A stretch of 64,000 nucleotides of DNA from Psychroflexus planctonicus (lineage in GTDB: Bacteria; Bacteroidota; Bacteroidia; Flavobacteriales; Flavobacteriaceae), in assembly GCF_014640195.1 (NCBI RefSeq), contig NZ_BMGM01000002.1, positions 1-64,000 of the forward strand. The letters run 5' to 3'. Both the position numbers and the translations under genes were made by a program. Positions 1-64,000 of the stretch are shown here, piece by piece; positions within the stretch are counted from its first letter, which is position 1, and every line of letters starts with the position of its first letter. The notes below the pieces were generated by a model, which saw nothing but the letters and a program-made list of their open reading frames with translations, made no database searches and was not told where the DNA came from.

Positions 1-66
1 ACAGAGAAGTTAAGCTCATTTGCGCCGATGGTACTGCATTCCGTGGGAGAGTAGGTCGCCGCCTTC
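1..66 (+). rRNA. rrf: 5S ribosomal RNA, 3' part only
   Basis: The window opens inside a 5S rRNA. The bases from 1 read through the conserved loop (ACAGAGAAGTTAAGC) and the 3' half (GCGCCGATGGTACTGC, then GGGAGAGTAGGTCGCCGCC). The 5' half lies before the window, so this is the end of an rRNA operon on the plus strand. The 3' end is set by similarity to the usual molecule and may be off by a few bases. A strong terminator follows at once, as expected. Confidence 0.93.
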
Positions 67-74
67 CTTATACT

Positions 75-115
75 AAAAGTCCTTTTAGCAATCACGCTGA
101 AAGGACTTTTTTTTT
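75..115 (+). terminator. Rho-independent terminator of the rRNA operon
   Basis: AAAGTCCTTTTAGC and GCTGAAAGGACTTT form a long stem with one mismatch around a short loop (AATCAC), followed by a run of T. It sits just after the 5S gene and closes the rRNA operon. Confidence 0.9.
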
Positions 116-223
116 GTTACTTTTTTTAAATGTAATAATACACTTTAGGATGGTAAATGTCCACCCTATGTTGTCTTAACAAAAAGGTTTTCACCTAATT
201 AATTAGCTAAATTTATAATTTAC

Positions 224-1429
224 TTAGGCAAGCTCCTTAACAAAATCTTTAAGGTAAGCGTATCTTTTAGTTAGTGAGCCATTTTCTGTCATCTTAGCTC
301 TTTCTAATATTCCATCTTTGTCATTATTGAAAAATGAAGGAATTACATGTTCTGCAAACATTTCGCCGAAACCTTCGCTGGCATTTTTGGGAAGTTCACA
401 AGGCAAATTGTCAACCGCCATCACTGCTATTGAATTTGGTTTGCCGATTTCGACTTCCTTTTCGTTTATCGGGTCATAGGCGTAAAACGGGTCTGCAATG
501 GTAGATGGACGAATAGTAGAAGCTACTGGTCCATCAATATCGCAACTGATATCTGCTACTACATTAATTTTGAAATCCTTGTCTTTGGCATCTGCTCTTG
601 TGAATAGGTAAGGAGCACCTTCTCCGAAGAAGTGTCCTGCAATAAAATAATCTGTAGTTTTTGCAAATCGCATAAAGTTGGATTGATATGGGGAAGGATC
701 TTTAAAAAAATCTTTTTTATTTCCGGGGTTTCCATCTTTGCGTTTGTTATAGTCAAGCACATCAATCACCACATAAACAGGTTCGTTAAATGTTTGTTTT
801 AGGTATTCTTCAACGTTTACTTTTTTGATTTGCAAATGGTCTAAAATTTCTTTTGCACCTTTGGCCACTTTTCCCAATCCGGTTAAGCAGATTTTGATAT
901 TGGGCAATTTTATTTTATCGAGTTCTGCTTTTACTTCATTTAAATCCCTTAACAATTCAACTTTGGGTAGGTTGAGTATTCCATCTCGAATTCCGAGAAG
1001 TCGAAGACCGTTATATGCTCCAACCAATCCAGCATATCTACCAAAACCGATGAGTCTTGCTCCATTGGCTTTGGTGATGACTTCATGGTCGTATAATTCG
1101 ATGTTTTTTTGCAATATGGCTTGTAGCAATTTGCGGTTATAAGGTTGTTTTTTGATGGTATGAGAAAAGAAGAAATACTTTTTATTCGGTATTAATTCAT
1201 CAATGGGAACTTCTTTTACTCCGAGTAGCACATCGCATTGTTCCATATTTTTTGTGACCGATATTCCTTCTGCTGTGTATGCTTGATCTGAAAATATTCG
1301 AATGTCGGAGGGTTCTACATAAAACTCGGCTGCTGGGAATTGTTGCTGTATTTCTTTTATTTTTTTTGGTGAAAATACCACTCTGCGATCGGGTGGATTT
1401 TTACGTTCTTTAATGATACCGAATTTCAT
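224..1429 (-). CDS. NAD(P)-dependent saccharopine/alanine dehydrogenase-like oxidoreductase
   Basis: A 401-residue protein of the alanine dehydrogenase / pyridine nucleotide transhydrogenase N-terminal superfamily. The start MKFGIIKERKNPPDRRV and the segment FGRYAGLVGAYNGLR (about residues 130-145) resemble the lysine-forming saccharopine dehydrogenase (LYS1) branch. A dinucleotide-binding region is likely around residues 175-200 (ICLTGLGKVAKGA). No other lysine gene is nearby, so the true substrate is open: saccharopine, alanine or another amino acid are all possible. The gene stands alone, pointing towards the rRNA operon end, with its own consensus promoter at 1457-1486. The first ATG after that promoter is used. 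Soluble cytoplasmic enzyme. Confidence 0.8.
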   Translation of the reverse strand: MKFGIIKERKNPPDRRVVFSPKKIKEIQQQFPAAEFYVEPSDIRIFSDQAYTAEGISVTKNMEQCDVLLGVKEVPIDELIPNKKYFFFSHTIKKQPYNRKLLQAILQKNIELYDHEVITKANGARLIGFGRYAGLVGAYNGLRLLGIRDGILNLPKVELLRDLNEVKAELDKIKLPNIKICLTGLGKVAKGAKEILDHLQIKKVNVEEYLKQTFNEPVYVVIDVLDYNKRKDGNPGNKKDFFKDPSPYQSNFMRFAKTTDYFIAGHFFGEGAPYLFTRADAKDKDFKINVVADISCDIDGPVASTIRPSTIADPFYAYDPINEKEVEIGKPNSIAVMAVDNLPCELPKNASEGFGEMFAEHVIPSFFNNDKDGILERAKMTENGSLTKRYAYLKDFVKELA

Positions 1430-1456
1430 TTGTAGAATTTAAGATGAATTTAGTTT

Positions 1457-1486
1457 CAAATATAATTGATTTCTCTACTTTTGCAA
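1457..1486 (-). promoter_or_regulatory. Bacteroidota sigma-70 type promoter of the dehydrogenase gene
   Basis: Read on the minus strand: TTG, 19 bases, TATATTTG, an exact match to the Bacteroidota consensus (TTG, 17-23 bases, TAnnTTTG). It lies 27 bases before the ATG of the minus-strand dehydrogenase gene. Confidence 0.8.
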
Positions 1487-1544
1487 GTCCTAATGGAAAT
1501 ACAATTTTTTAATTTTAGTTTTAATATTTAAATTGAAGTTAGGA

Positions 1545-1633
1545 TTTGCGTTAAGGATTGCAGCGGCATCCTTTTTGTGCTTTGATTAATGGCACAAAAA
1601 GATACAGCGAAAAGCCTGCCCGAACGCCCAAAA
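1545..1633 (+). ncRNA. Structured intergenic element, possibly Flavo-1-like RNA
   Basis: A GC-richer block in an AT-rich gap. Its core reads AGCGGCATCCTTTTT, then a perfect 10-bp stem (CTTTTTGTGC with GCACAAAAAG), then GATACAGCGAAAAGCCTGCCC and CGCCC. I recognise this arrangement from many flavobacterial intergenic regions and think it may be the Flavo-1 motif, but I recall the pattern and not a verified alignment. It lies 38 bases before ssrA on the same strand. Ends are approximate. Confidence 0.45.
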
Positions 1634-1670
1634 AATGTTCATTGAAATAGAAATTACAATTCAATATCTT

Positions 1671-2070
1671 GGGGTCGATTTGGTTTTGACAGCAAGGACA
1701 ATTGAGGGGTAAGCACGTCGAGCGCTGGGATACAGCTCGTAAATCTCATATTTCACACTTTTTTAAACGGCGAGAATAACTACGCCATGGCTGCGTAATC
1801 CGAATTATAGTAGGGTATGCTTAGCCGCTACTAGGTAGTGGGCCATGATGTCTCGTAAAGGCCTTGATTTACGGCATTTACACCAGAGGCACCGATAAAG
1901 TAAATATAGCTTGCGTAGGGTCTTGATGCGCAGGTAAAACTAAATTGAGAATAAGGTTCATGTAGGTTGTTTTTGGCCAGCATGAACTCGAAAACCCAAG
2001 TAAAAACTAAACGTGTAGAAAGCTGCTGAATTGCTTGTTTGGACGGGAGTTCGAGTCTCCCCGACTCCAC
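1671..2070 (+). ncRNA. ssrA: tmRNA (transfer-messenger RNA)
   Basis: One-piece tmRNA of about 400 nt. The 5' end GGGGTCG pairs with CGACTCC at 2062-2068 to form the acceptor stem (one G-U pair), and the 3' part holds the T-arm (GGGAGTTCGAGTCTCCC). CCA is not encoded (the genome reads ACAA). The tag frame starts at GGC 1769 and reads GENNYAMAA, then TAA 1796-1798. It rescues stalled ribosomes and marks the product for proteolysis; the tag ends in AMAA where the flavobacterial tags I know end in ALAA. A terminator follows. Confidence 0.93.
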
Positions 2071-2074
2071 AATT

Positions 2075-2117
2075 AAAAACCTTAATATGCTTTATTTGAG
2101 TGTATTAAGGTTTTTTT
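2075..2117 (+). terminator. Terminator of ssrA
   Basis: AAAAACCTTAATA at 2075-2087 pairs perfectly with TATTAAGGTTTTT at 2103-2115 (13 bp), followed by more T. It starts five bases after the tmRNA 3' end. Confidence 0.88.
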
Positions 2118-2161
2118 ATTGTTTGATTTGTGTGGTAATTCTTCTTATTTTTATTTAAAAC

Positions 2162-2443
2162 TTGATACTTTTTACTTTATTTTTAAACAACTCAACCTGG
2201 CCGGATAATTTGCCTATTCAAGATAAATCTCCTTACTATGGAAATCCTAAATTTAAAGAATTTAATAACTCATTATCAGATTTCACACCGCAACAAATCA
2301 GGTTAGTTAAAAACCGTGGAATCTCTATTCCAAAAATTCCTTCTGATAGTATTGGTTTAGTATACGGATTACAATTGCAGAAAGATATTTTAGGAAATAA
2401 AATAAAATCAAAGCCTAGCTTAGGTGCAATAGAAGTGGAATAA
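2162..2443 (+). CDS. Doubtful hypothetical protein, possibly a gene remnant
   Basis: An open frame of 93 codons between ssrA and the his leader. Its only start near the beginning is TTG. The product is hydrophilic, with no signal peptide, membrane segment or motif I recognise; the tail (…GLVYGLQLQKDILGNKIKSK…) reads like real protein and not random sequence. No clear promoter or terminator goes with it. It may be the 3' end of a decayed gene. The frame on the other strand over the same bases looks less convincing. Confidence 0.25.
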   Translation: MILFTLFLNNSTWPDNLPIQDKSPYYGNPKFKEFNNSLSDFTPQQIRLVKNRGISIPKIPSDSIGLVYGLQLQKDILGNKIKSKPSLGAIEVE

Positions 2444-2606
2444 GCCAACTTTTATTTTTTATGAATTCAACAATGACAAATAGTAAGCCTTATGAAATAT
2501 TTACTACTGCCAATAGCTTAAAACAGCTTATTTTGAAGAAATATAGTGGTATGATGATGAAAACTAATTTCCACTTCATCTTTACTTAAATAATTGTTAG
2601 CAAGTT

Positions 2607-2635
2607 TTGGAAACTCACAATAAAGTTTACTTTTG
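2607..2635 (+). promoter_or_regulatory. Promoter of the histidine operon
   Basis: TTG at 2607-2609, 18 bases, then TACTTTTG at 2628-2635: a full match to the Bacteroidota consensus. Expected transcription start is at about 2640-2643, which places the start codon of the leader peptide (2643) at or within a few bases of the 5' end of the mRNA. Confidence 0.8.
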
Positions 2636-2642
2636 CACCGAA

Positions 2643-2702
2643 ATGAAATATAAAACACATACACATCATCATTTTTTAACAACGCTCAGCGGCGATGAAT
2701 AA
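2643..2702 (+). CDS. hisL: his operon leader peptide
   Basis: A 19-residue reading frame, MKYKTHTHHHFLTTLSGDE, with four His codons among five (CAT ACA CAT CAT CAT, 2658-2672). It stands between the his promoter and a strong terminator in front of hisG, the classic layout of a histidine attenuator. If His-tRNA is scarce the ribosome should stall on the CAT run. The promoter spacing leaves almost no 5' untranslated region, so translation is probably leaderless or nearly so. Too short for similarity searches; the call rests on position and composition. Confidence 0.85.
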   Translation: MKYKTHTHHHFLTTLSGDE

Positions 2703-2732
2703 ATGATTTGTGCATAACCTATAATCTATTCT

Positions 2733-2764
2733 AAACCCGTTTGAGCAAATCAAGCGGGTTTTTT
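2733..2764 (+). terminator. Attenuator terminator before hisG
   Basis: A 12-bp stem (2733-2744 with 2750-2761, one G-U pair, loop GCAAA) followed by TTTTAATA. TGATTTG at 2704-2710, directly after the leader stop codon, is complementary to CAAATCA at 2746-2752, which overlaps the loop and right arm. That pairing would act as antiterminator when the ribosome stalls on the His codons, and would be covered by a ribosome that reaches the stop codon. Confidence 0.85.
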
Positions 2765-2787
2765 AATAGAAAAAAATAAACAAACAA

Positions 2788-3642
2788 ATGAAATTAAAAA
2801 TTGCTATTCAAAAATCAGGAAGACTTAATGAACAATCGCTTAAATTGCTAAAAGATTGTGGAATTTCCATCGATAACGGCAGGGACCAACTCAAAGTTAA
2901 CGCATCTAACTTTCCTATTGAAGTGCTTTTTCTTAGAAATGGAGACATTCCACAGTATTTGCGAGATGGCGTTGTAGATTTAGCCATCATCGGAGAAAAC
3001 TTACTCTACGAAAAAGGCGAAGATTTACCCTTTGTTGAGCGACTTGGTTTTTCCAAATGCCGTGTTTCCATGGCGGTGCCTAAAAATGAATTTTACAATT
3101 CCGTAGACGATTTGCAGGGAAAGAAAATCGCCACTTCCTATCCCAATACGGTAAAGAAATTTTTAAAAGAAAATAAAGTGGAAGCCGAATTGCACATCAT
3201 CAGTGGTTCGGTTGAAATTGCGCCCAACATTGGTTTGGCAGATGCCATTTGCGATATCGTTTCCAGCGGAAGCACTTTGTTCAAAAACAACTTGAAAGAA
3301 ACCGATGTCATTTTAAAAAGTGAAGCGGTGTTAGCCACTTCGCCTAAGCTGTCAGCTGAAAACACCCAACTTCTACAAAAGCTTCAATTCCGCATTCAAA
3401 GTGTATTGAAGGCAAAAGAATCCAAATATGTTTTGTTGAATGCACCCAACGATAAAATTGATGAAATCATATCCATTTTACCCGGCATGAAAAGTCCAAC
3501 TTTACTTCCGTTGGCAAAAGAAGGTTGGAGTTCGCTCCACACTGTGATTCAACAAGAAAAATTCTGGGAAATTATAGATGAATTAAAACTGGCTGGAGCC
3601 GAAGGCATTTTGGTTTGTCCAATCGAAAAAATGGTAATTTAG
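2788..3642 (+). CDS. hisG: ATP phosphoribosyltransferase, long form
   Basis: First enzyme of histidine synthesis: joins ATP and PRPP to give phosphoribosyl-ATP. The 284 residues fit the long, hexameric HisG_L form, with a two-lobed catalytic part (start MKLKIAIQKSGRLNEQS) and a C-terminal ACT-like regulatory domain (about 210-284, ending GAEGILVCPIEKMVI) through which histidine inhibits. No separate hisZ is therefore needed. The PRPP-binding region is likely around residues 150-180 (GLADAICDIVSSGSTL). ATG 2788 is 24 bases after the attenuator. First structural gene of the operon; hisD follows after five bases. Confidence 0.96.
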   Translation: MKLKIAIQKSGRLNEQSLKLLKDCGISIDNGRDQLKVNASNFPIEVLFLRNGDIPQYLRDGVVDLAIIGENLLYEKGEDLPFVERLGFSKCRVSMAVPKNEFYNSVDDLQGKKIATSYPNTVKKFLKENKVEAELHIISGSVEIAPNIGLADAICDIVSSGSTLFKNNLKETDVILKSEAVLATSPKLSAENTQLLQKLQFRIQSVLKAKESKYVLLNAPNDKIDEIISILPGMKSPTLLPLAKEGWSSLHTVIQQEKFWEIIDELKLAGAEGILVCPIEKMVI

Positions 3643-3647
3643 AAGCT

Positions 3648-4934
3648 ATGCAACTTATACAAAACCCTAGTAAATCAGAATGGTCTACACTTTTAAAAAG
3701 ACCAACACAAGAAGTGAAAGACATCGAAACTACGGTGGAAACTATTTTTGATGAAATTGCCAAACAAGGTGACGAAGCCGTAAACAAATACACCACTTTA
3801 TTTGATGGTGTTCAGATAGAAAAATTAGCGGTTTCAGCTGATGAAATTCAGCAAGCAGAAAATGAAGTTTCCGCCGAATTGAAGGAAGCCATTCAATTAG
3901 CCAAATCCAATATTGAAGCATTTCACACCGCTCAAAAAACGGATAAAGTAGTTGTGGAAACGCAAAAAGGAGTGAAGTGCTGGCAACAAGAGAAACCCAT
4001 TCAAAAAGTGGGTTTATACATTCCTGGTGGAAGCGCTCCGCTTTTTTCGAGCGTATTGATGTTGGCTTTACCAGCAAATATTGCCGGTTGTAAAGAAATT
4101 GTATTGTGCTCGCCACCTGATAAAAAAGGAAAAATTCACCCTGCCATTTTGTACACGGCTAACTTATGTGGGGTAGCTAAAATATTCAAAGTAGGCGGAA
4201 TCCAAGCCATTGGTGCCATGACTTTTGGAACGCAAAGCATTCCCAAAGTATACAAGATTTTTGGACCCGGAAATCAATATGTGACCGTTGCCAAACAACT
4301 GGCAACCAAATACAATGTAAGCATTGACATGCCTGCTGGTCCATCCGAATTGTTGGTCATGGCAGACGACACGGCAAATCCAGCTTTTGTAGCTTCCGAT
4401 TTGCTCAGCCAAGCAGAACATGGAACCGATTCACAAGTAATTTTAGTCACTACTTCTTCAAGAATAGCGGAGCAAGTTAAAATGGAAATAACAAATCAAT
4501 TAAATTCACTTCCCCGCAAGGAAATCGCAGCCAAAGCCATCGAGAATTCAAAAATTATTTTGTTAGCAAACTATCAAGCGGCTTTGGAATTGATCAACGA
4601 ATACGCCCCAGAACATTTTATTGTTTGTACAGCTGAAAATGATTATTTTGTAGAAAATATAGAAAATGCGGGTTCGGTTTTCATCGGAAATTATACTCCC
4701 GAAAGTGCTGGTGATTATGCTTCAGGAACCAATCACACGCTACCCACCAACGGTTACGCCAAGCAATACAGCGGTGTAAATTTAGATGCCTTTACAAAAA
4801 GCATTACGTTTCAAGAAATTCAACCTGAAGGAATCAATCAAATTGGCAGAGCAGTAGAATTGATGGCTGATGCCGAAGGTTTAGCAGCGCACAAAAATGC
4901 CATGAGCTTACGTATTCAATCTTTAAAGAAATAG
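3648..4934 (+). CDS. hisD: Histidinol dehydrogenase
   Basis: Catalyses the last two steps, L-histidinol to L-histidinal to L-histidine, with NAD+ and zinc. 428 residues, normal for the family. Visible signatures: YIPGGSAPLFSSVLM, GPGNQYVTVAKQ, DMPAGPSELLV, SQAEHGTDSQV (with zinc and catalytic residues) and the His-containing APEHFIV and GTNHTLPTNG. The frame is open further upstream, but ATG 3648 gives the normal N-terminus (MQLIQNPSKSEW) and lies five bases after the hisG stop. The hisC start follows by two bases, so translation is probably coupled. Confidence 0.96.
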   Translation: MQLIQNPSKSEWSTLLKRPTQEVKDIETTVETIFDEIAKQGDEAVNKYTTLFDGVQIEKLAVSADEIQQAENEVSAELKEAIQLAKSNIEAFHTAQKTDKVVVETQKGVKCWQQEKPIQKVGLYIPGGSAPLFSSVLMLALPANIAGCKEIVLCSPPDKKGKIHPAILYTANLCGVAKIFKVGGIQAIGAMTFGTQSIPKVYKIFGPGNQYVTVAKQLATKYNVSIDMPAGPSELLVMADDTANPAFVASDLLSQAEHGTDSQVILVTTSSRIAEQVKMEITNQLNSLPRKEIAAKAIENSKIILLANYQAALELINEYAPEHFIVCTAENDYFVENIENAGSVFIGNYTPESAGDYASGTNHTLPTNGYAKQYSGVNLDAFTKSITFQEIQPEGINQIGRAVELMADAEGLAAHKNAMSLRIQSLKK

Positions 4935-4936
4935 TG

Positions 4937-5977
4937 ATGAAGATAACCGATTTAGCAAGAAAAAATGTGCTTCAAATGAAGGCCTATTCTTCGGCTCGAG
5001 ATGAATTTACCGATACAGACCAAGATTTCATTTTTCAAGACGCCAATGAAAATCCGTTTCAATCGGGTTACAACCGCTATCCAGACCCGAATGCTACAAA
5101 AGTAAAGGAAAAGTTGTCTGATTTAAAAGGCATTCCTCCTGCTAATATGATTTTGGGAAACGGTAGTGATGAAGTATTAGATTTATTATTTCGTGCCTTT
5201 TGCGAACCCAAAATCGATGAAATTATCACCACTCCGCCCACTTACGGAATGTACAAAGTATTGGCAGAAGTAAATGAAATTCAATTGAATGAAGTGCCGT
5301 TAACTCCAGATTTTCAGTTGAAGCCAGAAGCTGTTTTAGAAGCCGTTTCAGATAAAACCAAACTCATTTTTTTGTGTTCACCGAACAATCCCAGTGGAAA
5401 TTTGATGAACACTCAAGCTGTCAAACAAATTCTGAAAAATTTCAGCGGATTGGTGATTTTAGATGAAGCTTATATCGACTTTGCAGCACAAAATTCCTTT
5501 GTAAGCGAATTAAATCATTTTCCGAATTTGGTGGTTTTGCAAACTTTTTCCAAAGCTTATGCACACGCTGGAATTCGGCTCGGGATGGGTTTCGCTCAAG
5601 CGGAAATCATTCAGTTGCTCAACAAAATCAAGCCGCCTTATAATGTGAATCAGTTAACGCAAGAAAAAGCCTTGGAAGTAATTGCTTCTGCTGAAACCTA
5701 TAAAAATCAAGTAGAAATGCTGATTTCTGAACGGGATTTGTTGTGTAAGGAACTCGAAAAGATTTCTTTTGTAGAAAAGATTTATCCATCGGAAGCCAAT
5801 TTTTTACTGGTGAAAGTAGATAATGCTATTTTGCGATACCATCAGTTAATCGAAAAAGGAATGGTGGTTCGCAACCGAACCAACGAAATGCACTGCGAAG
5901 ATTGCCTGCGCATCAGCATTGGCACACCGAAAGAAAATCAAAAATTAATTATAGCTTTACAAGAATTAAACGCATAA
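4937..5977 (+). CDS. hisC: Histidinol-phosphate aminotransferase
   Basis: PLP-dependent class I/II aminotransferase that converts imidazole acetol phosphate and glutamate to histidinol phosphate. 346 residues. Motifs: [17 protein letters not shown] near the N-terminus, [29 protein letters not shown], and [15 protein letters not shown] with the PLP lysine. ATG 4937 is preferred to an overlapping GTG three bases earlier. The stop overlaps the hisB start (TAATG at 5975-5979), a sign of coupled translation. Confidence 0.95.
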
Positions 5978-7122
5978 TGAAGAATCAACAAACCAAAAAA
6001 GTCTTGTTTATCGACAGAGACGGAACCTTGATCAAAGAGCCAGCCGATTATCAAATCGATTCTTTTGAAAAGCTGGATTTTTATCCACAGGCTTTGTTTT
6101 ACATGGGAAAAATCGCTAGAGAATTGAATTTTGAATTGGTGATGGTCACTAATCAAGATGGTTTGGGCACAGCTTCGCATCCCGAAGAAAATTTCTGGCC
6201 AGTGCATCATTTTATTTTGAAAAGCTTCAAAAGTGAAGGAGTTGATTTTGCTGAAGTGCTGATCGATAAAACTTTTCCACATGAAAATGCCGAAACCCGA
6301 AAACCCAAAACAGGATTGTTGACCAAGTATTTTTCAGAAGAATACGATTTGAAAAATTCCCTTGTCATCGGTGACCGAATTACTGATGTGGCTTTGGCGA
6401 AAAATTTAGGCGCAAAAGCCATTTTCATAAGTGATGAACGCAACTTGGGAAGTGATGAAATTTCAACAGCAACAGATTTACAAGAATTCATTGCTTTAGA
6501 AACTCAATCTTGGGAAGAAATCTATCGTTTTTTGAAGTTTGGCAACCGCGTTTCCAAGATCAAAAGAACCACTTCCGAAACCGAAATAGAAATTGAACTA
6601 AATCTCGATGGAAGCGGAAAAAGCGAAATCTCAACCGGAATCGCCTTTTTCGACCACATGCTTACCCAAATTGCCAAACACGGTCAAGTAGATGTAAACG
6701 TCAAAGTAAACGGTGACTTAGAAGTAGACGAACACCATACCATTGAAGATACCGCGATTGTATTAGGCGAAGTTTTTAGAGAAGCTTTAGGCGATAAATT
6801 AGGTATAGAACGCTACGGTTTTTGTTTACCCATGGACGATTGCGAAGCCAGAGTCAGCATCGATTTTGGTGGCAGAAATTGGTTGGTTTGGGAAGCTGAT
6901 TTTCAACGAGAAATGATCGGAAAAATGCCAACCGAAATGTTTATGCATTTTTTCAAATCTTTTTCTGATGCCGCCAAAGCCAATTTGAACATTCGAGCAA
7001 ATGGCCAAAACGAACACCATAAAATAGAAGCGATTTTCAAAGCCTTCGCCAAAGCCATTAAAATGGCAATAAAACGCGATACAGATAAAATGATTTTACC
7101 ATCGACGAAAGGGGTTTTGTAG
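5977..7122 (+). CDS. hisB: Bifunctional histidinol-phosphatase / imidazoleglycerol-phosphate dehydratase
   Basis: A fusion of two steps. The N-terminal ~165 residues are a HAD-type phosphatase ([10 protein letters not shown] with the nucleophile Asp; [16 protein letters not shown] at the end). The C-terminal ~200 residues are the dehydratase, with two manganese-binding motifs ([10 protein letters not shown] and [16 protein letters not shown]). The 381 residues are a little longer than the E. coli fusion. The frame is open further upstream inside hisC, but ATG 5977 gives the correct start [16 protein letters not shown]. After hisB the tight spacing of the operon ends and repeat-filled gaps begin. 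Confidence 0.96.
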
Positions 7123-7132
7123 AAGTTAGATT

Positions 7133-7258
7133 TTTTCGAAGTGAGAAGTAAGATATTAGATATTAGAAGTGAGATATTAGAAGTGAGATATAAGAAGTTA
7201 GAAGTTAGAAATGAGATATTAGAATTGAGAAATGAAAAATGAGATTTGATACTAGAAA
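7133..7258 (+). repeat. AT-rich GATATTAGAAGT repeat array, hisB-hisH gap
   Basis: Degenerate copies of the unit GATATTAGAAGTGA and relatives (AGATATTAGATATTAGAAG, GAAGTTAGAAGTTAGAAAT). The same unit forms a cleaner array after hisA (8968-9106) and occurs in opposite orientation before hisF (9598-9722). Copy borders are not sharp. Confidence 0.7.
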
Positions 7259-7285
7259 TACAAATTGAAAACGAACGATAAAAAA

Positions 7286-7378
7286 GCCCCAGCGGGGTGA
7301 AATCTTAATAGCCCAGCGGGGCGAAATCATAATTGCCCCAGCGGGACGAAATTATATTAGCCCCAGCGGGGCGAAATC
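7286..7378 (+). repeat. Four-copy tandem array of a CCCCAGCGGGG palindrome
   Basis: Four units of the form GCCCCAGCGGGGCGAAAT start at about 7286, 7311, 7335 and 7360, a period of 24-25 bases, with AT-only spacers of about six bases. Each has a 4-bp GC stem around AGC (copies 2 and 3 carry one change each). The array stands between hisB and hisH in an AT-rich setting. No reading frame explains it. It resembles dispersed GC palindromes I associate with Bacteroidota intergenic regions. Confidence 0.8.
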
Positions 7379-7416
7379 GTTATCATAGCAACCACAAATA
7401 ACAAAACCATCAATAA

Positions 7417-7998
7417 GTGAATTTAGTTATCATCGATTACGGAGTAGGGAATATCAAAAGCATTCAATTTGCGTTTCAGCGGTTGGGGTTGGAAGCCAAA
7501 TTATCATCCAATTGGGAAGAAATTCAGCGAGCCGATAAAGTGATTTTTCCGGGAGTAGGAGAAGCCAATTACGCTATGAATCAGTTGAAAAATACAGGAT
7601 TAGACCAATTGATTCCTAGTTTGCAGCAGCCGGTTTTAGGCATTTGTTTAGGCATGCAATTGATGTGTGAATTTTCAGAAGAAGGAGAAACCAAGTGTTT
7701 AGGAATATTTGATGCAGAAGTGAAGAAATTCGGAAATGAATTGAAAGTTCCCCAAATCGCATGGAACCAAATCTTTGATTTACAGTCAGATTTAATGAAA
7801 AATATAGCTGAAAAGGAATTCATGTATTTGGTGCATTCGTATTATGTGCCGTTGCATCAAAAAGCCATTGCCACTACCAACTATGGAATAGATTATGCTT
7901 CGGCTTTGCAAAAGGATAATTTTTACGGTGTTCAATTTCACCCCGAAAAAAGTGGAAAAATAGGAGAACAGCTATTGAAGAATTTTCTGATGATTTAA
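7417..7998 (+). CDS. hisH: Imidazole glycerol phosphate synthase, glutaminase subunit
   Basis: Class I glutamine amidotransferase subunit that passes ammonia to HisF. 193 residues, normal length. Motifs: IIDYGVGNIKS at the start, the nucleophile Cys in LGICLGMQLMCEFSEEG, and the His-Glu pair of the catalytic triad in VQFHPEKSG. The start is GTG 7417 (MNLVIIDYG). It follows a repeat-rich gap of 294 bases after hisB, unlike the overlapping genes upstream; read-through transcription of the gap is assumed. Confidence 0.95.
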   Translation: MNLVIIDYGVGNIKSIQFAFQRLGLEAKLSSNWEEIQRADKVIFPGVGEANYAMNQLKNTGLDQLIPSLQQPVLGICLGMQLMCEFSEEGETKCLGIFDAEVKKFGNELKVPQIAWNQIFDLQSDLMKNIAEKEFMYLVHSYYVPLHQKAIATTNYGIDYASALQKDNFYGVQFHPEKSGKIGEQLLKNFLMI

Positions 7999-8023
7999 TG
8001 AACTGAATTAACAATAAAATTGA

Positions 8024-8100
8024 GCAGAAATCGGTTGTGAAGGAGTGATTTTAGGAAAACGATTTATGAGAATAGGATTTGCTTGAAACAGATAGCGGTA
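8024..8100 (+). pseudogene. Duplicated fragment of the hisA 3' end
   Basis: These ~77 bases match the last part of intact hisA (about 8869-8948) with only a handful of substitutions. A missing G after GGAAAA and a two-base gap near the end break the frame. The copied part encodes the HisA tail (about [25 protein letters not shown]). After the match, both copies run into purine-rich repeat, which suggests duplication of a block of hisA end plus repeat. It lies between hisH and intact hisA and cannot encode anything useful. Confidence 0.85.
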
Positions 8101-8177
8101 TTTAGTAGAGAGTAGAGAAGAGAGAAGAGAGTAAAGATAATAGATAATGGAAAAATGAGTTTTAAGAATATTTGAAA

Positions 8178-8230
8178 AACAAGAAATCTCTGATTTCTTG
8201 TTGACAACCGACAACCGACAACCGACAACC
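8178..8230 (+). repeat. Perfect hairpin plus ACAACCG tandem repeat before hisA
   Basis: AACAAGAAATC at 8178-8188 pairs perfectly with GATTTCTTGTT at 8192-8202 around TCT (11-bp stem, 3-base loop). No T-run follows, so it is not a normal terminator. Directly after it the 7-base unit ACAACCG repeats about four times (8204-8230), ending eight bases before hisA. Confidence 0.75.
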
Positions 8231-8238
8231 CCAAACCC

Positions 8239-8967
8239 ATGAGAATCATACCCGCAATAGACATCATTGAAGGAAAATGTGTTCGCTTGACCAAAGGCGA
8301 TTACAATACCAAGAAAATATACAACGAAGATCCATTGGAAGTAGCTAAATCTTTTGAAGGCGTAGGAATTGAGTTTCTGCATTTAGTCGATTTAGACGGA
8401 GCTAAATCCAAGCACATTGTTAACCACAAAGTCCTAGAAAAAATAGCATGCAAAACCAACTTGAAAATCGATTTTGGCGGTGGATTAAAATCGGATGAAG
8501 ATTTAAAAATTGCTTTCGAATCAGGGGCAAATCAAATTACCGGCGGAAGTATCGCGGTAAAAGATCCAAGTATTTTTACGGCTTGGTTGACGAAATTCGG
8601 AAGTGAAAAAATCATCCTTGGAGCCGACTGTAAAGATGAAAAAATCGCTGTAAACGGTTGGCAAGATGAAAGTGAACTCGACATTCTTCCGTTTATTCAA
8701 AATTACCAAGAGGAAGGCATTCAATATGTAATTTGTACCGATATTTCAAAAGATGGCATGCTGCAAGGCCCGTCATTCGATTTGTATCAAAAAATCATTC
8801 AACAAACACCCGAAATCAAACTCATCGCTTCTGGTGGAATTTCAAATATCGATGAATTCCCAAAATTAGCTGAAATCGGTTGTGAAGGAGTAATTCTAGG
8901 AAAAGCGATTTATGAGAATAGGATTAGTTTGAAACAGATAGAACGGTATGTGGTAAGTTGGAAATAG
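8239..8967 (+). CDS. hisA: ProFAR isomerase
   Basis: Phosphoribosylformimino-5-aminoimidazole carboxamide ribotide isomerase, a TIM barrel that opens the ring of ProFAR to give PRFAR. 242 residues. The first catalytic Asp lies in [20 protein letters not shown] and the second in [13 protein letters not shown]; the phosphate-binding loops are [11 protein letters not shown] and [10 protein letters not shown]. Start ATG 8239 follows the ACAACCG repeats directly. The 3' end exists twice in the window (see the fragment at 8024). A 14-bp tandem repeat begins at the base after the stop codon. Confidence 0.95.
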
Positions 8968-9106
8968 GATATTAGAAGTGCGATATTGGAAGTACGATAT
9001 TAGAAGTACGATATTAGAAGTTGGATATTAGAAGTAGGATATTAGAAGTACGATAGTAGAAGCCTGCCTGCGTGACCTAGTCAGGCAGGTACGATATTAG
9101 AAGTAA
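8968..9106 (+). repeat. 14-bp tandem repeat GATATTAGAAGTAC with an inserted palindrome
   Basis: Units start at 8968, 8982, 8996, 9010, 9024, 9038, 9052 and 9093, each close to GATATTAGAAGTAC. After the truncated unit at 9052 the array is split by 30 bases (9063-9092) that hold CCTGCCTG and CAGGCAGG as an 8-bp inverted repeat around an 11-base loop. The array starts immediately after the hisA stop codon. Looser copies continue to about 9135. Confidence 0.85.
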
Positions 9107-9211
9107 AAAATATGATATTAAAAGTTAAAAGGATTAAATACGAATTTTAGATGTTTAAATTGAGTGACATGGTCTTAATTTCTTTATTTTAACTAAATAA
9201 AACCAATTCCT

Positions 9212-9577
9212 ATGAAAAATGAGATACTTAATAGAACAAAAGCTTTTGCTATAGATTGTTGGAAATTTTGTTTTCTAGTTCCAAAGTCTCGTGAATTTAA
9301 TGCTTATGTAAACCAATTAATAAGGTGTTCTAGTTCAGTTGGTGCGAATTATCGAGCTTCACAAAGAGCCAAATCTACACGCGATTTTATTAATAAATTG
9401 AAAATTGTGGAAGAAGAAGCAGACGAAAGTCTGTATTGATTAGAACTTTTTGAAGAAGTCTTGCCTGAGAAAAAAGACATTATTTTACCACTACAAACAG
9501 AAGCAAAAGAACTCTTAGCCATCATGGTGGCATCAATCAATACAGCAAGGGCCAATCAATATAAAAAAAGTAAATAA
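9212..9577 (+). pseudogene. Four-helix-bundle protein (23S rRNA intervening-sequence type) with in-frame TGA
   Basis: The frame from ATG 9212 matches the four-helix-bundle family first known from 23S rRNA intervening sequences (N-terminal RTKAFAIDCWKF, then IRCSSSVGANYRASQRAKS and FINKLKIVEEEADESLY). At 9437-9439 a TGA stands where relatives normally have Trp (…ESLYWLELFEE…); the same frame then continues with good family sequence to TAA 9575-9577. Without the stop the protein would have about 121 residues, the usual length. One point mutation (TGG to TGA) explains it; a 75-residue stub may still be made. It interrupts the his operon between hisA and hisF and is flanked by opposite-facing copies of one repeat (8968-9106 and 9598-9722). 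Confidence 0.85.
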
Positions 9578-9597
9578 TGAGCCGTTTTGCACTTAAC

Positions 9598-9722
9598 TTT
9601 TTACTTCTAATATTCAATCTCAACTTTTAATATCTAATATCTAACTTTTAATATTTAACTTTTTCATCTAACTTTTAACTTCAAATATTTAATATCGAAC
9701 TTTTAATATCAAACTTCTAACT
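9598..9722 (-). repeat. Inverted copy of the GATATTAGAAGT repeat array
   Basis: On the plus strand this reads ACTTCTAATATT, AACTTTTAATATC, TAATATCTAACTTTTAA and similar, the reverse complement of the unit after hisA, though more degenerate. With the array at 8968-9106 it forms a long imperfect inverted repeat around the four-helix-bundle gene. It ends seven bases before hisF. Confidence 0.78.
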
Positions 9723-9729
9723 TTAAGCC

Positions 9730-10485
9730 ATGCAAACCAAACGAATCATCCCTTGTTTAGACATCAAAAACGGTCGCACCGTAAAAGGAATCAATTTTGA
9801 AGGACTGCGAGATGCCGGAGATCCAGTTGATTTAGCGGAATTATATTCAGAAAACGGAGCAGACGAACTGGTATTTCTGGATATTTCAGCAACCGAAGAA
9901 CGCCGTAAAACCTTAGCACAATTGGTAGAGCGAATAGCCGAACGAATTAATATTCCATTTACAGTTGGTGGCGGTATTTCCAGTATTGAAGATGTAGAAT
10001 TGCTATTGAATTCGGGAGCCGATAAAGTTTCTATCAATTCCGCAGCGGTCAAAAATCCTGAGTTAATCACCCAAATTTCCAAGCGATTCGGGAATCAATG
10101 TGTGGTGGTGGCTATCGATGCGAAACTGATTGAAGGTGAATGGAAAGTTCATTTAGTAGGAGGGAAGCAACCTACGGAAATCGATTTATTCGATTGGGCT
10201 CAAGAAGTAGAAAAGCTTGGAGCAGGTGAAATTTTATTCACATCCATGAATAACGATGGTACCAAAGCGGGATTTGCAAATGAAGCCTTGGCAAAATTGT
10301 CTAGTTTGGTAAATATTCCGATTATTGCTTCAGGTGGAGCAGGAAATAAAGCTCATTTTTTAGAAACATTTCAAAAAGGAAAATCCGATGCCGCTTTGGC
10401 TGCAAGTGTTTTTCACTTTAAAGAAATAGAACTACCCAGTTTAAAAAACTATTTATCAACTAACGGCATATTAGTACGATTATGA
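9730..10485 (+). CDS. hisF: Imidazole glycerol phosphate synthase, cyclase subunit
   Basis: TIM-barrel partner of HisH: uses ammonia and PRFAR to form imidazole glycerol phosphate and AICAR. 251 residues. Catalytic Asp residues lie in [15 protein letters not shown] and in [12 protein letters not shown], where NND replaces the more usual DRD but the key Asp remains. Phosphate loops are [10 protein letters not shown] and [11 protein letters not shown]. The 4-base overlap with hisIE (ATGA at 10482-10485) shows that the tight arrangement of the operon resumes here. Confidence 0.95.
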
Positions 10486-11099
10486 ATATAACAGAACAAG
10501 CAGATTTCAGCAAAAGCGAAGACGGATTACTTCCCGCTATTATACAAGATGCACAAACTAAAAACGTGCTTATGTTGGGTTATATGAATTTGGAAGCTTT
10601 GGAAAAAACAATGACTTCCAAAAAAGTCACTTTTTACAGCAGAAGCAAAAAACGGCTGTGGACCAAAGGCGAAGAAAGCGGCAACTTCTTGGTATTGAAG
10701 TCCATTGAATTGGATTGCGACCAAGATACGTTTTTAGTTCAAGTGAATCCACACGGACCGACATGCCACAAAGGAACGGACACCTGTTGGGGAAATGAAA
10801 ATGAATCTAATTTTGGTTTTTTAAGTGAATTGGAAAGGATAATCGAATCCCGAAAAAATTCAACTTCAGAAAAAAGTTATGTGGCTTCATTATTTGAAAG
10901 TGGAATCAACAAAATAGCTCAAAAAGTGGGTGAAGAAGCTGTTGAAGTGGTAATTGAAGCCAAAGATGAAAACGACGACTTGTTTTTAAATGAAAGTGCA
11001 GATTTGCTTTTTCACTATTTGATTTTATTGAAGGCCAAAGGCTTCAGTTTGAAAGCGATTGAACAGGTTTTGTTAGAAAGGTCCAATAAAAATAAATAG
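10482..11099 (+). CDS. hisI: Bifunctional phosphoribosyl-AMP cyclohydrolase / phosphoribosyl-ATP pyrophosphatase
   Basis: HisIE fusion for steps two and three of the pathway. The N-terminal ~115 residues are the cyclohydrolase ([27 protein letters not shown], and the metal-binding [10 protein letters not shown] and [12 protein letters not shown]). The C-terminal ~90 residues are the pyrophosphohydrolase, a MazG-like helical domain with [17 protein letters not shown]. 205 residues is typical. Last gene of the his operon; it completes the pathway, except that PRPP comes from elsewhere. No convincing T-rich terminator follows, only a weak hairpin at 11155-11178. Confidence 0.95.
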
Positions 11100-11576
11100 G
11101 TTAGTTGGCTTCATTTTCAATTTAAAATTGGTGTAGGTTTGACTGTTTTCCAACATCTTACTATTTATAAAGTAAGATCAAGCTTCTTATTGTTTCAATT
11201 ATTCAGATAGTTCAAATAAATTCTAAATTTTTCCTATAAGTATTTAGGACTAAGGGCGAAGTGTACACGTATTTTTTCACGGGCGATACACAACAACAAT
11301 TTCAACTGTATTTTAAATAGTCTTCAATATTAAATGTATATAAACTGCATTCGCTTTAAATAATAGCAAATCAATAAAGAATAAAATTATGCTCCCATTT
11401 TAATTTAGACCTTAAGGAAAAATAACAAACAAATTTTTCTATAGATTTTCATTAAAATTATTAATTGTCGTATAAATATTACAAAAAATGAGTTTATATG
11501 ATGCAAATCATAGAATTAATTCTACAAAAAATATATCTTTACCGTATAAAGCTAGTAGCAATTAAATCTACAAAAG
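11100..11576. other. AT-rich gap between the his operon and a T9SS gene
   Basis: I see no gene here. ATCTTACT at 11155 pairs with AGTAAGAT at 11171 (8-bp stem, 8-base loop), but no T-run follows. Near the right end TATCTTTA at 11534-11541 matches seven of eight promoter positions (TAnnTTTG) and may serve the gene at 11577; no TTG stands at the right distance. The rest looks unstructured. Confidence 0.5.
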
Positions 11577-14500
11577 ATGAAAACATCTATACACATATCG
11601 GTAAAGTATCATTTTTCTTATTGGATAGTTATTTTGATGGCTATTTTTTCTACTTCAATAAGTTTTGGACAAGAATTAGGAGATTTACGTTCAAGACAAA
11701 ATGGGAATTGGACAAATGCATCTACTTGGGAAGAATGGAATGGCTCCAGTTGGTCTAACACCAGTACCCAGCCAGCTAGCTTGTTTGAAGGAAACATTGA
11801 AATCAGACACACTGTTTATACTGGTTCTTTTCAAACATTTTGGATTTGGACTTATCCTGTAGATGCAGAAAGACGAATTGAGGGAGACCTAAAAATTTCT
11901 AGCGGTACATTACAGCTTACTCAAGCCAATTCAGGGGATAACTTAAGAACTTTTGTAAGTGGAGACTTTACAATAACAGGAGGAGCTTTATCTTTTTATG
12001 GCGGAACAGAATCAGGTTCTTCTACAAACGCAGGGGTTTTAGCTGTAGATGGAAACGTAAATCTGTTAGGTGGAAATATTGTGAGCAATTCTATTAGGCT
12101 TCCATCTGGTATATATTTTACAGGAGATACTACACAAACATTACAATGTAATATTAATCTTTCATCTCAAATAATCAATCGTTTTTACCTATCCACAGGA
12201 CATCTTGGCATTAGTGAAATCTATGGAGGCACGAATGTTTCTACGGTGTACGGAACAACAGAATTAATTTATTCAGACACACAAACATGGCCAACATCAG
12301 GCAACCTGCTTCAAGACTTCACTGTTCAAGCTTCTGGTGTTGTTAGTATGACAAAGAGTAGAGAAATAAATGCTGCTTTAAACTTGAATAGTGGTGTTCT
12401 AGATGTAAGTCAACATAGCTTAAAATTCTCTGGAAATACATTTTTTAAAAAAGAAGGAAAAATACGTCAACAAGATAGCGAAGGTGAACTAAACTTTGCA
12501 AACCAATCGCTTATTTCTATTCCTGATGAAACTTTTGAAGGAGCTGTATCTAATTTTACTATTTCACAATCTGGAGGTATAAAAATGCAGAGTGATTTAT
12601 CGATCTCAAGGAGCCTAAATTTGAATGCTGAAAACTCTAACATTACCGATGGATTATTAGACATGGTGATTAATTACGGCAGTTATGCTCAAGTTGAATA
12701 CGGGACAGACCCTAATTTTGCTGACAGTACACAACCTTTTAATAATTTGAATTCGTATATTTTATATATGGGCGAGAATGCTTCAACTAACGGAATAGGG
12801 GATGTAACAGGTAAAGTAAAAAGAAATACAATAGTTAATAATAAAACGTATGATTTTGGAAATTCTGAAACACGAATTTCGTTTAATTCTCCAACAGGAG
12901 CTAGCGGATTACCAGAATCAATGTTATTTACCATCACTAGAGGAGATTATGGTGAGCATGTCGATAATTTAGGAGAAGATACAGAGTTGTTTCTTTTCGA
13001 TGAAAACACAGGGAATCCACTTACTGGACCTAGAAGTGCAGTGAAGCGTTTGTATCAAATACAGTATGCTGCTAGTGTAGATTTACCAGGCAGCACTAGA
13101 TTTACTTTACGTATGGCTTATCAACCAGAAGAACTAAACACCAATTCTAGTGCAGAGTTAATTACTTGGGATCATCATTTACCCTACAATGGTATTACAC
13201 CTCATGAACATGGAAAAACAGCTAATAATTTAGAAGAAAATTGGATTGAATTATCTAATCACTCTGTATTGTACTTAACAAAAGAAGGTGCTATTTCTGG
13301 AGCTGGAACGCTTACTAAATACTGGATGCTTTCTGAAAAAGAAACCATTGGAGAATATGTTTGGGTTGGAGCAACAGACGGTGGAAGTAGTAATTGGAAT
13401 GTTGTTTCGAATTGGTCTGGTAGTAAAATTCCTAATGAAACTTCTGATGTTTATATTCCTAGTTCATATAATTTTCCGCCTATAATAAATGAAAATTCAG
13501 GATATGGTGATGGAAACCAAGAAAATCCTGGAATAGTTGAAGGTGAAGTTAGAATGCGTACTATTGAAATTGCACCTGATGCAGAATTAATGACAGAAGG
13601 AGCTCCTGATATTTATATGTATGGCGGACCCAACTATGCTGGTGGAGGTTTAAATTATGGTACATTCAATATATTGGGAAGCTTAAATTCCAGTGAAAGT
13701 ACTTTCTATTTAATGGATGGTTCAACTTCTTCTGAAGCAACACTTAATGGTAATTTAAAATTCTATAATTTAGTAGCAGATGAAAACGCCAATGTAAAAG
13801 TTCAATCTAATACAGAAATTGAAATTGTAAACAATTTAAGTATTCCAGCAACGGCAAACTTTAATGCAGTAACAAATCCAAACACGATTTATTTTACCGG
13901 TAAAAATCAAAATATTCCCAATCCTGGAACTGTAAATGTGGGATATTATAATATGGTTCTAAATGGAAATAATTCAACTTTACCTTCAAACTTGAATGTG
14001 AAAGGAGACTTGGTAATCAACGAACAAAATTTAAATTTCAACACTACTCAAGTTGTTTTTGACGGCAATACAGAACAGTTTATTTTAAGTGATTCCTTGG
14101 TTACTCAGAGTTTAAAAGAAGTTGTAATCAATAATGAATCTGTTGTGAAGTCTGATATCAAGGAACTGAGAATTGATAATTTACAATTAACTTCTGGTAC
14201 ATTTGAAGCAGGCATCAATAATAAGGTAGTTTTTGAAAATGCAATTGTTCGAAACAATGGAATACTTGGAGGCATGGGCACATTCGAATTTTTAGGTCCT
14301 AACGAAATTGAGAATAATCTATTTCTAAATAATCGTTCAAGTGCTAATATTACTTTAAATAAAAATACAACTACAACTACAACTAACTTTTCAATTCCTA
14401 ACAACTTTGCAGTAGATGCTAACCTACATTTAGAAAATGGTATAATTCCGCTAGGTACTAACACATTGGAATTAGGTGGAAATTTAAGCGCTAATTTAGG

Positions 14501-16274
14501 TAGATTAAATGCGAGTAATGCAGAAATAGTTTTTTCTGGAAATACCACTCAAGCTTTATCAGGAAATGCCTTTAGTAGTAATTTAGTAAAAGATATTGCT
14601 ATGACGGGTTCAGGAACTTATCAACTAGAAAGTCCTGTAAAATTAACAGGTGTTTTAAGACCTAACTCAGGAGTATTAAACAGTAACGCCAATTTGGTTT
14701 TTAAATCTAGTCAAGAGCGTACAGCAGTTGTTGGTGAAATAGGTGCTGGCGCGGACATTACAGGAAGTGTTCAAGTTGAACGTTTTATACCGGCAAGAAG
14801 AGCTTTTAGATTTTTAAATCCTACAATAACAAGTACTCAAACAATCCACCAAAACTGGCAAGAAGGAGCAACTGCTTATAATGATAATCCAAATCCAGGA
14901 TATGGAACGCACATAACTGGAACAAATGAGCCATCTCCCAATCCTAGTAGTGCAGATGGACAAAATGGATTTGATTGGAACCCTTCTGGAAATCCATCTT
15001 TATTTTATTTCGACAATATAAATCAATCGTGGAACCCCGTAACAAACACAGATCAAAATGTAATTGAAGCTAATGTACCCTATCGTTTATTGGTTCGTGG
15101 TTCTAGAGCCATAGACATAGCTTCTAATGCTGCTACTCCAGATAATACCGTATTGCGATCTTCAGGAACATTAAACAAAAACATTATTACACACAGTGAT
15201 AACCTGAACAATGCTTTTCAGAGACCTAATTTTATTGGGAATCCATATCAAGCCCCTGTAGATTTAGCGCTTGTAATAGAGTCTTCGATTAATGTAAATA
15301 ATTTTGTTCAAATCTGGGATCCAAACATTGGTGGAGCAAATCCAATTCCAGGTCAGCCAGGCGGTAGAGGAGCTTTTACAACCATTGATGTTGCAAACAA
15401 TACCACAAGTAATGAAGATTCAGATGCAAACCGATTTTTACAACCAGGACAAGCCGCTTTCTTTTATGCCATAAATGATGAGCAACCTTTTGAAATTGTG
15501 TTTCAAGAAAATCATAAAGCTGTAGATACACCACAAACAGAAGTTTTTAGCACTGAATCACCTGATCAAAAATTAGCCATACAACTCTATGATAAAGCTT
15601 CATATTTGAACGGAAACACTTCCTTAGATGCAGTTTTGATTCGTTTCGCTTCTAATTTCAATGAAAACCTTAATGTTGAAGATGCGTTAAAACTTGAAAA
15701 TATTGACGAAAATTTTGCACGAATTGAAAACGGAAAATTAATTTCGATTGAACAAAGAGCTTTACCAACTGAAAATGAAGCATTAGCTTTATTTGTAAAT
15801 CAGTATAGACATCAAGAATATGTTTTTCAAGTTGATGCCACATCGTTACCTGAAAATACAAAAGTATTTTTGGAAGATAATTACTTGAATGAAATTATAG
15901 ATTTAGAAAATCTAGATTACACTTACGAATTTTCTGTAGATGAAAGTATAAATGCTTCAAAAGCCTTTAATAGGTTTAGTTTAGTGTTTGAAGAAGTAAG
16001 TTTAAACACAACCGATTTTGCAAAAAATGATTTTGTTATTTATCCAAATCCAATTGTAAATAATCAGTTTCAAATTACAAGTTCTACTCTGGCTAACGAA
16101 ACCGCTATTGTATCCATTTTTGACTTAGTTGGAAAGCAAGTATTCAGCAAGGAAGTAGATTTTGATGAAACAGGAAATAAAACTTTTAAAGAAATCAATT
16201 TAAAAACTGGACTATATTTAATGCAAGTTCATCACAAGGATTTTCAAACTAGTAAAAAGATTATTGTAAAATAA
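11577..16274 (+). CDS. Large secreted protein with T9SS type A sorting domain
   Basis: 1565 residues. A signal peptide is visible (hydrophobic run about 14-30, cleavage likely after SFG). The body is built from Asn/Ser/Gly-rich beta repeats of the form LxLxSGxLxxxxxxLxFSGN, such as LNLNSGVLDVSQHSLKFSGN, suggesting a beta-solenoid. The segment GTLTKYWMLSEKETIGEYVWVG and what follows look like a second repeat block. The last ~80 residues (IYPNPIVNNQF…GLYLMQVHHKDFQTSKKIIVK) are a Por_Secre_tail domain, so the protein is exported by T9SS and probably attached to or released from the surface. No catalytic motif was recognised; adhesin or cell-surface role is inference. Single gene with its own terminator. 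Confidence 0.88.
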   Translation: MKTSIHISVKYHFSYWIVILMAIFSTSISFGQELGDLRSRQNGNWTNASTWEEWNGSSWSNTSTQPASLFEGNIEIRHTVYTGSFQTFWIWTYPVDAERRIEGDLKISSGTLQLTQANSGDNLRTFVSGDFTITGGALSFYGGTESGSSTNAGVLAVDGNVNLLGGNIVSNSIRLPSGIYFTGDTTQTLQCNINLSSQIINRFYLSTGHLGISEIYGGTNVSTVYGTTELIYSDTQTWPTSGNLLQDFTVQASGVVSMTKSREINAALNLNSGVLDVSQHSLKFSGNTFFKKEGKIRQQDSEGELNFANQSLISIPDETFEGAVSNFTISQSGGIKMQSDLSISRSLNLNAENSNITDGLLDMVINYGSYAQVEYGTDPNFADSTQPFNNLNSYILYMGENASTNGIGDVTGKVKRNTIVNNKTYDFGNSETRISFNSPTGASGLPESMLFTITRGDYGEHVDNLGEDTELFLFDENTGNPLTGPRSAVKRLYQIQYAASVDLPGSTRFTLRMAYQPEELNTNSSAELITWDHHLPYNGITPHEHGKTANNLEENWIELSNHSVLYLTKEGAISGAGTLTKYWMLSEKETIGEYVWVGATDGGSSNWNVVSNWSGSKIPNETSDVYIPSSYNFPPIINENSGYGDGNQENPGIVEGEVRMRTIEIAPDAELMTEGAPDIYMYGGPNYAGGGLNYGTFNILGSLNSSESTFYLMDGSTSSEATLNGNLKFYNLVADENANVKVQSNTEIEIVNNLSIPATANFNAVTNPNTIYFTGKNQNIPNPGTVNVGYYNMVLNGNNSTLPSNLNVKGDLVINEQNLNFNTTQVVFDGNTEQFILSDSLVTQSLKEVVINNESVVKSDIKELRIDNLQLTSGTFEAGINNKVVFENAIVRNNGILGGMGTFEFLGPNEIENNLFLNNRSSANITLNKNTTTTTTNFSIPNNFAVDANLHLENGIIPLGTNTLELGGNLSANLGRLNASNAEIVFSGNTTQALSGNAFSSNLVKDIAMTGSGTYQLESPVKLTGVLRPNSGVLNSNANLVFKSSQERTAVVGEIGAGADITGSVQVERFIPARRAFRFLNPTITSTQTIHQNWQEGATAYNDNPNPGYGTHITGTNEPSPNPSSADGQNGFDWNPSGNPSLFYFDNINQSWNPVTNTDQNVIEANVPYRLLVRGSRAIDIASNAATPDNTVLRSSGTLNKNIITHSDNLNNAFQRPNFIGNPYQAPVDLALVIESSINVNNFVQIWDPNIGGANPIPGQPGGRGAFTTIDVANNTTSNEDSDANRFLQPGQAAFFYAINDEQPFEIVFQENHKAVDTPQTEVFSTESPDQKLAIQLYDKASYLNGNTSLDAVLIRFASNFNENLNVEDALKLENIDENFARIENGKLISIEQRALPTENEALALFVNQYRHQEYVFQVDATSLPENTKVFLEDNYLNEIIDLENLDYTYEFSVDESINASKAFNRFSLVFEEVSLNTTDFAKNDFVIYPNPIVNNQFQITSSTLANETAIVSIFDLVGKQVFSKEVDFDETGNKTFKEINLKTGLYLMQVHHKDFQTSKKIIVK

Positions 16275-16286
16275 TTAATCTTTAGC

Positions 16287-16322
16287 AAAAAGGGCAGAAA
16301 ATCAATTTTTTGCCCTTTTTTT
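16287..16322 (+). terminator. Terminator of the T9SS cargo gene
   Basis: AAAAAGGGCA at 16287-16296 pairs with TGCCCTTTTT at 16311-16320, followed by more T. Confidence 0.88.
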
Positions 16323-16400
16323 ATTACTATAAGATGAAATTAAAATGTACTTCAATATTCAAAAAACTTTTATTTTTTGTTGCGCAATAAGTATAACATA

Positions 16401-16916
16401 TCATTCTAAAAGTAAAGCTTTTATTTCTTCGTTAGTAGAGTCTTCGGCATAATCTAAGGCAGATTTTCCTTTTTTGTCTTGATGGTTAAGGTCAACATCG
16501 GCTTTTAAGAGTTTTTTGATAATCTCTGTTTGTTCAAACATCACCGCATAAATGATGGCATTTACACCATTTTGGTCAACTGCATTTACATTTGGATTTT
16601 GTGCTAAAATTAATTCAACCAATTCCTGATTTCCTTTTACCACTGCTGCCATCAACGGTGTTCCATAGGCACTATCGATGTTGACCTTGGCTCCAGCTTT
16701 TATTAAGTATTTGGCAACGGCTTCATTTTCATAATACACGGCTAATAAAATGGGAGAAAATCCTTTTTCGGAAACCGAGTTGACCAATGCTGGATTTTCT
16801 TCTACTAAATTTTTGGCTTCGTTTAGGCTTCCTTCACGAGCAACATCAAAAATGGTATTCTGTGCATACGAACAAAAACTTAAAAAGAATAAACTTGTAA
16901 GGAGTATATTTTTCAT
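16401..16916 (-). CDS. Secreted or periplasmic ankyrin-repeat protein
   Basis: 171 residues with a signal peptide (MKNILLTSLFFLSFCSYAQ) followed by about four ankyrin repeats: EKGFSPILLAVYYENEAVAKYLIKAG, YGTPLMAAVVKGNQELVELIL, QNGVNAIIYAVMFEQTEIIKKLL, KKGKSALDYA. Each shows the typical TPLxxA-like start or the VxxLL helix. Such small exported ankyrin proteins are common in Bacteroidota; in other bacteria they can sit beside catalase genes, but no such gene is here. The partner protein is unknown. Single gene, convergent with the T9SS gene before it. Confidence 0.85.
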   Translation of the reverse strand: MKNILLTSLFFLSFCSYAQNTIFDVAREGSLNEAKNLVEENPALVNSVSEKGFSPILLAVYYENEAVAKYLIKAGAKVNIDSAYGTPLMAAVVKGNQELVELILAQNPNVNAVDQNGVNAIIYAVMFEQTEIIKKLLKADVDLNHQDKKGKSALDYAEDSTNEEIKALLLE

Positions 16917-17037
16917 TGGAATATTTTTTTTGCAAAGATTCTGAAATTCAATTTTACAACCATTTTTAACTAACTATTCTAACAAAAGTTTAATAACCTG
17001 AGTTCGATTATAATCACAAAGTCAAAATCAATAAGCA

Positions 17038-18477
17038 TTAGCAGTCGCTCATCATCACTTGTACCGCTAAACCGCCTTCCGAAGTTTCTTTGTAGCGCGA
17101 ACTCATGTCTTTTGCCGTTTCCCACATGGTATTAATTACTTTGTCAAGTGGTATCTTGGCTTTTGTCGCATCGCTTTCAATAGCAATTTCAGCAGCATTG
17201 ATGGCTTTAATTGCACCCATGGCATTGCGTTCTATACAAGGAATTTGCACCAAACCCGCAATCGGGTCGCAGGTTAATCCCAAGTGATGTTCCATGGCGA
17301 TTTCGCTTGCCATTAAAACTTGAGCGGTGTTTCCACCCATCAAATCGCAAAGCGCACCGGCAGCCATCGCAGAAGAAACACCAATTTCAGCTTGGCAGCC
17401 GCCCATAGCAGCAGAGATGGTAGCTCCTTTTTTAAACAAAGAGCCAATTTCTCCAGCCACCAACATAAAACGTTTGATTTCTTCAAAACTTGCTTGGTGA
17501 TTTTCGATACACAAATAATACATCAACACGGCAGGCATGGTTCCTGAGCTTCCGTTGGTGGGAGAAGTTACCACACGACCTAAAGATGCATTTACTTCAT
17601 TCACCGAAATAGCAAAACAGCTTACCCATTGTAAAATTTGCCTAAACCGAACTTCTTTCTTTCTGATGGTTTCTAACCATTCTTCTTTGGTTTCATAGTC
17701 TTCAAATTTTTCTGCTAATAATTTTTTATTGGTGCTTGTTGCTCTTCGGGTCACATTCAATCCACCTGGCAAGTTGCCTTCGGTGTGGCAACCCAAATAC
17801 ATAGACTCTAACATCACATCCCAAATGGCTTTGAGACCAGCATCAATTTCTGCATCAGTTCGTAAGGAACGTTCGTTTTCTAATACAATTTCAGCTATGC
17901 TTTTTTGCTCTTGTTCGCAATAGGTTTGTAGTTGTGCGGCACTTTCAACAGGAAATGGAAACTGCTTAAAATCGGCTATATTTTGAGCTGCATTTTCACG
18001 TTCTTCTTTCACCACAAATCCACCACCGATGGAATAAAAATAAGATTCGTATTCCTTTCCATCTTTGGTAATGGCTTTATACATCATTCCATTGGGATGA
18101 AAATCTAAAAAATGTTTATGAAAGACGATATCGTTTTCGAAATCAAATTCAACAAAAATAGCTTTGTCCAAATGCAATTCAGATTTGGCTTTGATGAAAT
18201 CGATTTCATCGCCAATGGTCAAGGTATCCATAGTTACAGGATCATGACCACATAAACCTAACACCGAAGCAATGTCTGTGGCATGGCCAATTCCGGTTAA
18301 CGAAAGTGAGCCATACAAATGAATTTCGATTCGTTTTATTTTTTCGAGCAGCCCTTCATCTTTCAACTCTTCAATCCATCGTTGTGAAGCTCGCCAAGGA
18401 CCTAAGGTATGAGAACTCGAAGGACCAACACCAATTTTAAGCATATCGAATACGCTTATGCATTCCACTTTTTTCAT
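17038..18477 (-). CDS. sdaA: L-serine ammonia-lyase (iron-sulfur L-serine dehydratase)
   Basis: Converts L-serine to pyruvate and ammonia with a [4Fe-4S] cluster. The 479-residue single-chain form has an N-terminal beta domain ([23 protein letters not shown]) and a C-terminal alpha domain. Cluster-region cysteines are likely in [30 protein letters not shown] and the C-terminal MSDC. Normal length, no internal break. It stands alone between the ankyrin gene and an outer-membrane protein gene, so its role is probably amino-acid catabolism or serine detoxification. Confidence 0.93.
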
Positions 18478-18580
18478 TCAAAAAGCCATTTATTGTGAAT
18501 GTGGCAAAGATGAGAGAAATTTCTGAAAGTGAATTAGACAATTCTTAATTTATGCTTTCTTTTTTGAAATATTTTTAGTT

Positions 18581-19330
18581 TTAAGGTTGTCTGTAAAAAA
18601 GCTTCTTGTTTGCTTTATTTTTCTTTCTAAAATCGAAATTATGACTAACCCATAACACCAAATTATGACTTCTTACAAAGCGTTGGTCTTGTGGTAATTG
18701 TATAAATCGATGCATGTAACCCGCTTGAATGCTAAAATTATCTAAACGTGTTCCAAATGTTAACCAAGTTCTATTTTGATCGAAATAATTATTTTCAACA
18801 TGCTCACCAAAATTCACCAAAATTTCGTTAGTGATATTTATAAAAGGAGTTCCGCCAATTATTTCCTTTCCTACTAATGGAAAACGCATGCTAATCAGCA
18901 TCCGTAATCGATGGTTAAAGGTGAAGCTGTTCAACAATTCGCCATTGGCAAAATCCTGCCGAAACCGCATGTCGTAGCGTATTCGATTGATCATTTTCAA
19001 CCTGTCACTAATTTTATGACTGGCAACCATTTGCATCCAGGGGCGGTGCTCTTTTCTTTTGAGTTTAACTCCTTCACTTAAAGTATGAATATTCAAATAG
19101 GCATATCCAGCCGTGAGATTCAAATTTTTATGAAAATAGCGCGTTAAGCCCGTTCTTGCCACAAAAAAACTATTGGGTACATAATGAAAGTCATTCCAAA
19201 GTGAATATTTTTCAGATAGTTTACCACTGGTTAAATAACCCATCCAAAACTGTTCGTTGCTAGTGATTTCTTTTTCCTGCGCAAAAGTTGTAAGACAGAT
19301 AAGAAGTAATAAGGGTAGTAGAAGTTTCAA
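18581..19330 (-). CDS. DUF2490-type outer membrane beta-barrel protein
   Basis: About 249 residues. The sequence after the signal peptide (SNEQFWMGYLTSGKLSEKYSLWNDFHY…) has the alternating aromatic pattern of a small beta barrel and fits DUF2490. The open frame reaches back to ATG 19423, but a consensus promoter (19357-19388) lies inside that extension, and TTG 19330 gives a proper signal peptide directly (MKLLLPLLLLICLTTFAQ). I therefore choose TTG 19330; the longer form would put 31 odd residues before the signal peptide. Function unknown; outer-membrane location is inferred. Confidence 0.72.
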   Translation of the reverse strand: MKLLLPLLLLICLTTFAQEKEITSNEQFWMGYLTSGKLSEKYSLWNDFHYVPNSFFVARTGLTRYFHKNLNLTAGYAYLNIHTLSEGVKLKRKEHRPWMQMVASHKISDRLKMINRIRYDMRFRQDFANGELLNSFTFNHRLRMLISMRFPLVGKEIIGGTPFINITNEILVNFGEHVENNYFDQNRTWLTFGTRLDNFSIQAGYMHRFIQLPQDQRFVRSHNLVLWVSHNFDFRKKNKANKKLFYRQP

Positions 19331-19356
19331 AAAAAATTGCTTGTTTAAGTTTGATG

Positions 19357-19388
19357 CAAATTTATTATTTTTCCCTAGTTGAAGGCAA
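19357..19388 (-). promoter_or_regulatory. Promoter of the DUF2490 gene
   Basis: On the minus strand: TTG, 21 bases, TAAATTTG. Its position decides the start of the gene, because the first ATG of the open frame (19423) lies upstream of it. Confidence 0.68.
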
Positions 19389-19503
19389 GGTATATTCAAT
19401 ATCATCTCACAAAATTGCAGCATTTTATCGAATGTTTAAATTCATCTTCCTAAATAGAGATAATTTGAAAATTAATTAGTTATTTAGTCGAAAATATTTC
19501 AAA

Positions 19504-20499
19504 ATGACAAGCATGAATATTGAAACATTAGCTTCAAAACTAAAAGGGGAAGTAATAGGCAACCAAAGCATCGAAATTCACTCTTTAGCTCAATTAGGTG
19601 AAGCAAAAGAAGGACAACTTACGTTTATAGGACACAAAAAATACGAAAAAGACTGGGCAAATTCATCAGCAAGTGCAGCTATTATCAATGCAGATAGTTC
19701 ACTTCAACCTGGTGAAGGAAAAGCATTCATTAAAGTTGAAAATGCAAACTTTGGCATGATTGAAGCCTTGCATGCTTTTGCTCCACCGCTTCCTCAATTC
19801 GATTCAGATATTCATCCCACGGCAATAATAGACGAATCGGCTAGTATTGGGAATTCCGTAAAAATAGGAGCAGGAGTTTATATTGGTCCAGAAGTGAAAT
19901 TAGACGATGGCGTAATTATTTACCCAAATGTGACCATTTTAGATCATTCAACTATTGGAAAAGCCACCCAAATTTGGTCTGGAGCTGTTATAAGAGAACG
20001 CACCCAAATTGGAGCGCATTGTATTATTCATCCAAACGCTAGCATCGGTGCAGACGGATTTGGTTTTGAACCGCATCCACAAAAAGGCTTGGTAAAAGTC
20101 CCACAAATAGGAAATGTAGTCATCGGCAACTACGTTGAAATTGGAGCAAATTCTTGTGTAGACCGCGCCAAATTTGCCTCTACTATTTTAGGTGATGGTT
20201 GTAAAATTGACAATCTAGTACAGATAGGTCACAACAGCAAATTGGGCATGTTTTGCATCATGGCAGGCAATAGTGGTTTAGCCGGTTCGGTTACTTTAGG
20301 AAATGGAGTGGTCATTGGCGGAAGCGCATCTATTAAAGACCATACTACTATTGGTGACGGAGCAACCGTTGGAGCAGGCTCAGGTGTTACGGGCGATGTG
20401 GAAGCTGGAAAAACCGTTTTGGGCTATCCAGCAGTTGAAGGAAGAACCGCACTCAAACAATGGGCAATTCTAAAACGCTTAGCTACCAAAGGAAGTTAA
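19504..20499 (+). CDS. lpxD: UDP-3-O-acylglucosamine N-acyltransferase
   Basis: Third step of lipid A synthesis: adds a 3-hydroxyacyl chain from acyl-ACP to the amino group of UDP-3-O-acyl-glucosamine. 331 residues: an N-terminal uridine-binding domain (about 1-100), then a left-handed beta helix of hexapeptide repeats (IGNSVKIGAGVYIGPEVKL…), with the catalytic His in VQIGHNSKLG. The C-terminal helix follows YPAVEGR. ATG 19504 or 19513 could be the start. LpxD presence agrees with lptD at 43.5 kb. Cytoplasmic trimer. Confidence 0.94.
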   Translation: MTSMNIETLASKLKGEVIGNQSIEIHSLAQLGEAKEGQLTFIGHKKYEKDWANSSASAAIINADSSLQPGEGKAFIKVENANFGMIEALHAFAPPLPQFDSDIHPTAIIDESASIGNSVKIGAGVYIGPEVKLDDGVIIYPNVTILDHSTIGKATQIWSGAVIRERTQIGAHCIIHPNASIGADGFGFEPHPQKGLVKVPQIGNVVIGNYVEIGANSCVDRAKFASTILGDGCKIDNLVQIGHNSKLGMFCIMAGNSGLAGSVTLGNGVVIGGSASIKDHTTIGDGATVGAGSGVTGDVEAGKTVLGYPAVEGRTALKQWAILKRLATKGS

Positions 20500-20577
20500 G
20501 ACTTTTCTGCTTCATTATTTTTAATAAATATTGGATTATAATGTAATTCTTTCAAGTTCGATTAGAATTTGTTTTAA

Positions 20578-20597
20578 GTTCGAGCGGAGTCGAGAAC
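20578..20597. repeat. Dispersed palindrome GTTCGAGCGGAGTCGAGAAC
   Basis: A 20-base near-perfect palindrome (GTTC-GA…GAGAAC; CGA-GCGGAG-TCG core), GC-rich against its surroundings, in the gap between lpxD and dnaK. Palindromes with a CTCGACTCCGCTCGA-like core are widespread in Bacteroidota intergenic DNA as I recall. No T-run follows, so it is not a terminator. Confidence 0.55.
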
Positions 20598-20669
20598 TAG
20601 CCATATCTATTTACATTGAAGTGTAAAAATATCACTTCACATTAAATTCAGCATTTATTAACGCTCATT

Positions 20670-20722
20670 TTGACAGAATATATGTCATGCTGTCATATAC
20701 AAACGCTTGGCATAATGATTGA
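20670..20722 (+). promoter_or_regulatory. Possible sigma-54-like promoter and TGACA/TGTCA sites before dnaK
   Basis: TTGGCAT at 20707-20713 and TTGA at 20719-20722 place GG and GA exactly ten bases apart, the spacing of a -24/-12 (sigma-54) promoter, with GA in place of the usual GC. Just upstream lie TGACAGAATATATGTCA (an inverted repeat) and a further TGTCA (20671-20695). No TAnnTTTG box stands nearby. Regulation by heat shock through these sites is inference. Confidence 0.45.
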
Positions 20723-20769
20723 CTTTTTGTTATCGAAATTGAAATTAAAACAAACGAAAATAAATCATT

Positions 20770-22680
20770 ATGAGTAAGATTATAGGAATTGATTTAGGTA
20801 CTACCAACTCTTGTGTTTCCGTAATGGAAGGTAACGAGCCAGTGGTAATACCTAATTCTGAAGGAAAAAGAACAACACCATCTGTAATTGCATTTGTTGA
20901 AGGTGGAGAAATTAAAGTTGGAGATCCAGCAAAAAGACAAGCCGTAACTAATCCCGAAAAAACCATCGCTTCTATCAAGCGTTTTATGGGGAATAAGTTT
21001 TCAGAATCTTCAAAAGAAATTGAACGTTCTGCATATAAAATTGAAAAAGGAGAAAACGATACTCCTAGAGTAAAAATTGATGACAGATTATATTCTCCAC
21101 AAGAATTATCGGCAATGATTCTTCAAAAAATGAAGAAAACAGCAGAAGATTACTTAGGACAAGATGTAACTGAAGCCGTAATTACGGTACCAGCATATTT
21201 TAACGATTCTCAACGTCAAGCTACCAAAGAAGCTGGAGAAATTGCAGGATTAAAAGTAAGACGAATTATCAACGAACCTACAGCTGCATCATTGGCTTAC
21301 GGTTTAGACAAAAAAGATACCGACCAAAAAATTGTAGTATTTGATTTTGGTGGTGGTACGCATGACGTTTCTATCCTAGAATTAGGAGATGGCGTTTTTG
21401 AAGTACTTTCTACCGATGGAGATACACATTTAGGTGGTGACGATGTAGATGAAACCATCATTGATTGGTTGGCTGAAGAATTCATTAAAGATGAAGATAT
21501 CGATTTACGTAAAGATGCTATGGCATTACAACGTTTAAAAGAAGCAGCTGAAAAAGCAAAAATTGAATTGTCTTCGTCATCAAGCACAGAAATCAATTTG
21601 CCTTATGTAACGGCAACTTCTTCTGGACCAAAACACTTGGTAAGAACTTTGTCGCGTTCAAAGTTTGAGCAATTAATTGCTACTATTGTAAAACGTACCA
21701 TTACACCTTGTGAAAAAGCATTGAAAGCTGCGGGATTATCCAAGAGTGATATCGACCAAGTAATTTTAGTAGGTGGTTCAACACGTATTCCTTCTGTACA
21801 AAAAGCAGTAGAAGATTTCTTTGGAAAAGCACCTAGTAAAGGAGTAAATCCAGACGAAGTAGTGGCTATTGGAGCAGGAATTCAAGGTGGTGTATTAACT
21901 GGAGATGTAAAAGATGTATTGTTGTTAGATGTTACTCCACTATCCTTAGGAATTGAAACCATGGGTGGTGTAATGACCAAACTAATTGAAGCCAATACTA
22001 CGATTCCAACTAAAAAATCGCAAGTATTTTCAACAGCGCAAGACAATCAACCTAGTGTAGAAATTCACGTTTTACAAGGTGAACGTTCCATGGCAGCGGA
22101 TAACAAAACCATTGGTCGTTTTCACTTAGATGGAATTCCACCAGCAAAACGAGGAACTCCACAAATTGAAGTAACTTTTGACATTGACGCGAACGGAATT
22201 ATTAAAGTGAGTGCAACTGATAAAGCAACTAATAAAACGCAGGATATTCGTATTGAAGCTTCTTCAGGTTTAACCGAAGAAGAAATCGAAAAGATGAAAA
22301 AAGAAGCTGAAGCCAATGCTGATGCCGATAAGAAAGCGAAAGAAAAAGTAGATAAGCTAAATGAAGCTGATGCCATGATTTTCCAAACAGAAAGTCAATT
22401 GAAAGAATTTGGAGATAAATTATCAGACGATAAGAAGAAACCAATTGAAGATGCATTAGCAGAATTGAAATCAGCACATGCAACAGGTGAGCTTGAAAAA
22501 ATTACTCCAGCTTTAGATAAGCTAAATGAAGAGTGGAAAAAAGTTTCTGAAGAAATGTACAAAGCGCAAGCTGAAGCTCAACAAGGTGGCGCACAGGGTG
22601 AAGCTGGTGCAGACCAAAATGCTGGCGATGACGCTGGAAAAGACGACGTAGAAGACGTAGACTTCGAAGAAGTCAAGTAG
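20770..22680 (+). CDS. dnaK: Molecular chaperone DnaK (Hsp70)
   Basis: 636 residues, normal length. ATPase domain (about 1-380) with [52 protein letters not shown] and [11 protein letters not shown]; linker [16 protein letters not shown]; substrate-binding domain; helical lid; acidic tail ending DVDFEEVK. Folds new and damaged proteins with DnaJ and GrpE, which are not in this window. The last codon and stop come from a short inserted repeat: without it the gene would have ended …DFEEVN a few dozen bases later (see 22657-22719). Confidence 0.97.
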
Positions 22681-22719
22681 CCTGTCCTGAGCTTGTCGAA
22701 GGGTAGACTTCGAAGAAGT
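22657..22719 (+). repeat. Short repeat inserted at the dnaK stop codon, flanked by a 17-bp duplication
   Basis: GTAGACTTCGAAGAAGT occurs at 22657-22673 and again at 22703-22719. The 29 bases between (22674-22702) carry a new stop (AAGTAG) and then CCTGTCCTGAGCTTGTCG plus AAGG, the core of a dispersed repeat found in many bacteria as I recall. After the second copy comes AAATTAA, which gives the expected stop of an uninterrupted gene. Confidence 0.8.
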
Positions 22720-22755
22720 AAATTAAATAAACTTAACTTCTTTTTAATAATTGAT

Positions 22756-22784
22756 AAACACAGCCTTTCTAGGCTGTGTTTTTT
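22756..22784 (+). terminator. Terminator of dnaK
   Basis: AAACACAGCCT at 22756-22766 pairs with AGGCTGTGTTT at 22771-22781 around TTCT, followed by T. It separates dnaK from the lipoprotein gene. Confidence 0.9.
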
Positions 22785-22817
22785 GTTTTATATTTGAAAC
22801 TTAAAAATAAAAAAACA

Positions 22818-23132
22818 ATGATCATGAAAAAAGTATTTAGTTTGTTAATGTTAGTATTATTAGTAGTTGGAATTTCTAGCTGCGAAGAGAAAAAGCCAAG
22901 CGAAAAAGTTGAAGACGGAATGGAAGAAGCTGCAGATGGTGTTAAAGATGGAGCTGAAGATGCCGCTGAAGAAGTAGAAGAAATGACAGAAGAAAAATCT
23001 GATACTGAAAATGCAGCTGATGAAATTGAAGAAGCCGCTGAAGATGCTTCTGAAGAAATGGAAGAAGTAGTTGAAGATGCTTCTGAAGAAATAGAAGAAG
23101 CAGTTGACGATGCTAAAAAAGAAATAGAATAA
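22818..23132 (+). CDS. Small acidic lipoprotein
   Basis: About 104 residues. A lipoprotein signal (MKKVFSLLMLVLLVVGISSC, lipobox GISSC) is followed by a tail of Glu, Asp and Ala in heptad-like order (EDGMEEAADGVKDGAEDAAEEVEE…, EEIEEAVDDAKKEIE), which should form a long negatively charged amphipathic helix. ATG 22818 or 22824 is the start; the open frame reaches further back but runs into the dnaK terminator. Expressed alone, with its own terminator. Function unknown; such tails often bind membranes or ions. Confidence 0.78.
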   Translation: MIMKKVFSLLMLVLLVVGISSCEEKKPSEKVEDGMEEAADGVKDGAEDAAEEVEEMTEEKSDTENAADEIEEAAEDASEEMEEVVEDASEEIEEAVDDAKKEIE

Positions 23133-23159
23133 CTCAAATTATTACAAATTTCTAATTTT

Positions 23160-23188
23160 AAAAGGCACCTCTATGAGATGCCTTTTTT
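23160..23188 (+). terminator. Terminator of the small lipoprotein gene
   Basis: AAAAGGCACCTC at 23160-23171 pairs with GAGATGCCTTTT at 23175-23186 (one G-U), loop TAT, then T. Confidence 0.88.
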
Positions 23189-23219
23189 AGTTTTATGTTT
23201 AGTTTTATGTTTTCCCAAA

Positions 23220-23645
23220 ATGAAACAAACAATACACATTACAACAGACGCCGTTATTTTTGGCAAAGTCAAAATTGATTTTTATATACTCTTAATACAA
23301 AGAAAGAATGCACCTTTCCAAAATAAATGGGCTTTACCCGGTGGTTTTGTAGAAGAAAATGAAAAATTAATAAAAGCCTGCCAAAGAGAACTTCATGAAG
23401 AAACGGGATTGCAAATTGAAATTCAAGAATTCACTTTTGTAGATGTATTTGATGCTTTACAACGTGATCCTAGAAGCAGAACTATTTCGGTAGCTTATAC
23501 CTGTGTAATAGATAAACTTCCAATTCTAGAAGCAAACGATGATGCAGCAAACGCCCGATGGATTAAGCTCGAAAATGCTAAAGAATTGGCATTTGATCAT
23601 GAACAAATAATAGCTAAAGCAAAATCTGTTTTAGATATACACTAA
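23220..23645 (+). CDS. Nudix hydrolase
   Basis: About 141 residues with a complete Nudix box: GFVEENE, then seven residues, then RELHEETGL, matching G(5x)E(7x)REUxEExGU. These enzymes split nucleoside diphosphates linked to other groups, with magnesium. The substrate is not clear; the N-terminal half (TTDAVIFGKVKIDFYILLIQR) resembles the ADP-ribose pyrophosphatase / NrtR-like branch, but no C-terminal DNA-binding domain is present. The frame opens at 23178 inside the preceding terminator; ATG 23220 (MKQTIHITTDAVIF) is the sensible start. Converges with the next gene and overlaps it by four bases. Confidence 0.88.
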   Translation: MKQTIHITTDAVIFGKVKIDFYILLIQRKNAPFQNKWALPGGFVEENEKLIKACQRELHEETGLQIEIQEFTFVDVFDALQRDPRSRTISVAYTCVIDKLPILEANDDAANARWIKLENAKELAFDHEQIIAKAKSVLDIH

Positions 23646-23878
23646 GATTTCCTTCTGGAAATTATCCGTTCAACAATAGCAATTATCGCACCTAAGGCAA
23701 GTAATAGATATCCAATTTCTGGTTTGCTATTAAAAAATAATCCTAAGAAAATGAGTACAAAAGCCAAAATTAATGCATAATTTATTTTTGTATTCTTTCC
23801 CCATTTTTTTCTAGAAATATAAAGTAGAAGCAGTACAAAAATTACAGCAACACCAGCATAAATCAATTCTATCATCAT
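23642..23878 (-). CDS. Small integral membrane protein
   Basis: 78 residues with about three hydrophobic segments: IELIYAGVAVIFVLLLLYIS, INYALILAFVLIFLGLFF and IGYLLLALGAIIAIVE, with basic residues between them and at the end (RKKWGK, RRKS). No family recognised. It overlaps the Nudix gene tail-to-tail by four bases and may share a transcript with no other gene. Coding is supported by the hydrophobic pattern and typical start MMIELIYAG. Confidence 0.6.
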   Translation of the reverse strand: MMIELIYAGVAVIFVLLLLYISRKKWGKNTKINYALILAFVLIFLGLFFNSKPEIGYLLLALGAIIAIVERIISRRKS

Positions 23879-23945
23879 AATTCTGTTTGTTTCAAATTTC
23901 GAGTTTTATTATTGTTTACTACATTGAACAAAGTAAAATACTATT

Positions 23946-25580
23946 TTAAGGCACGAATGATTCTTTAAAATCAGTATAGTTAATGTTAGCCTTAATTTTT
24001 CTGTCTTTACTTTCAAATTCTTCTGAAAAGATACTTTTTTCAGGTACATATTCTTCAAAATGAATTTTGGATAGGTCTGCTAAAGAATGAATAAAATCAA
24101 TTAACGAATAACTTCTTTCGGTTTCGATTACACCATCAAAATTGTCTTGAAAATTTTGATTCATCCAAATAATAAATGGAACTTCGAACATACTAGGTGT
24201 TGGGTTATCATCATTATGACCGGCAAAGTCCTGATCTAAAAAAACTTCTTCACCATGATCTGAAAAATACATTACATAACTTTCACCTACTTGCTTTTTT
24301 ACTTTTTGAATGACTTGTTCGATCATGTAATCGGTGTATAAAATTGCATTATCATATTCATTTCGCTTTTGAATAGCTTCTTCATGTGAAAATTTTAAAT
24401 TGGGTGGCTTCTCATCAAACAATTCAAAAGCTGCAGGATACCGATCGCTATACTGTAAATGTGTGCCAAGCAGATGCAAAACAATAAATTTATCTTTAGT
24501 GTTTCTATTTAAAGTAGTTTCTAAGTGGGGTAGAAGTACTTCATCTAAAGGTGTTTTTCTTCCTGCAATTTCAGTATTGGTGAAAGTGTAGAAATTTGCA
24601 GCCCGAGACATTTTTGTTACAATACTTTCGTAAGGTCCAATGGGTCGCTGATTTGAAATCCAATGGGTTTCAAAACCAGCTTGATTAAAAAGCTGTACAA
24701 TAGTAGATTCAGATTCAGATTCAAAATTGTTTAAACTCAATGCTGTTTTTAGTGCACCAATGGTAAAGGCGTTGGTGCTAATTACATCATCAAATACATG
24801 AAGTTGTTTTTTGCGCAAACTAAGTCTAGGATTGTTTTTTCGCGGATAGCCATACAGTTCAAAATTATGTTTGGTAGTAGATTCTCCTATTATTAAAACA
24901 AATGTTCGAGCTTGTTCACTTGTAGACTTTACTGCAGTAAATTGTCCAAATTTTTCATCTATGGCTAAACCGGCTAATTTATCTTGTTCATCTTGATATA
25001 CTGCTACGCCTCGTACAACTAAGTAGGGAAAATTCTGATCGATTAATTTTGTAATTCTTAAAAAAACTAAACTAAAGGCTAATAGAGAAATAAGTATTAG
25101 TGGTTTAGTAATGGGTTTCAAACTTAATTTCTGCTTGACTTGAAATACTAAATATATACCGATGTATAAAAAAGTAAGAATGGCATAAATTATACTAAAC
25201 GGATTGATATAAAAGCTAATGAATTCGCTTGCTTCAGCAACATTTGTTTCAAATAAAACAAAGATAGATGAAGCTGAAAAATTGCTTCCAAACCAAGTAG
25301 AATATAATGTTTCAGCAAAAATAAAGAATACAAATACGCCAAAAAGTAAATTTGTAAAAATACGTTTAAGTCTTTTGGGTTTTATTAAAACGGCTGAGCC
25401 AATGCACAATAAAGCAAAGAAATGGTTTTCAATTAAATTTAAAAATCGATAATTTTCAAATTTACCTGAAGCTAATTCAATTAAAAAACCAACAATAATC
25501 GGAAACCACCACCAAAGTAAATGCTTCCAATTTATGGAGTTAAATGTTAGATTTTGCGAGGACACAGAAAGCTTATTCAA
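23946..25580 (-). CDS. Phosphoethanolamine transferase-like membrane sulfatase-fold enzyme
   Basis: 544 residues: four or five N-terminal membrane segments (about 15-185), then a periplasmic alkaline-phosphatase/sulfatase-fold domain. The nucleophile Thr lies in IIGESTTKHNFELYGYPR, close to the GESxTRxNxxLYGY signature of EptA/Mcr-type phosphoethanolamine transferases; metal ligands are likely in YFSDHGEEVF and the later GHNDD. The family moves phosphoethanolamine from phosphatidylethanolamine to lipid A or other glycans, which would raise tolerance to cationic peptides. The acceptor here is not known. Divergent from the glycosyltransferase at 25646. Confidence 0.85.
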   Translation of the reverse strand: MNKLSVSSQNLTFNSINWKHLLWWWFPIIVGFLIELASGKFENYRFLNLIENHFFALLCIGSAVLIKPKRLKRIFTNLLFGVFVFFIFAETLYSTWFGSNFSASSIFVLFETNVAEASEFISFYINPFSIIYAILTFLYIGIYLVFQVKQKLSLKPITKPLILISLLAFSLVFLRITKLIDQNFPYLVVRGVAVYQDEQDKLAGLAIDEKFGQFTAVKSTSEQARTFVLIIGESTTKHNFELYGYPRKNNPRLSLRKKQLHVFDDVISTNAFTIGALKTALSLNNFESESESTIVQLFNQAGFETHWISNQRPIGPYESIVTKMSRAANFYTFTNTEIAGRKTPLDEVLLPHLETTLNRNTKDKFIVLHLLGTHLQYSDRYPAAFELFDEKPPNLKFSHEEAIQKRNEYDNAILYTDYMIEQVIQKVKKQVGESYVMYFSDHGEEVFLDQDFAGHNDDNPTPSMFEVPFIIWMNQNFQDNFDGVIETERSYSLIDFIHSLADLSKIHFEEYVPEKSIFSEEFESKDRKIKANINYTDFKESFVP

Positions 25581-25645
25581 AATTTAAAATAGATTTTCAA
25601 TATTTACATTTACCTTTACCCAAAAGCCAAAAATAAACTAAATAA

Positions 25646-26758
25646 ATGAGCTCTGCACTTCCTAAGCTTTGTATTGTAAGTGTTTCCTTAGCAAAAGGTG
25701 GAGCAGAACGTTCTGCTGCGGTACTTTCTGAGTTGCTCTACAACTTGGGTTACGATGTTCACATAGCTATTTTAACCAACCAAATTGATTACACTTACCG
25801 AGGAAAACTTTTTAATTTAGGTGAAGAAAAAGAAAATGCAGATCATCCCATCGCCCGTTTTAAGCGTTTTAAAATGTTTAGGCAATATTTACAAGATAAG
25901 AAAATTGATTTGGTAATAGACCATAGACCTAAAAACAACTACTACCGAGAAGTTTTTTATGCAAAATACTTGTACCGCGGTATTTCCAGAATTTATGTAG
26001 TGCATTCTAGTAAAAAGTCAACTTACTTTGCTAATCCGCTAGATAAAATGATTAAGCTTTACCAATCTAATTTTAAATCGGTTGGGGTTTCTAGTTTTAT
26101 TACACAAAATTTGCTTATTCAACAAGGTATTAGCAATGCAGTTTGCATTCCTAATGCGTATTCAAGAAATTGGAACAATACAGAAAATAATATTCCTGCT
26201 GAGCTTCAAAAATTAAAGAAGTACATTCTTTTTTATGGTAGAATTGATAACCAAATTAAAGACATTCAATTTTTAATCAATGCATTTACTACTTCTAAAT
26301 TATGGAAAAAAAATGTACATTTGGTAATTATGGGAAATGGTCCAGATAAAGAAAGTTTGCAAATGCATACCTACCAATTAGCCAGTGTAGATTTCATTAG
26401 GTTTCTACCTTATCAAAGCAAGCCGTTTCAGATTATTAAACAAGCCGAATTAGTAGCATTAACCAGTAAATACGAAGGATTTCCTATGGTTTTGATCGAA
26501 TCTTTGGCCATGAAAACACCAGTCGTATCTTTAGATTTTACTTCTGGACCTCGGGAAGTTATACAACATAGAAAAAATGGGTTGTTGGTTGAAAACCGAT
26601 CTGAATCTGAATTTGCTAAAGCACTGGAAGAAATGTGTTTTAACGAGACACTTCGAAACACCTGCATAAAGAATGCTTTAGCTTCAATTGAAGCTTTTTC
26701 AGAAAAAGAAATAGCCAAAAAATGGAATTCAGTTCTTACAGATTTCGATAGCCAATAA
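25646..26758 (+). CDS. Glycosyltransferase, GT4-like
   Basis: 370 residues with two Rossmann-like halves (GT-B fold). The N-terminus LCIVSVSLAKGGAERSAAVLSELL is typical of family 4 enzymes, with a GGAERS loop. The C-terminal half has the donor-binding region (YILFYGRIDNQIKDI, LVIMGNGPDKESLQ, ALTSKYEGFPMVLIESLAMKTPVV) with the EGFPMVLIE motif. Sugar and acceptor unknown. Because it faces away from a phosphoethanolamine-transferase-like gene, a role in decorating surface glycan or lipid A is possible. Cytoplasmic or membrane-associated. Confidence 0.88.
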   Translation: MSSALPKLCIVSVSLAKGGAERSAAVLSELLYNLGYDVHIAILTNQIDYTYRGKLFNLGEEKENADHPIARFKRFKMFRQYLQDKKIDLVIDHRPKNNYYREVFYAKYLYRGISRIYVVHSSKKSTYFANPLDKMIKLYQSNFKSVGVSSFITQNLLIQQGISNAVCIPNAYSRNWNNTENNIPAELQKLKKYILFYGRIDNQIKDIQFLINAFTTSKLWKKNVHLVIMGNGPDKESLQMHTYQLASVDFIRFLPYQSKPFQIIKQAELVALTSKYEGFPMVLIESLAMKTPVVSLDFTSGPREVIQHRKNGLLVENRSESEFAKALEEMCFNETLRNTCIKNALASIEAFSEKEIAKKWNSVLTDFDSQ

Positions 26759-26765
26759 ACAAAAA

Positions 26766-26796
26766 AAAACACCCAACATGATGCTGAGTGTTTTCT
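26766..26796. terminator. Bidirectional terminator between convergent genes
   Basis: AAAACACCCA at 26766-26775 pairs with TGAGTGTTTT at 26785-26794 (two G-U pairs). A-run before and T-run after, so it may serve both the glycosyltransferase gene and the minus-strand gene that ends at 26815. Confidence 0.75.
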
Positions 26797-26814
26797 GTTG
26801 TAAGATAATTTCTT

Positions 26815-28284
26815 TTATTGATTCAGTTGAAAACCAATTTTTTCGGGACGATGATATTCTCTTTTAAATAATTTTTGTTCTTTTATCATCTCCACAGTTT
26901 TAGCAGGAAGCATATCTTCCCAACCTTCTTCTTCGTTAGCAATCATGGCTAAAACTTCTCTAGAAAAAATACCAAGTACTTCTGGGTCATAGTCTTCAAT
27001 ATCTACTACACGACCATTTATTTTGAAGAACTTGTACAATTCCTTCATTCGTGGATGTACCTTTAAATTTTCTGAAGTTATAATTTTACCGGAATTTTGG
27101 CTTTTATACGGATATAAATAAACACGAAGGTCTTTGAAGAACAATTTACCAAAAGCTTCGAGTATTCCACCGCTTAAGTGACGATAATATTTTTCATCAA
27201 AAATATCTACCAAGTTATTTACACCCATGGCTAAGCCCATTCTTTCCTTAGTGTAATTTGAAAAGTACTCAACCAGTTTGTAATATTCTTGAAAATTAGA
27301 AATCATAACGGTGTGACCAAGTGAACAAAGCAACTTGGCTCTATCCATAAAATCTTCTTCATTAATTTCACCTTCAGATCGGAGGTTAGATAAAGTGATT
27401 TCAAAAACTACTTCAATATTTTCTTTCTCTACTTTTTTCTCTTTAGCAAAGAGAGCAATTGATTTTTCGTAAATATCTTCATTCACTTTAGTTACGGGTC
27501 TAAAACTACCACGTAACGCTAAAATGTTTTTCTTATAAAGCACTTTTGCAGGCAAAACATTGTTGGCGTCTGCATCAAACATAACTGCATCGGTCATTCC
27601 GTTTTTAACCAACTGTAAGCTTATTAACCTATTGTCTACATCTTTAAATGCAGGTCCAGAAAAGTTAATGGTATCAATTTCAATTTGGTCTTTGTCAATA
27701 TGGTCGTACAAATCTATTAAAATCTGCTTGGCATCATTATGTGCATAGAATGCAGCATAAATTAAGTTTGTACCTAATATTCCGAGTGTATTTTGTTGTA
27801 AGCGTGCGTCGTTTTCTTTAAAACGCATGTGCAAAACAATTTTGTTGTATTCTGCATCAGGTTTAAGTTGGTATTTAATTCCAACCCATCCATGGCCTTT
27901 GTAGCGTTTAGCAAAATCTATAGTTGCTACGGTATTTGCGTAAGTAAAAAATAATTTGTTGGGATGTTTGTCGCGGACAATTCGGTCTTCAATTAAATTG
28001 GTCTCGTGGTCAATCATTTTATGAAGCCGACTTTCTGTAACGTAGCGTTTGTCGTCTTCAACACCATAAATAGCATCACTAAAATCCTTATCGTAAGCAC
28101 TCATGGTTTTTGCTATGGTTCCAGAAGAACCGCCAGCTCTAAAAAAATTACGAACGGTTTCTTGACCTGCACCAATTTCTGCAAAGGTGCCATAAATGTT
28201 CTTGTTTAAGTTAATTCTTAGCGCTTTGTTTTTTATGGAAGGAACTCTTTCAAAATCCTGATCACCCATTATTTTTATTGACAT
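26815..28284 (-). CDS. Conserved protein of unknown function, large
   Basis: 489 residues, soluble, no signal peptide or membrane segment. The start (MGDQDFERVPSIKNKALRINL…YGTFAEIGAGQETVRNFF) and YDKDFSDAIYG are strikingly conserved in flavobacterial relatives I recall. Some databases label these as nicotinate-nucleotide adenylyltransferase, but I do not see the (H/T)xGH and ISSTxxR motifs, so I do not adopt that name. FFRAGGSSGTIAKTMSAYD suggests a nucleotide- or phosphate-binding loop (Gly-rich). Single gene, promoter box at 28331-28338. Function unknown; probably a cytoplasmic enzyme. Confidence 0.7.
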   Translation of the reverse strand: MSIKIMGDQDFERVPSIKNKALRINLNKNIYGTFAEIGAGQETVRNFFRAGGSSGTIAKTMSAYDKDFSDAIYGVEDDKRYVTESRLHKMIDHETNLIEDRIVRDKHPNKLFFTYANTVATIDFAKRYKGHGWVGIKYQLKPDAEYNKIVLHMRFKENDARLQQNTLGILGTNLIYAAFYAHNDAKQILIDLYDHIDKDQIEIDTINFSGPAFKDVDNRLISLQLVKNGMTDAVMFDADANNVLPAKVLYKKNILALRGSFRPVTKVNEDIYEKSIALFAKEKKVEKENIEVVFEITLSNLRSEGEINEEDFMDRAKLLCSLGHTVMISNFQEYYKLVEYFSNYTKERMGLAMGVNNLVDIFDEKYYRHLSGGILEAFGKLFFKDLRVYLYPYKSQNSGKIITSENLKVHPRMKELYKFFKINGRVVDIEDYDPEVLGIFSREVLAMIANEEEGWEDMLPAKTVEMIKEQKLFKREYHRPEKIGFQLNQ

Positions 28285-28330
28285 GCAACCGAGTATTTAT
28301 AGGTTAGATTTATTTAACTTGTGTTTACAA

Positions 28331-28338
28331 CAAAGGTA
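28331..28338 (-). promoter_or_regulatory. -7 promoter box of the unknown-function gene
   Basis: TACCTTTG on the minus strand matches TAnnTTTG, 46 bases before the ATG of the gene ending at 26815. No clear TTG lies at the -33 distance. Confidence 0.55.
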
Positions 28339-28371
28339 ATGAATAAGCTTTTTAAATGAAATTATATTACT

Positions 28372-28379
28372 TACTTTTG
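28372..28379 (+). promoter_or_regulatory. -7 promoter box of the MBL hydrolase gene
   Basis: TACTTTTG matches TAnnTTTG, 16 bases before the TTG start codon at 28396. No clear -33 TTG. Confidence 0.55.
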
Positions 28380-28395
28380 TGTTAAAACTAGGCTT

Positions 28396-29157
28396 TTGAA
28401 AATTACCTTTTTAGGAACAGGAACATCACAAGGAGTACCCATTATTGGAAGCAATCACCCAGTGTGTTTGAGTTCTAATCCTAAAGATAAACGCCTACGG
28501 GTTTCACTACTTTTAGAGTGGGAAAACTATGTTTATGTAATAGATTGTGGTCCTGATTTTAGGCAACAAATGATCGCCAATCAAGTTCAAAAAATAGATG
28601 GAATTTTATTTACTCACGAACACAATGACCATGTTATTGGCCTAGACGATGTACGCCCATTTTATTTTAGACAAGGTAATATATCAATTTATGCACATCA
28701 ACGTGTTTTAAACGAACTCAAAAAACGTTTTGAATATGTTTTTGCTATTGAAAATAAATATCCTGGTGCGCCGACTTTAGATGAACATATTATTGATGAC
28801 CATCCTTTTTTAATCGGTAACAAATACGTAAAACCTGTAAATGTATATCATCCTAAATTACAAGTCTACGGCTTTAGGTTTGGCGATTTTGCCTATATAA
28901 CGGATGCTAAAATTATTCCTTATGAAGAGCTTCAAAAACTTAAGGGAGTAAAAACCCTTGTTTTGAATGCACTTAGAAAAGAAGAACATCGTTCGCATTT
29001 AAATCTAGAACAAGCCATAGATGTTGCTAGAAAAGTAGGAGCAGAGCAAACTTATTTTACGCATATCAGTCACCACATGGGTTTTCATGATGAAGTTCAA
29101 AAAGAATTGCCAGAGAATTTTTATTTGGCTTACGATAACTTAAGTATTCACCGATAA
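28396..29157 (+). CDS. Metallo-beta-lactamase-fold hydrolase (PhnP-like)
   Basis: 253 residues. The metal-binding signature THEHNDHVIGLDD is complete, with further ligands in YVIDCGPDF and the C-terminal THISHHMGFHDE. The start KITFLGTGTSQGVPIIG places it in the PhnP / RNase Z-like branch, acting on phosphodiesters. The exact substrate is unknown. TTG 28396 fits the promoter and the N-terminus (MKITFLGTGTS); there is no earlier ATG. Its stop overlaps the start of a small membrane protein gene (TAATG). Confidence 0.86.
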   Translation: MKITFLGTGTSQGVPIIGSNHPVCLSSNPKDKRLRVSLLLEWENYVYVIDCGPDFRQQMIANQVQKIDGILFTHEHNDHVIGLDDVRPFYFRQGNISIYAHQRVLNELKKRFEYVFAIENKYPGAPTLDEHIIDDHPFLIGNKYVKPVNVYHPKLQVYGFRFGDFAYITDAKIIPYEELQKLKGVKTLVLNALRKEEHRSHLNLEQAIDVARKVGAEQTYFTHISHHMGFHDEVQKELPENFYLAYDNLSIHR

Positions 29158-29333
29158 TGAAATGTACTTTCTACCTTTACGGATTTGTATTTAGCGCTTT
29201 AGTAGCTTTACTAATCTTTTTTAATTCAAAAAAAGGCTTGGATAAACAAGCCGAAGAAATAAAACAGCTAGAAGATCAAGTTGAAATGCTTGAAACTAAA
29301 TTGGAAGCCGCTTCAACTGAAGCAAATAATTAA
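29157..29333 (+). CDS. Small membrane protein with coiled coil
   Basis: 58 residues: one membrane segment (FYLYGFVFSALVALLIFF, about 5-22), a basic patch (NSKKGLDK), then a heptad-like coiled coil (EEIKQLEDQVEMLETKLEAA). Start ATG overlaps the MBL gene stop (TAATG), so it is probably co-translated with that gene. The 3' end overlaps the ABC exporter gene tail by four bases. The amphipathic pattern and coupling support a real gene despite its small size. Function unknown. Confidence 0.7.
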   Translation: MKCTFYLYGFVFSALVALLIFFNSKKGLDKQAEEIKQLEDQVEMLETKLEAASTEANN

Positions 29334-31102
29334 TTTGCTAATTCTTCTTCTTTAAATTGGGCTTCATAGAGATTTTTATAATGTCCGCTTGCTTTCTTAA
29401 GCAATTCATCATGTTTACCTTCTTCAACTATTTTACCAGCTTCCATAACAATAATTTTATCAGCGTTTTTAATGGTAGCTAAACGGTGAGCTATTACAAT
29501 TGAAGTTCTTCCTTTGGTAATTTTTTCGGTAGCTTTTTGAATCAGTTGCTCAGAATACGAATCGATTGAAGAGGTAGCTTCATCTAAGACTAAAATGCTG
29601 GGTTTATTTACGTAGGCTCGTAAAAATGCAATTAGTTGGCGTTGGCCAGAAGAAAGCATGGCTCCACGTTCTTTTACATTGTAATCGTAACTTCCGGGTA
29701 AAGTTTCAATAAATTCTGCTACTCCAATTTCTTGAGCTGCTAAAACCACTTCTTCTCGGCTAATTTCTTTTTTTTGAAGCGTAATATTATTTAAAATACT
29801 ATCTGCAAATAAGAAGACATCTTGCAATACCACCGAAATTTCTTTTCTCAGCGAAGCCAATTCGTATTCTTTAATATCTACACCATCAACTGTAATTCTA
29901 CCTGAATTGATTTCATAAAAGCGAGATAGCAAATTAATAATGGTGCTTTTTCCAGCTCCTGTGGCACCAACAATAGCAATGGTTTCGCCTGGATTTACTT
30001 TAAAATTGATTCCTTTTATAACGGTTTCATCAGCATTATAACCAAAAACAACGTCTTCAAAACTCAGTTTTCCTTCAATATTTTTGGCTATTCGTTTACC
30101 TTCATTTTTAATAAACGACGATGTATCTAAAATAGAGAATACGCGATTAGCCGCTACCATTCCCATTTGTAATGAGTTGAATTTATCTGCAATTTGTCTC
30201 AAGGGTCTAAAAAGTTGTTGAGCATATTCAATAAACATAATTATTAAGCCAATGCTAAGTACTTCACTACCGATAATACGAATACCACCATACCAAATGA
30301 GTAAGCCAATGGTGATGGAAGTGATCATTTCTACAAACGCAAAATAAATGGAATTGTACCAAACGGTTTTTATCCAACCTTTCCGGTGTTCTTTATTGAT
30401 TTCTTTGAAGTCTTCAAATTCTTTTTCTTCTCGATTAAAAATTTGAACGATTTTCATTCCTGTAATTCGTTCTTGTACAAAGGAATTTAAGTTAGCTACC
30501 TGATTTCGAACAATTTCAAAAGCGCCTTTCATTTTTCGTTGAAAGATTCGCGTTGCGATGATAATTAATGGAAACAAGGCAAGAACGATAAGAGTTAGCT
30601 CCCAAGATTGATAAAATAAGAAAATAAGAATGGCACCCATTTTTAAAATATCGCTCATAATCATGAACAAACCTTGGCTAAAAATACTGGCGATGGTTTC
30701 AATATCTCCAACGGCACGAGTTACTAGTCTTCCAATTGCAGAAGTATCAAAATATTTCTTTTTGAAGCTCATCATTCTTCTAAACAATTGTATTCGGATA
30801 TCTCGAATAACTTCTTGGCCCAACCAATTGGCGTAATAGATGAAACTTAGCTGAAAAATAACTTCGGCAATTAAGGCGGCAAGCATCCACGAAATCAATT
30901 CAACCAAATATGAATGGTCTTTTGGTGTAATGGCATCGTCTATAATTAATTTTAGCAAGTAAGGTCTTACCAAACCAACGATAGAAAGTGCAATGGCAGC
31001 AAAAACTACGTAAACAAAAGTAAGTTTGTAGGGATTTGTAAATTTCAATAAGCGTTTAAACAGCTTAAAATCGAATGCATTTCCGGATTTGGATTTACTC
31101 AT
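29330..31102 (-). CDS. ABC transporter, fused permease and ATPase (MsbA-like)
   Basis: 590 residues: six membrane helices (about 20-310) and an ATPase domain with Walker A GATGAGKST, signature LSSGQRQ, Walker B ILVLDEATSSID and the H-loop VIAHRLATI. A half-transporter that should work as a homodimer, exporting a lipid or drug. MsbA-type lipid A flipping is a fair guess in a Gram-negative genome, but sequence alone does not prove it. Its start overlaps truA by eight bases, so the two are one transcript. Confidence 0.9.
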   Translation of the reverse strand: MSKSKSGNAFDFKLFKRLLKFTNPYKLTFVYVVFAAIALSIVGLVRPYLLKLIIDDAITPKDHSYLVELISWMLAALIAEVIFQLSFIYYANWLGQEVIRDIRIQLFRRMMSFKKKYFDTSAIGRLVTRAVGDIETIASIFSQGLFMIMSDILKMGAILIFLFYQSWELTLIVLALFPLIIIATRIFQRKMKGAFEIVRNQVANLNSFVQERITGMKIVQIFNREEKEFEDFKEINKEHRKGWIKTVWYNSIYFAFVEMITSITIGLLIWYGGIRIIGSEVLSIGLIIMFIEYAQQLFRPLRQIADKFNSLQMGMVAANRVFSILDTSSFIKNEGKRIAKNIEGKLSFEDVVFGYNADETVIKGINFKVNPGETIAIVGATGAGKSTIINLLSRFYEINSGRITVDGVDIKEYELASLRKEISVVLQDVFLFADSILNNITLQKKEISREEVVLAAQEIGVAEFIETLPGSYDYNVKERGAMLSSGQRQLIAFLRAYVNKPSILVLDEATSSIDSYSEQLIQKATEKITKGRTSIVIAHRLATIKNADKIIVMEAGKIVEEGKHDELLKKASGHYKNLYEAQFKEEELAN

Positions 31103-31850
31103 GCTTCATTAATTCTTTAGGATAGGTAACTTGATACAAACATAAGGCTTCAGCAGGAACCGATTTACCTGCTTTAGATCGGTTTTCGCTTTCCACAATT
31201 TTCTTGAAATCTTTAATGTTTATTTTTTCCAAACCTACTTCAATTAGTGTACCTACTATAGCGCGTACCATGTTTCTCAAAAAGCGATTGGCTGTAATAT
31301 TAAATTCTAAAATTCCATTTTCAAGCACTTTCCACTTCGCTTCAGAAACTTCGCAATTATACGTATAAACTTGGGTTTTCACTTTGCTGAAAGCCTTAAA
31401 ATTACGGTAATTTTTGAGTTCACTAGCTGCTTGATTCATCAATTGGACATTTAATTTTCGCTTTACATAGTAGGCTTGATCTAACAAAAATGGATTTTTT
31501 TCTTGGGTTACCCAATACGTGTAACTTCGGCTAATAGCATCAAAACGCGCATGTGCATCTTCATGAACTTTCCACATATCGTGTAGGGCAATGTCTTTAG
31601 GAAGTAAAGTATTCAGTTTAAAAATAAATTGTTTGTTATCTCCAATGGGCGTTTCACAAGAAAAATGAGCGATGTAATTTTTTGCATGCACACCGGTATC
31701 AGTACGACCAGAACCTACCAATTCTATTTTTTCTTGAAGAGCAGTTTCCAGACTTTTAGTTAAACTTTCTTGTACACTAGGCTGATCTGGTTGAATTTGC
31801 CAACCACAATACTTTTTACCCAAATAAGACAGTCTGATGAAATATTTCAA
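31095..31850 (-). CDS. truA: tRNA pseudouridine(38-40) synthase
   Basis: Makes pseudouridine in the anticodon arm of several tRNAs. 251 residues. The catalytic Asp lies in GSGRTDTGVHAKNYIAHF; RFDAISRSYTYWV and ITANRFLRNMVRAIVGTLIEVG are further family motifs. First gene of the truA-ABC exporter pair, with an excellent promoter just upstream (31864-31893). Normal length. Confidence 0.95.
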   Translation of the reverse strand: MKYFIRLSYLGKKYCGWQIQPDQPSVQESLTKSLETALQEKIELVGSGRTDTGVHAKNYIAHFSCETPIGDNKQFIFKLNTLLPKDIALHDMWKVHEDAHARFDAISRSYTYWVTQEKNPFLLDQAYYVKRKLNVQLMNQAASELKNYRNFKAFSKVKTQVYTYNCEVSEAKWKVLENGILEFNITANRFLRNMVRAIVGTLIEVGLEKINIKDFKKIVESENRSKAGKSVPAEALCLYQVTYPKELMKHE

Positions 31851-31863
31851 GCTATTTTTTTTG

Positions 31864-31893
31864 CAAAGATAGGTTTATAGCAATTAGATACAA
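31864..31893 (-). promoter_or_regulatory. Promoter of truA and the ABC exporter
   Basis: On the minus strand: TTG, 19 bases, TATCTTTG, an exact match to the Bacteroidota consensus, 13 bases before the truA ATG. The 5' untranslated region would be very short. Confidence 0.82.
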
Positions 31894-31959
31894 GTTCAAA
31901 GTTTTTATCGTCTCATAAAATTTTCATGATTTACTGTCTTCCCGCAAAATTCTCTCTTA

Positions 31960-32085
31960 AACTGTCATGCCGCACTTGATGCGGTATCTTATAATTATGA
32001 AAATTAAAAGCAAGTCAACAGCAACTACGGAACTAATTACAAACAGATGCCGTATATCAGCTTTACCGATTACGGCATGACAGTT
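31960..32085. repeat. MITE-like element, copy 1
   Basis: Starts AACTGTCATGCCGCAC and ends ACGGCATGACAGTT: 13-base terminal inverted repeats with one internal mismatch. Subterminal stems are TGCCGCACTTGATGCGGTA and GCCGTATATCAGC. About 126 bases; the central part differs most from copies 2 and 3. Confidence 0.8.
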
Positions 32086-32186
32086 TTGGACAATATTTCG
32101 ATTTACGGTTTGCAAATCCGCGAGCTCACGAATCAACATGTCCTCCCTTGAGGGAGGACAAAAGGTGGGTGTTCTTTTTAATAATT

Positions 32187-32315
32187 AACTGTCATACCGC
32201 ACTTGATGAGGTATCTTATAACTATGAAAATTAAAAAATCAGGTCATAATAGCATCAGAACCCAATAACAAACAGATGCCGTATATCGGCTTTTGCCAAT
32301 TACGGCATGACAGTT
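32187..32315. repeat. MITE-like element, copy 2
   Basis: Same ends and interior as copy 3, with a few substitutions (AACTGTCATACCGC at the left end). About 129 bases. The interior TAAAAAATCAGGTCATAATA is shared with copy 3 and absent from copy 1. Confidence 0.8.
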
Positions 32316-32451
32316 TTTAGATGGTGTATTTTTTCGCGGATTACAAATCCGCGAGCTCACGTGTTTTACATGATTTACAAATCCTTAAGTTCACGAATCA
32401 GTATTTCCTCCCTTGAGGGAGGACAGAAGGTGGGTGTTCTTTTTAATAATA

Positions 32452-32580
32452 AACTGTCATGCCGCACTTGATGCGGTATCTTATAACTATGAAAATTAAA
32501 AAATCAGGTCATAATAGCATAAGAACCCAATAACAAACAGAAGCCGTATATCGGCTTTTACCGATTACGGCATGACAGTT
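32452..32580. repeat. MITE-like element, copy 3
   Basis: AACTGTCATGCCGC at the left and GGCATGACAGTT at the right, about 129 bases, over 90 percent identical to copy 2 by eye. It ends 60 bases after the der stop codon in the sense of der transcription. Confidence 0.8.
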
Positions 32581-32640
32581 TTTGTATGGTGTTTTCTTTC
32601 GCGGATTGCAAATCCGCTAGCTCACAACTTATTCTAAACT

Positions 32641-33945
32641 CTACTTCTTTCTCATATAAATGGAAATGGGAACACCGTGAAAATCAAAGTTTTTACGCAA
32701 CTGATTTTCTAAATAACGTTTGTAAGAATCTTTTACATATTGTGGTAGATTGCAGAAAAATGCAAACTGCGGTTGTGGCGTAGGAAGTTGGGTAATGTAT
32801 TTTATTTTTACGTATTTTCCTTTGATAGCTGGCGGTGGATTCTGCTCAATAAGTGGAAGCATGGTTTCATTAAGTACCCGCGTTTTAATTTTTTTACTTC
32901 GGTTTTTGTATACTTCAACAGCGGTTTCAATGGCTTTGTAAATACGTTGTTTGTTTAAAACAGAAATAAAAACAATAGGCACATCGGTAAAAGGAGAGAT
33001 TCTTTCTCTAATTTCAGTTTCGAAATTTTTAATGGTGTTGGTTTCTTTTTCAATTAAATCCCATTTGTTGGCAAGAATTACAATTCCTTTACGGTTGCGT
33101 TCTGCAAGCCAGAAAATATTTTCAACTTGACCATCAAAACCACGATTGGCATCAAATATAATAATGCAAACATCGGCATGCTCAATAGCGCGAACGCTTC
33201 GCATTACGGAATAAAATTCAAGGTTTTCTTTAACCTTGGATTTTTTTCTAATTCCTGCGGTATCTACCAATTTAAAATCGAAACCAAAACGATTGTATCT
33301 TGTGTCTATCGAATCTCTTGTTGTTCCAGCGATATCGGTTACAATATACCGATCTTCACCAATTAAAGCATTGATAAATGAAGATTTACCAGCGTTAGGT
33401 CTTCCTACTACGGTAAATTTGGGTAAGTCTTCTTCATCTTCTTCAACGGCCTCGGGTAAGGCTTCTACAACGGCATCTAATAAATCGCCGCTACCGCTTC
33501 CGTTAATGGCAGAAATGGTATAATATTCGCCTAATCCTAAGCTGTAAAATTCGGTTGCATCAAGTAGATTTTTATTGCTATCTACTTTATTTACTGCCAT
33601 CACAACAGGTTTGTTACTTTTTCTAAGCAATTTAGCAACATCTTGATCTGCTGGTGTAATTCCAGAAGTAACATCTACTACAAAAACAATTACATCTGCT
33701 TCTTCAATAGCGAGTTCTACTTGTTTATCTATTTCAGTTTCAAAAACATCATCGCTTCCTATAACGTATCCGCCAGTATCAATAACTGAAAATTCCCTTC
33801 CGTTCCAATCGGTTTTTCCGTAATTTCGATCACGAGTTACTCCACTTACGCTATCAACAATAGCTTCACGACGTTGAATTAAACGATTAAAAAAAGTAGA
33901 TTTACCTACATTTGGTCTTCCAACAATGGCAACCATATTCCCCAT
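32641..33945 (-). CDS. der: Ribosome biogenesis GTPase Der (EngA)
   Basis: 434 residues with two tandem GTPase domains: first P-loop [13 protein letters not shown], second [14 protein letters not shown]3 motifs DTGGYV and [12 protein letters not shown]4 NKVD and NKWD; a C-terminal KH-like domain. Needed for 50S subunit assembly. The open frame extends to TTG 33969, but that codon lies inside the -7 box; ATG 33945 gives the usual N-terminus [15 protein letters not shown] 33936 (MVAIVG) is a second option. Single gene. Confidence 0.95.
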
Positions 33946-33966
33946 AACAGCATTTTTAACAATTTG

Positions 33967-33974
33967 CAAAGATA
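33967..33974 (-). promoter_or_regulatory. -7 promoter box of der
   Basis: TATCTTTG on the minus strand, 21 bases before ATG 33945. A TTG lies further away than usual. Its position rules out the longer der start. Confidence 0.65.
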
Positions 33975-34104
33975 CTACATTTTATGGGGTTTGGCTTATT
34001 CAATTTGAAATCAATGCAAAGCCTTGTTTTTAGCATTTTTATCTAGCGTATTTTTGGCTTAAACAAAACCTAAAATTTGCGTACATTTACACTTTAGTTT
34101 TTCA

Positions 34105-34617
34105 ATGGCAATTACCCCAAAAATAGATTTAGAACACACTGTTTCGCTACGGGTTCACTTTCAATTACAGAGTGATAAAACGGTAGATGAAATATTGAAA
34201 TCTGCTTCTCAGTTAACTGAAAATAAGAAAAAATCTCATTTTACAACTAAAATTGTAGATCAGCATATTTGGCTAGGAATTGCTAAAAAGCATCAAAAAT
34301 TATACTCTCCCAATTTGCATTTAGAATTGGCAGAGCATCAAAATAAGAATACAACAATAAATGCCAAATTTGGGCCTGATCCAGCTTTATGGACGCTTTT
34401 TATGTTTTTGCATTTTGCATTGGGTTTAGCAAGTATTACTCTAGCTATTATTGCTTATGCTAATTATGCACTTCAAAAACCCTTTAGGCTTCAATTATTA
34501 CTAATAGGTTTAATTGCTGTAATTTGGATTGGTCTTTATGTTTTTGCTCGTGTTAATAGGAGTAGAGGGAAAGCGCAAGCAAAAATGTTACTGGAAAAAG
34601 CTAAGCAAATTATTTAG
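34105..34617 (+). CDS. Conserved membrane protein of unknown function
   Basis: 170 residues: a soluble N-terminal part of about 95 residues (start MAITPKIDLEHTVSLRVHFQL; SHFTTKIVDQHIWLGIAKK; SPNLHLELAE) followed by two membrane helices (ALWTLFMFLHFALGLASITLAI and LQLLLIGLIAVIWIGLYVFA) and a basic tail. Relatives next to der in flavobacteria have been labelled GTP-binding protein, but no P-loop is visible, so I do not use that name. Probably membrane-anchored. Divergent from der. Confidence 0.68.
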   Translation: MAITPKIDLEHTVSLRVHFQLQSDKTVDEILKSASQLTENKKKSHFTTKIVDQHIWLGIAKKHQKLYSPNLHLELAEHQNKNTTINAKFGPDPALWTLFMFLHFALGLASITLAIIAYANYALQKPFRLQLLLIGLIAVIWIGLYVFARVNRSRGKAQAKMLLEKAKQII

Positions 34618-34664
34618 TTGTGTATCTTTCTTGTTAAGCTTCATTTTTCAGCTTATTTTTTACA

Positions 34665-34672
34665 TATATTTG
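34665..34672 (+). promoter_or_regulatory. -7 promoter box of lemA
   Basis: TATATTTG, an exact TAnnTTTG, 23 bases before the lemA ATG. No TTG at a good distance. Confidence 0.55.
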
Positions 34673-34695
34673 TTAATTAAATTCAATTTGAAATC

Positions 34696-35253
34696 ATGGA
34701 AATATTTATAATAATAGGAGTAATCGTCATTTTAGTTATTTGGGTGATTGCTATTTACAACAACCTTGTAAACTTAAGAAACCGAAGAGAAAATGCCTTT
34801 GCAGATATTGATGTACAATTAAAACAACGTCACGATTTAATTCCACAGTTGGTCAATGCTGTTAAAGGATACATGACGCACGAAAGAGAAACCTTAGAGT
34901 CGGTTACCAATGCCAGACGCCAAGCAATGAACGCAGGAACGGTTAACGAAAAAATTGCAGCTGAAAAAGAACTGGGTTCTGCTTTACAAGGTTTAAGCGT
35001 TCAAGTGGAAGCTTACCCCGATTTAAAAGCAAACGAAAATTTCATGCAATTGCAAAATGAAATTTCTGATGTAGAAAACAAACTAGCTGCGGTAAGAAGA
35101 TTTTTTAATTCGGCAACACGCGAACTCAATACCGCTATCGAAAAATTTCCAAATGTAGTTTTTGCAGGAATGTTTGGTTTTAATCGTCAACCTATGTTTG
35201 ACTTAGGCGAAGCACGAGCTGATTTTGATAAAGCGCCAGACGTAAGCTTTTAA
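34696..35253 (+). CDS. lemA: LemA family protein
   Basis: 185 residues: N-terminal membrane helix (IFIIIGVIVILVIWVIAIYNNLV) and a helical bundle with the family signature NRRENAFADIDVQLKQRHDLIPQLVNAVKGY, then ARRQAMNA and FNSATRELNTAIEKFP. The next gene encodes an HtpX-like M48 protease after a 12-base gap. The LemA-M48 pair recurs in many genomes and probably works together in membrane protein quality control; the molecular role of LemA is not established. Confidence 0.92.
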   Translation: MEIFIIIGVIVILVIWVIAIYNNLVNLRNRRENAFADIDVQLKQRHDLIPQLVNAVKGYMTHERETLESVTNARRQAMNAGTVNEKIAAEKELGSALQGLSVQVEAYPDLKANENFMQLQNEISDVENKLAAVRRFFNSATRELNTAIEKFPNVVFAGMFGFNRQPMFDLGEARADFDKAPDVSF

Positions 35254-35265
35254 ATAATAGTTTTT

Positions 35266-36219
35266 ATGGCTAAATTTGTTGGGATACAAACCCAAATTAA
35301 GCGAAACAACTTTCGCTCCACACTTATTTTAATTGCATTTCCAATTTTACTGTTAGTTGCGGTATATGCAGCTGTATATTTTTTAAATTTCGATGAATAT
35401 GGCAATGCACAACCCCAAGTTGCCTTAGATATATTTTTAGGTGCAATTCCTGCAACTTTAATAATAGTAAGTGTTTGGTTTTTAATTGCCTACTTTTTCA
35501 ATGCCAAAATGATTTCTATGTCTACCGGTTCCAAAACCCTAAGCCGTAAAGAAAATATGCGCGTGTACAATTTGGTAGAGAACTTATGCATGAGCGTTGG
35601 TATGACTATGCCAAAAGTAAAAATTATTGAAAGTCAGGCGCTCAATGCCTTTGCTAGTGGAATTCGGAAAAAAGATTATACCGTAACTTTAACCCGCGGA
35701 TTGGTAGATGCCTTAGATGATGACGAACTAGAAGGAGTAATTGCACACGAGTTGATGCATATTAGAAATAAAGATGTTCGATTATTGGTAGTAAGTATCA
35801 TTTTTGTAGGTATTTTTTCATTTGTGGTTCAAATTGCATTTAGGAGTTTCCTTTACGGAAGTATGACTTCAAGAAGAAGTAATAAAGACAGTGGTAAAGC
35901 TATGATTGTTATTTTGCTCATTGCCGCAGTGGCTTATTTTATTTCATTATTGTTCAAATTTGCATTGAGCAGAAAACGAGAATACATGGCCGATTCTGGC
36001 GCAGCAGATATGACCAGAAAACCTTGGGCTTTAGCTTCCGCTTTAAAGAAGATTGCACCAAATCATCATGTAGATGATGTAAAAAGTGAAGATGTTCAGG
36101 AATTATTTATTGAAAATACTCCAAAAGATGGTAAAGTTGGTTTCCTTGGTGGTGTAGGGAAATTATTTTCTACTCATCCACCCATTGAAAAACGAATCGA
36201 ATTTTTAGAGCAATTCTAA
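35266..36219 (+). CDS. M48 family metallopeptidase (HtpX-like)
   Basis: 317 residues. Zinc-binding motif HELMH (in VIAHELMHIRNKD, about residue 164) with the downstream Glu in KREYMADSGAA. Four membrane segments: two before the active site (LILIAFPILLLVAVYAAVYF; ATLIIVSVWFLIAYFF) and two after. A membrane protease of the HtpX group, which cuts damaged membrane proteins. Forms an operon with lemA. Confidence 0.9.
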   Translation: MAKFVGIQTQIKRNNFRSTLILIAFPILLLVAVYAAVYFLNFDEYGNAQPQVALDIFLGAIPATLIIVSVWFLIAYFFNAKMISMSTGSKTLSRKENMRVYNLVENLCMSVGMTMPKVKIIESQALNAFASGIRKKDYTVTLTRGLVDALDDDELEGVIAHELMHIRNKDVRLLVVSIIFVGIFSFVVQIAFRSFLYGSMTSRRSNKDSGKAMIVILLIAAVAYFISLLFKFALSRKREYMADSGAADMTRKPWALASALKKIAPNHHVDDVKSEDVQELFIENTPKDGKVGFLGGVGKLFSTHPPIEKRIEFLEQF

Positions 36220-36289
36220 AACTTTTTCAAAAACCACGAGTCTACTAAGCTTTTTTTAGTACTTTTATTTTTCATAGTTAATTTTTGAC

Positions 36290-38260
36290 ATGAAAAGTTC
36301 CATTGCATCAATTTCTAATCAGAAGCAGAACCAACCTTTTTTTTTATGCTTCTGCTTTTTTCTATTTGCAATACAAATCATTTCATCTCAGGTTCAGTAT
36401 TCTGAAAATCCAACTAACGAAGAACTTGTCCAAAGTTTTCAGGGCGAAAACATTACTATCTCTAATGCAAATTTAATCTCGGGAGACCGAATGACTCAAA
36501 TTGCACTTTTTGAAAATGGAATTAATGGTGCGAATTTAGAAATAGACCAGGGTATTTACTTTTCTACAGGTGATTTAAACGAAGAACTAAGCAACATCAA
36601 CTCAGATGACAACTCTAGTGTAAGCAATAATTTTACTTACGAAGATGAAGATCTTTTACTTATTGAAGAAGGCGCTATATTTGATGTGGTTTTATTTGAA
36701 TTTGACATATCACTTTCTAGCCAAAGCAATAATTTACTTTTTACTTATCAGTTTGCATCAGAAGAATATCCTGACTATGTAGGTAGTGTTTTTAACGATG
36801 TATTTGCCATTTTTATTGAAGGACCTGGATTTAATGGTACAGAAAATATTGCTAAAATTCCATCCAGTGGAAAGCCAACTGCTGTAAATTTTGTTAATGG
36901 TGGCGTTTTAGGCTCTTCTAGTTCTGAAGAGGTAGAAGTAGACTTAACCCAAACCGATTTCTACATAAACAACGGACATTTAAATACAGGTGAATCTAAT
37001 CCCGAGAACCAACCTGGACCATTTTTAGTACATGTAGAATTCAATGGCATTACCACAGCAATTACATCTGAAGTGCAAGATTTAGAAGCAGGCGAAACCT
37101 ATCACATAAAAATTGCATTGGCCGATACGGCAGATCCAATTTTCGATTCAGGTGTTTTTTTTACAGCCATTGGTTCCAATGAAATTCAGCCTGAATTAAA
37201 ATTCAATAAGGATGCAGTCTATTTAGGAGATTCAGAACGTGCTTTACCGGGTGATGAAGTGCTATATTTTTTCGATATAATTAATGAAGGTGAAATAGAA
37301 GTTTCTAATATTACTTTTGAAGACGATTTTTTTGAAGATGCAGAAATTGAAGGACTTTCAGACCTTACTTTAGCTCCAGGAGAAAGCTATAGTTTTGAGT
37401 TGAATTATTTTATTAATCAACAAGAAATTAATGAAGGTGTTTTGTACAACTTAGCTAATATTACCTATGAAGCCGAAGAAGAATTTTCAAAATCTTCAAC
37501 AGATCCAACACCTTTGCCCGAAGATCACCCTTTTTTTAATGCAGATTGCCAAAACTGTACAGCAATTGTTTTACCACAACAGCCTGGCATTTCACTTACA
37601 AAAACAGTAGAAGTGGTTGAAGATTCTCCGAACATTCTTGTAGGAGACCAAATTTCGTATAGATTTAATATGAAGAATACTGGAAATGTAGACTTATTCG
37701 ATGTTCAATTATTCGACGATATGCCAGGTTTAGAATTGAATGGGAATCCACTTGATTTATTGGTGAATGAAGAAATACAAGATCATTTTTCTGGTGTTTA
37801 TTTTGTTACTGTTTCTGATTTTGCACAACGTAAAATCGAAAATCAAGCCGTAATTCGTGGCTACACATTTTTAAATGAAGAAGTTTCAGACATGTCAGAT
37901 TTTGAACTCTTTACCGAAGATCGACCAACTGTTTTAGAAATTCCACCTTGTGAAGTGAAAATTTATAACACCATAACTCCAAATGGAGACAATGTAAACG
38001 ATGTTTTTTTTATTGAAGGTATTGAATGTTTTCCAGATAACGAAGTTCAAATTTTTAACCGTTGGGGTGTTGAAGTGTACAGCGAGAAAGAATACAATAA
38101 TGCAGATGTTTCTTTTACAGGAATTTCTAACGCGAGAGCAAGTTTTAATAAAGAAGAAGGTTTACCGTCTGGAGTGTATTATTACATCGTTCAATTTGTA
38201 AATGCAGATGAAGAAAGGGAAGTACGAAAAGGTACGCTGTATATTAAACAAGAAAAATAA
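36290..38260 (+). CDS. Surface protein with choice-of-anchor L domain and T9SS type B (gliding motility-type) C-terminus
   Basis: 656 residues. Signal peptide: FFLCFCFFLFAIQIISSQ (about 19-36). About residues 37-300 are a choice-of-anchor L domain (VQSFQGENITISNANLISG; YQFASEEYPDYVGSVFNDVFAIFIEGPG). Then come two DUF11-like beta domains (GDEVLYFFDIINEGEIEVSNITF; GDQISYRFNMKNTGNVDLFDVQ). The C-terminal ~90 residues are a CHU_C / type B sorting domain (ITPNGDNVNDVFFIEGI; IFNRWGVEVY; LPSGVYYYIVQF). Exported by T9SS. Overlaps the next gene as TAATG. The following PorP/SprF and OmpA genes fit its export and surface attachment. Confidence 0.9.
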   Translation: MKSSIASISNQKQNQPFFLCFCFFLFAIQIISSQVQYSENPTNEELVQSFQGENITISNANLISGDRMTQIALFENGINGANLEIDQGIYFSTGDLNEELSNINSDDNSSVSNNFTYEDEDLLLIEEGAIFDVVLFEFDISLSSQSNNLLFTYQFASEEYPDYVGSVFNDVFAIFIEGPGFNGTENIAKIPSSGKPTAVNFVNGGVLGSSSSEEVEVDLTQTDFYINNGHLNTGESNPENQPGPFLVHVEFNGITTAITSEVQDLEAGETYHIKIALADTADPIFDSGVFFTAIGSNEIQPELKFNKDAVYLGDSERALPGDEVLYFFDIINEGEIEVSNITFEDDFFEDAEIEGLSDLTLAPGESYSFELNYFINQQEINEGVLYNLANITYEAEEEFSKSSTDPTPLPEDHPFFNADCQNCTAIVLPQQPGISLTKTVEVVEDSPNILVGDQISYRFNMKNTGNVDLFDVQLFDDMPGLELNGNPLDLLVNEEIQDHFSGVYFVTVSDFAQRKIENQAVIRGYTFLNEEVSDMSDFELFTEDRPTVLEIPPCEVKIYNTITPNGDNVNDVFFIEGIECFPDNEVQIFNRWGVEVYSEKEYNNADVSFTGISNARASFNKEEGLPSGVYYYIVQFVNADEEREVRKGTLYIKQEK

Positions 38261-39204
38261 TGAAGCAATTTTTTCATGCATATCATTTAAAACAATTTCT
38301 ATGGATAGGATGTGTATGTATTTGCTTTAAAACTTCGGTGTGTGCGCAACAAGCTTCACAATTTTCTCAATACATGTACAATAACTTGAGTATAAATCCA
38401 GCTTTTGCTGGAAATCGCGGTGCTTTGAGTATGTTTGGCATGCATCGTTCACAATGGCTAGGTTTTGAAGACGCGCCTGTAAATTATCTTTTCTCGGCGC
38501 ACACACCCATACAAAATTCGAAATTGGGTTTTGGTTTTACTGTTTCAAACGAAAGTATTGGGCCTTTAGACGATACTAATGCTAGTGGAGATGTTTCGTA
38601 TTGGATTCCGTTAAGTGAAAAGTTCAGGTTGTCCTTTGGCCTTCGATTTAACGCAAATTTTTTTAACTTAAGTGGAAACAGATTAAATCCGCAGGAAAGT
38701 TTTGACCCTTTGCTTGCTAATGTAAATGGCGAAATAAATACAAATATTGGTGCTGGCTTGTTTCTGCATTCGCAAAAAACATTTGTAGGACTTTCTCTCC
38801 CAAGTCTTTTTAGCAGAAATAACCTAGATAATGATCCAGTTTTAGCAGTTAATGTGCACAGGCCAACGGCTTATTTGTATGGCGGACATGTATTTAATAT
38901 TTATCCATTTATCAAGTTCAAACCAGCTACTTTTCTAAAAGTACAAGAAGGCGCTCCAATGCAATTAGATGTTACAGCTAACTTTTTGTTTTATGATAAA
39001 TTTACTTTAGGAGCTGCTTGGCGCTGGGATGCAGCAGCAAGTTTTTTAACAGGATTTCAAATTAGTCAACGGCTTTTTATTGGCTATGCTTACGATATTG
39101 AAACTACCGCTTTACAAAAATACCATTCGGGAAGCCACGAACTTTTTATTCGGTTTGAATTGTTTAATAGAAAAGATAAACTTATATCACCACGATTTTT
39201 TTAG
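38260..39204 (+). CDS. PorP/SprF family T9SS outer membrane protein
   Basis: 314 residues, signal peptide, beta-barrel pattern with the family start QASQFSQYMYNNLSINPAFAGNRGALSMFGMHRSQWLGFEDAPV. SprF in Flavobacterium johnsoniae is needed for surface delivery of the type B protein SprB, and genes of this family usually sit beside type B cargo. Here the cargo gene directly precedes it (overlap of one base), so this copy probably serves that protein. Outer membrane. Confidence 0.92.
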   Translation: MKQFFHAYHLKQFLWIGCVCICFKTSVCAQQASQFSQYMYNNLSINPAFAGNRGALSMFGMHRSQWLGFEDAPVNYLFSAHTPIQNSKLGFGFTVSNESIGPLDDTNASGDVSYWIPLSEKFRLSFGLRFNANFFNLSGNRLNPQESFDPLLANVNGEINTNIGAGLFLHSQKTFVGLSLPSLFSRNNLDNDPVLAVNVHRPTAYLYGGHVFNIYPFIKFKPATFLKVQEGAPMQLDVTANFLFYDKFTLGAAWRWDAAASFLTGFQISQRLFIGYAYDIETTALQKYHSGSHELFIRFELFNRKDKLISPRFF

Positions 39205-39207
39205 CTA

Positions 39208-41178
39208 ATGAAACATAAAAACACGACATATAAACTCCTTTTTTTAATCTGCTTCTTGGCAAGTTGCTCATTTTCTAGTGCGCAAAATTGGTATTTAGAC
39301 AAGGCTAATGATGACTACAAAAACGGAGCTTATGTAGATGTTTTAGACATTTTTGAAGGAGTAATTAGAAAAGGATATTCCAACGAATCTATATTGAAAA
39401 AAACCGCTAATGCATACTATTTTCAAGCTGAATATAGAATGGCTTATTCTAAATATAGGCTGCTGTTTAGAAAATACAAAAACTTATCACCTGAAATCTA
39501 TTTGCGTTACATGCATTGTATGAAATCGGTTAGTCGATATGATGAAGCCGAAGAACTCATGCAAAAATTTACGGCAAATTTGCCAGATGAAGAACAAAAT
39601 GAAATATTCAATTTAAGAGAAAATTATTTAGAAGCTATTGAAGCTAAAAAAGACGATTACGATATTGGCATAACCGCCATTAATTCTTTAGAAGCCGATT
39701 TTGCGCCTACCTATTTTAAAAACAAAGTAGTTTTTACTTCCGCAAGAGATACAGGTAATTTAGTAAAACATCGCCACAAATGGAACGATTCGCCTTTTAC
39801 TAAATTTTACGTAGCAACAATGCATCCAAGAACTAAAGAATTGAGTAAAGTTGAAGCTTTTGCTAAAAAAATAAACACATCAAACTATCATGAATCTTCC
39901 ACTGCTTTTACCAAAGATGGAAAAACCATGTATTTTACCAGAAATAATTTTCATCAAAAAAATAAAACTACTGATAAAAAAGGTGTTCAACTGCTAAAAG
40001 TGTATCGAGCTTTTTATGTAGATGGAAAATGGCAAAATGTTGAAGACTTAGCGTTTAATGATGATGAATTTAATACCGCGCATCCTGCTTTAAGTCCAGA
40101 TGAAAAGTATTTGTATTTTGTTTCTGATCGACCTGGCGGTTATGGTAAATCTGATCTTTGGAAAGTTGAAATTTTAAACGACGGAAACTTTAGTGAACCT
40201 GAAAATCTAGGAGATAAAATTAATACTTCAGAAAGAGAAACTTTCCCTTTTATTGCTTACAACAACCTTTTGTACTTTGCTTCCAATGGCCACTTGGGTC
40301 TAGGTGGTTTAGACATTTTTGTTACTCAATCTGATTCCTTAGGAAAATACAATAAAGTTTTAAATTTGGGTTCAGCCGTAAATTCCAAATTTGATGATTT
40401 TGCAATGATCATCGATTCGTCCGATACAGGTTTCTTTTCTTCTAGCAGAAACATAGGCAGGTATCAAAAAGATAATATTTTCCGAATTAAACAACACTCA
40501 AAACCAGATTTTGATGATGAAAAGAAGAAAAAAATTAAAATTATTGATGAAGAAACTAAAAAATCAATAGCCAATACAAAAGTTAGGGTTTTTGATCAAG
40601 ATTACAATCAAATCAATTCAAGTGAAGCTAACGAAGTAGGTAGAATCAAAATAAAACAACCCGAAGCTGTTACAAGTATTTACGTTCGTTTTGAAAAAGA
40701 AGGTTATGAAGTAAAAGAAATCAGTTTAAAACTAGAAGATTTTAGCAATTTTGAATCAATAGAAATAGAATTACGCAAACGTCTCCAAGAAATTAAAAAG
40801 GGTAAAGACTTAGCTGTAGTGCTTCAAATTGAAGAGATTTATTTTGATTTAGACAAATATGTTATTCGACAAGATGCAGCAGCAGAATTGGCTAAAGTAT
40901 TGGAAATTATGAAAGCTTATCCAGATATTTCCATAGAAATAGGTTCGCATACAGACAATAGGGCAAGTAAAGCATACAATAATAAATTATCTCAAAATAG
41001 GGCAGATGCTACCCGAAATTGGTTAATTGAAAAAGGAATTTCAAAAGACCGAATTTCAGCAAAAGGCTATGGCGAATCTCAATTGGTAAACAAGTGTAAA
41101 GATGGAGTAGATTGCACAGAAGAAGAGCACCAACAAAACAGAAGAAGCGAGTTCATTATCGTTGAAATGAAAGATTAA
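39208..41178 (+). CDS. OmpA-family protein with PD40 repeats (PorE-like)
   Basis: 656 residues. Signal peptide with a Cys near its end (LASCSFSSAQ), N-terminal TPR-like helices (about 25-130), a WD40-like PD40 beta-propeller (about 160-430: HPALSPDEKYLYFVSDRPGGYGKSDLWKV; YFASNGHLGLGGLDIFV), a carboxypeptidase-like Ig region (about 445-520), and a C-terminal OmpA domain that binds peptidoglycan (EIGSHTDNRASKAYNNKLSQNRADATRNWL). The layout is that of PorE/SprE-type T9SS partners. Last gene of the three-gene cassette. Confidence 0.9.
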   Translation: MKHKNTTYKLLFLICFLASCSFSSAQNWYLDKANDDYKNGAYVDVLDIFEGVIRKGYSNESILKKTANAYYFQAEYRMAYSKYRLLFRKYKNLSPEIYLRYMHCMKSVSRYDEAEELMQKFTANLPDEEQNEIFNLRENYLEAIEAKKDDYDIGITAINSLEADFAPTYFKNKVVFTSARDTGNLVKHRHKWNDSPFTKFYVATMHPRTKELSKVEAFAKKINTSNYHESSTAFTKDGKTMYFTRNNFHQKNKTTDKKGVQLLKVYRAFYVDGKWQNVEDLAFNDDEFNTAHPALSPDEKYLYFVSDRPGGYGKSDLWKVEILNDGNFSEPENLGDKINTSERETFPFIAYNNLLYFASNGHLGLGGLDIFVTQSDSLGKYNKVLNLGSAVNSKFDDFAMIIDSSDTGFFSSSRNIGRYQKDNIFRIKQHSKPDFDDEKKKKIKIIDEETKKSIANTKVRVFDQDYNQINSSEANEVGRIKIKQPEAVTSIYVRFEKEGYEVKEISLKLEDFSNFESIEIELRKRLQEIKKGKDLAVVLQIEEIYFDLDKYVIRQDAAAELAKVLEIMKAYPDISIEIGSHTDNRASKAYNNKLSQNRADATRNWLIEKGISKDRISAKGYGESQLVNKCKDGVDCTEEEHQQNRRSEFIIVEMKD

Positions 41179-41292
41179 AAATTACTGAAAAACATTTGAC
41201 TTAATCTTGATTCCTACAGGAAATAGAATCAACTTTTAGTCAGATTATATTAAGTTGTAATTTTCAATTATTAGTTGCTAGGACCCTGCTTT

Positions 41293-41311
41293 AATTCGTG
41301 CATTCGTGGCA
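41293..41311. repeat. Dispersed AATTCGTGCATTCGTGGCA element
   Basis: AATTCGTGCATTCGTGGCA in the gap between the OmpA-like gene and the symporter gene. I recall near-identical strings in many Bacteroidota intergenic regions. Within this window only one copy is visible, so the call is tentative. The rest of the gap (41179-41415) shows nothing clear. Confidence 0.35.
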
Positions 41312-41415
41312 ATAATTAATATAATTACCACCTTCTTTCAAGTAAGAAATCCTTCAAACCAGGATTTAACAAACAACTAAAAATTTAAAGCTTAGAAGTA
41401 AAATGTGCTCAATTT

Positions 41416-43146
41416 TTATTTCACAATCACTTTCCATTTAAAGCCGATAAACAGAAAGCAAAAAACAGCCACAATTACAAAAAGAATTGCTAAACTTGCT
41501 TTTTGGTAAATAAAAAATCCTGTACTAAATAAAATGGAATACACGCCAATTACACCGGCTAAAAAAGCTAGTGTTTTTGTACCAAAACCGTCAAATTTGG
41601 AATCTTCTCCAAAGACTTTTTTATCAAACTCTTTTCGCTTTTCCTTAGAAGAAGGCGATGTGATTAAACTTACACCAACCCATGCAACCGTGGTAATTAA
41701 AACCCCTAAAATTAATTTTTCATAGCCCAAAAGATCAAAGAGATTCCATTGATACACATCATCTGCAAAAAACAAAAATGCAATAACAAATGAAACCAAC
41801 ATGGCCGTAATTTCACTAAACGGATTGATACGGTGCCAAAACCATCTTAGGATAAATAACAGCCCAGTTCCAGCTCCAATTTGTAAAAGTAAATCGAATG
41901 CTTTTTTGGCTTCTTCTAGTTTTAAAGCTAAAAAAGCTGCAGCAATCATCATTAAAACAGTACTTATTCTTCCGATTAAAACTTGCTTTTTGGGGCTTGC
42001 CTTTGGCGAAACAAACCGAACATAAAAATCATTGACAACATAACTACTTCCCCAGTTTAAATGTGTAGAAATGGTACTCATAAACGCAGCTATGAGTGAA
42101 GTTACTACCAAACCAAGTAGACCAGGTTGCAAGTATTTAAGCATGGCAGCATAAGAAAGATCGTTTTTGATAAACGAAGGATCTAAATGTGGAAATACGG
42201 TAGCTAAACTTTCTAAATTTGGAAATACAATTAAGGATGCCAAACCCATAATAATCCAAGGCCAAGGACGAATAGCATAATGAACAATAGTAAAAAATAA
42301 GGTAGCTTTTGTAGCGTGATTTTTATCTTTTGCAGCCAACATGCGTTGCACAATATAACCGCCACCGCCAGGTTCTGCTCCCGGATACCAAACACTCCAC
42401 CATTGTACAGCCAATGGAATAACTAATAATGGAATATAAACTTCGGGTAAACTGAAATCTGGAAAAAACGAAGTTTTGTTTTGCACAACTTCATGTTGAA
42501 TTAAGTTTTTTATTCCATTGATTTCAGGAAGGTTTACAATATGAATGGTTGCCCAAATGCTACCTGCCATGGCGATAATGAATTGCACAAAATCAGTAAG
42601 TAAAACTCCTTTTAATCCTCCTAAAGTTGAATAAACTAGCGTAACTCCACAAGAAATAAGTAAAGATTGAGCAGCTGTAAACCCAAAAATAACGTGTCCA
42701 ATTTTTATAGCGGCAAGACAGACTGTTGCCATAATAACAATGTTGAAAATAACGCCCAAATAAATAGCTCTAAAACCACGAAGAAAAGCAGCACTTTTTC
42801 CAGAATACCGTAATTCGTAAAATTCTAAATCGGTAGAAATATTGGTTTTTCGCCATAGTTTTGCGTAGAAAAAAACGGTAAGCATTCCGGTGAGTAAAAA
42901 AGACCACCAAATCCAATTTCCCGCTACACCATCTTCACGAACAATTCCTGCCACTAAACCAGGCGTATCTGCTGCAAAAGTTGTAGCAACCATAGAAACG
43001 CCTAACAACCACCAAGGCATATTTCTACCCGATAAAAAGAAATTTTCGCTACTTTTTCCACTTTGTTTAGCCGCAAAAATGCCAATACCAAGACTTATTA
43101 CAAAAAAGCCAATAATTAGCGACCAATCTAAGGGAGTAAGTTGCAT
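41416..43146 (-). CDS. Sodium:solute symporter family protein
   Basis: 576 residues and about 14 membrane helices. The N-terminal DWSLIIGFFVISLGIGIFAAKQSGKSSENFFLSGRNMPWWLLGVSMVATTFAADTPG is typical of the SSS family (sodium-sugar, sodium-proline, sodium-pantothenate carriers), with the conserved AKQSGKSSENFFLSGR loop. The substrate is not evident; sugar-type relatives are likely given the length. It is followed by ridA on the same strand, with only three bases between them, so both share a transcript (ridA upstream). Confidence 0.88.
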   Translation of the reverse strand: MQLTPLDWSLIIGFFVISLGIGIFAAKQSGKSSENFFLSGRNMPWWLLGVSMVATTFAADTPGLVAGIVREDGVAGNWIWWSFLLTGMLTVFFYAKLWRKTNISTDLEFYELRYSGKSAAFLRGFRAIYLGVIFNIVIMATVCLAAIKIGHVIFGFTAAQSLLISCGVTLVYSTLGGLKGVLLTDFVQFIIAMAGSIWATIHIVNLPEINGIKNLIQHEVVQNKTSFFPDFSLPEVYIPLLVIPLAVQWWSVWYPGAEPGGGGYIVQRMLAAKDKNHATKATLFFTIVHYAIRPWPWIIMGLASLIVFPNLESLATVFPHLDPSFIKNDLSYAAMLKYLQPGLLGLVVTSLIAAFMSTISTHLNWGSSYVVNDFYVRFVSPKASPKKQVLIGRISTVLMMIAAAFLALKLEEAKKAFDLLLQIGAGTGLLFILRWFWHRINPFSEITAMLVSFVIAFLFFADDVYQWNLFDLLGYEKLILGVLITTVAWVGVSLITSPSSKEKRKEFDKKVFGEDSKFDGFGTKTLAFLAGVIGVYSILFSTGFFIYQKASLAILFVIVAVFCFLFIGFKWKVIVK

Positions 43147-43149
43147 TTG

Positions 43150-43536
43150 TTACAAGTTAGCGTTTGCAATTAAACTGATTTCAATGTTGGCATTTTTGGG
43201 TAATCTTGCAACTTCTATGGTTTCTCTTGCTGGAGCATTTTCTTCATCAAAATAGTCAGCATAAACTGCATTAATTTTTGAAAAATCATTCATGTTTTTA
43301 ATGAAAATACTCACTTTTATCACTTCAGAAAAGCTAGATCCTGCAGTTTTTAATATTTCAGATAGGTGTTGCATTACTAATCGGGTTTCATCTTCAATTG
43401 AAGCATTGGTGAGTTTATCAGAATCTAATTCGATAGCAATCTGACCTGATGTATATAAAATTCCATTATTTACAACCGCTTGGTTGTAAGGTCCAATTGG
43501 TTTTGGAGCGTTTTCTGTAAAAATAATTTTTTTCAT
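43150..43536 (-). CDS. RidA family enamine/imine deaminase
   Basis: 128 residues, the usual length. Hydrolyses reactive enamine/imine by-products of PLP enzymes. Motifs: APKPIGPYNQAVVNNGILYTSGQIAI and APARETIEVARLPKNANIEI, with the catalytic Arg. Lies between lptD and the symporter gene on the minus strand, with an 11-base gap after lptD. Cytoplasmic trimer by family. Confidence 0.93.
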   Translation of the reverse strand: MKKIIFTENAPKPIGPYNQAVVNNGILYTSGQIAIELDSDKLTNASIEDETRLVMQHLSEILKTAGSSFSEVIKVSIFIKNMNDFSKINAVYADYFDEENAPARETIEVARLPKNANIEISLIANANL

Positions 43537-43547
43537 GATGTAGTTGT

Positions 43548-46265
43548 TTAATTTAATCGGCGATCGGGTTCTCTGTTTCTATCAAATTTCAAGTCACGTA
43601 GCATATTCGCCTTAATTCCGATAAAAAAGAACCAAGATTCCCTTGGGCCAATTGGCGTCCAATTTAAACTCATATTGAAGCTACCGAGATCGCGATTAAA
43701 ACGCAATTGTGTAAATGTAAAACCTTGATTAGCTAAATCATAACCAGAAGAAATACCAACCTTCCATTGCGGTGAAAGTTCTATATCTCCAGAAAACATA
43801 ACAGAATGTGATGCAATTTCGCTTTGCCTAGTTTGATTGGCATACGTCATGGTATACGATAAATTTAAGTTCCAAGGAATTTTGTAGTTGTAATATTCAT
43901 TTTCATCATCCTTGGGTTCTTTGTCCTGCCGTTGTGAACGTGGATCATTTGGTAATTGCCCTTGGCCAAATAAGTCGTCAGGTCTTCCACCGCTGCTAAA
44001 AGTATCGTTGTCAAACCGATCATCTTCTTCGTCTTCGTCTTCGTCTTCCTTTTCGTCTTCTTCTTCCTTGGCAAAGGTTTTGTCAGATAAAGCGTAGCTA
44101 AAACTTACATTGGCATTGGTTAGCCTAAATAAACTTCCTCCATTATTAATGTTGAGTTTGTTTATTCTTCTATTGTTATTATCTAATGCATATGGGTCAA
44201 GAGCTGCAATTACGTTCACATTAAATTTATCTGCTACAATTGGTATATTTCCACGTAAAGCAACCGGAGAAAATTTTAGGGAGTCTGCCGCAAAATTATA
44301 GCTACTGCTTAAACCAAAGTTATTTAAAAGTTTCATTTTTTTGAAACGGTCATCACCTTCAGCAGTAGAATCATTGTTGCGTACTTTTGCTTCAAAGTCA
44401 TTGGTCAAAGAAAAATTCATACTACTGGAAAAACGATTACCAGGTGCACCAAATAAAGTTCCTTCAAATCTTGAATATTCAACTAATTGGTCTTCTGTTG
44501 CGCCTAAACCTGGTCTAGTAAATTGATCGTAAAATTGATCGAACGCAGGATTTACATTGTAACTAATGCTAGGTCGCATAACATGACGAATAGCATTAAT
44601 TTTACTATCATCACCAAAAGGAAACATTCCGTAAACAGTTGTTCCTACACTTGTTGAAAAATTATAAGTTCTAAAGGAGTCAAAGCCTTGTATGGTATCT
44701 CTAACTACTTCTTGGCTTTGTTCATCAAACCTTTGTTTGTAAGTTTGCATGACCCACGTTTCATCGTAATTGGCATTTAAACTCATACTAAAATGTTCAA
44801 ACACTTTAAAGTTGGTGGTTATTGGAATGCTGTGTCGCATTCCTGCATTTAAATCGTTAAACATTCCCGGGGTTAAAAATTGCTCATCGGTAGTTCTAAT
44901 TCGGTTTTCTCCTCGTAAGTTATATTGTAAATTAATATTTTGAATAGCACCTTTTTTGGTGCCGGTTTTTGGTTCAAAAGGAAAAATACGATTAATGCTA
45001 AATTGAAGTGTTGGCAAGGTCATATTAATTTCTTGCGTATTGGTATTTTGACTATGTGTTGCAGTTAGGTTTAAATTCATTCCAGGACCTGCGTTAATAG
45101 TTTTATTGTACGAAACCGAAGAGTTCATCGTGTTATTTAGGAAATTTCCTTGCGTAGCTTGATTGATAGATTCTCTAAAAAAGCGACTACTACCAATGTT
45201 TACGGAAGCAGAAAACCGACTATTAGGATTGGCTTTTGCATCTTGTTGATGGTTCCACCTAAAGTTGAAAATGGTTTGCTCTGAAAAATCAGGAAAACCG
45301 CGTTCTTCTAAAAGTAAATTCTCATACCTGAAACTTACTGATCCGTTAAATTTGTAACGCACCGCGTAATCTGAATCTACACGTGTTGCCCAACTTCCAT
45401 TAGAGTAATAATCTCCCAGTACAGATAGATCTAAGTAATCGCTAATGGCAAAGTAATAACCACCATTCATCAAGAAGAAACCACGTTGTCTATTGTCCCC
45501 GAAAGAAGGTAAAATAAATCCAGAAGAAGCTTTATCTACCATAGGGAAATATCCAAAAGGCAGGGCCAAAGGTGTAGGTACATCAACAATATACATTTGT
45601 ACTAAACCAGTGACTATTTTTTTGTTGGGTACAAATTTTATTTTTTTAGCTTTAAAGTAGTAATCTGCATTATCTACGTCATCTTCAGTTGTAAACTTGG
45701 CATTTTTTATAAAAAAAACAGAGTCGTTTTCTCTTTTTGAAACTGGTCCTCGGACGGTAAAACCACCTTGTTTTGTTTTGGAATTATAAACAATGGCTCG
45801 TCCGGTATCAAAATTATAACGCAGCGAATCTGGCTCGATTACATCTCCACCTTGTGTAAAAACTGGCGATTGTGTATAACTAGTAGAATCGGTTATTCCG
45901 CGAGCTGTTACTTCGCTAGTTTGGTTATCTAAAACTATTTCACCAGATTCAATAATCATATCTTGGTACTCAATTTTAGCTTCGTTGTATAAATACATTT
46001 TGTTTTCTCGCCTCGCCATGTGCTTGTAATCTTTAGCATATGAACGGACAATATCCGTAATCATACTTTTTTTCTCCTGATTAGCGCCTGTTTCTGTACT
46101 ATCTTGTACCAGTAAATATGAAGGCTGTAAAGAAGGGTGAATTAAGTCTGTAGAGTCGTTTTGAAATAATTTATTCAAATCTAGTTTACCTTCTTCTTGT
46201 GAAAAAGCGAATTGAGTAAAAAACAAGCCAAATATATAAAGTATATAAAGTATATTTGTTCGCAA
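43548..46265 (-). CDS. lptD: LPS assembly outer membrane protein LptD-like
   Basis: 905 residues. Signal peptide (LYILYIFGLFFTQFAFSQ), then an OstA/LptA-like beta-jellyroll region (about 95-235: YLYNEAKIEYQDMIIESGEIVLDNQTSEVTARG) and a long C-terminal beta barrel. It inserts lipopolysaccharide in the outer leaflet. A strongly acidic, low-complexity insertion (about residues 728-795, with EEEDEKEDEDEDEED) lies in the barrel, probably a surface or periplasmic loop. The start is TTG 46265; no ATG precedes it, and a -7 box lies at 46312-46319. First gene of lptD-ridA-symporter. Confidence 0.87.
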   Translation of the reverse strand: MRTNILYILYIFGLFFTQFAFSQEEGKLDLNKLFQNDSTDLIHPSLQPSYLLVQDSTETGANQEKKSMITDIVRSYAKDYKHMARRENKMYLYNEAKIEYQDMIIESGEIVLDNQTSEVTARGITDSTSYTQSPVFTQGGDVIEPDSLRYNFDTGRAIVYNSKTKQGGFTVRGPVSKRENDSVFFIKNAKFTTEDDVDNADYYFKAKKIKFVPNKKIVTGLVQMYIVDVPTPLALPFGYFPMVDKASSGFILPSFGDNRQRGFFLMNGGYYFAISDYLDLSVLGDYYSNGSWATRVDSDYAVRYKFNGSVSFRYENLLLEERGFPDFSEQTIFNFRWNHQQDAKANPNSRFSASVNIGSSRFFRESINQATQGNFLNNTMNSSVSYNKTINAGPGMNLNLTATHSQNTNTQEINMTLPTLQFSINRIFPFEPKTGTKKGAIQNINLQYNLRGENRIRTTDEQFLTPGMFNDLNAGMRHSIPITTNFKVFEHFSMSLNANYDETWVMQTYKQRFDEQSQEVVRDTIQGFDSFRTYNFSTSVGTTVYGMFPFGDDSKINAIRHVMRPSISYNVNPAFDQFYDQFTRPGLGATEDQLVEYSRFEGTLFGAPGNRFSSSMNFSLTNDFEAKVRNNDSTAEGDDRFKKMKLLNNFGLSSSYNFAADSLKFSPVALRGNIPIVADKFNVNVIAALDPYALDNNNRRINKLNINNGGSLFRLTNANVSFSYALSDKTFAKEEEDEKEDEDEDEEDDRFDNDTFSSGGRPDDLFGQGQLPNDPRSQRQDKEPKDDENEYYNYKIPWNLNLSYTMTYANQTRQSEIASHSVMFSGDIELSPQWKVGISSGYDLANQGFTFTQLRFNRDLGSFNMSLNWTPIGPRESWFFFIGIKANMLRDLKFDRNREPDRRLN

Positions 46266-46311
46266 GATGAATAGTGCTATTTTTGAATTAGAAGTTCAAA
46301 ATTTTAATTGT

Positions 46312-46319
46312 CAAAATTA
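46312..46319 (-). promoter_or_regulatory. -7 promoter box of lptD
   Basis: TAATTTTG on the minus strand matches TAnnTTTG, 46 bases before the TTG start. The -33 part is not clear. Confidence 0.5.
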
Positions 46320-46332
46320 CATATAATTTTAG

Positions 46333-47514
46333 ATGTCTAAACCAAAAACACCAATAATATATAAATACGAATTTCCTTCGCTTAGCTTAATAACTAATTT
46401 GAAGCCTAATTATTTTGTATTCATCTGTTTAATCATTTTATCATTTTTTAAATTTAATAGCCTTCAAGCGCAAAATTATTCAGGCAAGATTAAAGTTGTT
46501 TTAGATGCTGGACACGGCGGAAAAGATCCAGGTACCATAGGGAATTGGTTACAAGAAAAAGATATTGCTTTAGCAACAACCCTTAAAATTGGTGCTTTAT
46601 TAGAAAAAAGTGAAGATGTAGAAGTAGTGTATACCAGAACTACAGATGAATTTATTGGACTAAAAAGACGTGCTGATATCGCCAATAAAGGCAGAGCAGA
46701 CTTATTTGTATCTATACACTGCAACGGGGTTTCCAGCTCAAGTCCTAGGGGTTTTGAAACTTTTGTGTTTGGTATTGCACGCACTAAAGATAACCTAAAC
46801 ACCGCAAGACGTGAAAACTCTGCTATCTATTTAGAAGATGACTACGAAGTTACTTATAACGACTATAACCCAAACTCTCCTGAATCTATTTTAACTTACA
46901 CACTTGTTCAGGAAGAATATTTAGACCAAAGTATTTTGTTAGCCAATTATATTCAAACCAACGTAATTAGCAAATTAAAACAAAAAGACCGTGGTGTAAA
47001 ACAAGATAATTTTTTGGTTTTAAGAGAAACCTACATGCCAAGTATTTTAATAGAGTTAGGTTTTCTTACCAATAAAGTTGATGCAGCATATTTAAAGGAA
47101 GAAAATGGGCAAAATCAAATGGCGTCACAAATAGTAGAAGCAATTATAAAGTTCAAAAAAAATATTAATATTATAGATGTAAACGAAGAAGTAGCTGCCA
47201 TTAGAAAAGAACAAGAAGAAGCTATTGAAGAATCTATAGATGATGAAATTGTATTTAAAGTTCAAGTGGCTGCTGGTTCTTCTAAACTAGAACCTATACC
47301 GGAAAACTTTAACGGATTAGATAATTTATCTCGAGAGTACGATGGCAAATACTACCGATATTACTATAAAACCACTTTAGATTATTTAGAAGCAGAAAAT
47401 AATTTGAAGCTTGTAAAAGGAAAAGGATTCAAATCAGCTTTTATAGTGGCCTACGATACTGAACTTGGAAAGAAAATTTCTTTAAGTAAAGCCTTAAAAG
47501 CAAAACTTAACTAA
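46333..47514 (+). CDS. N-acetylmuramoyl-L-alanine amidase
   Basis: 393 residues. A hydrophobic N-terminal segment (YFVFICLIILSFFKFNSLQAQ) is a signal peptide preceded by an unusually long leader of about 27 residues. The Amidase_3 domain (about 50-270) shows zinc ligands and catalytic Glu in VLDAGHGGKDPG, EKDIALA, SIHCNGV and LIELGFLTN. It cuts the amide bond between N-acetylmuramic acid and the stem peptide. The C-terminal 100 residues resemble a SPOR-type domain (VQVAAGSSKLEPIP). Divergent from lptD, followed by an MCE gene. Confidence 0.92.
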   Translation: MSKPKTPIIYKYEFPSLSLITNLKPNYFVFICLIILSFFKFNSLQAQNYSGKIKVVLDAGHGGKDPGTIGNWLQEKDIALATTLKIGALLEKSEDVEVVYTRTTDEFIGLKRRADIANKGRADLFVSIHCNGVSSSSPRGFETFVFGIARTKDNLNTARRENSAIYLEDDYEVTYNDYNPNSPESILTYTLVQEEYLDQSILLANYIQTNVISKLKQKDRGVKQDNFLVLRETYMPSILIELGFLTNKVDAAYLKEENGQNQMASQIVEAIIKFKKNINIIDVNEEVAAIRKEQEEAIEESIDDEIVFKVQVAAGSSKLEPIPENFNGLDNLSREYDGKYYRYYYKTTLDYLEAENNLKLVKGKGFKSAFIVAYDTELGKKISLSKALKAKLN

Positions 47515-47557
47515 AGTAGATTTTATAAATTAGCAAAATCAATTCAAACCTAATATT

Positions 47558-48499
47558 TTGAAAATAACTAACGAATTTAAAGCAGGCGTTCTTGGAGTAA
47601 CTGCAATTTTACTAGTAATATTTGGATACAATTATTTAAAAGGGGAAAACCTATTTGAGCAATCAAGAAATTTTTACGTAGTATACGATAATGTAAAAGG
47701 TTTGAGTCAATCTTCAGAAATTACAATAAATGGCTTGCGTGTAGGAACGGTATCTGATATTAAATTTTTAAATAATTCAGGAAAAGTATTGGTTACACTT
47801 TCAATAGATAACGATTTTAAGTTTTCTAAAAAGTCTGTAGCTAAAATTTATGGTGGAGATTTTATTGGTGGTAAATCAATGGCAATCGTACCTGATTATT
47901 CCGTTTCAGAAATGGCTCAAACCGGAGATACATTAACGGGTAGAGTAGAAGAAGGTTTAGTAGAATTAGTAAACGAAAAACTTACTCCTTTGCAAGAAAA
48001 AATGGAAAATGCGTTGGTGAAAATAGATACTATGCTAACATCTATCAACCAAGTTTTTGATTATGACACTAGGGAATCGCTTAAAAGTTCAGTGATTCAT
48101 CTCGATCAAGCGCTAGTTTCGTTTAGAAACACAACTGAAGAAGCTAATATGTTAGTAAAGGACAATAAAGATAAATTTTCAGAGACCTTAAATAATTTCA
48201 ATAAAACTTCAGAAAATTTTGTAAGCATAAGCGATACTTTAGCCAATTCAAATATTAAAGAAAGCATTGCAAATCTTTCTAAAACATTAGATAATTTAAA
48301 CTCTTTAGCCCAAGATTTAGAACAAGGTGAAGGAACGATGGGCAAATTTCTAAAAGATGATCAATTGTATGATAATCTAGAAGCGTCGACTAAAGAATTG
48401 GAAGAATTATTAGAAGATATGAAGCTTAACCCAAAAAGATACGTCCATTTCTCTATTTTTGGAAAGAAAAATAAAGCTTACAAAGAAACAGAAGATTAA
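47558..48499 (+). CDS. MlaD/MCE family protein
   Basis: 313 residues. One N-terminal membrane helix (FKAGVLGVTAILLVIFGYNYL), then an MCE domain (about 35-130: NFYVVYDNVKGLSQSSEITINGLRVGTVSDI) and a long helical/coiled-coil tail. MCE proteins transport phospholipid across the periplasm together with an ABC permease and ATPase, which are not beside this gene. The start is TTG 47558. The gene is 43 bases after the amidase gene and probably shares its transcript. Confidence 0.9.
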   Translation: MKITNEFKAGVLGVTAILLVIFGYNYLKGENLFEQSRNFYVVYDNVKGLSQSSEITINGLRVGTVSDIKFLNNSGKVLVTLSIDNDFKFSKKSVAKIYGGDFIGGKSMAIVPDYSVSEMAQTGDTLTGRVEEGLVELVNEKLTPLQEKMENALVKIDTMLTSINQVFDYDTRESLKSSVIHLDQALVSFRNTTEEANMLVKDNKDKFSETLNNFNKTSENFVSISDTLANSNIKESIANLSKTLDNLNSLAQDLEQGEGTMGKFLKDDQLYDNLEASTKELEELLEDMKLNPKRYVHFSIFGKKNKAYKETED

Positions 48500-48510
48500 A
48501 AAAACACACT

Positions 48511-49845
48511 ATGGAATTTATACCCCAAATTCTTTTCTTAATCGCATTAACTGCAGCAGTACTATTTTTTGTAAAAAATGTAAAACGCCTACGCCGAAAC
48601 ATTCTACTGGGTAAAGATGTAGATAGAAAGGATAAAAAAGATATTCGGTTTAAAAAAATGATGCGTGTTGCGCTAGGCCAATCTAAAATGGTTAAACGCC
48701 CTATCGCTGGAATATTACACATTATAGTTTATGTAGGTTTTGTAATCATAAATATAGAAGTACTTGAAATTATAATCGATGGAATTGCAGGAACACACCG
48801 AGTATTTTCTTTTCTAGGCCCTGTATATAGTTTCTTAATTGGAAGTTTTGAAATTTTAGCATTTTTAGTTTTAGTTTCTGTAATTGTATTTTGGATTAGA
48901 AGAAATATGCTGAATATTAAACGTTTTTTATCTAAAGAATTAAAAGGCTGGCCTAAGAATGATGCCAATTACATTTTATACTTCGAAGTGGTTTTAATGC
49001 TACTTTTCTTAACTATGAATGCAGCAGATTACCAGCTGCAACAAAATGCCTATGAAGGTTACGTTGAAGCTGGCGCATATCCTATAAGTAGTTTTATTGT
49101 TCCGCTTTTTGAAAACATGTCTAATGCTTCTTTGGTTATTTTAGAAAGAAGCGCTTGGTGGGCTCATATTTTAGGTATTTTTATTTTCCTAAATTACCTG
49201 TACTATTCTAAACATTTACACATTTTATTAGCCTTTCCTAATGTGTATTTTTCAAACATAGAAAATCAAGGAAAATTTAAAAATTTAGAATCGGTTACTA
49301 ACGAAGTGAAACTCATGATGGACCCCAATGCCGATCCGTTTGCAGAACCAGAAAATGAAGGTGAAGAAGAAGTTCCTGAAAAATTTGGTGCTTCAGATGC
49401 CACAGATCTTAACTGGTTTCAACTATTGAGTGCATATACTTGTACAGAATGTGGGAGATGTACTTCAGAATGTCCAGCAAACCAAACTGGGAAAAAACTT
49501 TCACCACGAAAAATCATGATGGATACACGCGATCGTCTCGAAGAAATTGGGGATAACCTTAATAAAAATAAAGGAGAATTTAAAGATGATGGAAAACAAT
49601 TATTAGACGATTACATTTCGCGAGAAGAACTTTGGGCTTGTACAACCTGTAATGCTTGTGTTGAAGCATGTCCGATAGGTATAGACCCACTTTCTATCAT
49701 TATGGATATGAGACAATATTTAGTGATGGAACAAAGTGCAGCACCTGCAGAACTGAACAACGCAATGACTAATATAGAAAATAATGCAGCGCCATGGCCT
49801 TACAATCAGCAAGACAGATTAAAATGGGCAGAAGAAGGTGTGTAA
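48511..49845 (+). CDS. Membrane-bound 4Fe-4S protein, heterodisulfide-reductase-like
   Basis: 444 residues. About six membrane helices in the N-terminal 250 residues (cytochrome b/NarI-like arrangement), then a ferredoxin domain with two complete cluster motifs, CTECGRCTSECP and CTTCNACVEACP. The C-terminus has none of the CCG domains, which are on the separate protein at 50290. The two together look like a split HdrC/HdrD or GlpC-type electron-transfer unit. Electron donor and acceptor are unknown. First gene of a cluster of five on the plus strand. Confidence 0.87.
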   Translation: MEFIPQILFLIALTAAVLFFVKNVKRLRRNILLGKDVDRKDKKDIRFKKMMRVALGQSKMVKRPIAGILHIIVYVGFVIINIEVLEIIIDGIAGTHRVFSFLGPVYSFLIGSFEILAFLVLVSVIVFWIRRNMLNIKRFLSKELKGWPKNDANYILYFEVVLMLLFLTMNAADYQLQQNAYEGYVEAGAYPISSFIVPLFENMSNASLVILERSAWWAHILGIFIFLNYLYYSKHLHILLAFPNVYFSNIENQGKFKNLESVTNEVKLMMDPNADPFAEPENEGEEEVPEKFGASDATDLNWFQLLSAYTCTECGRCTSECPANQTGKKLSPRKIMMDTRDRLEEIGDNLNKNKGEFKDDGKQLLDDYISREELWACTTCNACVEACPIGIDPLSIIMDMRQYLVMEQSAAPAELNNAMTNIENNAAPWPYNQQDRLKWAEEGV

Positions 49846-49855
49846 ATCTAGTTTT

Positions 49856-50278
49856 ATGAGTGACGAATTATTAAGAAAAGCAAAAGTAGGAGAAGAAAGT
49901 ATCAGTCCAGTCTTACCTGAAGATGTTAAAAATTATCTGATAGACATAGACGGTACCATTACTGAAGATGTACCCAACGAAGAACCAGAAAGAATGGCAA
50001 CTTGTAAAGCCTTTCCAGATGCATTGGCCACGGTTAACAGATGGTACGATAAAGGACACCGAATTTGTTTTTTTACATCTAGAACAGAAGAACATAGAGA
50101 AGTAACCGAAAAGTGGTTAGCAGAAAATGGTTTTAAGTACCATTCACTCTTAATGGGAAAGCCACGTGGTGGAAATTACCACTGGATAGATAATCACCTT
50201 GTTCGAGCTACAAGATATAAAGGAAAATTTACAGATTTGGTTGAGAAAAAAGTGACCATTGAAGTATTTGAAGAATAA
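49856..50278 (+). CDS. HAD-like phosphatase-fold protein
   Basis: 140 residues. Motif I YLIDIDGTITED (nucleophile and acid Asp), motif II FFTSRT, and motif III/IV MGKPRGGNYHWIDNH are present, so an active phosphatase is possible. The fold resembles LNS2/BT_4147-type small HAD enzymes. Relatives have been called phosphoheptose isomerase, which the motifs do not support. The frame opens at GTG 49838 inside the previous gene, but ATG 49856 (MSDELLRKAKV) is a better start. It lies between the two parts of an iron-sulfur reductase. Confidence 0.78.
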   Translation: MSDELLRKAKVGEESISPVLPEDVKNYLIDIDGTITEDVPNEEPERMATCKAFPDALATVNRWYDKGHRICFFTSRTEEHREVTEKWLAENGFKYHSLLMGKPRGGNYHWIDNHLVRATRYKGKFTDLVEKKVTIEVFEE

Positions 50279-50289
50279 AATAAAAATTT

Positions 50290-51081
50290 ATGAGCGAGCA
50301 GATTAAAGTGCCAACTATGGCACAATATATGGCTGAAGGAAAAAAACCTGAAGTTTTATTTTGGGTAGGATGCGCAGGAAGTTTTGATGATCGTGCAAAA
50401 AAAATAACCAAAGCTTTTGTAAAACTTTTACACAAAGCTGGAGTAGATTTTGCCGTTTTAGGAACCGAAGAAAGTTGTACTGGTGATCCTGCAAAACGCG
50501 CTGGAAACGAATTTTTGTTTCAAATGCAAGCTATGACCAACATAGAAGTAATGAACGCATACGAAATTAAAAAAGTTGTAACTACGTGTCCACATTGCTT
50601 CAATACCATAAAAAATGAATATCCAGAATTAGGCGGTAATTACCAAGTAATGCACCATACTCAATTTTTGAAATCACTCTTAAATGAAGGTCGATTAAAA
50701 GTGGAAGGTGGGAAATACAAAGGCAAACGAATTACTTTTCATGATCCTTGCTATCTAGGCAGAGCAAACGGCGAATATGAAGCACCAAGAGATTTACTTC
50801 GTAAATTAGAAGTGGAACTCATTGAAATGAAATCCTGTAAAAGCAAAGGTTTATGTTGCGGAGCAGGTGGAGCACAAATGTTTAAAGATGCCGAAAAAGG
50901 TGATAAGGAAGTAAATATTCACCGAACAGAACAAGCTTTAGAAACTAAACCTGAAGTAGTTGCAGCAGGTTGCCCGTTTTGTAATACCATGATGTCTGAC
51001 GGTGTAAAAAATAAAGAAAAGGAAGACACTATTGAAGTACTTGATGTTGCCGAAATGATTGCTAACGCAGAAGAACTTTAA
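50290..51081 (+). CDS. CCG-domain iron-sulfur reductase subunit (HdrB/D-like)
   Basis: 263 residues. Two Cys-rich domains typical of heterodisulfide reductase and glycolate/lactate oxidase subunits. The first has CTGDPAKRAGNE and TTCPHCFNTIKN; the second ends with SCKSKGLCCGAGGAQM and GCPFCNTMM. Binds non-cubane or cubane clusters and moves electrons. Together with the membrane protein at 48511 it forms a plausible respiratory or thiol-linked redox unit. Separated from it by the HAD-like gene, which is a common arrangement in Flavobacteriia as I recall. Confidence 0.9.
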   Translation: MSEQIKVPTMAQYMAEGKKPEVLFWVGCAGSFDDRAKKITKAFVKLLHKAGVDFAVLGTEESCTGDPAKRAGNEFLFQMQAMTNIEVMNAYEIKKVVTTCPHCFNTIKNEYPELGGNYQVMHHTQFLKSLLNEGRLKVEGGKYKGKRITFHDPCYLGRANGEYEAPRDLLRKLEVELIEMKSCKSKGLCCGAGGAQMFKDAEKGDKEVNIHRTEQALETKPEVVAAGCPFCNTMMSDGVKNKEKEDTIEVLDVAEMIANAEEL

Positions 51082-51085
51082 ACTT

Positions 51086-51568
51086 ATGCTAACAGAATTT
51101 AATTCCTTACCAGATGAAGCACGCATCTGGATTTACCAATGTAACAGAACTTTTACAGAAGATGAAGTAGCAGAACTACGAACGCGTATTTCTGCATTTC
51201 TTGAAGAATGGACCGCACATGGATCACAATTGCAAGCTGGTTTCAAAATACCCTATAATCGTTTTATTGTTATAGGTTTAGATCAAAGTCAATCTGCTGC
51301 ATCTGGTTGTTCTATAGATGCTTCTGTTCATTTTATACAAAACCTAGAAAAAATCTATGATGTAGATTTACTCGACCGCATGAATGTAAGCTTTAAACAA
51401 GGTAAGTTTATTGCTTATAAAGATTTAAAGGAGTTCAAAAAAATGGTAAAGAACAAAGCAGTTTCTCGACAAACAATCGTTTTTAATAATTTAATAAACA
51501 ACAAAGCTGAATTTGAAGATTTTTGGGAAGTTCCTATGGAAGAATCATGGCATAGCCGTTTCTTATAA
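51086..51568 (+). CDS. Conserved protein of unknown function
   Basis: 160 residues, soluble, without signal peptide. Start MLTEFNSLPDEARIWIYQCNRTFTEDEV is typical; the middle has LDQSQSAASGCSIDASVHFIQNLEK and the end FNNLINNKAEFEDFWEVPMEESWHSRFL. Relatives have been named ABC transporter ATPase, but there is no Walker motif and the protein is far too short, so I reject that name. ATG 51086 is chosen over 51059 because it follows the CCG gene stop by four bases. Its constant place beside the iron-sulfur genes hints at a shared role. Confidence 0.75.
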   Translation: MLTEFNSLPDEARIWIYQCNRTFTEDEVAELRTRISAFLEEWTAHGSQLQAGFKIPYNRFIVIGLDQSQSAASGCSIDASVHFIQNLEKIYDVDLLDRMNVSFKQGKFIAYKDLKEFKKMVKNKAVSRQTIVFNNLINNKAEFEDFWEVPMEESWHSRFL

Positions 51569-51577
51569 ATAGATTCT

Positions 51578-54469
51578 ATGAAATTTACTTGGCTTTTATT
51601 CGTATTCTCAACTAGCATTGTATTTGCTCAAAATCAACATCCGTTGGCTTCAACAGATGTTGAGCAACAAAAAAAATGGGTAGATTCGGTTTACAATTCT
51701 TTATCAACTAAAGAGAAAATTGCTCAATTATTTATGGTGGATATTTTTTCTGAAAAAGAAGATAAACACACCAACAGAGCACAATTTCTTATCGAAAACT
51801 ACGGAATTGGAGGCGTTATTTTTTCTAAAGGTGGTCCGTATCAACAAGCTAAATTAACCAATCAGTACCAAGATGCTTCAAAAATTCCTTTGCTTATTGG
51901 CATGGATGCCGAATGGGGTTTAGCTATGCGCTTAGATTCTACTTATGCTTTTCCATGGAATATGACTTTAGGAGCAATATCTGATGCAGAAGTTGTTCAA
52001 AAAGTGGGTTATCAAATTGGTAAGCATAACAAAAGAATGGGCGTTCACATTAATTTTGCTCCGGTTGCAGACTTGAATACCAATCCTAAAAATCCAATTA
52101 TAGGAAATCGCTCTTTCGGTGAAAACAAAAAGCGAGTTAGCCAAAATGCCATTGCTTTTATGCAAGGTATGCATGATGCTGGAGTTTTAAGTAACGCCAA
52201 GCATTTCCCAGGTCATGGCGATACTGACCAAGATTCGCATAAAACTTTACCTAGTATTTCATTTGGTAAAGAACGTATTAAAGAAGTAGAGCTTTATCCT
52301 TTTAAAGCCTTATTTGATGCAGGTGTAAGTAGTGTAATGGTAGCTCATTTGAACGTTCCTAGCTTAGAAAAACAGAAAAATTTACCAACTACTTTGTCTC
52401 AAGAAGTAGTTACCAACTTGCTTCAAAATGAACTAAAATTTAAAGGTTTAGTAATTACGGATGCTTTAAATATGAAAGGGGTAAGCAATCATAATTCGCC
52501 CGGGAAAGTAGATTTAGATGCGTTTTTGGCAGGAAATGATATTCTACTAATTTCAGAAGATATTCCGCAGGCTATAGAAGAAATTCATCAAGCTTATGTA
52601 AATGAAGTTTTTTCTAAAGAACGATTAGCACATTCAGTTAAAAAAATACTGATGGCAAAATATAAAATTGGCTTACACCAAAATGCATCGGTTGATACTA
52701 ATAATCTTTTTGAAGACTTAAATACGGAAGAAAATAAGGCTGTAGAAGAACTTGCCTTCTTAAATGCAATTACTTTGGTTAAAAATGATTTAGGCATTTT
52801 TCCTATTTTATTTACTCCTGAAAAGAAAATTGCCTACATAAGTCTAGGGCAAGACAGTGGGGATCATTTTTTTGAAATGATGAACACTTATCAAAAAGTT
52901 GATCATTTAGAAATAAATGAAAATTTAGTAAATAAATTAGAAGCTTATGATGAGGTGATTGTTGGTCATCATATTTCTTCGGATAATCCTTGGAAGTCGT
53001 ATGCTTTTTCAGAAAAAGATAAAAATCTAATCGATTTAATCAGTAAAACAAAAAAAACCTTTTTATTTAATTTCGCTAGTCCTTATGCAATATCAGATTT
53101 AAATAGTTACATCAATATTGAAGCTATTGTTCAAGCCTATCAAAATACGGAAATAGCTCAACGAGTGGCGGCGCAAATGCTGTTTGGAGCACAACCTGTA
53201 AAAGGTAAACTTCCTGTAAGCATTCGGAATTCGTTCCCGGAAGGAACAGGTTTCACAGCAAAAAAACAAAGTGTCTTTGGATATAATCATCCTTCAAATT
53301 TAGGCTTCGACCCAGTTGTGTTTTCAGAAATTGATTCTATTGCAACGGAAGTATTGGCTGAAGATATGTCTCCAGGTTTTCAAATATTAATTGCTAGAAA
53401 AGGAGAGATAATTTATGATAAGAATTTCGGTTATCATACCTACGATGAGAAAATACCAGTAAGTAAAAATAGTATTTACGATTTGGCTTCACTAACTAAA
53501 ATATTAGGCACGCTTCCAGTTTTAATGATGGCAGAAGAACAAGCTTTTTTTGATATTGAAACCAGTAAATTATCAGATTTATTAGCTGAATACGAATCTA
53601 GTAATAAAGGTGATTTATCGCTTAAAAGAATGTTGTCTCATTATGCTGGCTTACAAGCTTGGATTCCGTTTTATAAAAACACAATCGATAATTTTGATGA
53701 GTATTACAGAAGTGAATTTTCTAAAGAGTTTTCAATACCAGTAACTGAAACATTATACTTGAGAACAGATTATAAAGACAGCCTGTTCTTAGAAATTAAA
53801 GACTCTGAATTGAGAATAAAAGATGAATATAAGTATAGCGATTTGCCTTTTTATTTTTTAAAAGAATATTTAGAAAACCTATATGAAGATAGTATAGATA
53901 ATCTTACAGAAGATTTTTTCTATAATTCAATGGGGTTAAAAAATTTGAAATATTATCCACTACAACATTTTGAACCCAATAGAATTGTTCCAACCGAAGA
54001 TGATAAAATTTGGCGCAAGCAAATCATAAAAGGCACGGTACATGATCAAGGAGCAGCCATGCTTGGCGGTATTGGTGGACATGCAGGTTTGTTTGGAAAT
54101 GCAGAAGATGTGGCAAAGATGATGCTTATGTACATTAATGGCGGTAATTATGCTGGCAAACAATATTTACAGTCCAAAACAATAGATAAATTTAATACGT
54201 GTTATTATTGCGAAGAAGATGTACGCCGCGGAATTGTATTTGATAAACCGCAATTAGATGAAGTAGGCCCAACTTGTGGATGTTTGTCTATGAACAGTTT
54301 TGGCCATTCTGGATTTACAGGAACCTATGCATGGGCAGATCCAGACGAAGAAATTATTTATGTATTTCTTTCTAATCGTACTTTTCCAGATGCAAATAAT
54401 AAGAAATTGATTAAGTCTAATGCACGAACACGGATTCAAGAAGTAATTTACGATGCCTTAATCAGATAA
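51578..54469 (+). CDS. Fusion of GH3 beta-N-acetylhexosaminidase-like and beta-lactamase-like domains
   Basis: 963 residues. Signal peptide (FTWLLFVFSTSIVFAQ); GH3 catalytic domain (about 35-370) with the NagZ-type His-Asp dyad in KHFPGHGDTDQDSH and the nucleophile Asp in VITDALNMKG; a GH3 C-terminal-like region to about 580; then a serine beta-lactamase/AmpC-like domain (about 590-960) with Ser and Lys in LASLTK and GHSGFTGT near the end. Such fusions occur widely in Bacteroidota and probably act in peptidoglycan turnover in the periplasm: the first part cuts sugars, the second may hydrolyse peptides. It need not give beta-lactam resistance. Confidence 0.9.
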   Translation: MKFTWLLFVFSTSIVFAQNQHPLASTDVEQQKKWVDSVYNSLSTKEKIAQLFMVDIFSEKEDKHTNRAQFLIENYGIGGVIFSKGGPYQQAKLTNQYQDASKIPLLIGMDAEWGLAMRLDSTYAFPWNMTLGAISDAEVVQKVGYQIGKHNKRMGVHINFAPVADLNTNPKNPIIGNRSFGENKKRVSQNAIAFMQGMHDAGVLSNAKHFPGHGDTDQDSHKTLPSISFGKERIKEVELYPFKALFDAGVSSVMVAHLNVPSLEKQKNLPTTLSQEVVTNLLQNELKFKGLVITDALNMKGVSNHNSPGKVDLDAFLAGNDILLISEDIPQAIEEIHQAYVNEVFSKERLAHSVKKILMAKYKIGLHQNASVDTNNLFEDLNTEENKAVEELAFLNAITLVKNDLGIFPILFTPEKKIAYISLGQDSGDHFFEMMNTYQKVDHLEINENLVNKLEAYDEVIVGHHISSDNPWKSYAFSEKDKNLIDLISKTKKTFLFNFASPYAISDLNSYINIEAIVQAYQNTEIAQRVAAQMLFGAQPVKGKLPVSIRNSFPEGTGFTAKKQSVFGYNHPSNLGFDPVVFSEIDSIATEVLAEDMSPGFQILIARKGEIIYDKNFGYHTYDEKIPVSKNSIYDLASLTKILGTLPVLMMAEEQAFFDIETSKLSDLLAEYESSNKGDLSLKRMLSHYAGLQAWIPFYKNTIDNFDEYYRSEFSKEFSIPVTETLYLRTDYKDSLFLEIKDSELRIKDEYKYSDLPFYFLKEYLENLYEDSIDNLTEDFFYNSMGLKNLKYYPLQHFEPNRIVPTEDDKIWRKQIIKGTVHDQGAAMLGGIGGHAGLFGNAEDVAKMMLMYINGGNYAGKQYLQSKTIDKFNTCYYCEEDVRRGIVFDKPQLDEVGPTCGCLSMNSFGHSGFTGTYAWADPDEEIIYVFLSNRTFPDANNKKLIKSNARTRIQEVIYDALIR

Positions 54470-54533
54470 ATTGATTTTATTTTAGGCACTGCTAAGTTAA
54501 AATCAATTATTTTTAAATTCTAAAATACCTTAA

Positions 54534-55664
54534 ATGAAAATAGCCATTGTGTGTTATCCAACCTTCGGTGGAAGTGGAGTAGTAGCAACAGAATTAGGAA
54601 TTTCGCTTGCCAAACGCGGTCACGAAATTCATTTTGTAACTTATAAACAACCAGTTCGTTTAGATTATCTAACGCACAATATTCATTATCACGAAGTAAT
54701 TGTCCCGGAATATCCACTTTTTCATTATCAACCTTATGAGCTTGCACTTTCAAGCAAATTGGTTACGGTTATCAAAAAATTTGAAATTGACATTTTGCAT
54801 GTGCATTATGCTATACCGCATGCCTATGCGGGTTTTATGGCACAGCAAATGTTGTTGGAAGAAGATATTCATATCCCAATGATGACCACTTTGCACGGTA
54901 CAGATATTACTTTAGTAGGAAGCCATAATTTTTACAAGCCAGCTGTAAATTTCAGCATCAATAAAAGCGATGCAGTTACATCAGTTTCAGATAGCTTAAA
55001 AAGTGATACCCTGCGAATTTTTGACATTAAAAATGAAATTCATGTTATACCGAATTTCATTGATATGAAAAATCTTCAAAAAGACTTTGAAAATTGTAAG
55101 CGTCATTTAATGGCTAATGAAGATGAAAGAATTATAACCCATGTTAGTAATCTTCGACAAGTTAAAAGAATAGATCATGTAATTGAAGTATTTCATAAAA
55201 TTCAAAAAGAAGTTAAAGCTAAGCTGATTATAATAGGAGATGGACCTGAACGGGAAAATGCTTCAAAATTAGCACATGAGCTAGGCGTTAGAGATTCAAT
55301 TATATTCTTAGGGAAATCTAATGAAATTGAACGTATTCTCTGTTTTTCAGATTTGTTTTTATTGCCTTCAGAAAAAGAAAGCTTTGGTTTGGCTGCGCTT
55401 GAAGCCATGGCTCATGGCGTTCCAGTTATTGCTTCTAATGCGGGTGGTTTACCCGAAGTTATTGTAAATAATGAATCTGGCTTTTTATGCGAAATTGGCG
55501 ATGTAGATGCGATGGCTACGCATGGAATTTCCTTATTAAAGGATGATGATAAACTGGAGAAGTTTAAAACTAATGCCGAAACTCAGGCATGGAAATTTGA
55601 TATTGAAGAAGTAGTTCCAATGTATGAAAAACTTTATTTACAGATGAAACATTCTACAAAGTAA
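54534..55664 (+). CDS. bshA: N-acetyl-alpha-D-glucosaminyl L-malate synthase
   Basis: First step of bacillithiol synthesis: joins UDP-GlcNAc to L-malate. 376 residues, GT4 fold. Matches BshA: MKIAIVCYPTFGGSGVVATELGISLAKRGHE at the N-terminus, then LHGTDITLVG, VIPNFID, GDGPERE and SEKESFGLAALEAMAHGVPVIAS. bshB and bshC are not in the window, so the pathway is completed elsewhere. Bacillithiol is the low-molecular-weight thiol of many Flavobacteriia; whether the iron-sulfur cluster upstream is linked to thiol redox is speculation. Confidence 0.93.
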   Translation: MKIAIVCYPTFGGSGVVATELGISLAKRGHEIHFVTYKQPVRLDYLTHNIHYHEVIVPEYPLFHYQPYELALSSKLVTVIKKFEIDILHVHYAIPHAYAGFMAQQMLLEEDIHIPMMTTLHGTDITLVGSHNFYKPAVNFSINKSDAVTSVSDSLKSDTLRIFDIKNEIHVIPNFIDMKNLQKDFENCKRHLMANEDERIITHVSNLRQVKRIDHVIEVFHKIQKEVKAKLIIIGDGPERENASKLAHELGVRDSIIFLGKSNEIERILCFSDLFLLPSEKESFGLAALEAMAHGVPVIASNAGGLPEVIVNNESGFLCEIGDVDAMATHGISLLKDDDKLEKFKTNAETQAWKFDIEEVVPMYEKLYLQMKHSTK

Positions 55665-55666
55665 AC

Positions 55667-56575
55667 TTATTCCTTATTGGCTATTTGGATAGTTTCTGAT
55701 CTAAATTTATTCTTACCAAAATCTAAAGTTCTAATAGGGAACGGAATGTTGATGTTGTTTTCATCAAATGTTTTCTTAATACCTAAAATTGCTTTATGGC
55801 TGGCAACAAAAACATCTTTTTGATTTCTAACATTTGCCCAAAACCGAACGATGAAATTAATTGAACTATCACCAAAACCTGTGTAGTAAAACTCAATTCC
55901 TTCACCACTTTTTTGTTCGAAGTTTTTCTTTATAATCTGTTCAGTAAGCTCTTGAACTTTATTTAAATCACTTTCATAGCCTACACCGCATTCTACAGTA
56001 ATTCTTCCCCGATCTGTCCTGGAAAAATTTTTGAAAGGACTATCGATAATTTTGGAGTTCGGTATAGCCACAATATTTTGATCTGCAGTTTGTAAAACAA
56101 CACTGCGCAAATCAATATCAATTACTTTACCACTAAAATCGTTAGTTTCTAACCAATCACCAATTTGAATTCGAGGTAAAAAACTTAAAATAACACCCGA
56201 AAAAGTATTGTTTAAGGTTCCTTGTAAGGCTAAACCAATAGCAAGACCTATTACACCGGCAGCACCTAAAACAGAAGTTAATACTTTATCTAAATTAAGT
56301 ATCCCTAAAGCTATAAAAAAACCAAGTGAGATAATTATTACTTTGGCTACTTTAATGCTAATTATTCTTACAGAACGTTGTGCAGCCGTTTTAAATAAAA
56401 TTCTATCTAAAATTCTACCTGCATATTTAGCAATGATTAAAAATAAAATAAATACCAGAATAGCAATAACGAAATTAGGTAGATTCAGTATAACTGAATC
56501 TACCATATTAATTACCTTGCCTAGTAATTCATCTTTTAATTTTCCAAACTTACTACTGATAGAAAATATAAACAT
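55667..56575 (-). CDS. Small-conductance mechanosensitive channel (MscS family)
   Basis: 302 residues: three membrane helices (about 28-135, ending in the pore helix VLGAAGVIGLAIGLALQGTLNNTFSG with the Gly/Ala pattern of TM3) and the cytoplasmic beta domain (GDWLETNDFSGKVIDIDLRSVVLQTADQNIVAIPNSKI). Releases solutes after osmotic downshift. Converges with bshA (two bases apart). The start base overlaps the dps stop, so it is cotranscribed with dps. Confidence 0.9.
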   Translation of the reverse strand: MFIFSISSKFGKLKDELLGKVINMVDSVILNLPNFVIAILVFILFLIIAKYAGRILDRILFKTAAQRSVRIISIKVAKVIIISLGFFIALGILNLDKVLTSVLGAAGVIGLAIGLALQGTLNNTFSGVILSFLPRIQIGDWLETNDFSGKVIDIDLRSVVLQTADQNIVAIPNSKIIDSPFKNFSRTDRGRITVECGVGYESDLNKVQELTEQIIKKNFEQKSGEGIEFYYTGFGDSSINFIVRFWANVRNQKDVFVASHKAILGIKKTFDENNINIPFPIRTLDFGKNKFRSETIQIANKE

Positions 56576-57051
56576 TAAGCTTTAATTTTCTTAGACCAAA
56601 CTTCGAGCATCCAGCTAGATTTTTCTAATTCTCTAATGTAAGCTCCAACCAGATCAATTGTACCTTCGTCACTGGCTGCATCTGCTGTATTAATAACTTT
56701 TCTCATTTGTTGGATAATGGTTCCATGATCTTCAATTAACATTTCAACCATTTCAAAATCCTCTAACTCTGCATCAGATTCTTCCACGCTACTTAAAGCT
56801 AAATAATCTGATAAATTACTTTTGGGTTTCAATCTTAAAGTAAGTATACGTTCTGCAATTTCGTCGATTTTGATTTTAGCATCGTCATATAATTCTTCAA
56901 ACTTTTCATGTAAATCAAAAAAGTTTTTGCCGATTACATTCCAATGGAAATTACGTAATTTTTGGTAGTATAAATGATAATCTGCAAGCAAAATGTTTAA
57001 TTCCTTAACTGTATCTTTAGTTTTATTTTCATCTAAATTTAAATAAGCCAT
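56575..57051 (-). CDS. dps: Dps family ferritin-like DNA-protection protein
   Basis: 158 residues, four-helix bundle. The dinuclear iron site of Dps proteins is visible: YHLYYQKLRNFHWNVIGKNFFDLHEKFEELYDDAKIKIDEIAERI with His, Asp and Glu ligands. Stores iron and protects DNA from peroxide as a dodecamer. First gene of dps-mscS. A TATATTTG box lies at 57081-57088. Oxidative or osmotic stress control is inference. Confidence 0.92.
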   Translation of the reverse strand: MAYLNLDENKTKDTVKELNILLADYHLYYQKLRNFHWNVIGKNFFDLHEKFEELYDDAKIKIDEIAERILTLRLKPKSNLSDYLALSSVEESDAELEDFEMVEMLIEDHGTIIQQMRKVINTADAASDEGTIDLVGAYIRELEKSSWMLEVWSKKIKA

Positions 57052-57080
57052 ATCTAATTATTTGTTTTTGTTATTCATTG

Positions 57081-57088
57081 CAAATATA
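57081..57088 (-). promoter_or_regulatory. -7 promoter box of dps
   Basis: TATATTTG on the minus strand, 29 bases before the ATG. No TTG at the normal distance; activation by a regulator is possible. Confidence 0.55.
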
Positions 57089-57143
57089 CAATAAGAATTA
57101 GTTATACATATACTGTTTAAGCTGTTTAATCTAAGTTTAACAA

Positions 57144-57434
57144 CTACTTTTGAATCTTTTTTGACAACTCTTTGGAAATTGAACTGCTTATTCCGTAACC
57201 ATCTACCAACGTACCTTTAGTACCATCTTTTGTTTCAACTGCATACAAAATAGATAAATCAGAAGGGTTAGACATCCCTTCAAATCTGTAAAAGTGTTTT
57301 ACTGTTAATTCTTCCACGTCAAGTTTTTGCTTTTTATCTAAATTTACAATTGTATCATCTTTTACACTAAAATTTGAATCGTAGCCTAATTTTTTAAGTT
57401 CTTCAATTTTTAATGACAGTGTGTTGGTATCCAT
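57144..57434 (-). CDS. Small conserved protein of unknown function
   Basis: 96 residues, soluble, alpha/beta by appearance: LSLKIEELKKLGYDSNFSVKDD, then a beta-rich part (LTVKHFYRFEGMSNPSDLSILYAVETKDGTKGTLVDGYG) and a short helix. Relatives in Bacteroidota have been labelled phosphoribosylpyrophosphate synthetase, which is not supported: the protein is far too short and lacks the PRPP loop. Lies between dps and a small membrane protein gene. Confidence 0.72.
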   Translation of the reverse strand: MDTNTLSLKIEELKKLGYDSNFSVKDDTIVNLDKKQKLDVEELTVKHFYRFEGMSNPSDLSILYAVETKDGTKGTLVDGYGISSSISKELSKKIQK

Positions 57435-57503
57435 AAATTATAATTTTCTACAATTTAAATATTATTGAAATAATACAAAGACGATTAAATCTTATTTAAC
57501 GCT

Positions 57504-57644
57504 TTACTTGTTTTTTCTCTCATTTATTCCAAATAAACCAATCGGAAAAGCAAGAAAAACAAGTAAAAAAGAACCAGTTACTAATCCATAAATTGTAATT
57601 AGAGCTGCAGCTATGTAGAACCAAGTAGATTTTGAAATGTTCAT
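57504..57644 (-). CDS. Very small membrane protein
   Basis: 46 residues: MNISKSTWFYIAAALITIYG, then LVTGSFLLVFLAFPIGLFG and a basic tail (INERKNK). Two hydrophobic segments with a short turn form a likely helical hairpin. The hydrophobic pattern, clear ATG and basic end support a real gene, but no family was recognised. It falls in a gap that would otherwise be 325 bases long. Confidence 0.55.
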   Translation of the reverse strand: MNISKSTWFYIAAALITIYGLVTGSFLLVFLAFPIGLFGINERKNK

Positions 57645-57759
57645 TTGCCTTATTTTATTTCAATGTACAACTTTTGAAGTCTTTATCAAAGTTGATTTTC
57701 TTTTTTTAAAATGCTAGTTAAGTCTTTCCATTTAATATCTTTGCTGGTAAAACCACCAA

Positions 57760-58392
57760 ATGCAATTTTTCCGTTTTATTTTTAGCAAGATTTTTCTGAA
57801 ACAGCTTTTAATTGCTGTTGTTTTAATTATTATTCTCGTTTTTGCAGCACTGTATTGGTTAAAATTCTCAACGAATCATGGCGAATATATTACAGTTCCT
57901 AATTTAGAAAAATTAGAATTAGATATTGCTAAAAAAAAATTAGATGAGATGAATTTACGTTACGAAATAATAGATTCATCTTCATATAATCCAGATTACC
58001 CTGCATTTTCTGTCATAGAACAAATTCCTAATCAAGGAACTTATGTAAAAAATAATCGGAAAATTTACTTGAGTTTAAATCCTTCGAGTTTTCCCAAGAT
58101 AGAAATCCCAAAAAATGTTACTGGAAAATCTTTGAGGCAAGTAAAACCAACCTTGTTATCATTAGGTTTTAAAATTGGTGAAATTAAAGAAGAACCCAAT
58201 ATAGCAGATGTTGTTATGTATATGATTCATGAAAATGATACCATTAAAGAAGGTGATGTACTTAAGAAAACCTCTACAATTGACTTAATAGTAGGTGATG
58301 GAAAATTAAAATATGGACAAAGCATTCCGAAAGATTCTCTTCCAGAAGTTAAAGATGTATTGCAAATCAACACAAGTTCAGAAAACAATTAA
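57760..58392 (+). CDS. Membrane-anchored PASTA-domain protein
   Basis: 210 residues: short cytoplasmic part, one membrane helix (LLIAVVLIIILVFAALYWL, about 16-34), then two or three PASTA domains outside (ITVPNLEKLELDIAKKKLDEMNLRYEIID; IEIPKNVTGKSLRQVKPTLLSLGFKIGEI). PASTA domains bind peptidoglycan fragments and usually sit on kinases or penicillin-binding proteins; here they stand alone on an anchor. The next gene, a pseudouridine synthase, follows after two bases, so they share a transcript. A cell-wall sensing or scaffold role is inferred. Confidence 0.85.
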   Translation: MQFFRFIFSKIFLKQLLIAVVLIIILVFAALYWLKFSTNHGEYITVPNLEKLELDIAKKKLDEMNLRYEIIDSSSYNPDYPAFSVIEQIPNQGTYVKNNRKIYLSLNPSSFPKIEIPKNVTGKSLRQVKPTLLSLGFKIGEIKEEPNIADVVMYMIHENDTIKEGDVLKKTSTIDLIVGDGKLKYGQSIPKDSLPEVKDVLQINTSSENN

Positions 58393-58394
58393 TT

Positions 58395-59432
58395 ATGAGT
58401 AGTAAGGAAGAAGAAAACATGGATCAAGATGATTTGTACGAACACCATCATTTTATTGCATCAAAAGGGCAGGAGCCTTTGCGGATTGATAAATTTTTAA
58501 TGAATTTTATTGAAAATGCAACCCGTTCTAAAATTCAGCAGGCAGCAAAAGATGGTAATATTTATGTAAATGGAACGGCTGTAAAACAAAACTACAAAGT
58601 AAAAGCTTTTGATGATGTAAAGGTTTTGCTTTCGTATCCGCCTTATGAATCTCAACTTATTCCGGAAAACATTCCTTTAGATATTGTTTACGAAGATGAA
58701 GCGGTTTTAGTTGTAAATAAACCTGCTGGAATGGTTGTGCATCCAGGTCACGGAAACTACTCTGGTACATTAATTAATGCTTTAGTTTATCATTTTGAAA
58801 ACCTCCCTAATAACTCTAGTAATCGTCCAGGATTGGTTCATAGAATAGACAAAGAAACCAGTGGTTTGTTAGTAGTTGCTAAAACTGAAGAAGCAATGAA
58901 TCATTTAGCAAAACAATTTTTCCACAAAACCAGTCAACGAGAATATATTGCATTGGTTTGGGGTAATGTAAATGATGAAGAAGGAACTATAGAAGGAAAC
59001 ATTGGTAGAAGCCCTAAAAATAGAATGCAAAATATTGTATTTAAAGGCGAAAATGAAGAATGGGGTAAACCTGCAGTAACACATTACAAAGTTTTAGAAA
59101 GATTTACCTATGTTACTTTAGTGAGTTGTAAATTAGAAACAGGTAGAACACATCAAATTCGCGTTCACCTAAAATACATAGGTCATACTTTATTTAACGA
59201 TGAGCGCTACGGCGGCGATAAGATTTTAAAGGGTACTGCTTTTTCAAAATACAAACAATTTGTAGAAAATTGTTTTAAAGTTTTACCTCGGCAAGCCCTG
59301 CATGCAAAAACTTTAGGTTTTGAACATCCAACTACAAAAAAATGGATGCAGTTTGATACTCCAATTCCAGATGATATTGAAAACTGTTTGAGCAAGTGGA
59401 GAACCTATGCAAAGCACAGTATAAGTGAATAA
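58395..59432 (+). CDS. RluA-family pseudouridine synthase (RluD-like)
   Basis: 345 residues. N-terminal S4 RNA-binding domain (about 20-85: LRIDKFLMNFIENATRSKIQQAAKDGNIYVNG), then the catalytic domain with the Asp in VHRIDKETSGLLVVAK; LETGRTHQIRVHLKYIGH is a further family motif. Makes pseudouridine in rRNA; relatives with this build act on 23S helix 69, but the exact target cannot be read from sequence. Followed by a strong terminator. Confidence 0.92.
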   Translation: MSSKEEENMDQDDLYEHHHFIASKGQEPLRIDKFLMNFIENATRSKIQQAAKDGNIYVNGTAVKQNYKVKAFDDVKVLLSYPPYESQLIPENIPLDIVYEDEAVLVVNKPAGMVVHPGHGNYSGTLINALVYHFENLPNNSSNRPGLVHRIDKETSGLLVVAKTEEAMNHLAKQFFHKTSQREYIALVWGNVNDEEGTIEGNIGRSPKNRMQNIVFKGENEEWGKPAVTHYKVLERFTYVTLVSCKLETGRTHQIRVHLKYIGHTLFNDERYGGDKILKGTAFSKYKQFVENCFKVLPRQALHAKTLGFEHPTTKKWMQFDTPIPDDIENCLSKWRTYAKHSISE

Positions 59433-59460
59433 AAAAAAGCCGCAATTAAGCGGCTTTTTT
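59433..59460. terminator. Bidirectional terminator between convergent genes
   Basis: AAAAAAGCCGC at 59433-59443 pairs with GCGGCTTTTTT at 59450-59460 around AATTAA. It ends the pseudouridine synthase gene and, from the other strand, the lipoprotein-clpC unit. Confidence 0.92.
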
Positions 59461-59482
59461 AAGTAAATATTGAATTGAATTT

Positions 59483-59986
59483 TTAGATTTTTTCTTGTTC
59501 GCAATCCAGTTTTTTGTAAACCCAACCATCAAATTTTATTTTACTTCTATCTTGAATGGTTTTAAACTCATTTTTTTCAACCAACTTAGCTGAGCCTTGT
59601 TGCAATGTGAAATTCTTTTTGTCTTCTAAGAAAACAATTTCTTTTACCGAAGTAACATCACCTTGTCTATATTTATATGATAAATACAATGTATCTCCAG
59701 AAAATTCACCCGTTAAAGAACCACTTTTTGAATTTTCTCCATTGTAAATTAGGTTGCCCGTTACTATATCATCTTCTAAAATAAGATTCAATTGAGCGTC
59801 TGTATTCTCGTCTTTATAAGTGTAGCACTTTTTTAAAGAAGGGATATCTTCTAACTCAGGTTCTGTAATTTCTAATTCTACATCATTAGGTTGTTCATCA
59901 ATTGCTTTGGTTTTGTCTTGTTCTTTCTCATTTTTACATGCAGTTAGTACAAAAGCAATAGCAAATAGGTAAAAAATCTTATTCAT
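59483..59986 (-). CDS. Hypothetical lipoprotein
   Basis: 167 residues. Lipoprotein signal ([17 protein letters not shown], lipobox LTAC), an acidic linker, and a beta-rich domain (NLILEDDIVTGNLIYNGENSKSGSLTGEFSGDTLYLSYKYRQGDVTS…) of a type seen in lipocalin-like or NlpE-like small lipoproteins. No family firmly recognised. Its start overlaps the end of clpC by eight bases, so it is cotranscribed with that gene. Confidence 0.8.
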   Translation of the reverse strand: MNKIFYLFAIAFVLTACKNEKEQDKTKAIDEQPNDVELEITEPELEDIPSLKKCYTYKDENTDAQLNLILEDDIVTGNLIYNGENSKSGSLTGEFSGDTLYLSYKYRQGDVTSVKEIVFLEDKKNFTLQQGSAKLVEKNEFKTIQDRSKIKFDGWVYKKLDCEQEKI

Positions 59987-62540
59987 GTTTATTAGGTTTT
60001 TCTTCTTTTTTATTCTTAATCTTTAGTATCAATTCTTCTTTATCAGTGTCGAAGTCCATATTAATTTCATCTCCTTCATTGATTTCTGTATTGATGATTT
60101 TTTCTGCTAAGGCATCTTCAATGTACTTTTGAATAGCTCTATTTAATGGTCTAGCTCCATATTTAGAATCGAAACCTTTTTCAGCAATAAAATCTTTAGC
60201 AGCAACCGTTAAAGAAAATTGATAACCCATTTCTTCGATACGCAAGTAAAGTTTAGCCAATTCAATATCAATAATTTTATGAATATGACTTTTTTCTAAA
60301 GCATTAAATATAACAACATCATCTACTCGATTTAAGAATTCTGGTGCAAATGCTTTTTTAAGTGCACCTTCAATTACTTTTCGGCTATTCTCTTTTTCTT
60401 GGTCTTTTTGAGATTTTGTACCAAATCCAACTCCTGTTCCAAAATCTTTCAATTTTCGGGCACCAATATTTGAAGTCATGATAATAATGGTATTTCTAAA
60501 ATCTACCTTTCTACCTAAACTGTCTGTTAAATGGCCATCATCTAATACTTGCAATAACATATTAAATACATCAGGATGTGCCTTTTCAATTTCATCTAGC
60601 AAGATAACCGCATAAGGTTTACGTCTAATTTTTTCGGTTAACTGTCCGCCTTCTTCGTAACCAACATAGCCAGGAGGTGCACCAATTAATCTAGACACAG
60701 CAAACTTTTCCATATATTCACTCATGTCTAATCTTACTAATGCATCTTCATTATCAAACAATTCAGTAGCTAAAACTTTTGCAAGTTGTGTTTTTCCAAC
60801 ACCAGTTTGACCTAAGAAAATAAATGAACCAATAGGTTTGTTAGGATCTTTTAATCCAGCTCTATTTCGCTGAATAGCTTTTACAATGTTTACAACAGCT
60901 TCATCCTGTCCAACTACTTTGCCTTTTATAGTTTTGGGTAGTTCGGCTAATTTATTGCCTTCAGTTTTGGCAATTCGGTTAACAGGAATGCCGGTCATCA
61001 TAGAAACAACATCTGCAATGTCATTTTCAGTAACCGTAATTTTATTTTCTTTTGCTTCAGCTTCCCATTCTTCTTGAGCAACCTCTAATTCTTTTTCTAC
61101 ATGTTTTTCGTCATCACGTAGCTTCGCAGCTTCTTCGTATTTTTGTTTTTTTACAACTGTATTTTTAATATCTCGAATTTCTTCAAGTTTCTTTTCTAAA
61201 TCTAGAATGCGCTGTGGTACATTTATATTTATAATATGAACTCGTGAACCTGCTTCATCTAAAGCGTCTATGGCTTTATCTGGTAAGAAGCGATCATTCA
61301 TATAACGAGTTGTTAGTTTTACGCAGGCTTGAATAGCTTCATCTGTAAAATTCACATTATGGTGATCTTCATATTTTCCTTTAATGTTGTGAAGTATTTC
61401 TATAGTTTCAGGAATAGATGTAGGTTCAACAATAATTTTTTGAAATCTACGCTCTAAAGCACCATCTTTTTCTATGTTTTGTCTATATTCATCTAAAGTT
61501 GTGGCACCTATACATTGTATTTCACCGCGGGCTAAAGCAGGTTTAAACATATTGCTAGCGTCTAAACTTCCAGTTGCGCCACCAGCTCCAACTATGGTAT
61601 GAATTTCGTCTATAAACAAGATAATATCTTCGTTTTTTTCTAACTCATTCATTACTGCTTTCATGCGTTCTTCAAACTGTCCACGATATTTTGTGCCTGC
61701 AACTAAACTAGCTAAATCTAATGTTATCAGTCGTTTATCATATAAAATACGAGAAACTTTACGTTGAATAATGCGTAAAGCTAAACCTTCTGCAATTGCA
61801 CTTTTACCAACACCTGGCTCCCCAATTAAAAGCGGGTTGTTTTTCTTTCTTCTACTTAAAATTTGAGAGACGCGTTCAATTTCTTTTTCTCTTCCAACAA
61901 CGGGATCCAATTTACCATCTTCTGCCATGGCTGTAAGGTCTCTTCCAAAATTATCTAAAACTGGAGTTTTAGATTTTTTATTGGTTTTAGAAGATTTTCC
62001 AGTATCTCTACTTCCTTCAAAAGGAGATTTTCTGCCACCAGTAGGATTGTCTTCTGGGTAGGATTCTGCAGTGGGTTCTTCGAAAGTGCTTCCGTCTTGT
62101 GAAATCATAGATTTGAATTCTTCTTTAACATTGTCGTAATCAATATCAAATTTGGATAAAAGTTTAGTGATTGGGTCTTCGTTGTTTCTTAAAATACACA
62201 ATAGCAAATGCGCTGTGTTAATTGAAGAACTTTGAAACAACTTAGCTTCCAAAAAAGAAGCCTTTAGAGCACGTTCTGCTTGTCGTGTTAAATGCAAATT
62301 CTGATTTGTATTAATTTTTGAAGCAGAGAAGTCTGTTGGATTTAAAATCTCAACTTTTTTTCTCAATCTATTTAAGTCTACTTCAAATGTATTTAATATT
62401 TCTACGGCTTTGCTTGTATCGTCTCTAAGCAAGCCTAACATTAAATGTTCTGTACCTATAAAATCATGCCCTAAGCGTAAAGCTTCTTCTTTGCTAAACG
62501 AAATTACATCTTTTACTTTTGGTGAAAAATTATCGTCCAT
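59979..62540 (-). CDS. clpC: ATP-dependent Clp protease ATP-binding subunit ClpC
   Basis: 853 residues. Clp_N repeats (about 1-140), first AAA+ domain (Walker [14 protein letters not shown]; Walker [12 protein letters not shown]), a UVR-like middle region ([19 protein letters not shown]), second AAA+ domain (Walker [13 protein letters not shown]; Walker [14 protein letters not shown]) and a Clp D2-small C-terminal part. Unfolds proteins and feeds ClpP. The middle region points to ClpC and not ClpB. Divergent from gyrA; lipoprotein gene downstream. Confidence 0.95.
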
Positions 62541-62766
62541 ATTTCAATCTTCATTTATTCTGAATTGTTCAAAAACAATACCAATATTATAATACACTAA
62601 ATAACAAAAAAATAAATAAACAAGGTAGAAAACGATGCCAATATGGCATATTGTTGCTAATAAATTTTTGTTAACAAAAAACGCTGTTTTTAGCCTTTAG
62701 TAGTGCCAAAATAGTGATTTTTTTATGTAAATTAGCAGCTTAAACAAATTAATTAAAATTTAATTT

Positions 62767-64000
62767 ATGGCAGACGGCGAACAGTTGATTCCGATTAATA
62801 TAGAAGACGAAATGAAAACAGCTTACATTGATTACTCAATGTCTGTTATTGTTTCAAGAGCTTTACCCGATGTAAGGGATGGCTTAAAACCTGTACATAG
62901 AAGGGTTTTGTTTGGAATGAATGAATTAGGTGTACTTTCCAATAGACCGCATAAAAAATCAGCAAGAATTGTAGGTGAGGTATTAGGTAAATATCACCCA
63001 CATGGAGATACTTCTGTTTATGATGCAATGGTGCGTATGGCCCAGGAATGGAGTATGCGTTATCAGCTTGTAGATGGGCAAGGTAACTTTGGTTCGGTTG
63101 ATGGAGACAGTCCAGCAGCTATGCGTTATACAGAAGCCAGAATGCGAAAGTTTAGCGAAGAGATGTTATCGGACATCGATAAAGAAACTGTAGATTATTC
63201 GTTAAATTTTGATGACACGCTAGAAGAACCTACTGTAATGCCAACTCGAGTTCCTAATTTGTTGGTGAATGGAGCAAGTGGTATTGCTGTTGGTATGGCT
63301 ACCAACATGGCTCCGCATAACTTAACTGAAGTTATAGATGGTACCATTGCTTACATAGATGACAATGATATAGAAATTGAAGGATTAATGGAGTACATTA
63401 AAGCTCCAGATTTTCCAACAGGAGGTACAATTTATGGCTATGATGGTGTTAGAGAAGCCTATAAAACGGGTCGTGGCCGCGTGGTTATGCGTGCAAAAGC
63501 CACTTTTGAAGAAGTAAAAGGGAAAGAATGCATTATAGTTACTGAAATTCCTTACCAAGTCAATAAAGCTGATATGATTAAGAAAACAGCAGACATGGTA
63601 AACGATAAGAAAATTGAAGGAATTTCTTTAATTCGTGACGAATCTGACCGTAATGGAATGCGGATAGTTTACATCTTGAAAAAAGATGCCGTTCCCAATG
63701 TGGTTTTAAACACATTATATAAGCATACAGCATTACAATCTTCTTTTAGTGTAAACAATATTGCCCTGGTAAAAGGTAGACCACAAATGTTGAATCTAAA
63801 AGATTTGATTCATTATTTTGTTGAACACAGACATGATGTAGTTACTCGAAGAACCAAATATTTACTTCGCAAAGCAGAAGAAAGAGCACACATTTTAGAA
63901 GGATTGATTATTGCTTCAGATAATATAGACGAAGTAATTAAAATTATTCGTGGTTCTTCTAACGCAGAAGAAGCAAGAGCAAGCTTAATTGAACGATTTG
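62767..64000 (+). CDS. gyrA: DNA gyrase subunit A, cut by the window edge
   Basis: First ~411 codons of gyrA; the rest lies beyond the window. The start is ATG 62767 ([46 protein letters not shown]). The active-site Tyr is in [10 protein letters not shown] (about residue 121), and the quinolone-binding region is [17 protein letters not shown] with Thr at the E. coli Ser83 place and Asp at the Asp87 place. Breaks and rejoins DNA with GyrB, which is not in this window. Divergent from clpC across a 226-base gap. Confidence 0.97.

Follow-up and report, generated by a model that had tools for sequence, protein, structure and literature searches.

The gap between hisA and hisF in the window (the whole 64-kb stretch of DNA that was analysed) is filled by an insert that we consider likely to be an element consisting of a heptamer array, a 23S_rRNA_IVP (four helix bundle) gene and an inverted heptamer array, placed between the cistrons of an operon and pointing in the direction of transcription. 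On this reading, which draws on sequence comparison, the window would carry one now-damaged copy of a compact and widespread element. The upstream cistron hisA (8239-8967, plus strand) and the downstream cistron hisF (9730-10485, plus strand) were identified from the list of open reading frames and their translations; with hisA ending at 8967 and hisF starting at 9730, the insert occupies the whole of the gap between them.

The left arm (8967-9110, plus strand) is built of heptamer pairs of the GATATTA GAAGTAC type and was delimited using TRF, a repeat finder and its duplex with the right arm. Its core at 8968-9062 has a period of 14, that is, two heptamers, with 6.8 copies and 90% matches (TRF), in agreement with the clean 14-bp array described in a first-pass annotation of this DNA, and the repeat finder placed outlying copies at 9089-9104 and 9110-9125. 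The right arm (9598-9725, plus strand), delimited in the same way by its duplex with the left arm, is a reverse-complement heptamer array of the TAATATC TAACTTT type, detected by TRF at 9603-9655 (period 20) and at 9635-9720 (period 14). The annotation had its opposite orientation right, but this array is more degenerate and much less clean than the left one. An example of an inverted pair, 9094-9109 with 9598-9613, is complementary at 16 of 16 positions (repeat finder). The duplex of 8967-9110 with 9598-9725 has 101 possible base pairs and an energy of -87.3 kcal/mol, compared with a mean of -37.9 (sd 4.3, best -49.7) for 200 dinucleotide shuffles, and the insert (8965-9726) folds at -184.5 as against -139.2 +/- 6.7 for 20 shuffles (z -6.8). 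The giant hairpin that had been proposed is hence within the reach of the two arrays: the arms are inverted repeats able to close a stem around the insert, as is characteristic of an intervening sequence. We also observed a CCTGCC...GGCAGG palindrome at 9063-9089 that breaks the left array, and similar palindromes lie in or near the arrays of loci L033, L092 and L315.

The IVP gene of the window (9212-9577, plus strand), located with PF05635, TIGR02436 and a search of the genome, starts with an ATG at 9212 and stops at 9575-9577, on the strand of hisA and hisF. It does lie between these genes, and its kinship with the genes of rRNA intervening sequences, noted earlier, is borne out by scores above the curated cut-offs: with a TGA read through, it reaches 49.9 bits with PF05635, for which the cut-off is 33.8, and 75.1 bits with TIGR02436, for which it is 24. 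This single in-frame TGA, at 9437-9439, had been missed, and the reading frame is not intact. The 75 residues ahead of the TGA alone score 38.8 bits. Compared with its nearest relatives, the window gene shows a pN of 0.15-0.21 and a pS of 0.56-0.80, and pN is greater after the TGA than before it.

We examined how far this layout recurs by measuring inverted complementarity between the gaps on the two sides of an IVP gene (up to 150 nt each) against 200 dinucleotide shuffles. Loci were chosen by protein score and not by their flanks, and they are not fully independent because some are orthologous sites. The first set came from a search of 60 genomes, the window's own included, 43 of which carry the PF05635 family; it comprised the best match from each of 30 genomes, 40 further matches by score and the five loci of the window's genome, 75 in all. 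Inverted flanks reached p ≤ 0.01 at 39 of the 69 testable loci, as compared to none of 56 small genes taken as controls from 40 stretches of 20 kb, placed arbitrarily, and 7 of 133 co-directional control genes of any size. A second set was drawn from 43 further genomes of the bacterial family (34 with the IVP gene family); of the 30 loci fetched, 26 could be tested, and 17 of these passed at p ≤ 0.01 and 22 of them at p ≤ 0.05. For a named set, the best 80 of at least 583 candidates in GTDB genomes, the figure was 49 of 65 testable loci, and for a sample of the phylum, where 116 of 148 genomes have the family, it was 13 of 23 testable loci out of 30 fetched; gene ends in this last sample were assigned with an approximate rule, and a handful of loci, L307 for example, may be misparsed. 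Summed over the sets, with the named set being the best 80 of at least 583 candidates, 32 of the 215 loci fetched were left out, 31 because a gap was shorter than 25 nt and one because of an N, and 118 of the 183 tested loci reached p ≤ 0.01 while 65 missed it. The reading of the his insert as an arrangement of this kind outside rRNA and inside a biosynthetic operon is supported, and its layout recurs at most of the tested loci. Six loci of the named set (again the best 80 of at least 583 candidates) that passed at p ≤ 0.01 are in metagenome bins labelled, as given, Ignavibacteriae, Planctomycetota, Omnitrophota, Nomurabacteria, Lambdaproteobacteria and Betaproteobacteria.

The genome of the window has five PF05635 matches, the window locus (L005) included. 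The other four loci lie between cistrons in repeat-rich gaps, each with a different repeat unit (judged by eye). At L002, L003, L004 and L005 the observed inverted complementarity was reached by none of 200 shuffles (L005, z 4.7), and the flanks of L001 were not significant (p 0.09, 200 shuffles). The expectation that other family genes would be flanked by inverted arrays held at 118 of 183 tested loci. By eye, the other four loci of this genome have units different from that of the window, and the window's repeat, GATATTAGAAGT, is not exclusive to the gene.

Gaps around IVP genes are AT-rich and show autocorrelation at 7, 14, 21 and 28 nt in every set; the first set has it at 8, 16, 24 and 32 nt as well. 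Sharing in direct orientation was also seen (p ≤ 0.01 at 23 of 69 loci, compared with 2 of 56 controls), indicating that part of the loci have same-sense arrays and some have both kinds. AT-rich, low-complexity gaps could look complementary by chance or composition, and both the base content of the gaps and the loci that share sequence directly, not inverted, lean that way. We gave this explanation almost no weight, since chance complementarity is ruled out by the dinucleotide shuffles, the two sets of control genes and partner swaps. In the swaps, the summed duplex energy of own arms was -1892 kcal/mol in the first set, compared with -1111 +/- 55 for permuted partners, and -780 compared with -374 +/- 37 in the second. 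The swap was also made among ten loci that, from a reading of their neighbours, share an orthologous fad-operon junction; here own partners gave -212 and permuted ones -146 +/- 18 (fraction 0.0003). This advantage within a single orthologous junction indicates that the arms change in sequence yet stay complementary. The effect is weaker per locus than in the sums: the own right arm was the top partner in 6 of 69 rows and in 11 columns, and at 60 of 69 loci own partners did better than the median of the swapped ones. An earlier swap on fixed 350-nt flanks was weak (20.7 vs 17.0) because homologous flanks were mixed in and the flanks took in coding sequence, and tests restricted to the gaps were used instead. 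Mismatches in the arms of 124 loci showed no excess of G-U (128 G-U vs 198 A-C; a ratio of 0.65, with 0.75 by composition and 0.81 for swapped arms), so that selection on sense-RNA pairing through G-U wobble is unsupported and such pairing cannot be claimed as the target of selection; inverted ends may act at the DNA level.

The IVP genes also share an orientation with the operons around them. Both neighbours were on the strand of the IVP gene at 69 of 75 loci of the first set, as against 27 of 56 controls, and at 29 of 29 loci of the second; where both neighbours were visible, the same was true of 54 of 59 loci in the named set (the best 80 of at least 583 candidates) and 17 of 20 in the phylum sample.

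We then compared arms, by hexamer cosine, between pairs among the 215 loci whose neighbours were not detectably homologous, a sorting in which pairs may be misfiled where a contig end removes a neighbour. For such different-site pairs the mean arm cosine was 0.34 at a protein similarity of 0.7 or more (47 pairs), 0.14 at 0.6-0.7 (112 pairs), 0.08 at 0.5-0.6 (1052 pairs) and about 0.06 below that; at similarities of 0.6 and above, the observed mean was reached by none of 2000 permutations. In these pairs the DNA match often extends past the gene by tens of nt, at one end or at both, before it stops. Neighbours were read at fourteen such loci, and were unrelated for L033 vs L095 and for L201 vs L205. 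A Mantel test over all distances among 75 loci gave a weak correlation (r 0.10, permutation sd 0.05), and the arm-protein signal, as measured on these sequences, is confined to close protein pairs. Since close relatives at different sites have similar arms, gene and arms behave, or travel, as one unit, and for the family as a whole such a unit is found at non-homologous sites, as with mobile elements. In all of 17 close pairs chosen for the purpose pN was well below pS, and by this measure the IVP protein of the relatives is under purifying selection. Broken copies do occur: the window gene is one, and several of the matches listed are others.

We fetched nineteen relatives of the window's IVP, 50-76% identical to it, and named their junctions by reading the neighbouring proteins. 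Four lie at hisH-hisA (L320, L322, L323 and L326), one at hisA-hisF (L321), one before hisF (L325), twelve in the mur cluster and one elsewhere (L324); both neighbours are co-stranded with the IVP gene in all 19. The window lineage is hence one of his operons and mur clusters in several genera, among relatives of the family Flavobacteriaceae, and related genes occupy hisH-hisA, hisA-hisF and mur junctions, as expected of a mobile element. Eighteen of the 19 are within only two operon regions, a clustering that fits long residence as well as mobility. The tree of the lineage is poorly resolved, with 17 of its 22 inner branches open, and it needs just one change to separate the members at his sites from those at mur sites. 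L322, from the genus of the window, has its IVP gene at hisH-hisA, and its own hisA-hisF gap (L123) measures 10 nt. In a comparison of gaps only, five of the six his members have arms that resemble those of the window (cosine 0.22-0.35), above the 95th percentile of 214 other loci (mean 0.09, 95th percentile 0.164, maximum 0.237); L321, which has no right gap, does not (0.098). The inverted-arm test could score seven of the 19, the others having a gap under 20 nt on one side or both; two of the seven reached p ≤ 0.01 (L324 and L337), and the his-site relatives missed it (0.015, 0.065, 0.48 and 0.21). By eye, the right arm at several mur sites (L327-L338) appears to extend into the beginning of murD or murG, where it would be translated as an NRKSKI-like N-terminal extension of the product.

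An occupied site was compared with empty ones in the genus of the window. HisF was found in 23 of 27 genomes, the window's own included, and the hisA-hisF gap was readable in 19 of the 22 relatives. None of the 19 has an IVP gene there; 15 gaps are 2-39 nt long, and the four longer ones are 85, 106, 107 and 257 nt. In the relative closest by HisF (G009) the 85-nt gap begins with GAAATTAGAAGTGAG, akin to the left array of the window, with no gene, so that an array-like stretch without the gene does exist at this site. Among 30 genomes compared at the HAD-thiolase junction of the fad operon, eight have the gene, ten are bare (gap under 45 nt) and 12 are of other kinds. Five of these 12 are gene-less hairpins (L141, L152, L154, L160 and L167), a call that demanded an inverted pair reached by none of 100 shuffles and a 7/8-nt periodicity of at least 0.55. 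Sequence comparison supports the view that the feature in the window is a real inserted unit, although no transposase, target duplication or recent movement came to light.

The distribution bears on whether the unit is selfish or serves the operon. A domesticated intercistronic device, in which the IVP would act on the hairpin in the RNA that encodes it, setting processing or the ratio of neighbouring cistrons, would be neither selfish nor any longer mobile. Purifying selection on the protein, the his and mur lineages found in several genera one change apart on the tree, and the repeated use of one fad junction would all suit such a device. It is harder to square with patchy occupancy (0 of 19 at hisA-hisF, 8 of 30 at HAD-thiolase), with broken copies and with the same gene and arms at unrelated sites, and we hold it to be a rather unlikely account. 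Patchy occupancy and broken copies favour a selfish element; recurrent his and mur lineages favour the operon device.

Arrays were also found without the gene. In the window, an array of the same repeat type lies at 7138-7242 (plus strand), between the hisB reading frame and hisH, and the hisH-hisA gap holds arrays of the AGAGAGT and GACAACC types at 8096-8243 (plus strand); both stretches were detected by array scan and TRF, and together with the two arms they are all such arrays in the window (array scan). Local alignment identified a partial duplicate of the 3' end of hisA at 8016-8107 (plus strand; source about 8862-8955), followed by array, which suggests recombination between the arrays of neighbouring gaps and may be the trace of a local rearrangement. 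Other repeats detected by TRF in the window were a 25-bp G+C-rich tandem repeat before hisH (7285-7378) and a 265-bp tandem duplication at 32126-32625.

In the genome as a whole GATATTAGAAGT occurs 34 times, and a reversed control once. Ten of its places outside the his operon were fetched; none has a PF05635 match and most are one-armed or direct (by eye). These ten gene-less places mean that the repeat is not exclusive to the IVP gene, and they rule out an exclusive tie between the two. The first-pass annotation had made the case for an element depend on the repeat being tied to this gene family and on the existence of empty sites: the former fails at these ten places, and the latter is borne out by the IVP-less hisA-hisF gaps of all 19 relatives. 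By eye, the gene-less arrays at L309, L311 and L318 are accompanied by dispersed GAACTTCCCTGAATAGCGTTGACCGTTTTG-like sequence, and those at L310, L312 and L313 by a CACCCTTTGCC...CTCAAGGGAAAA-like repeat on either strand.

These observations could indicate that the arrays came first, as independent, dispersed intergenic heptamer repeats, grown by slippage or other means, within which IVP genes land or survive best without carrying arms of their own. The gene-less GATATTAGAAGT places, the gene-less arrays at 7138-7242 and 8096-8243, GAAATTAGAAGTGAG in the G009 gap and the hairpins at the fad junction can all be counted in its favour. Yet arrays are rare away from the gene: arbitrarily placed stretches totalling 600 kb, from genomes with the gene, contained four, and 200 kb from two genomes without the IVP gene contained none, whereas an array lies in a flank of the gene at 37 of 75 IVP loci. 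A single pre-existing array would not be expected to yield two inverted arms around a gene, and close relatives have similar arms even though they occupy different sites and belong to different genera. We consider this account unlikely. When the filter for gene-less hairpins was applied to arbitrary gaps, 3 of 129 passed in gene-bearing genomes, none resembling a heptamer hairpin by eye, and none passed among 32 gaps in genomes without the IVP gene or eight in the window.

Two of the five IVPs of the genome match the Avd model weakly (E 2e-4 and 8e-5), and Avd of diversity-generating retroelements is a related four-helix bundle that resembles PF05635 (PMC10053308). Such matches could point to a diversity-generating retroelement or a group II intron system with the IVP as an Avd-type accessory of the reverse transcriptase. 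The two Avd scores (21.7 and 22.9 bits, from a scan of the five IVPs) are, however, far below the cut-off of 80 bits, and RVT_1 has no match in the window's genome or in G004, G005, G032 and G033, which have 11-16 IVP matches each. The absence of RVT_1 matches from this genome and from several IVP-rich ones disfavours dependence on a reverse transcriptase, and we judge this origin highly improbable. RVT_1 matches were found in 24 of the 60 genomes; two genomes of the window's genus, G010 and G025, have 15 and 13, and the other 58 have 0-2.

Among known systems, the insert comes closest to the 23S rRNA intervening sequences with an S23p/IVP open reading frame in Coxiella, Leptospira and others (PMC4990558). 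The protein family, the small size of the insert and the inverted repeats closing a stem around the gene are common to both. The 23S intervening sequence sits in 23S rRNA, whereas the window element is in a gap between protein-coding cistrons; the only Rfam matches at gathering score in the 64-kb window were tmRNA (1671-2072) and, immediately upstream on the same strand, a Flavo-1 RNA (1543-1625), with no rRNA. The arms, unlike those of the 23S sequences, are heptamer or octamer arrays that vary by lineage, and IVP relatives here are under purifying selection while for Coxiella it has been suggested that no S23p is produced (PMC4990558). The element thus resembles an intervening sequence by its layout, yet it lacks the 23S rRNA location by which that class is defined. 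The PF05635 and TIGR02436 models cover the protein only, and arms and operon placement are outside their definition. Of the solved members of the family, 2gsc matches the IVP of L001 well (E 7e-15) and 2rld only at 0.025. REP/RAYT and MITE-like elements are small, intergenic, palindromic or inverted-repeat elements with gene-bearing and gene-less forms. The insert differs from them in having no transposase gene, and its arm sequence varies across the genome.

TAACTGA heptamer repeats have been reported from Beggiatoaceae, Cyanobacteria and some Bacteroidetes (PMC4679880). They too are intergenic heptamer arrays, Bacteroidetes included, but they are direct repeats of one unit, whereas those described here are inverted, lineage-specific pairs around one gene family; the main text of PMC4679880 does not contain 'four helix', 'S23' or '23S' and draws no link to the IVP family. 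Eighteen IVP-family genes have been noted in cas loci (PMC3936711), and in Flavobacterium columnare a four helix bundle gene is listed, without remark on repeats at that point, between the genes for guanylate kinase and a nicotinate adenylyltransferase (PMC5524665). In the open-licence literature we found no description of IVP genes within inverted heptamer arrays between cistrons.

Comparison among loci shows the layout, its recurrence, the 7/8-nt periodicity, the orientation with the operon, the purifying selection and the joint travel of gene and arms, all at the level of sequence. In the mechanism that we propose for a hairpin-armed element, the arms would pair in the operon transcript and close a long stem, with the gene isolated in its loop, and the looped gene would allow the insert to be tolerated between cistrons with little harm. 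RNase III may trim the insert, as it does with the 23S rRNA insert of Coxiella (PMC4990558). The protein itself, which is related to the retroelement accessory protein Avd, probably binds the arms, as RNA or DNA, and once bound might serve the upkeep or movement of the element.

A broader proposal, which we put forward tentatively as a possibility, is that the IVP family is mainly the protein of undescribed minimal mobile hairpin elements. These would be about 450 to 750 bp long, with inverted 7- or 8-nt arrays that evolve fast and are still complementary; they would enter between cistrons in the orientation of the operon, have no transposase or reverse transcriptase of their own and leave gene-less hairpins behind. 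The 23S intervening sequence would then be a special case that was noticed first. For genes that carry no annotation beyond 'four helix bundle protein', this would supply a physical setting and a role open to testing, as parts of hairpin-armed elements of operons. The finding would also tie the puzzle of the 23S intervening sequences to a phylum-wide element and account for some of the heptamer repeats described from Bacteroidetes, and it poses the question of what keeps both arms complementary while their sequence turns over.
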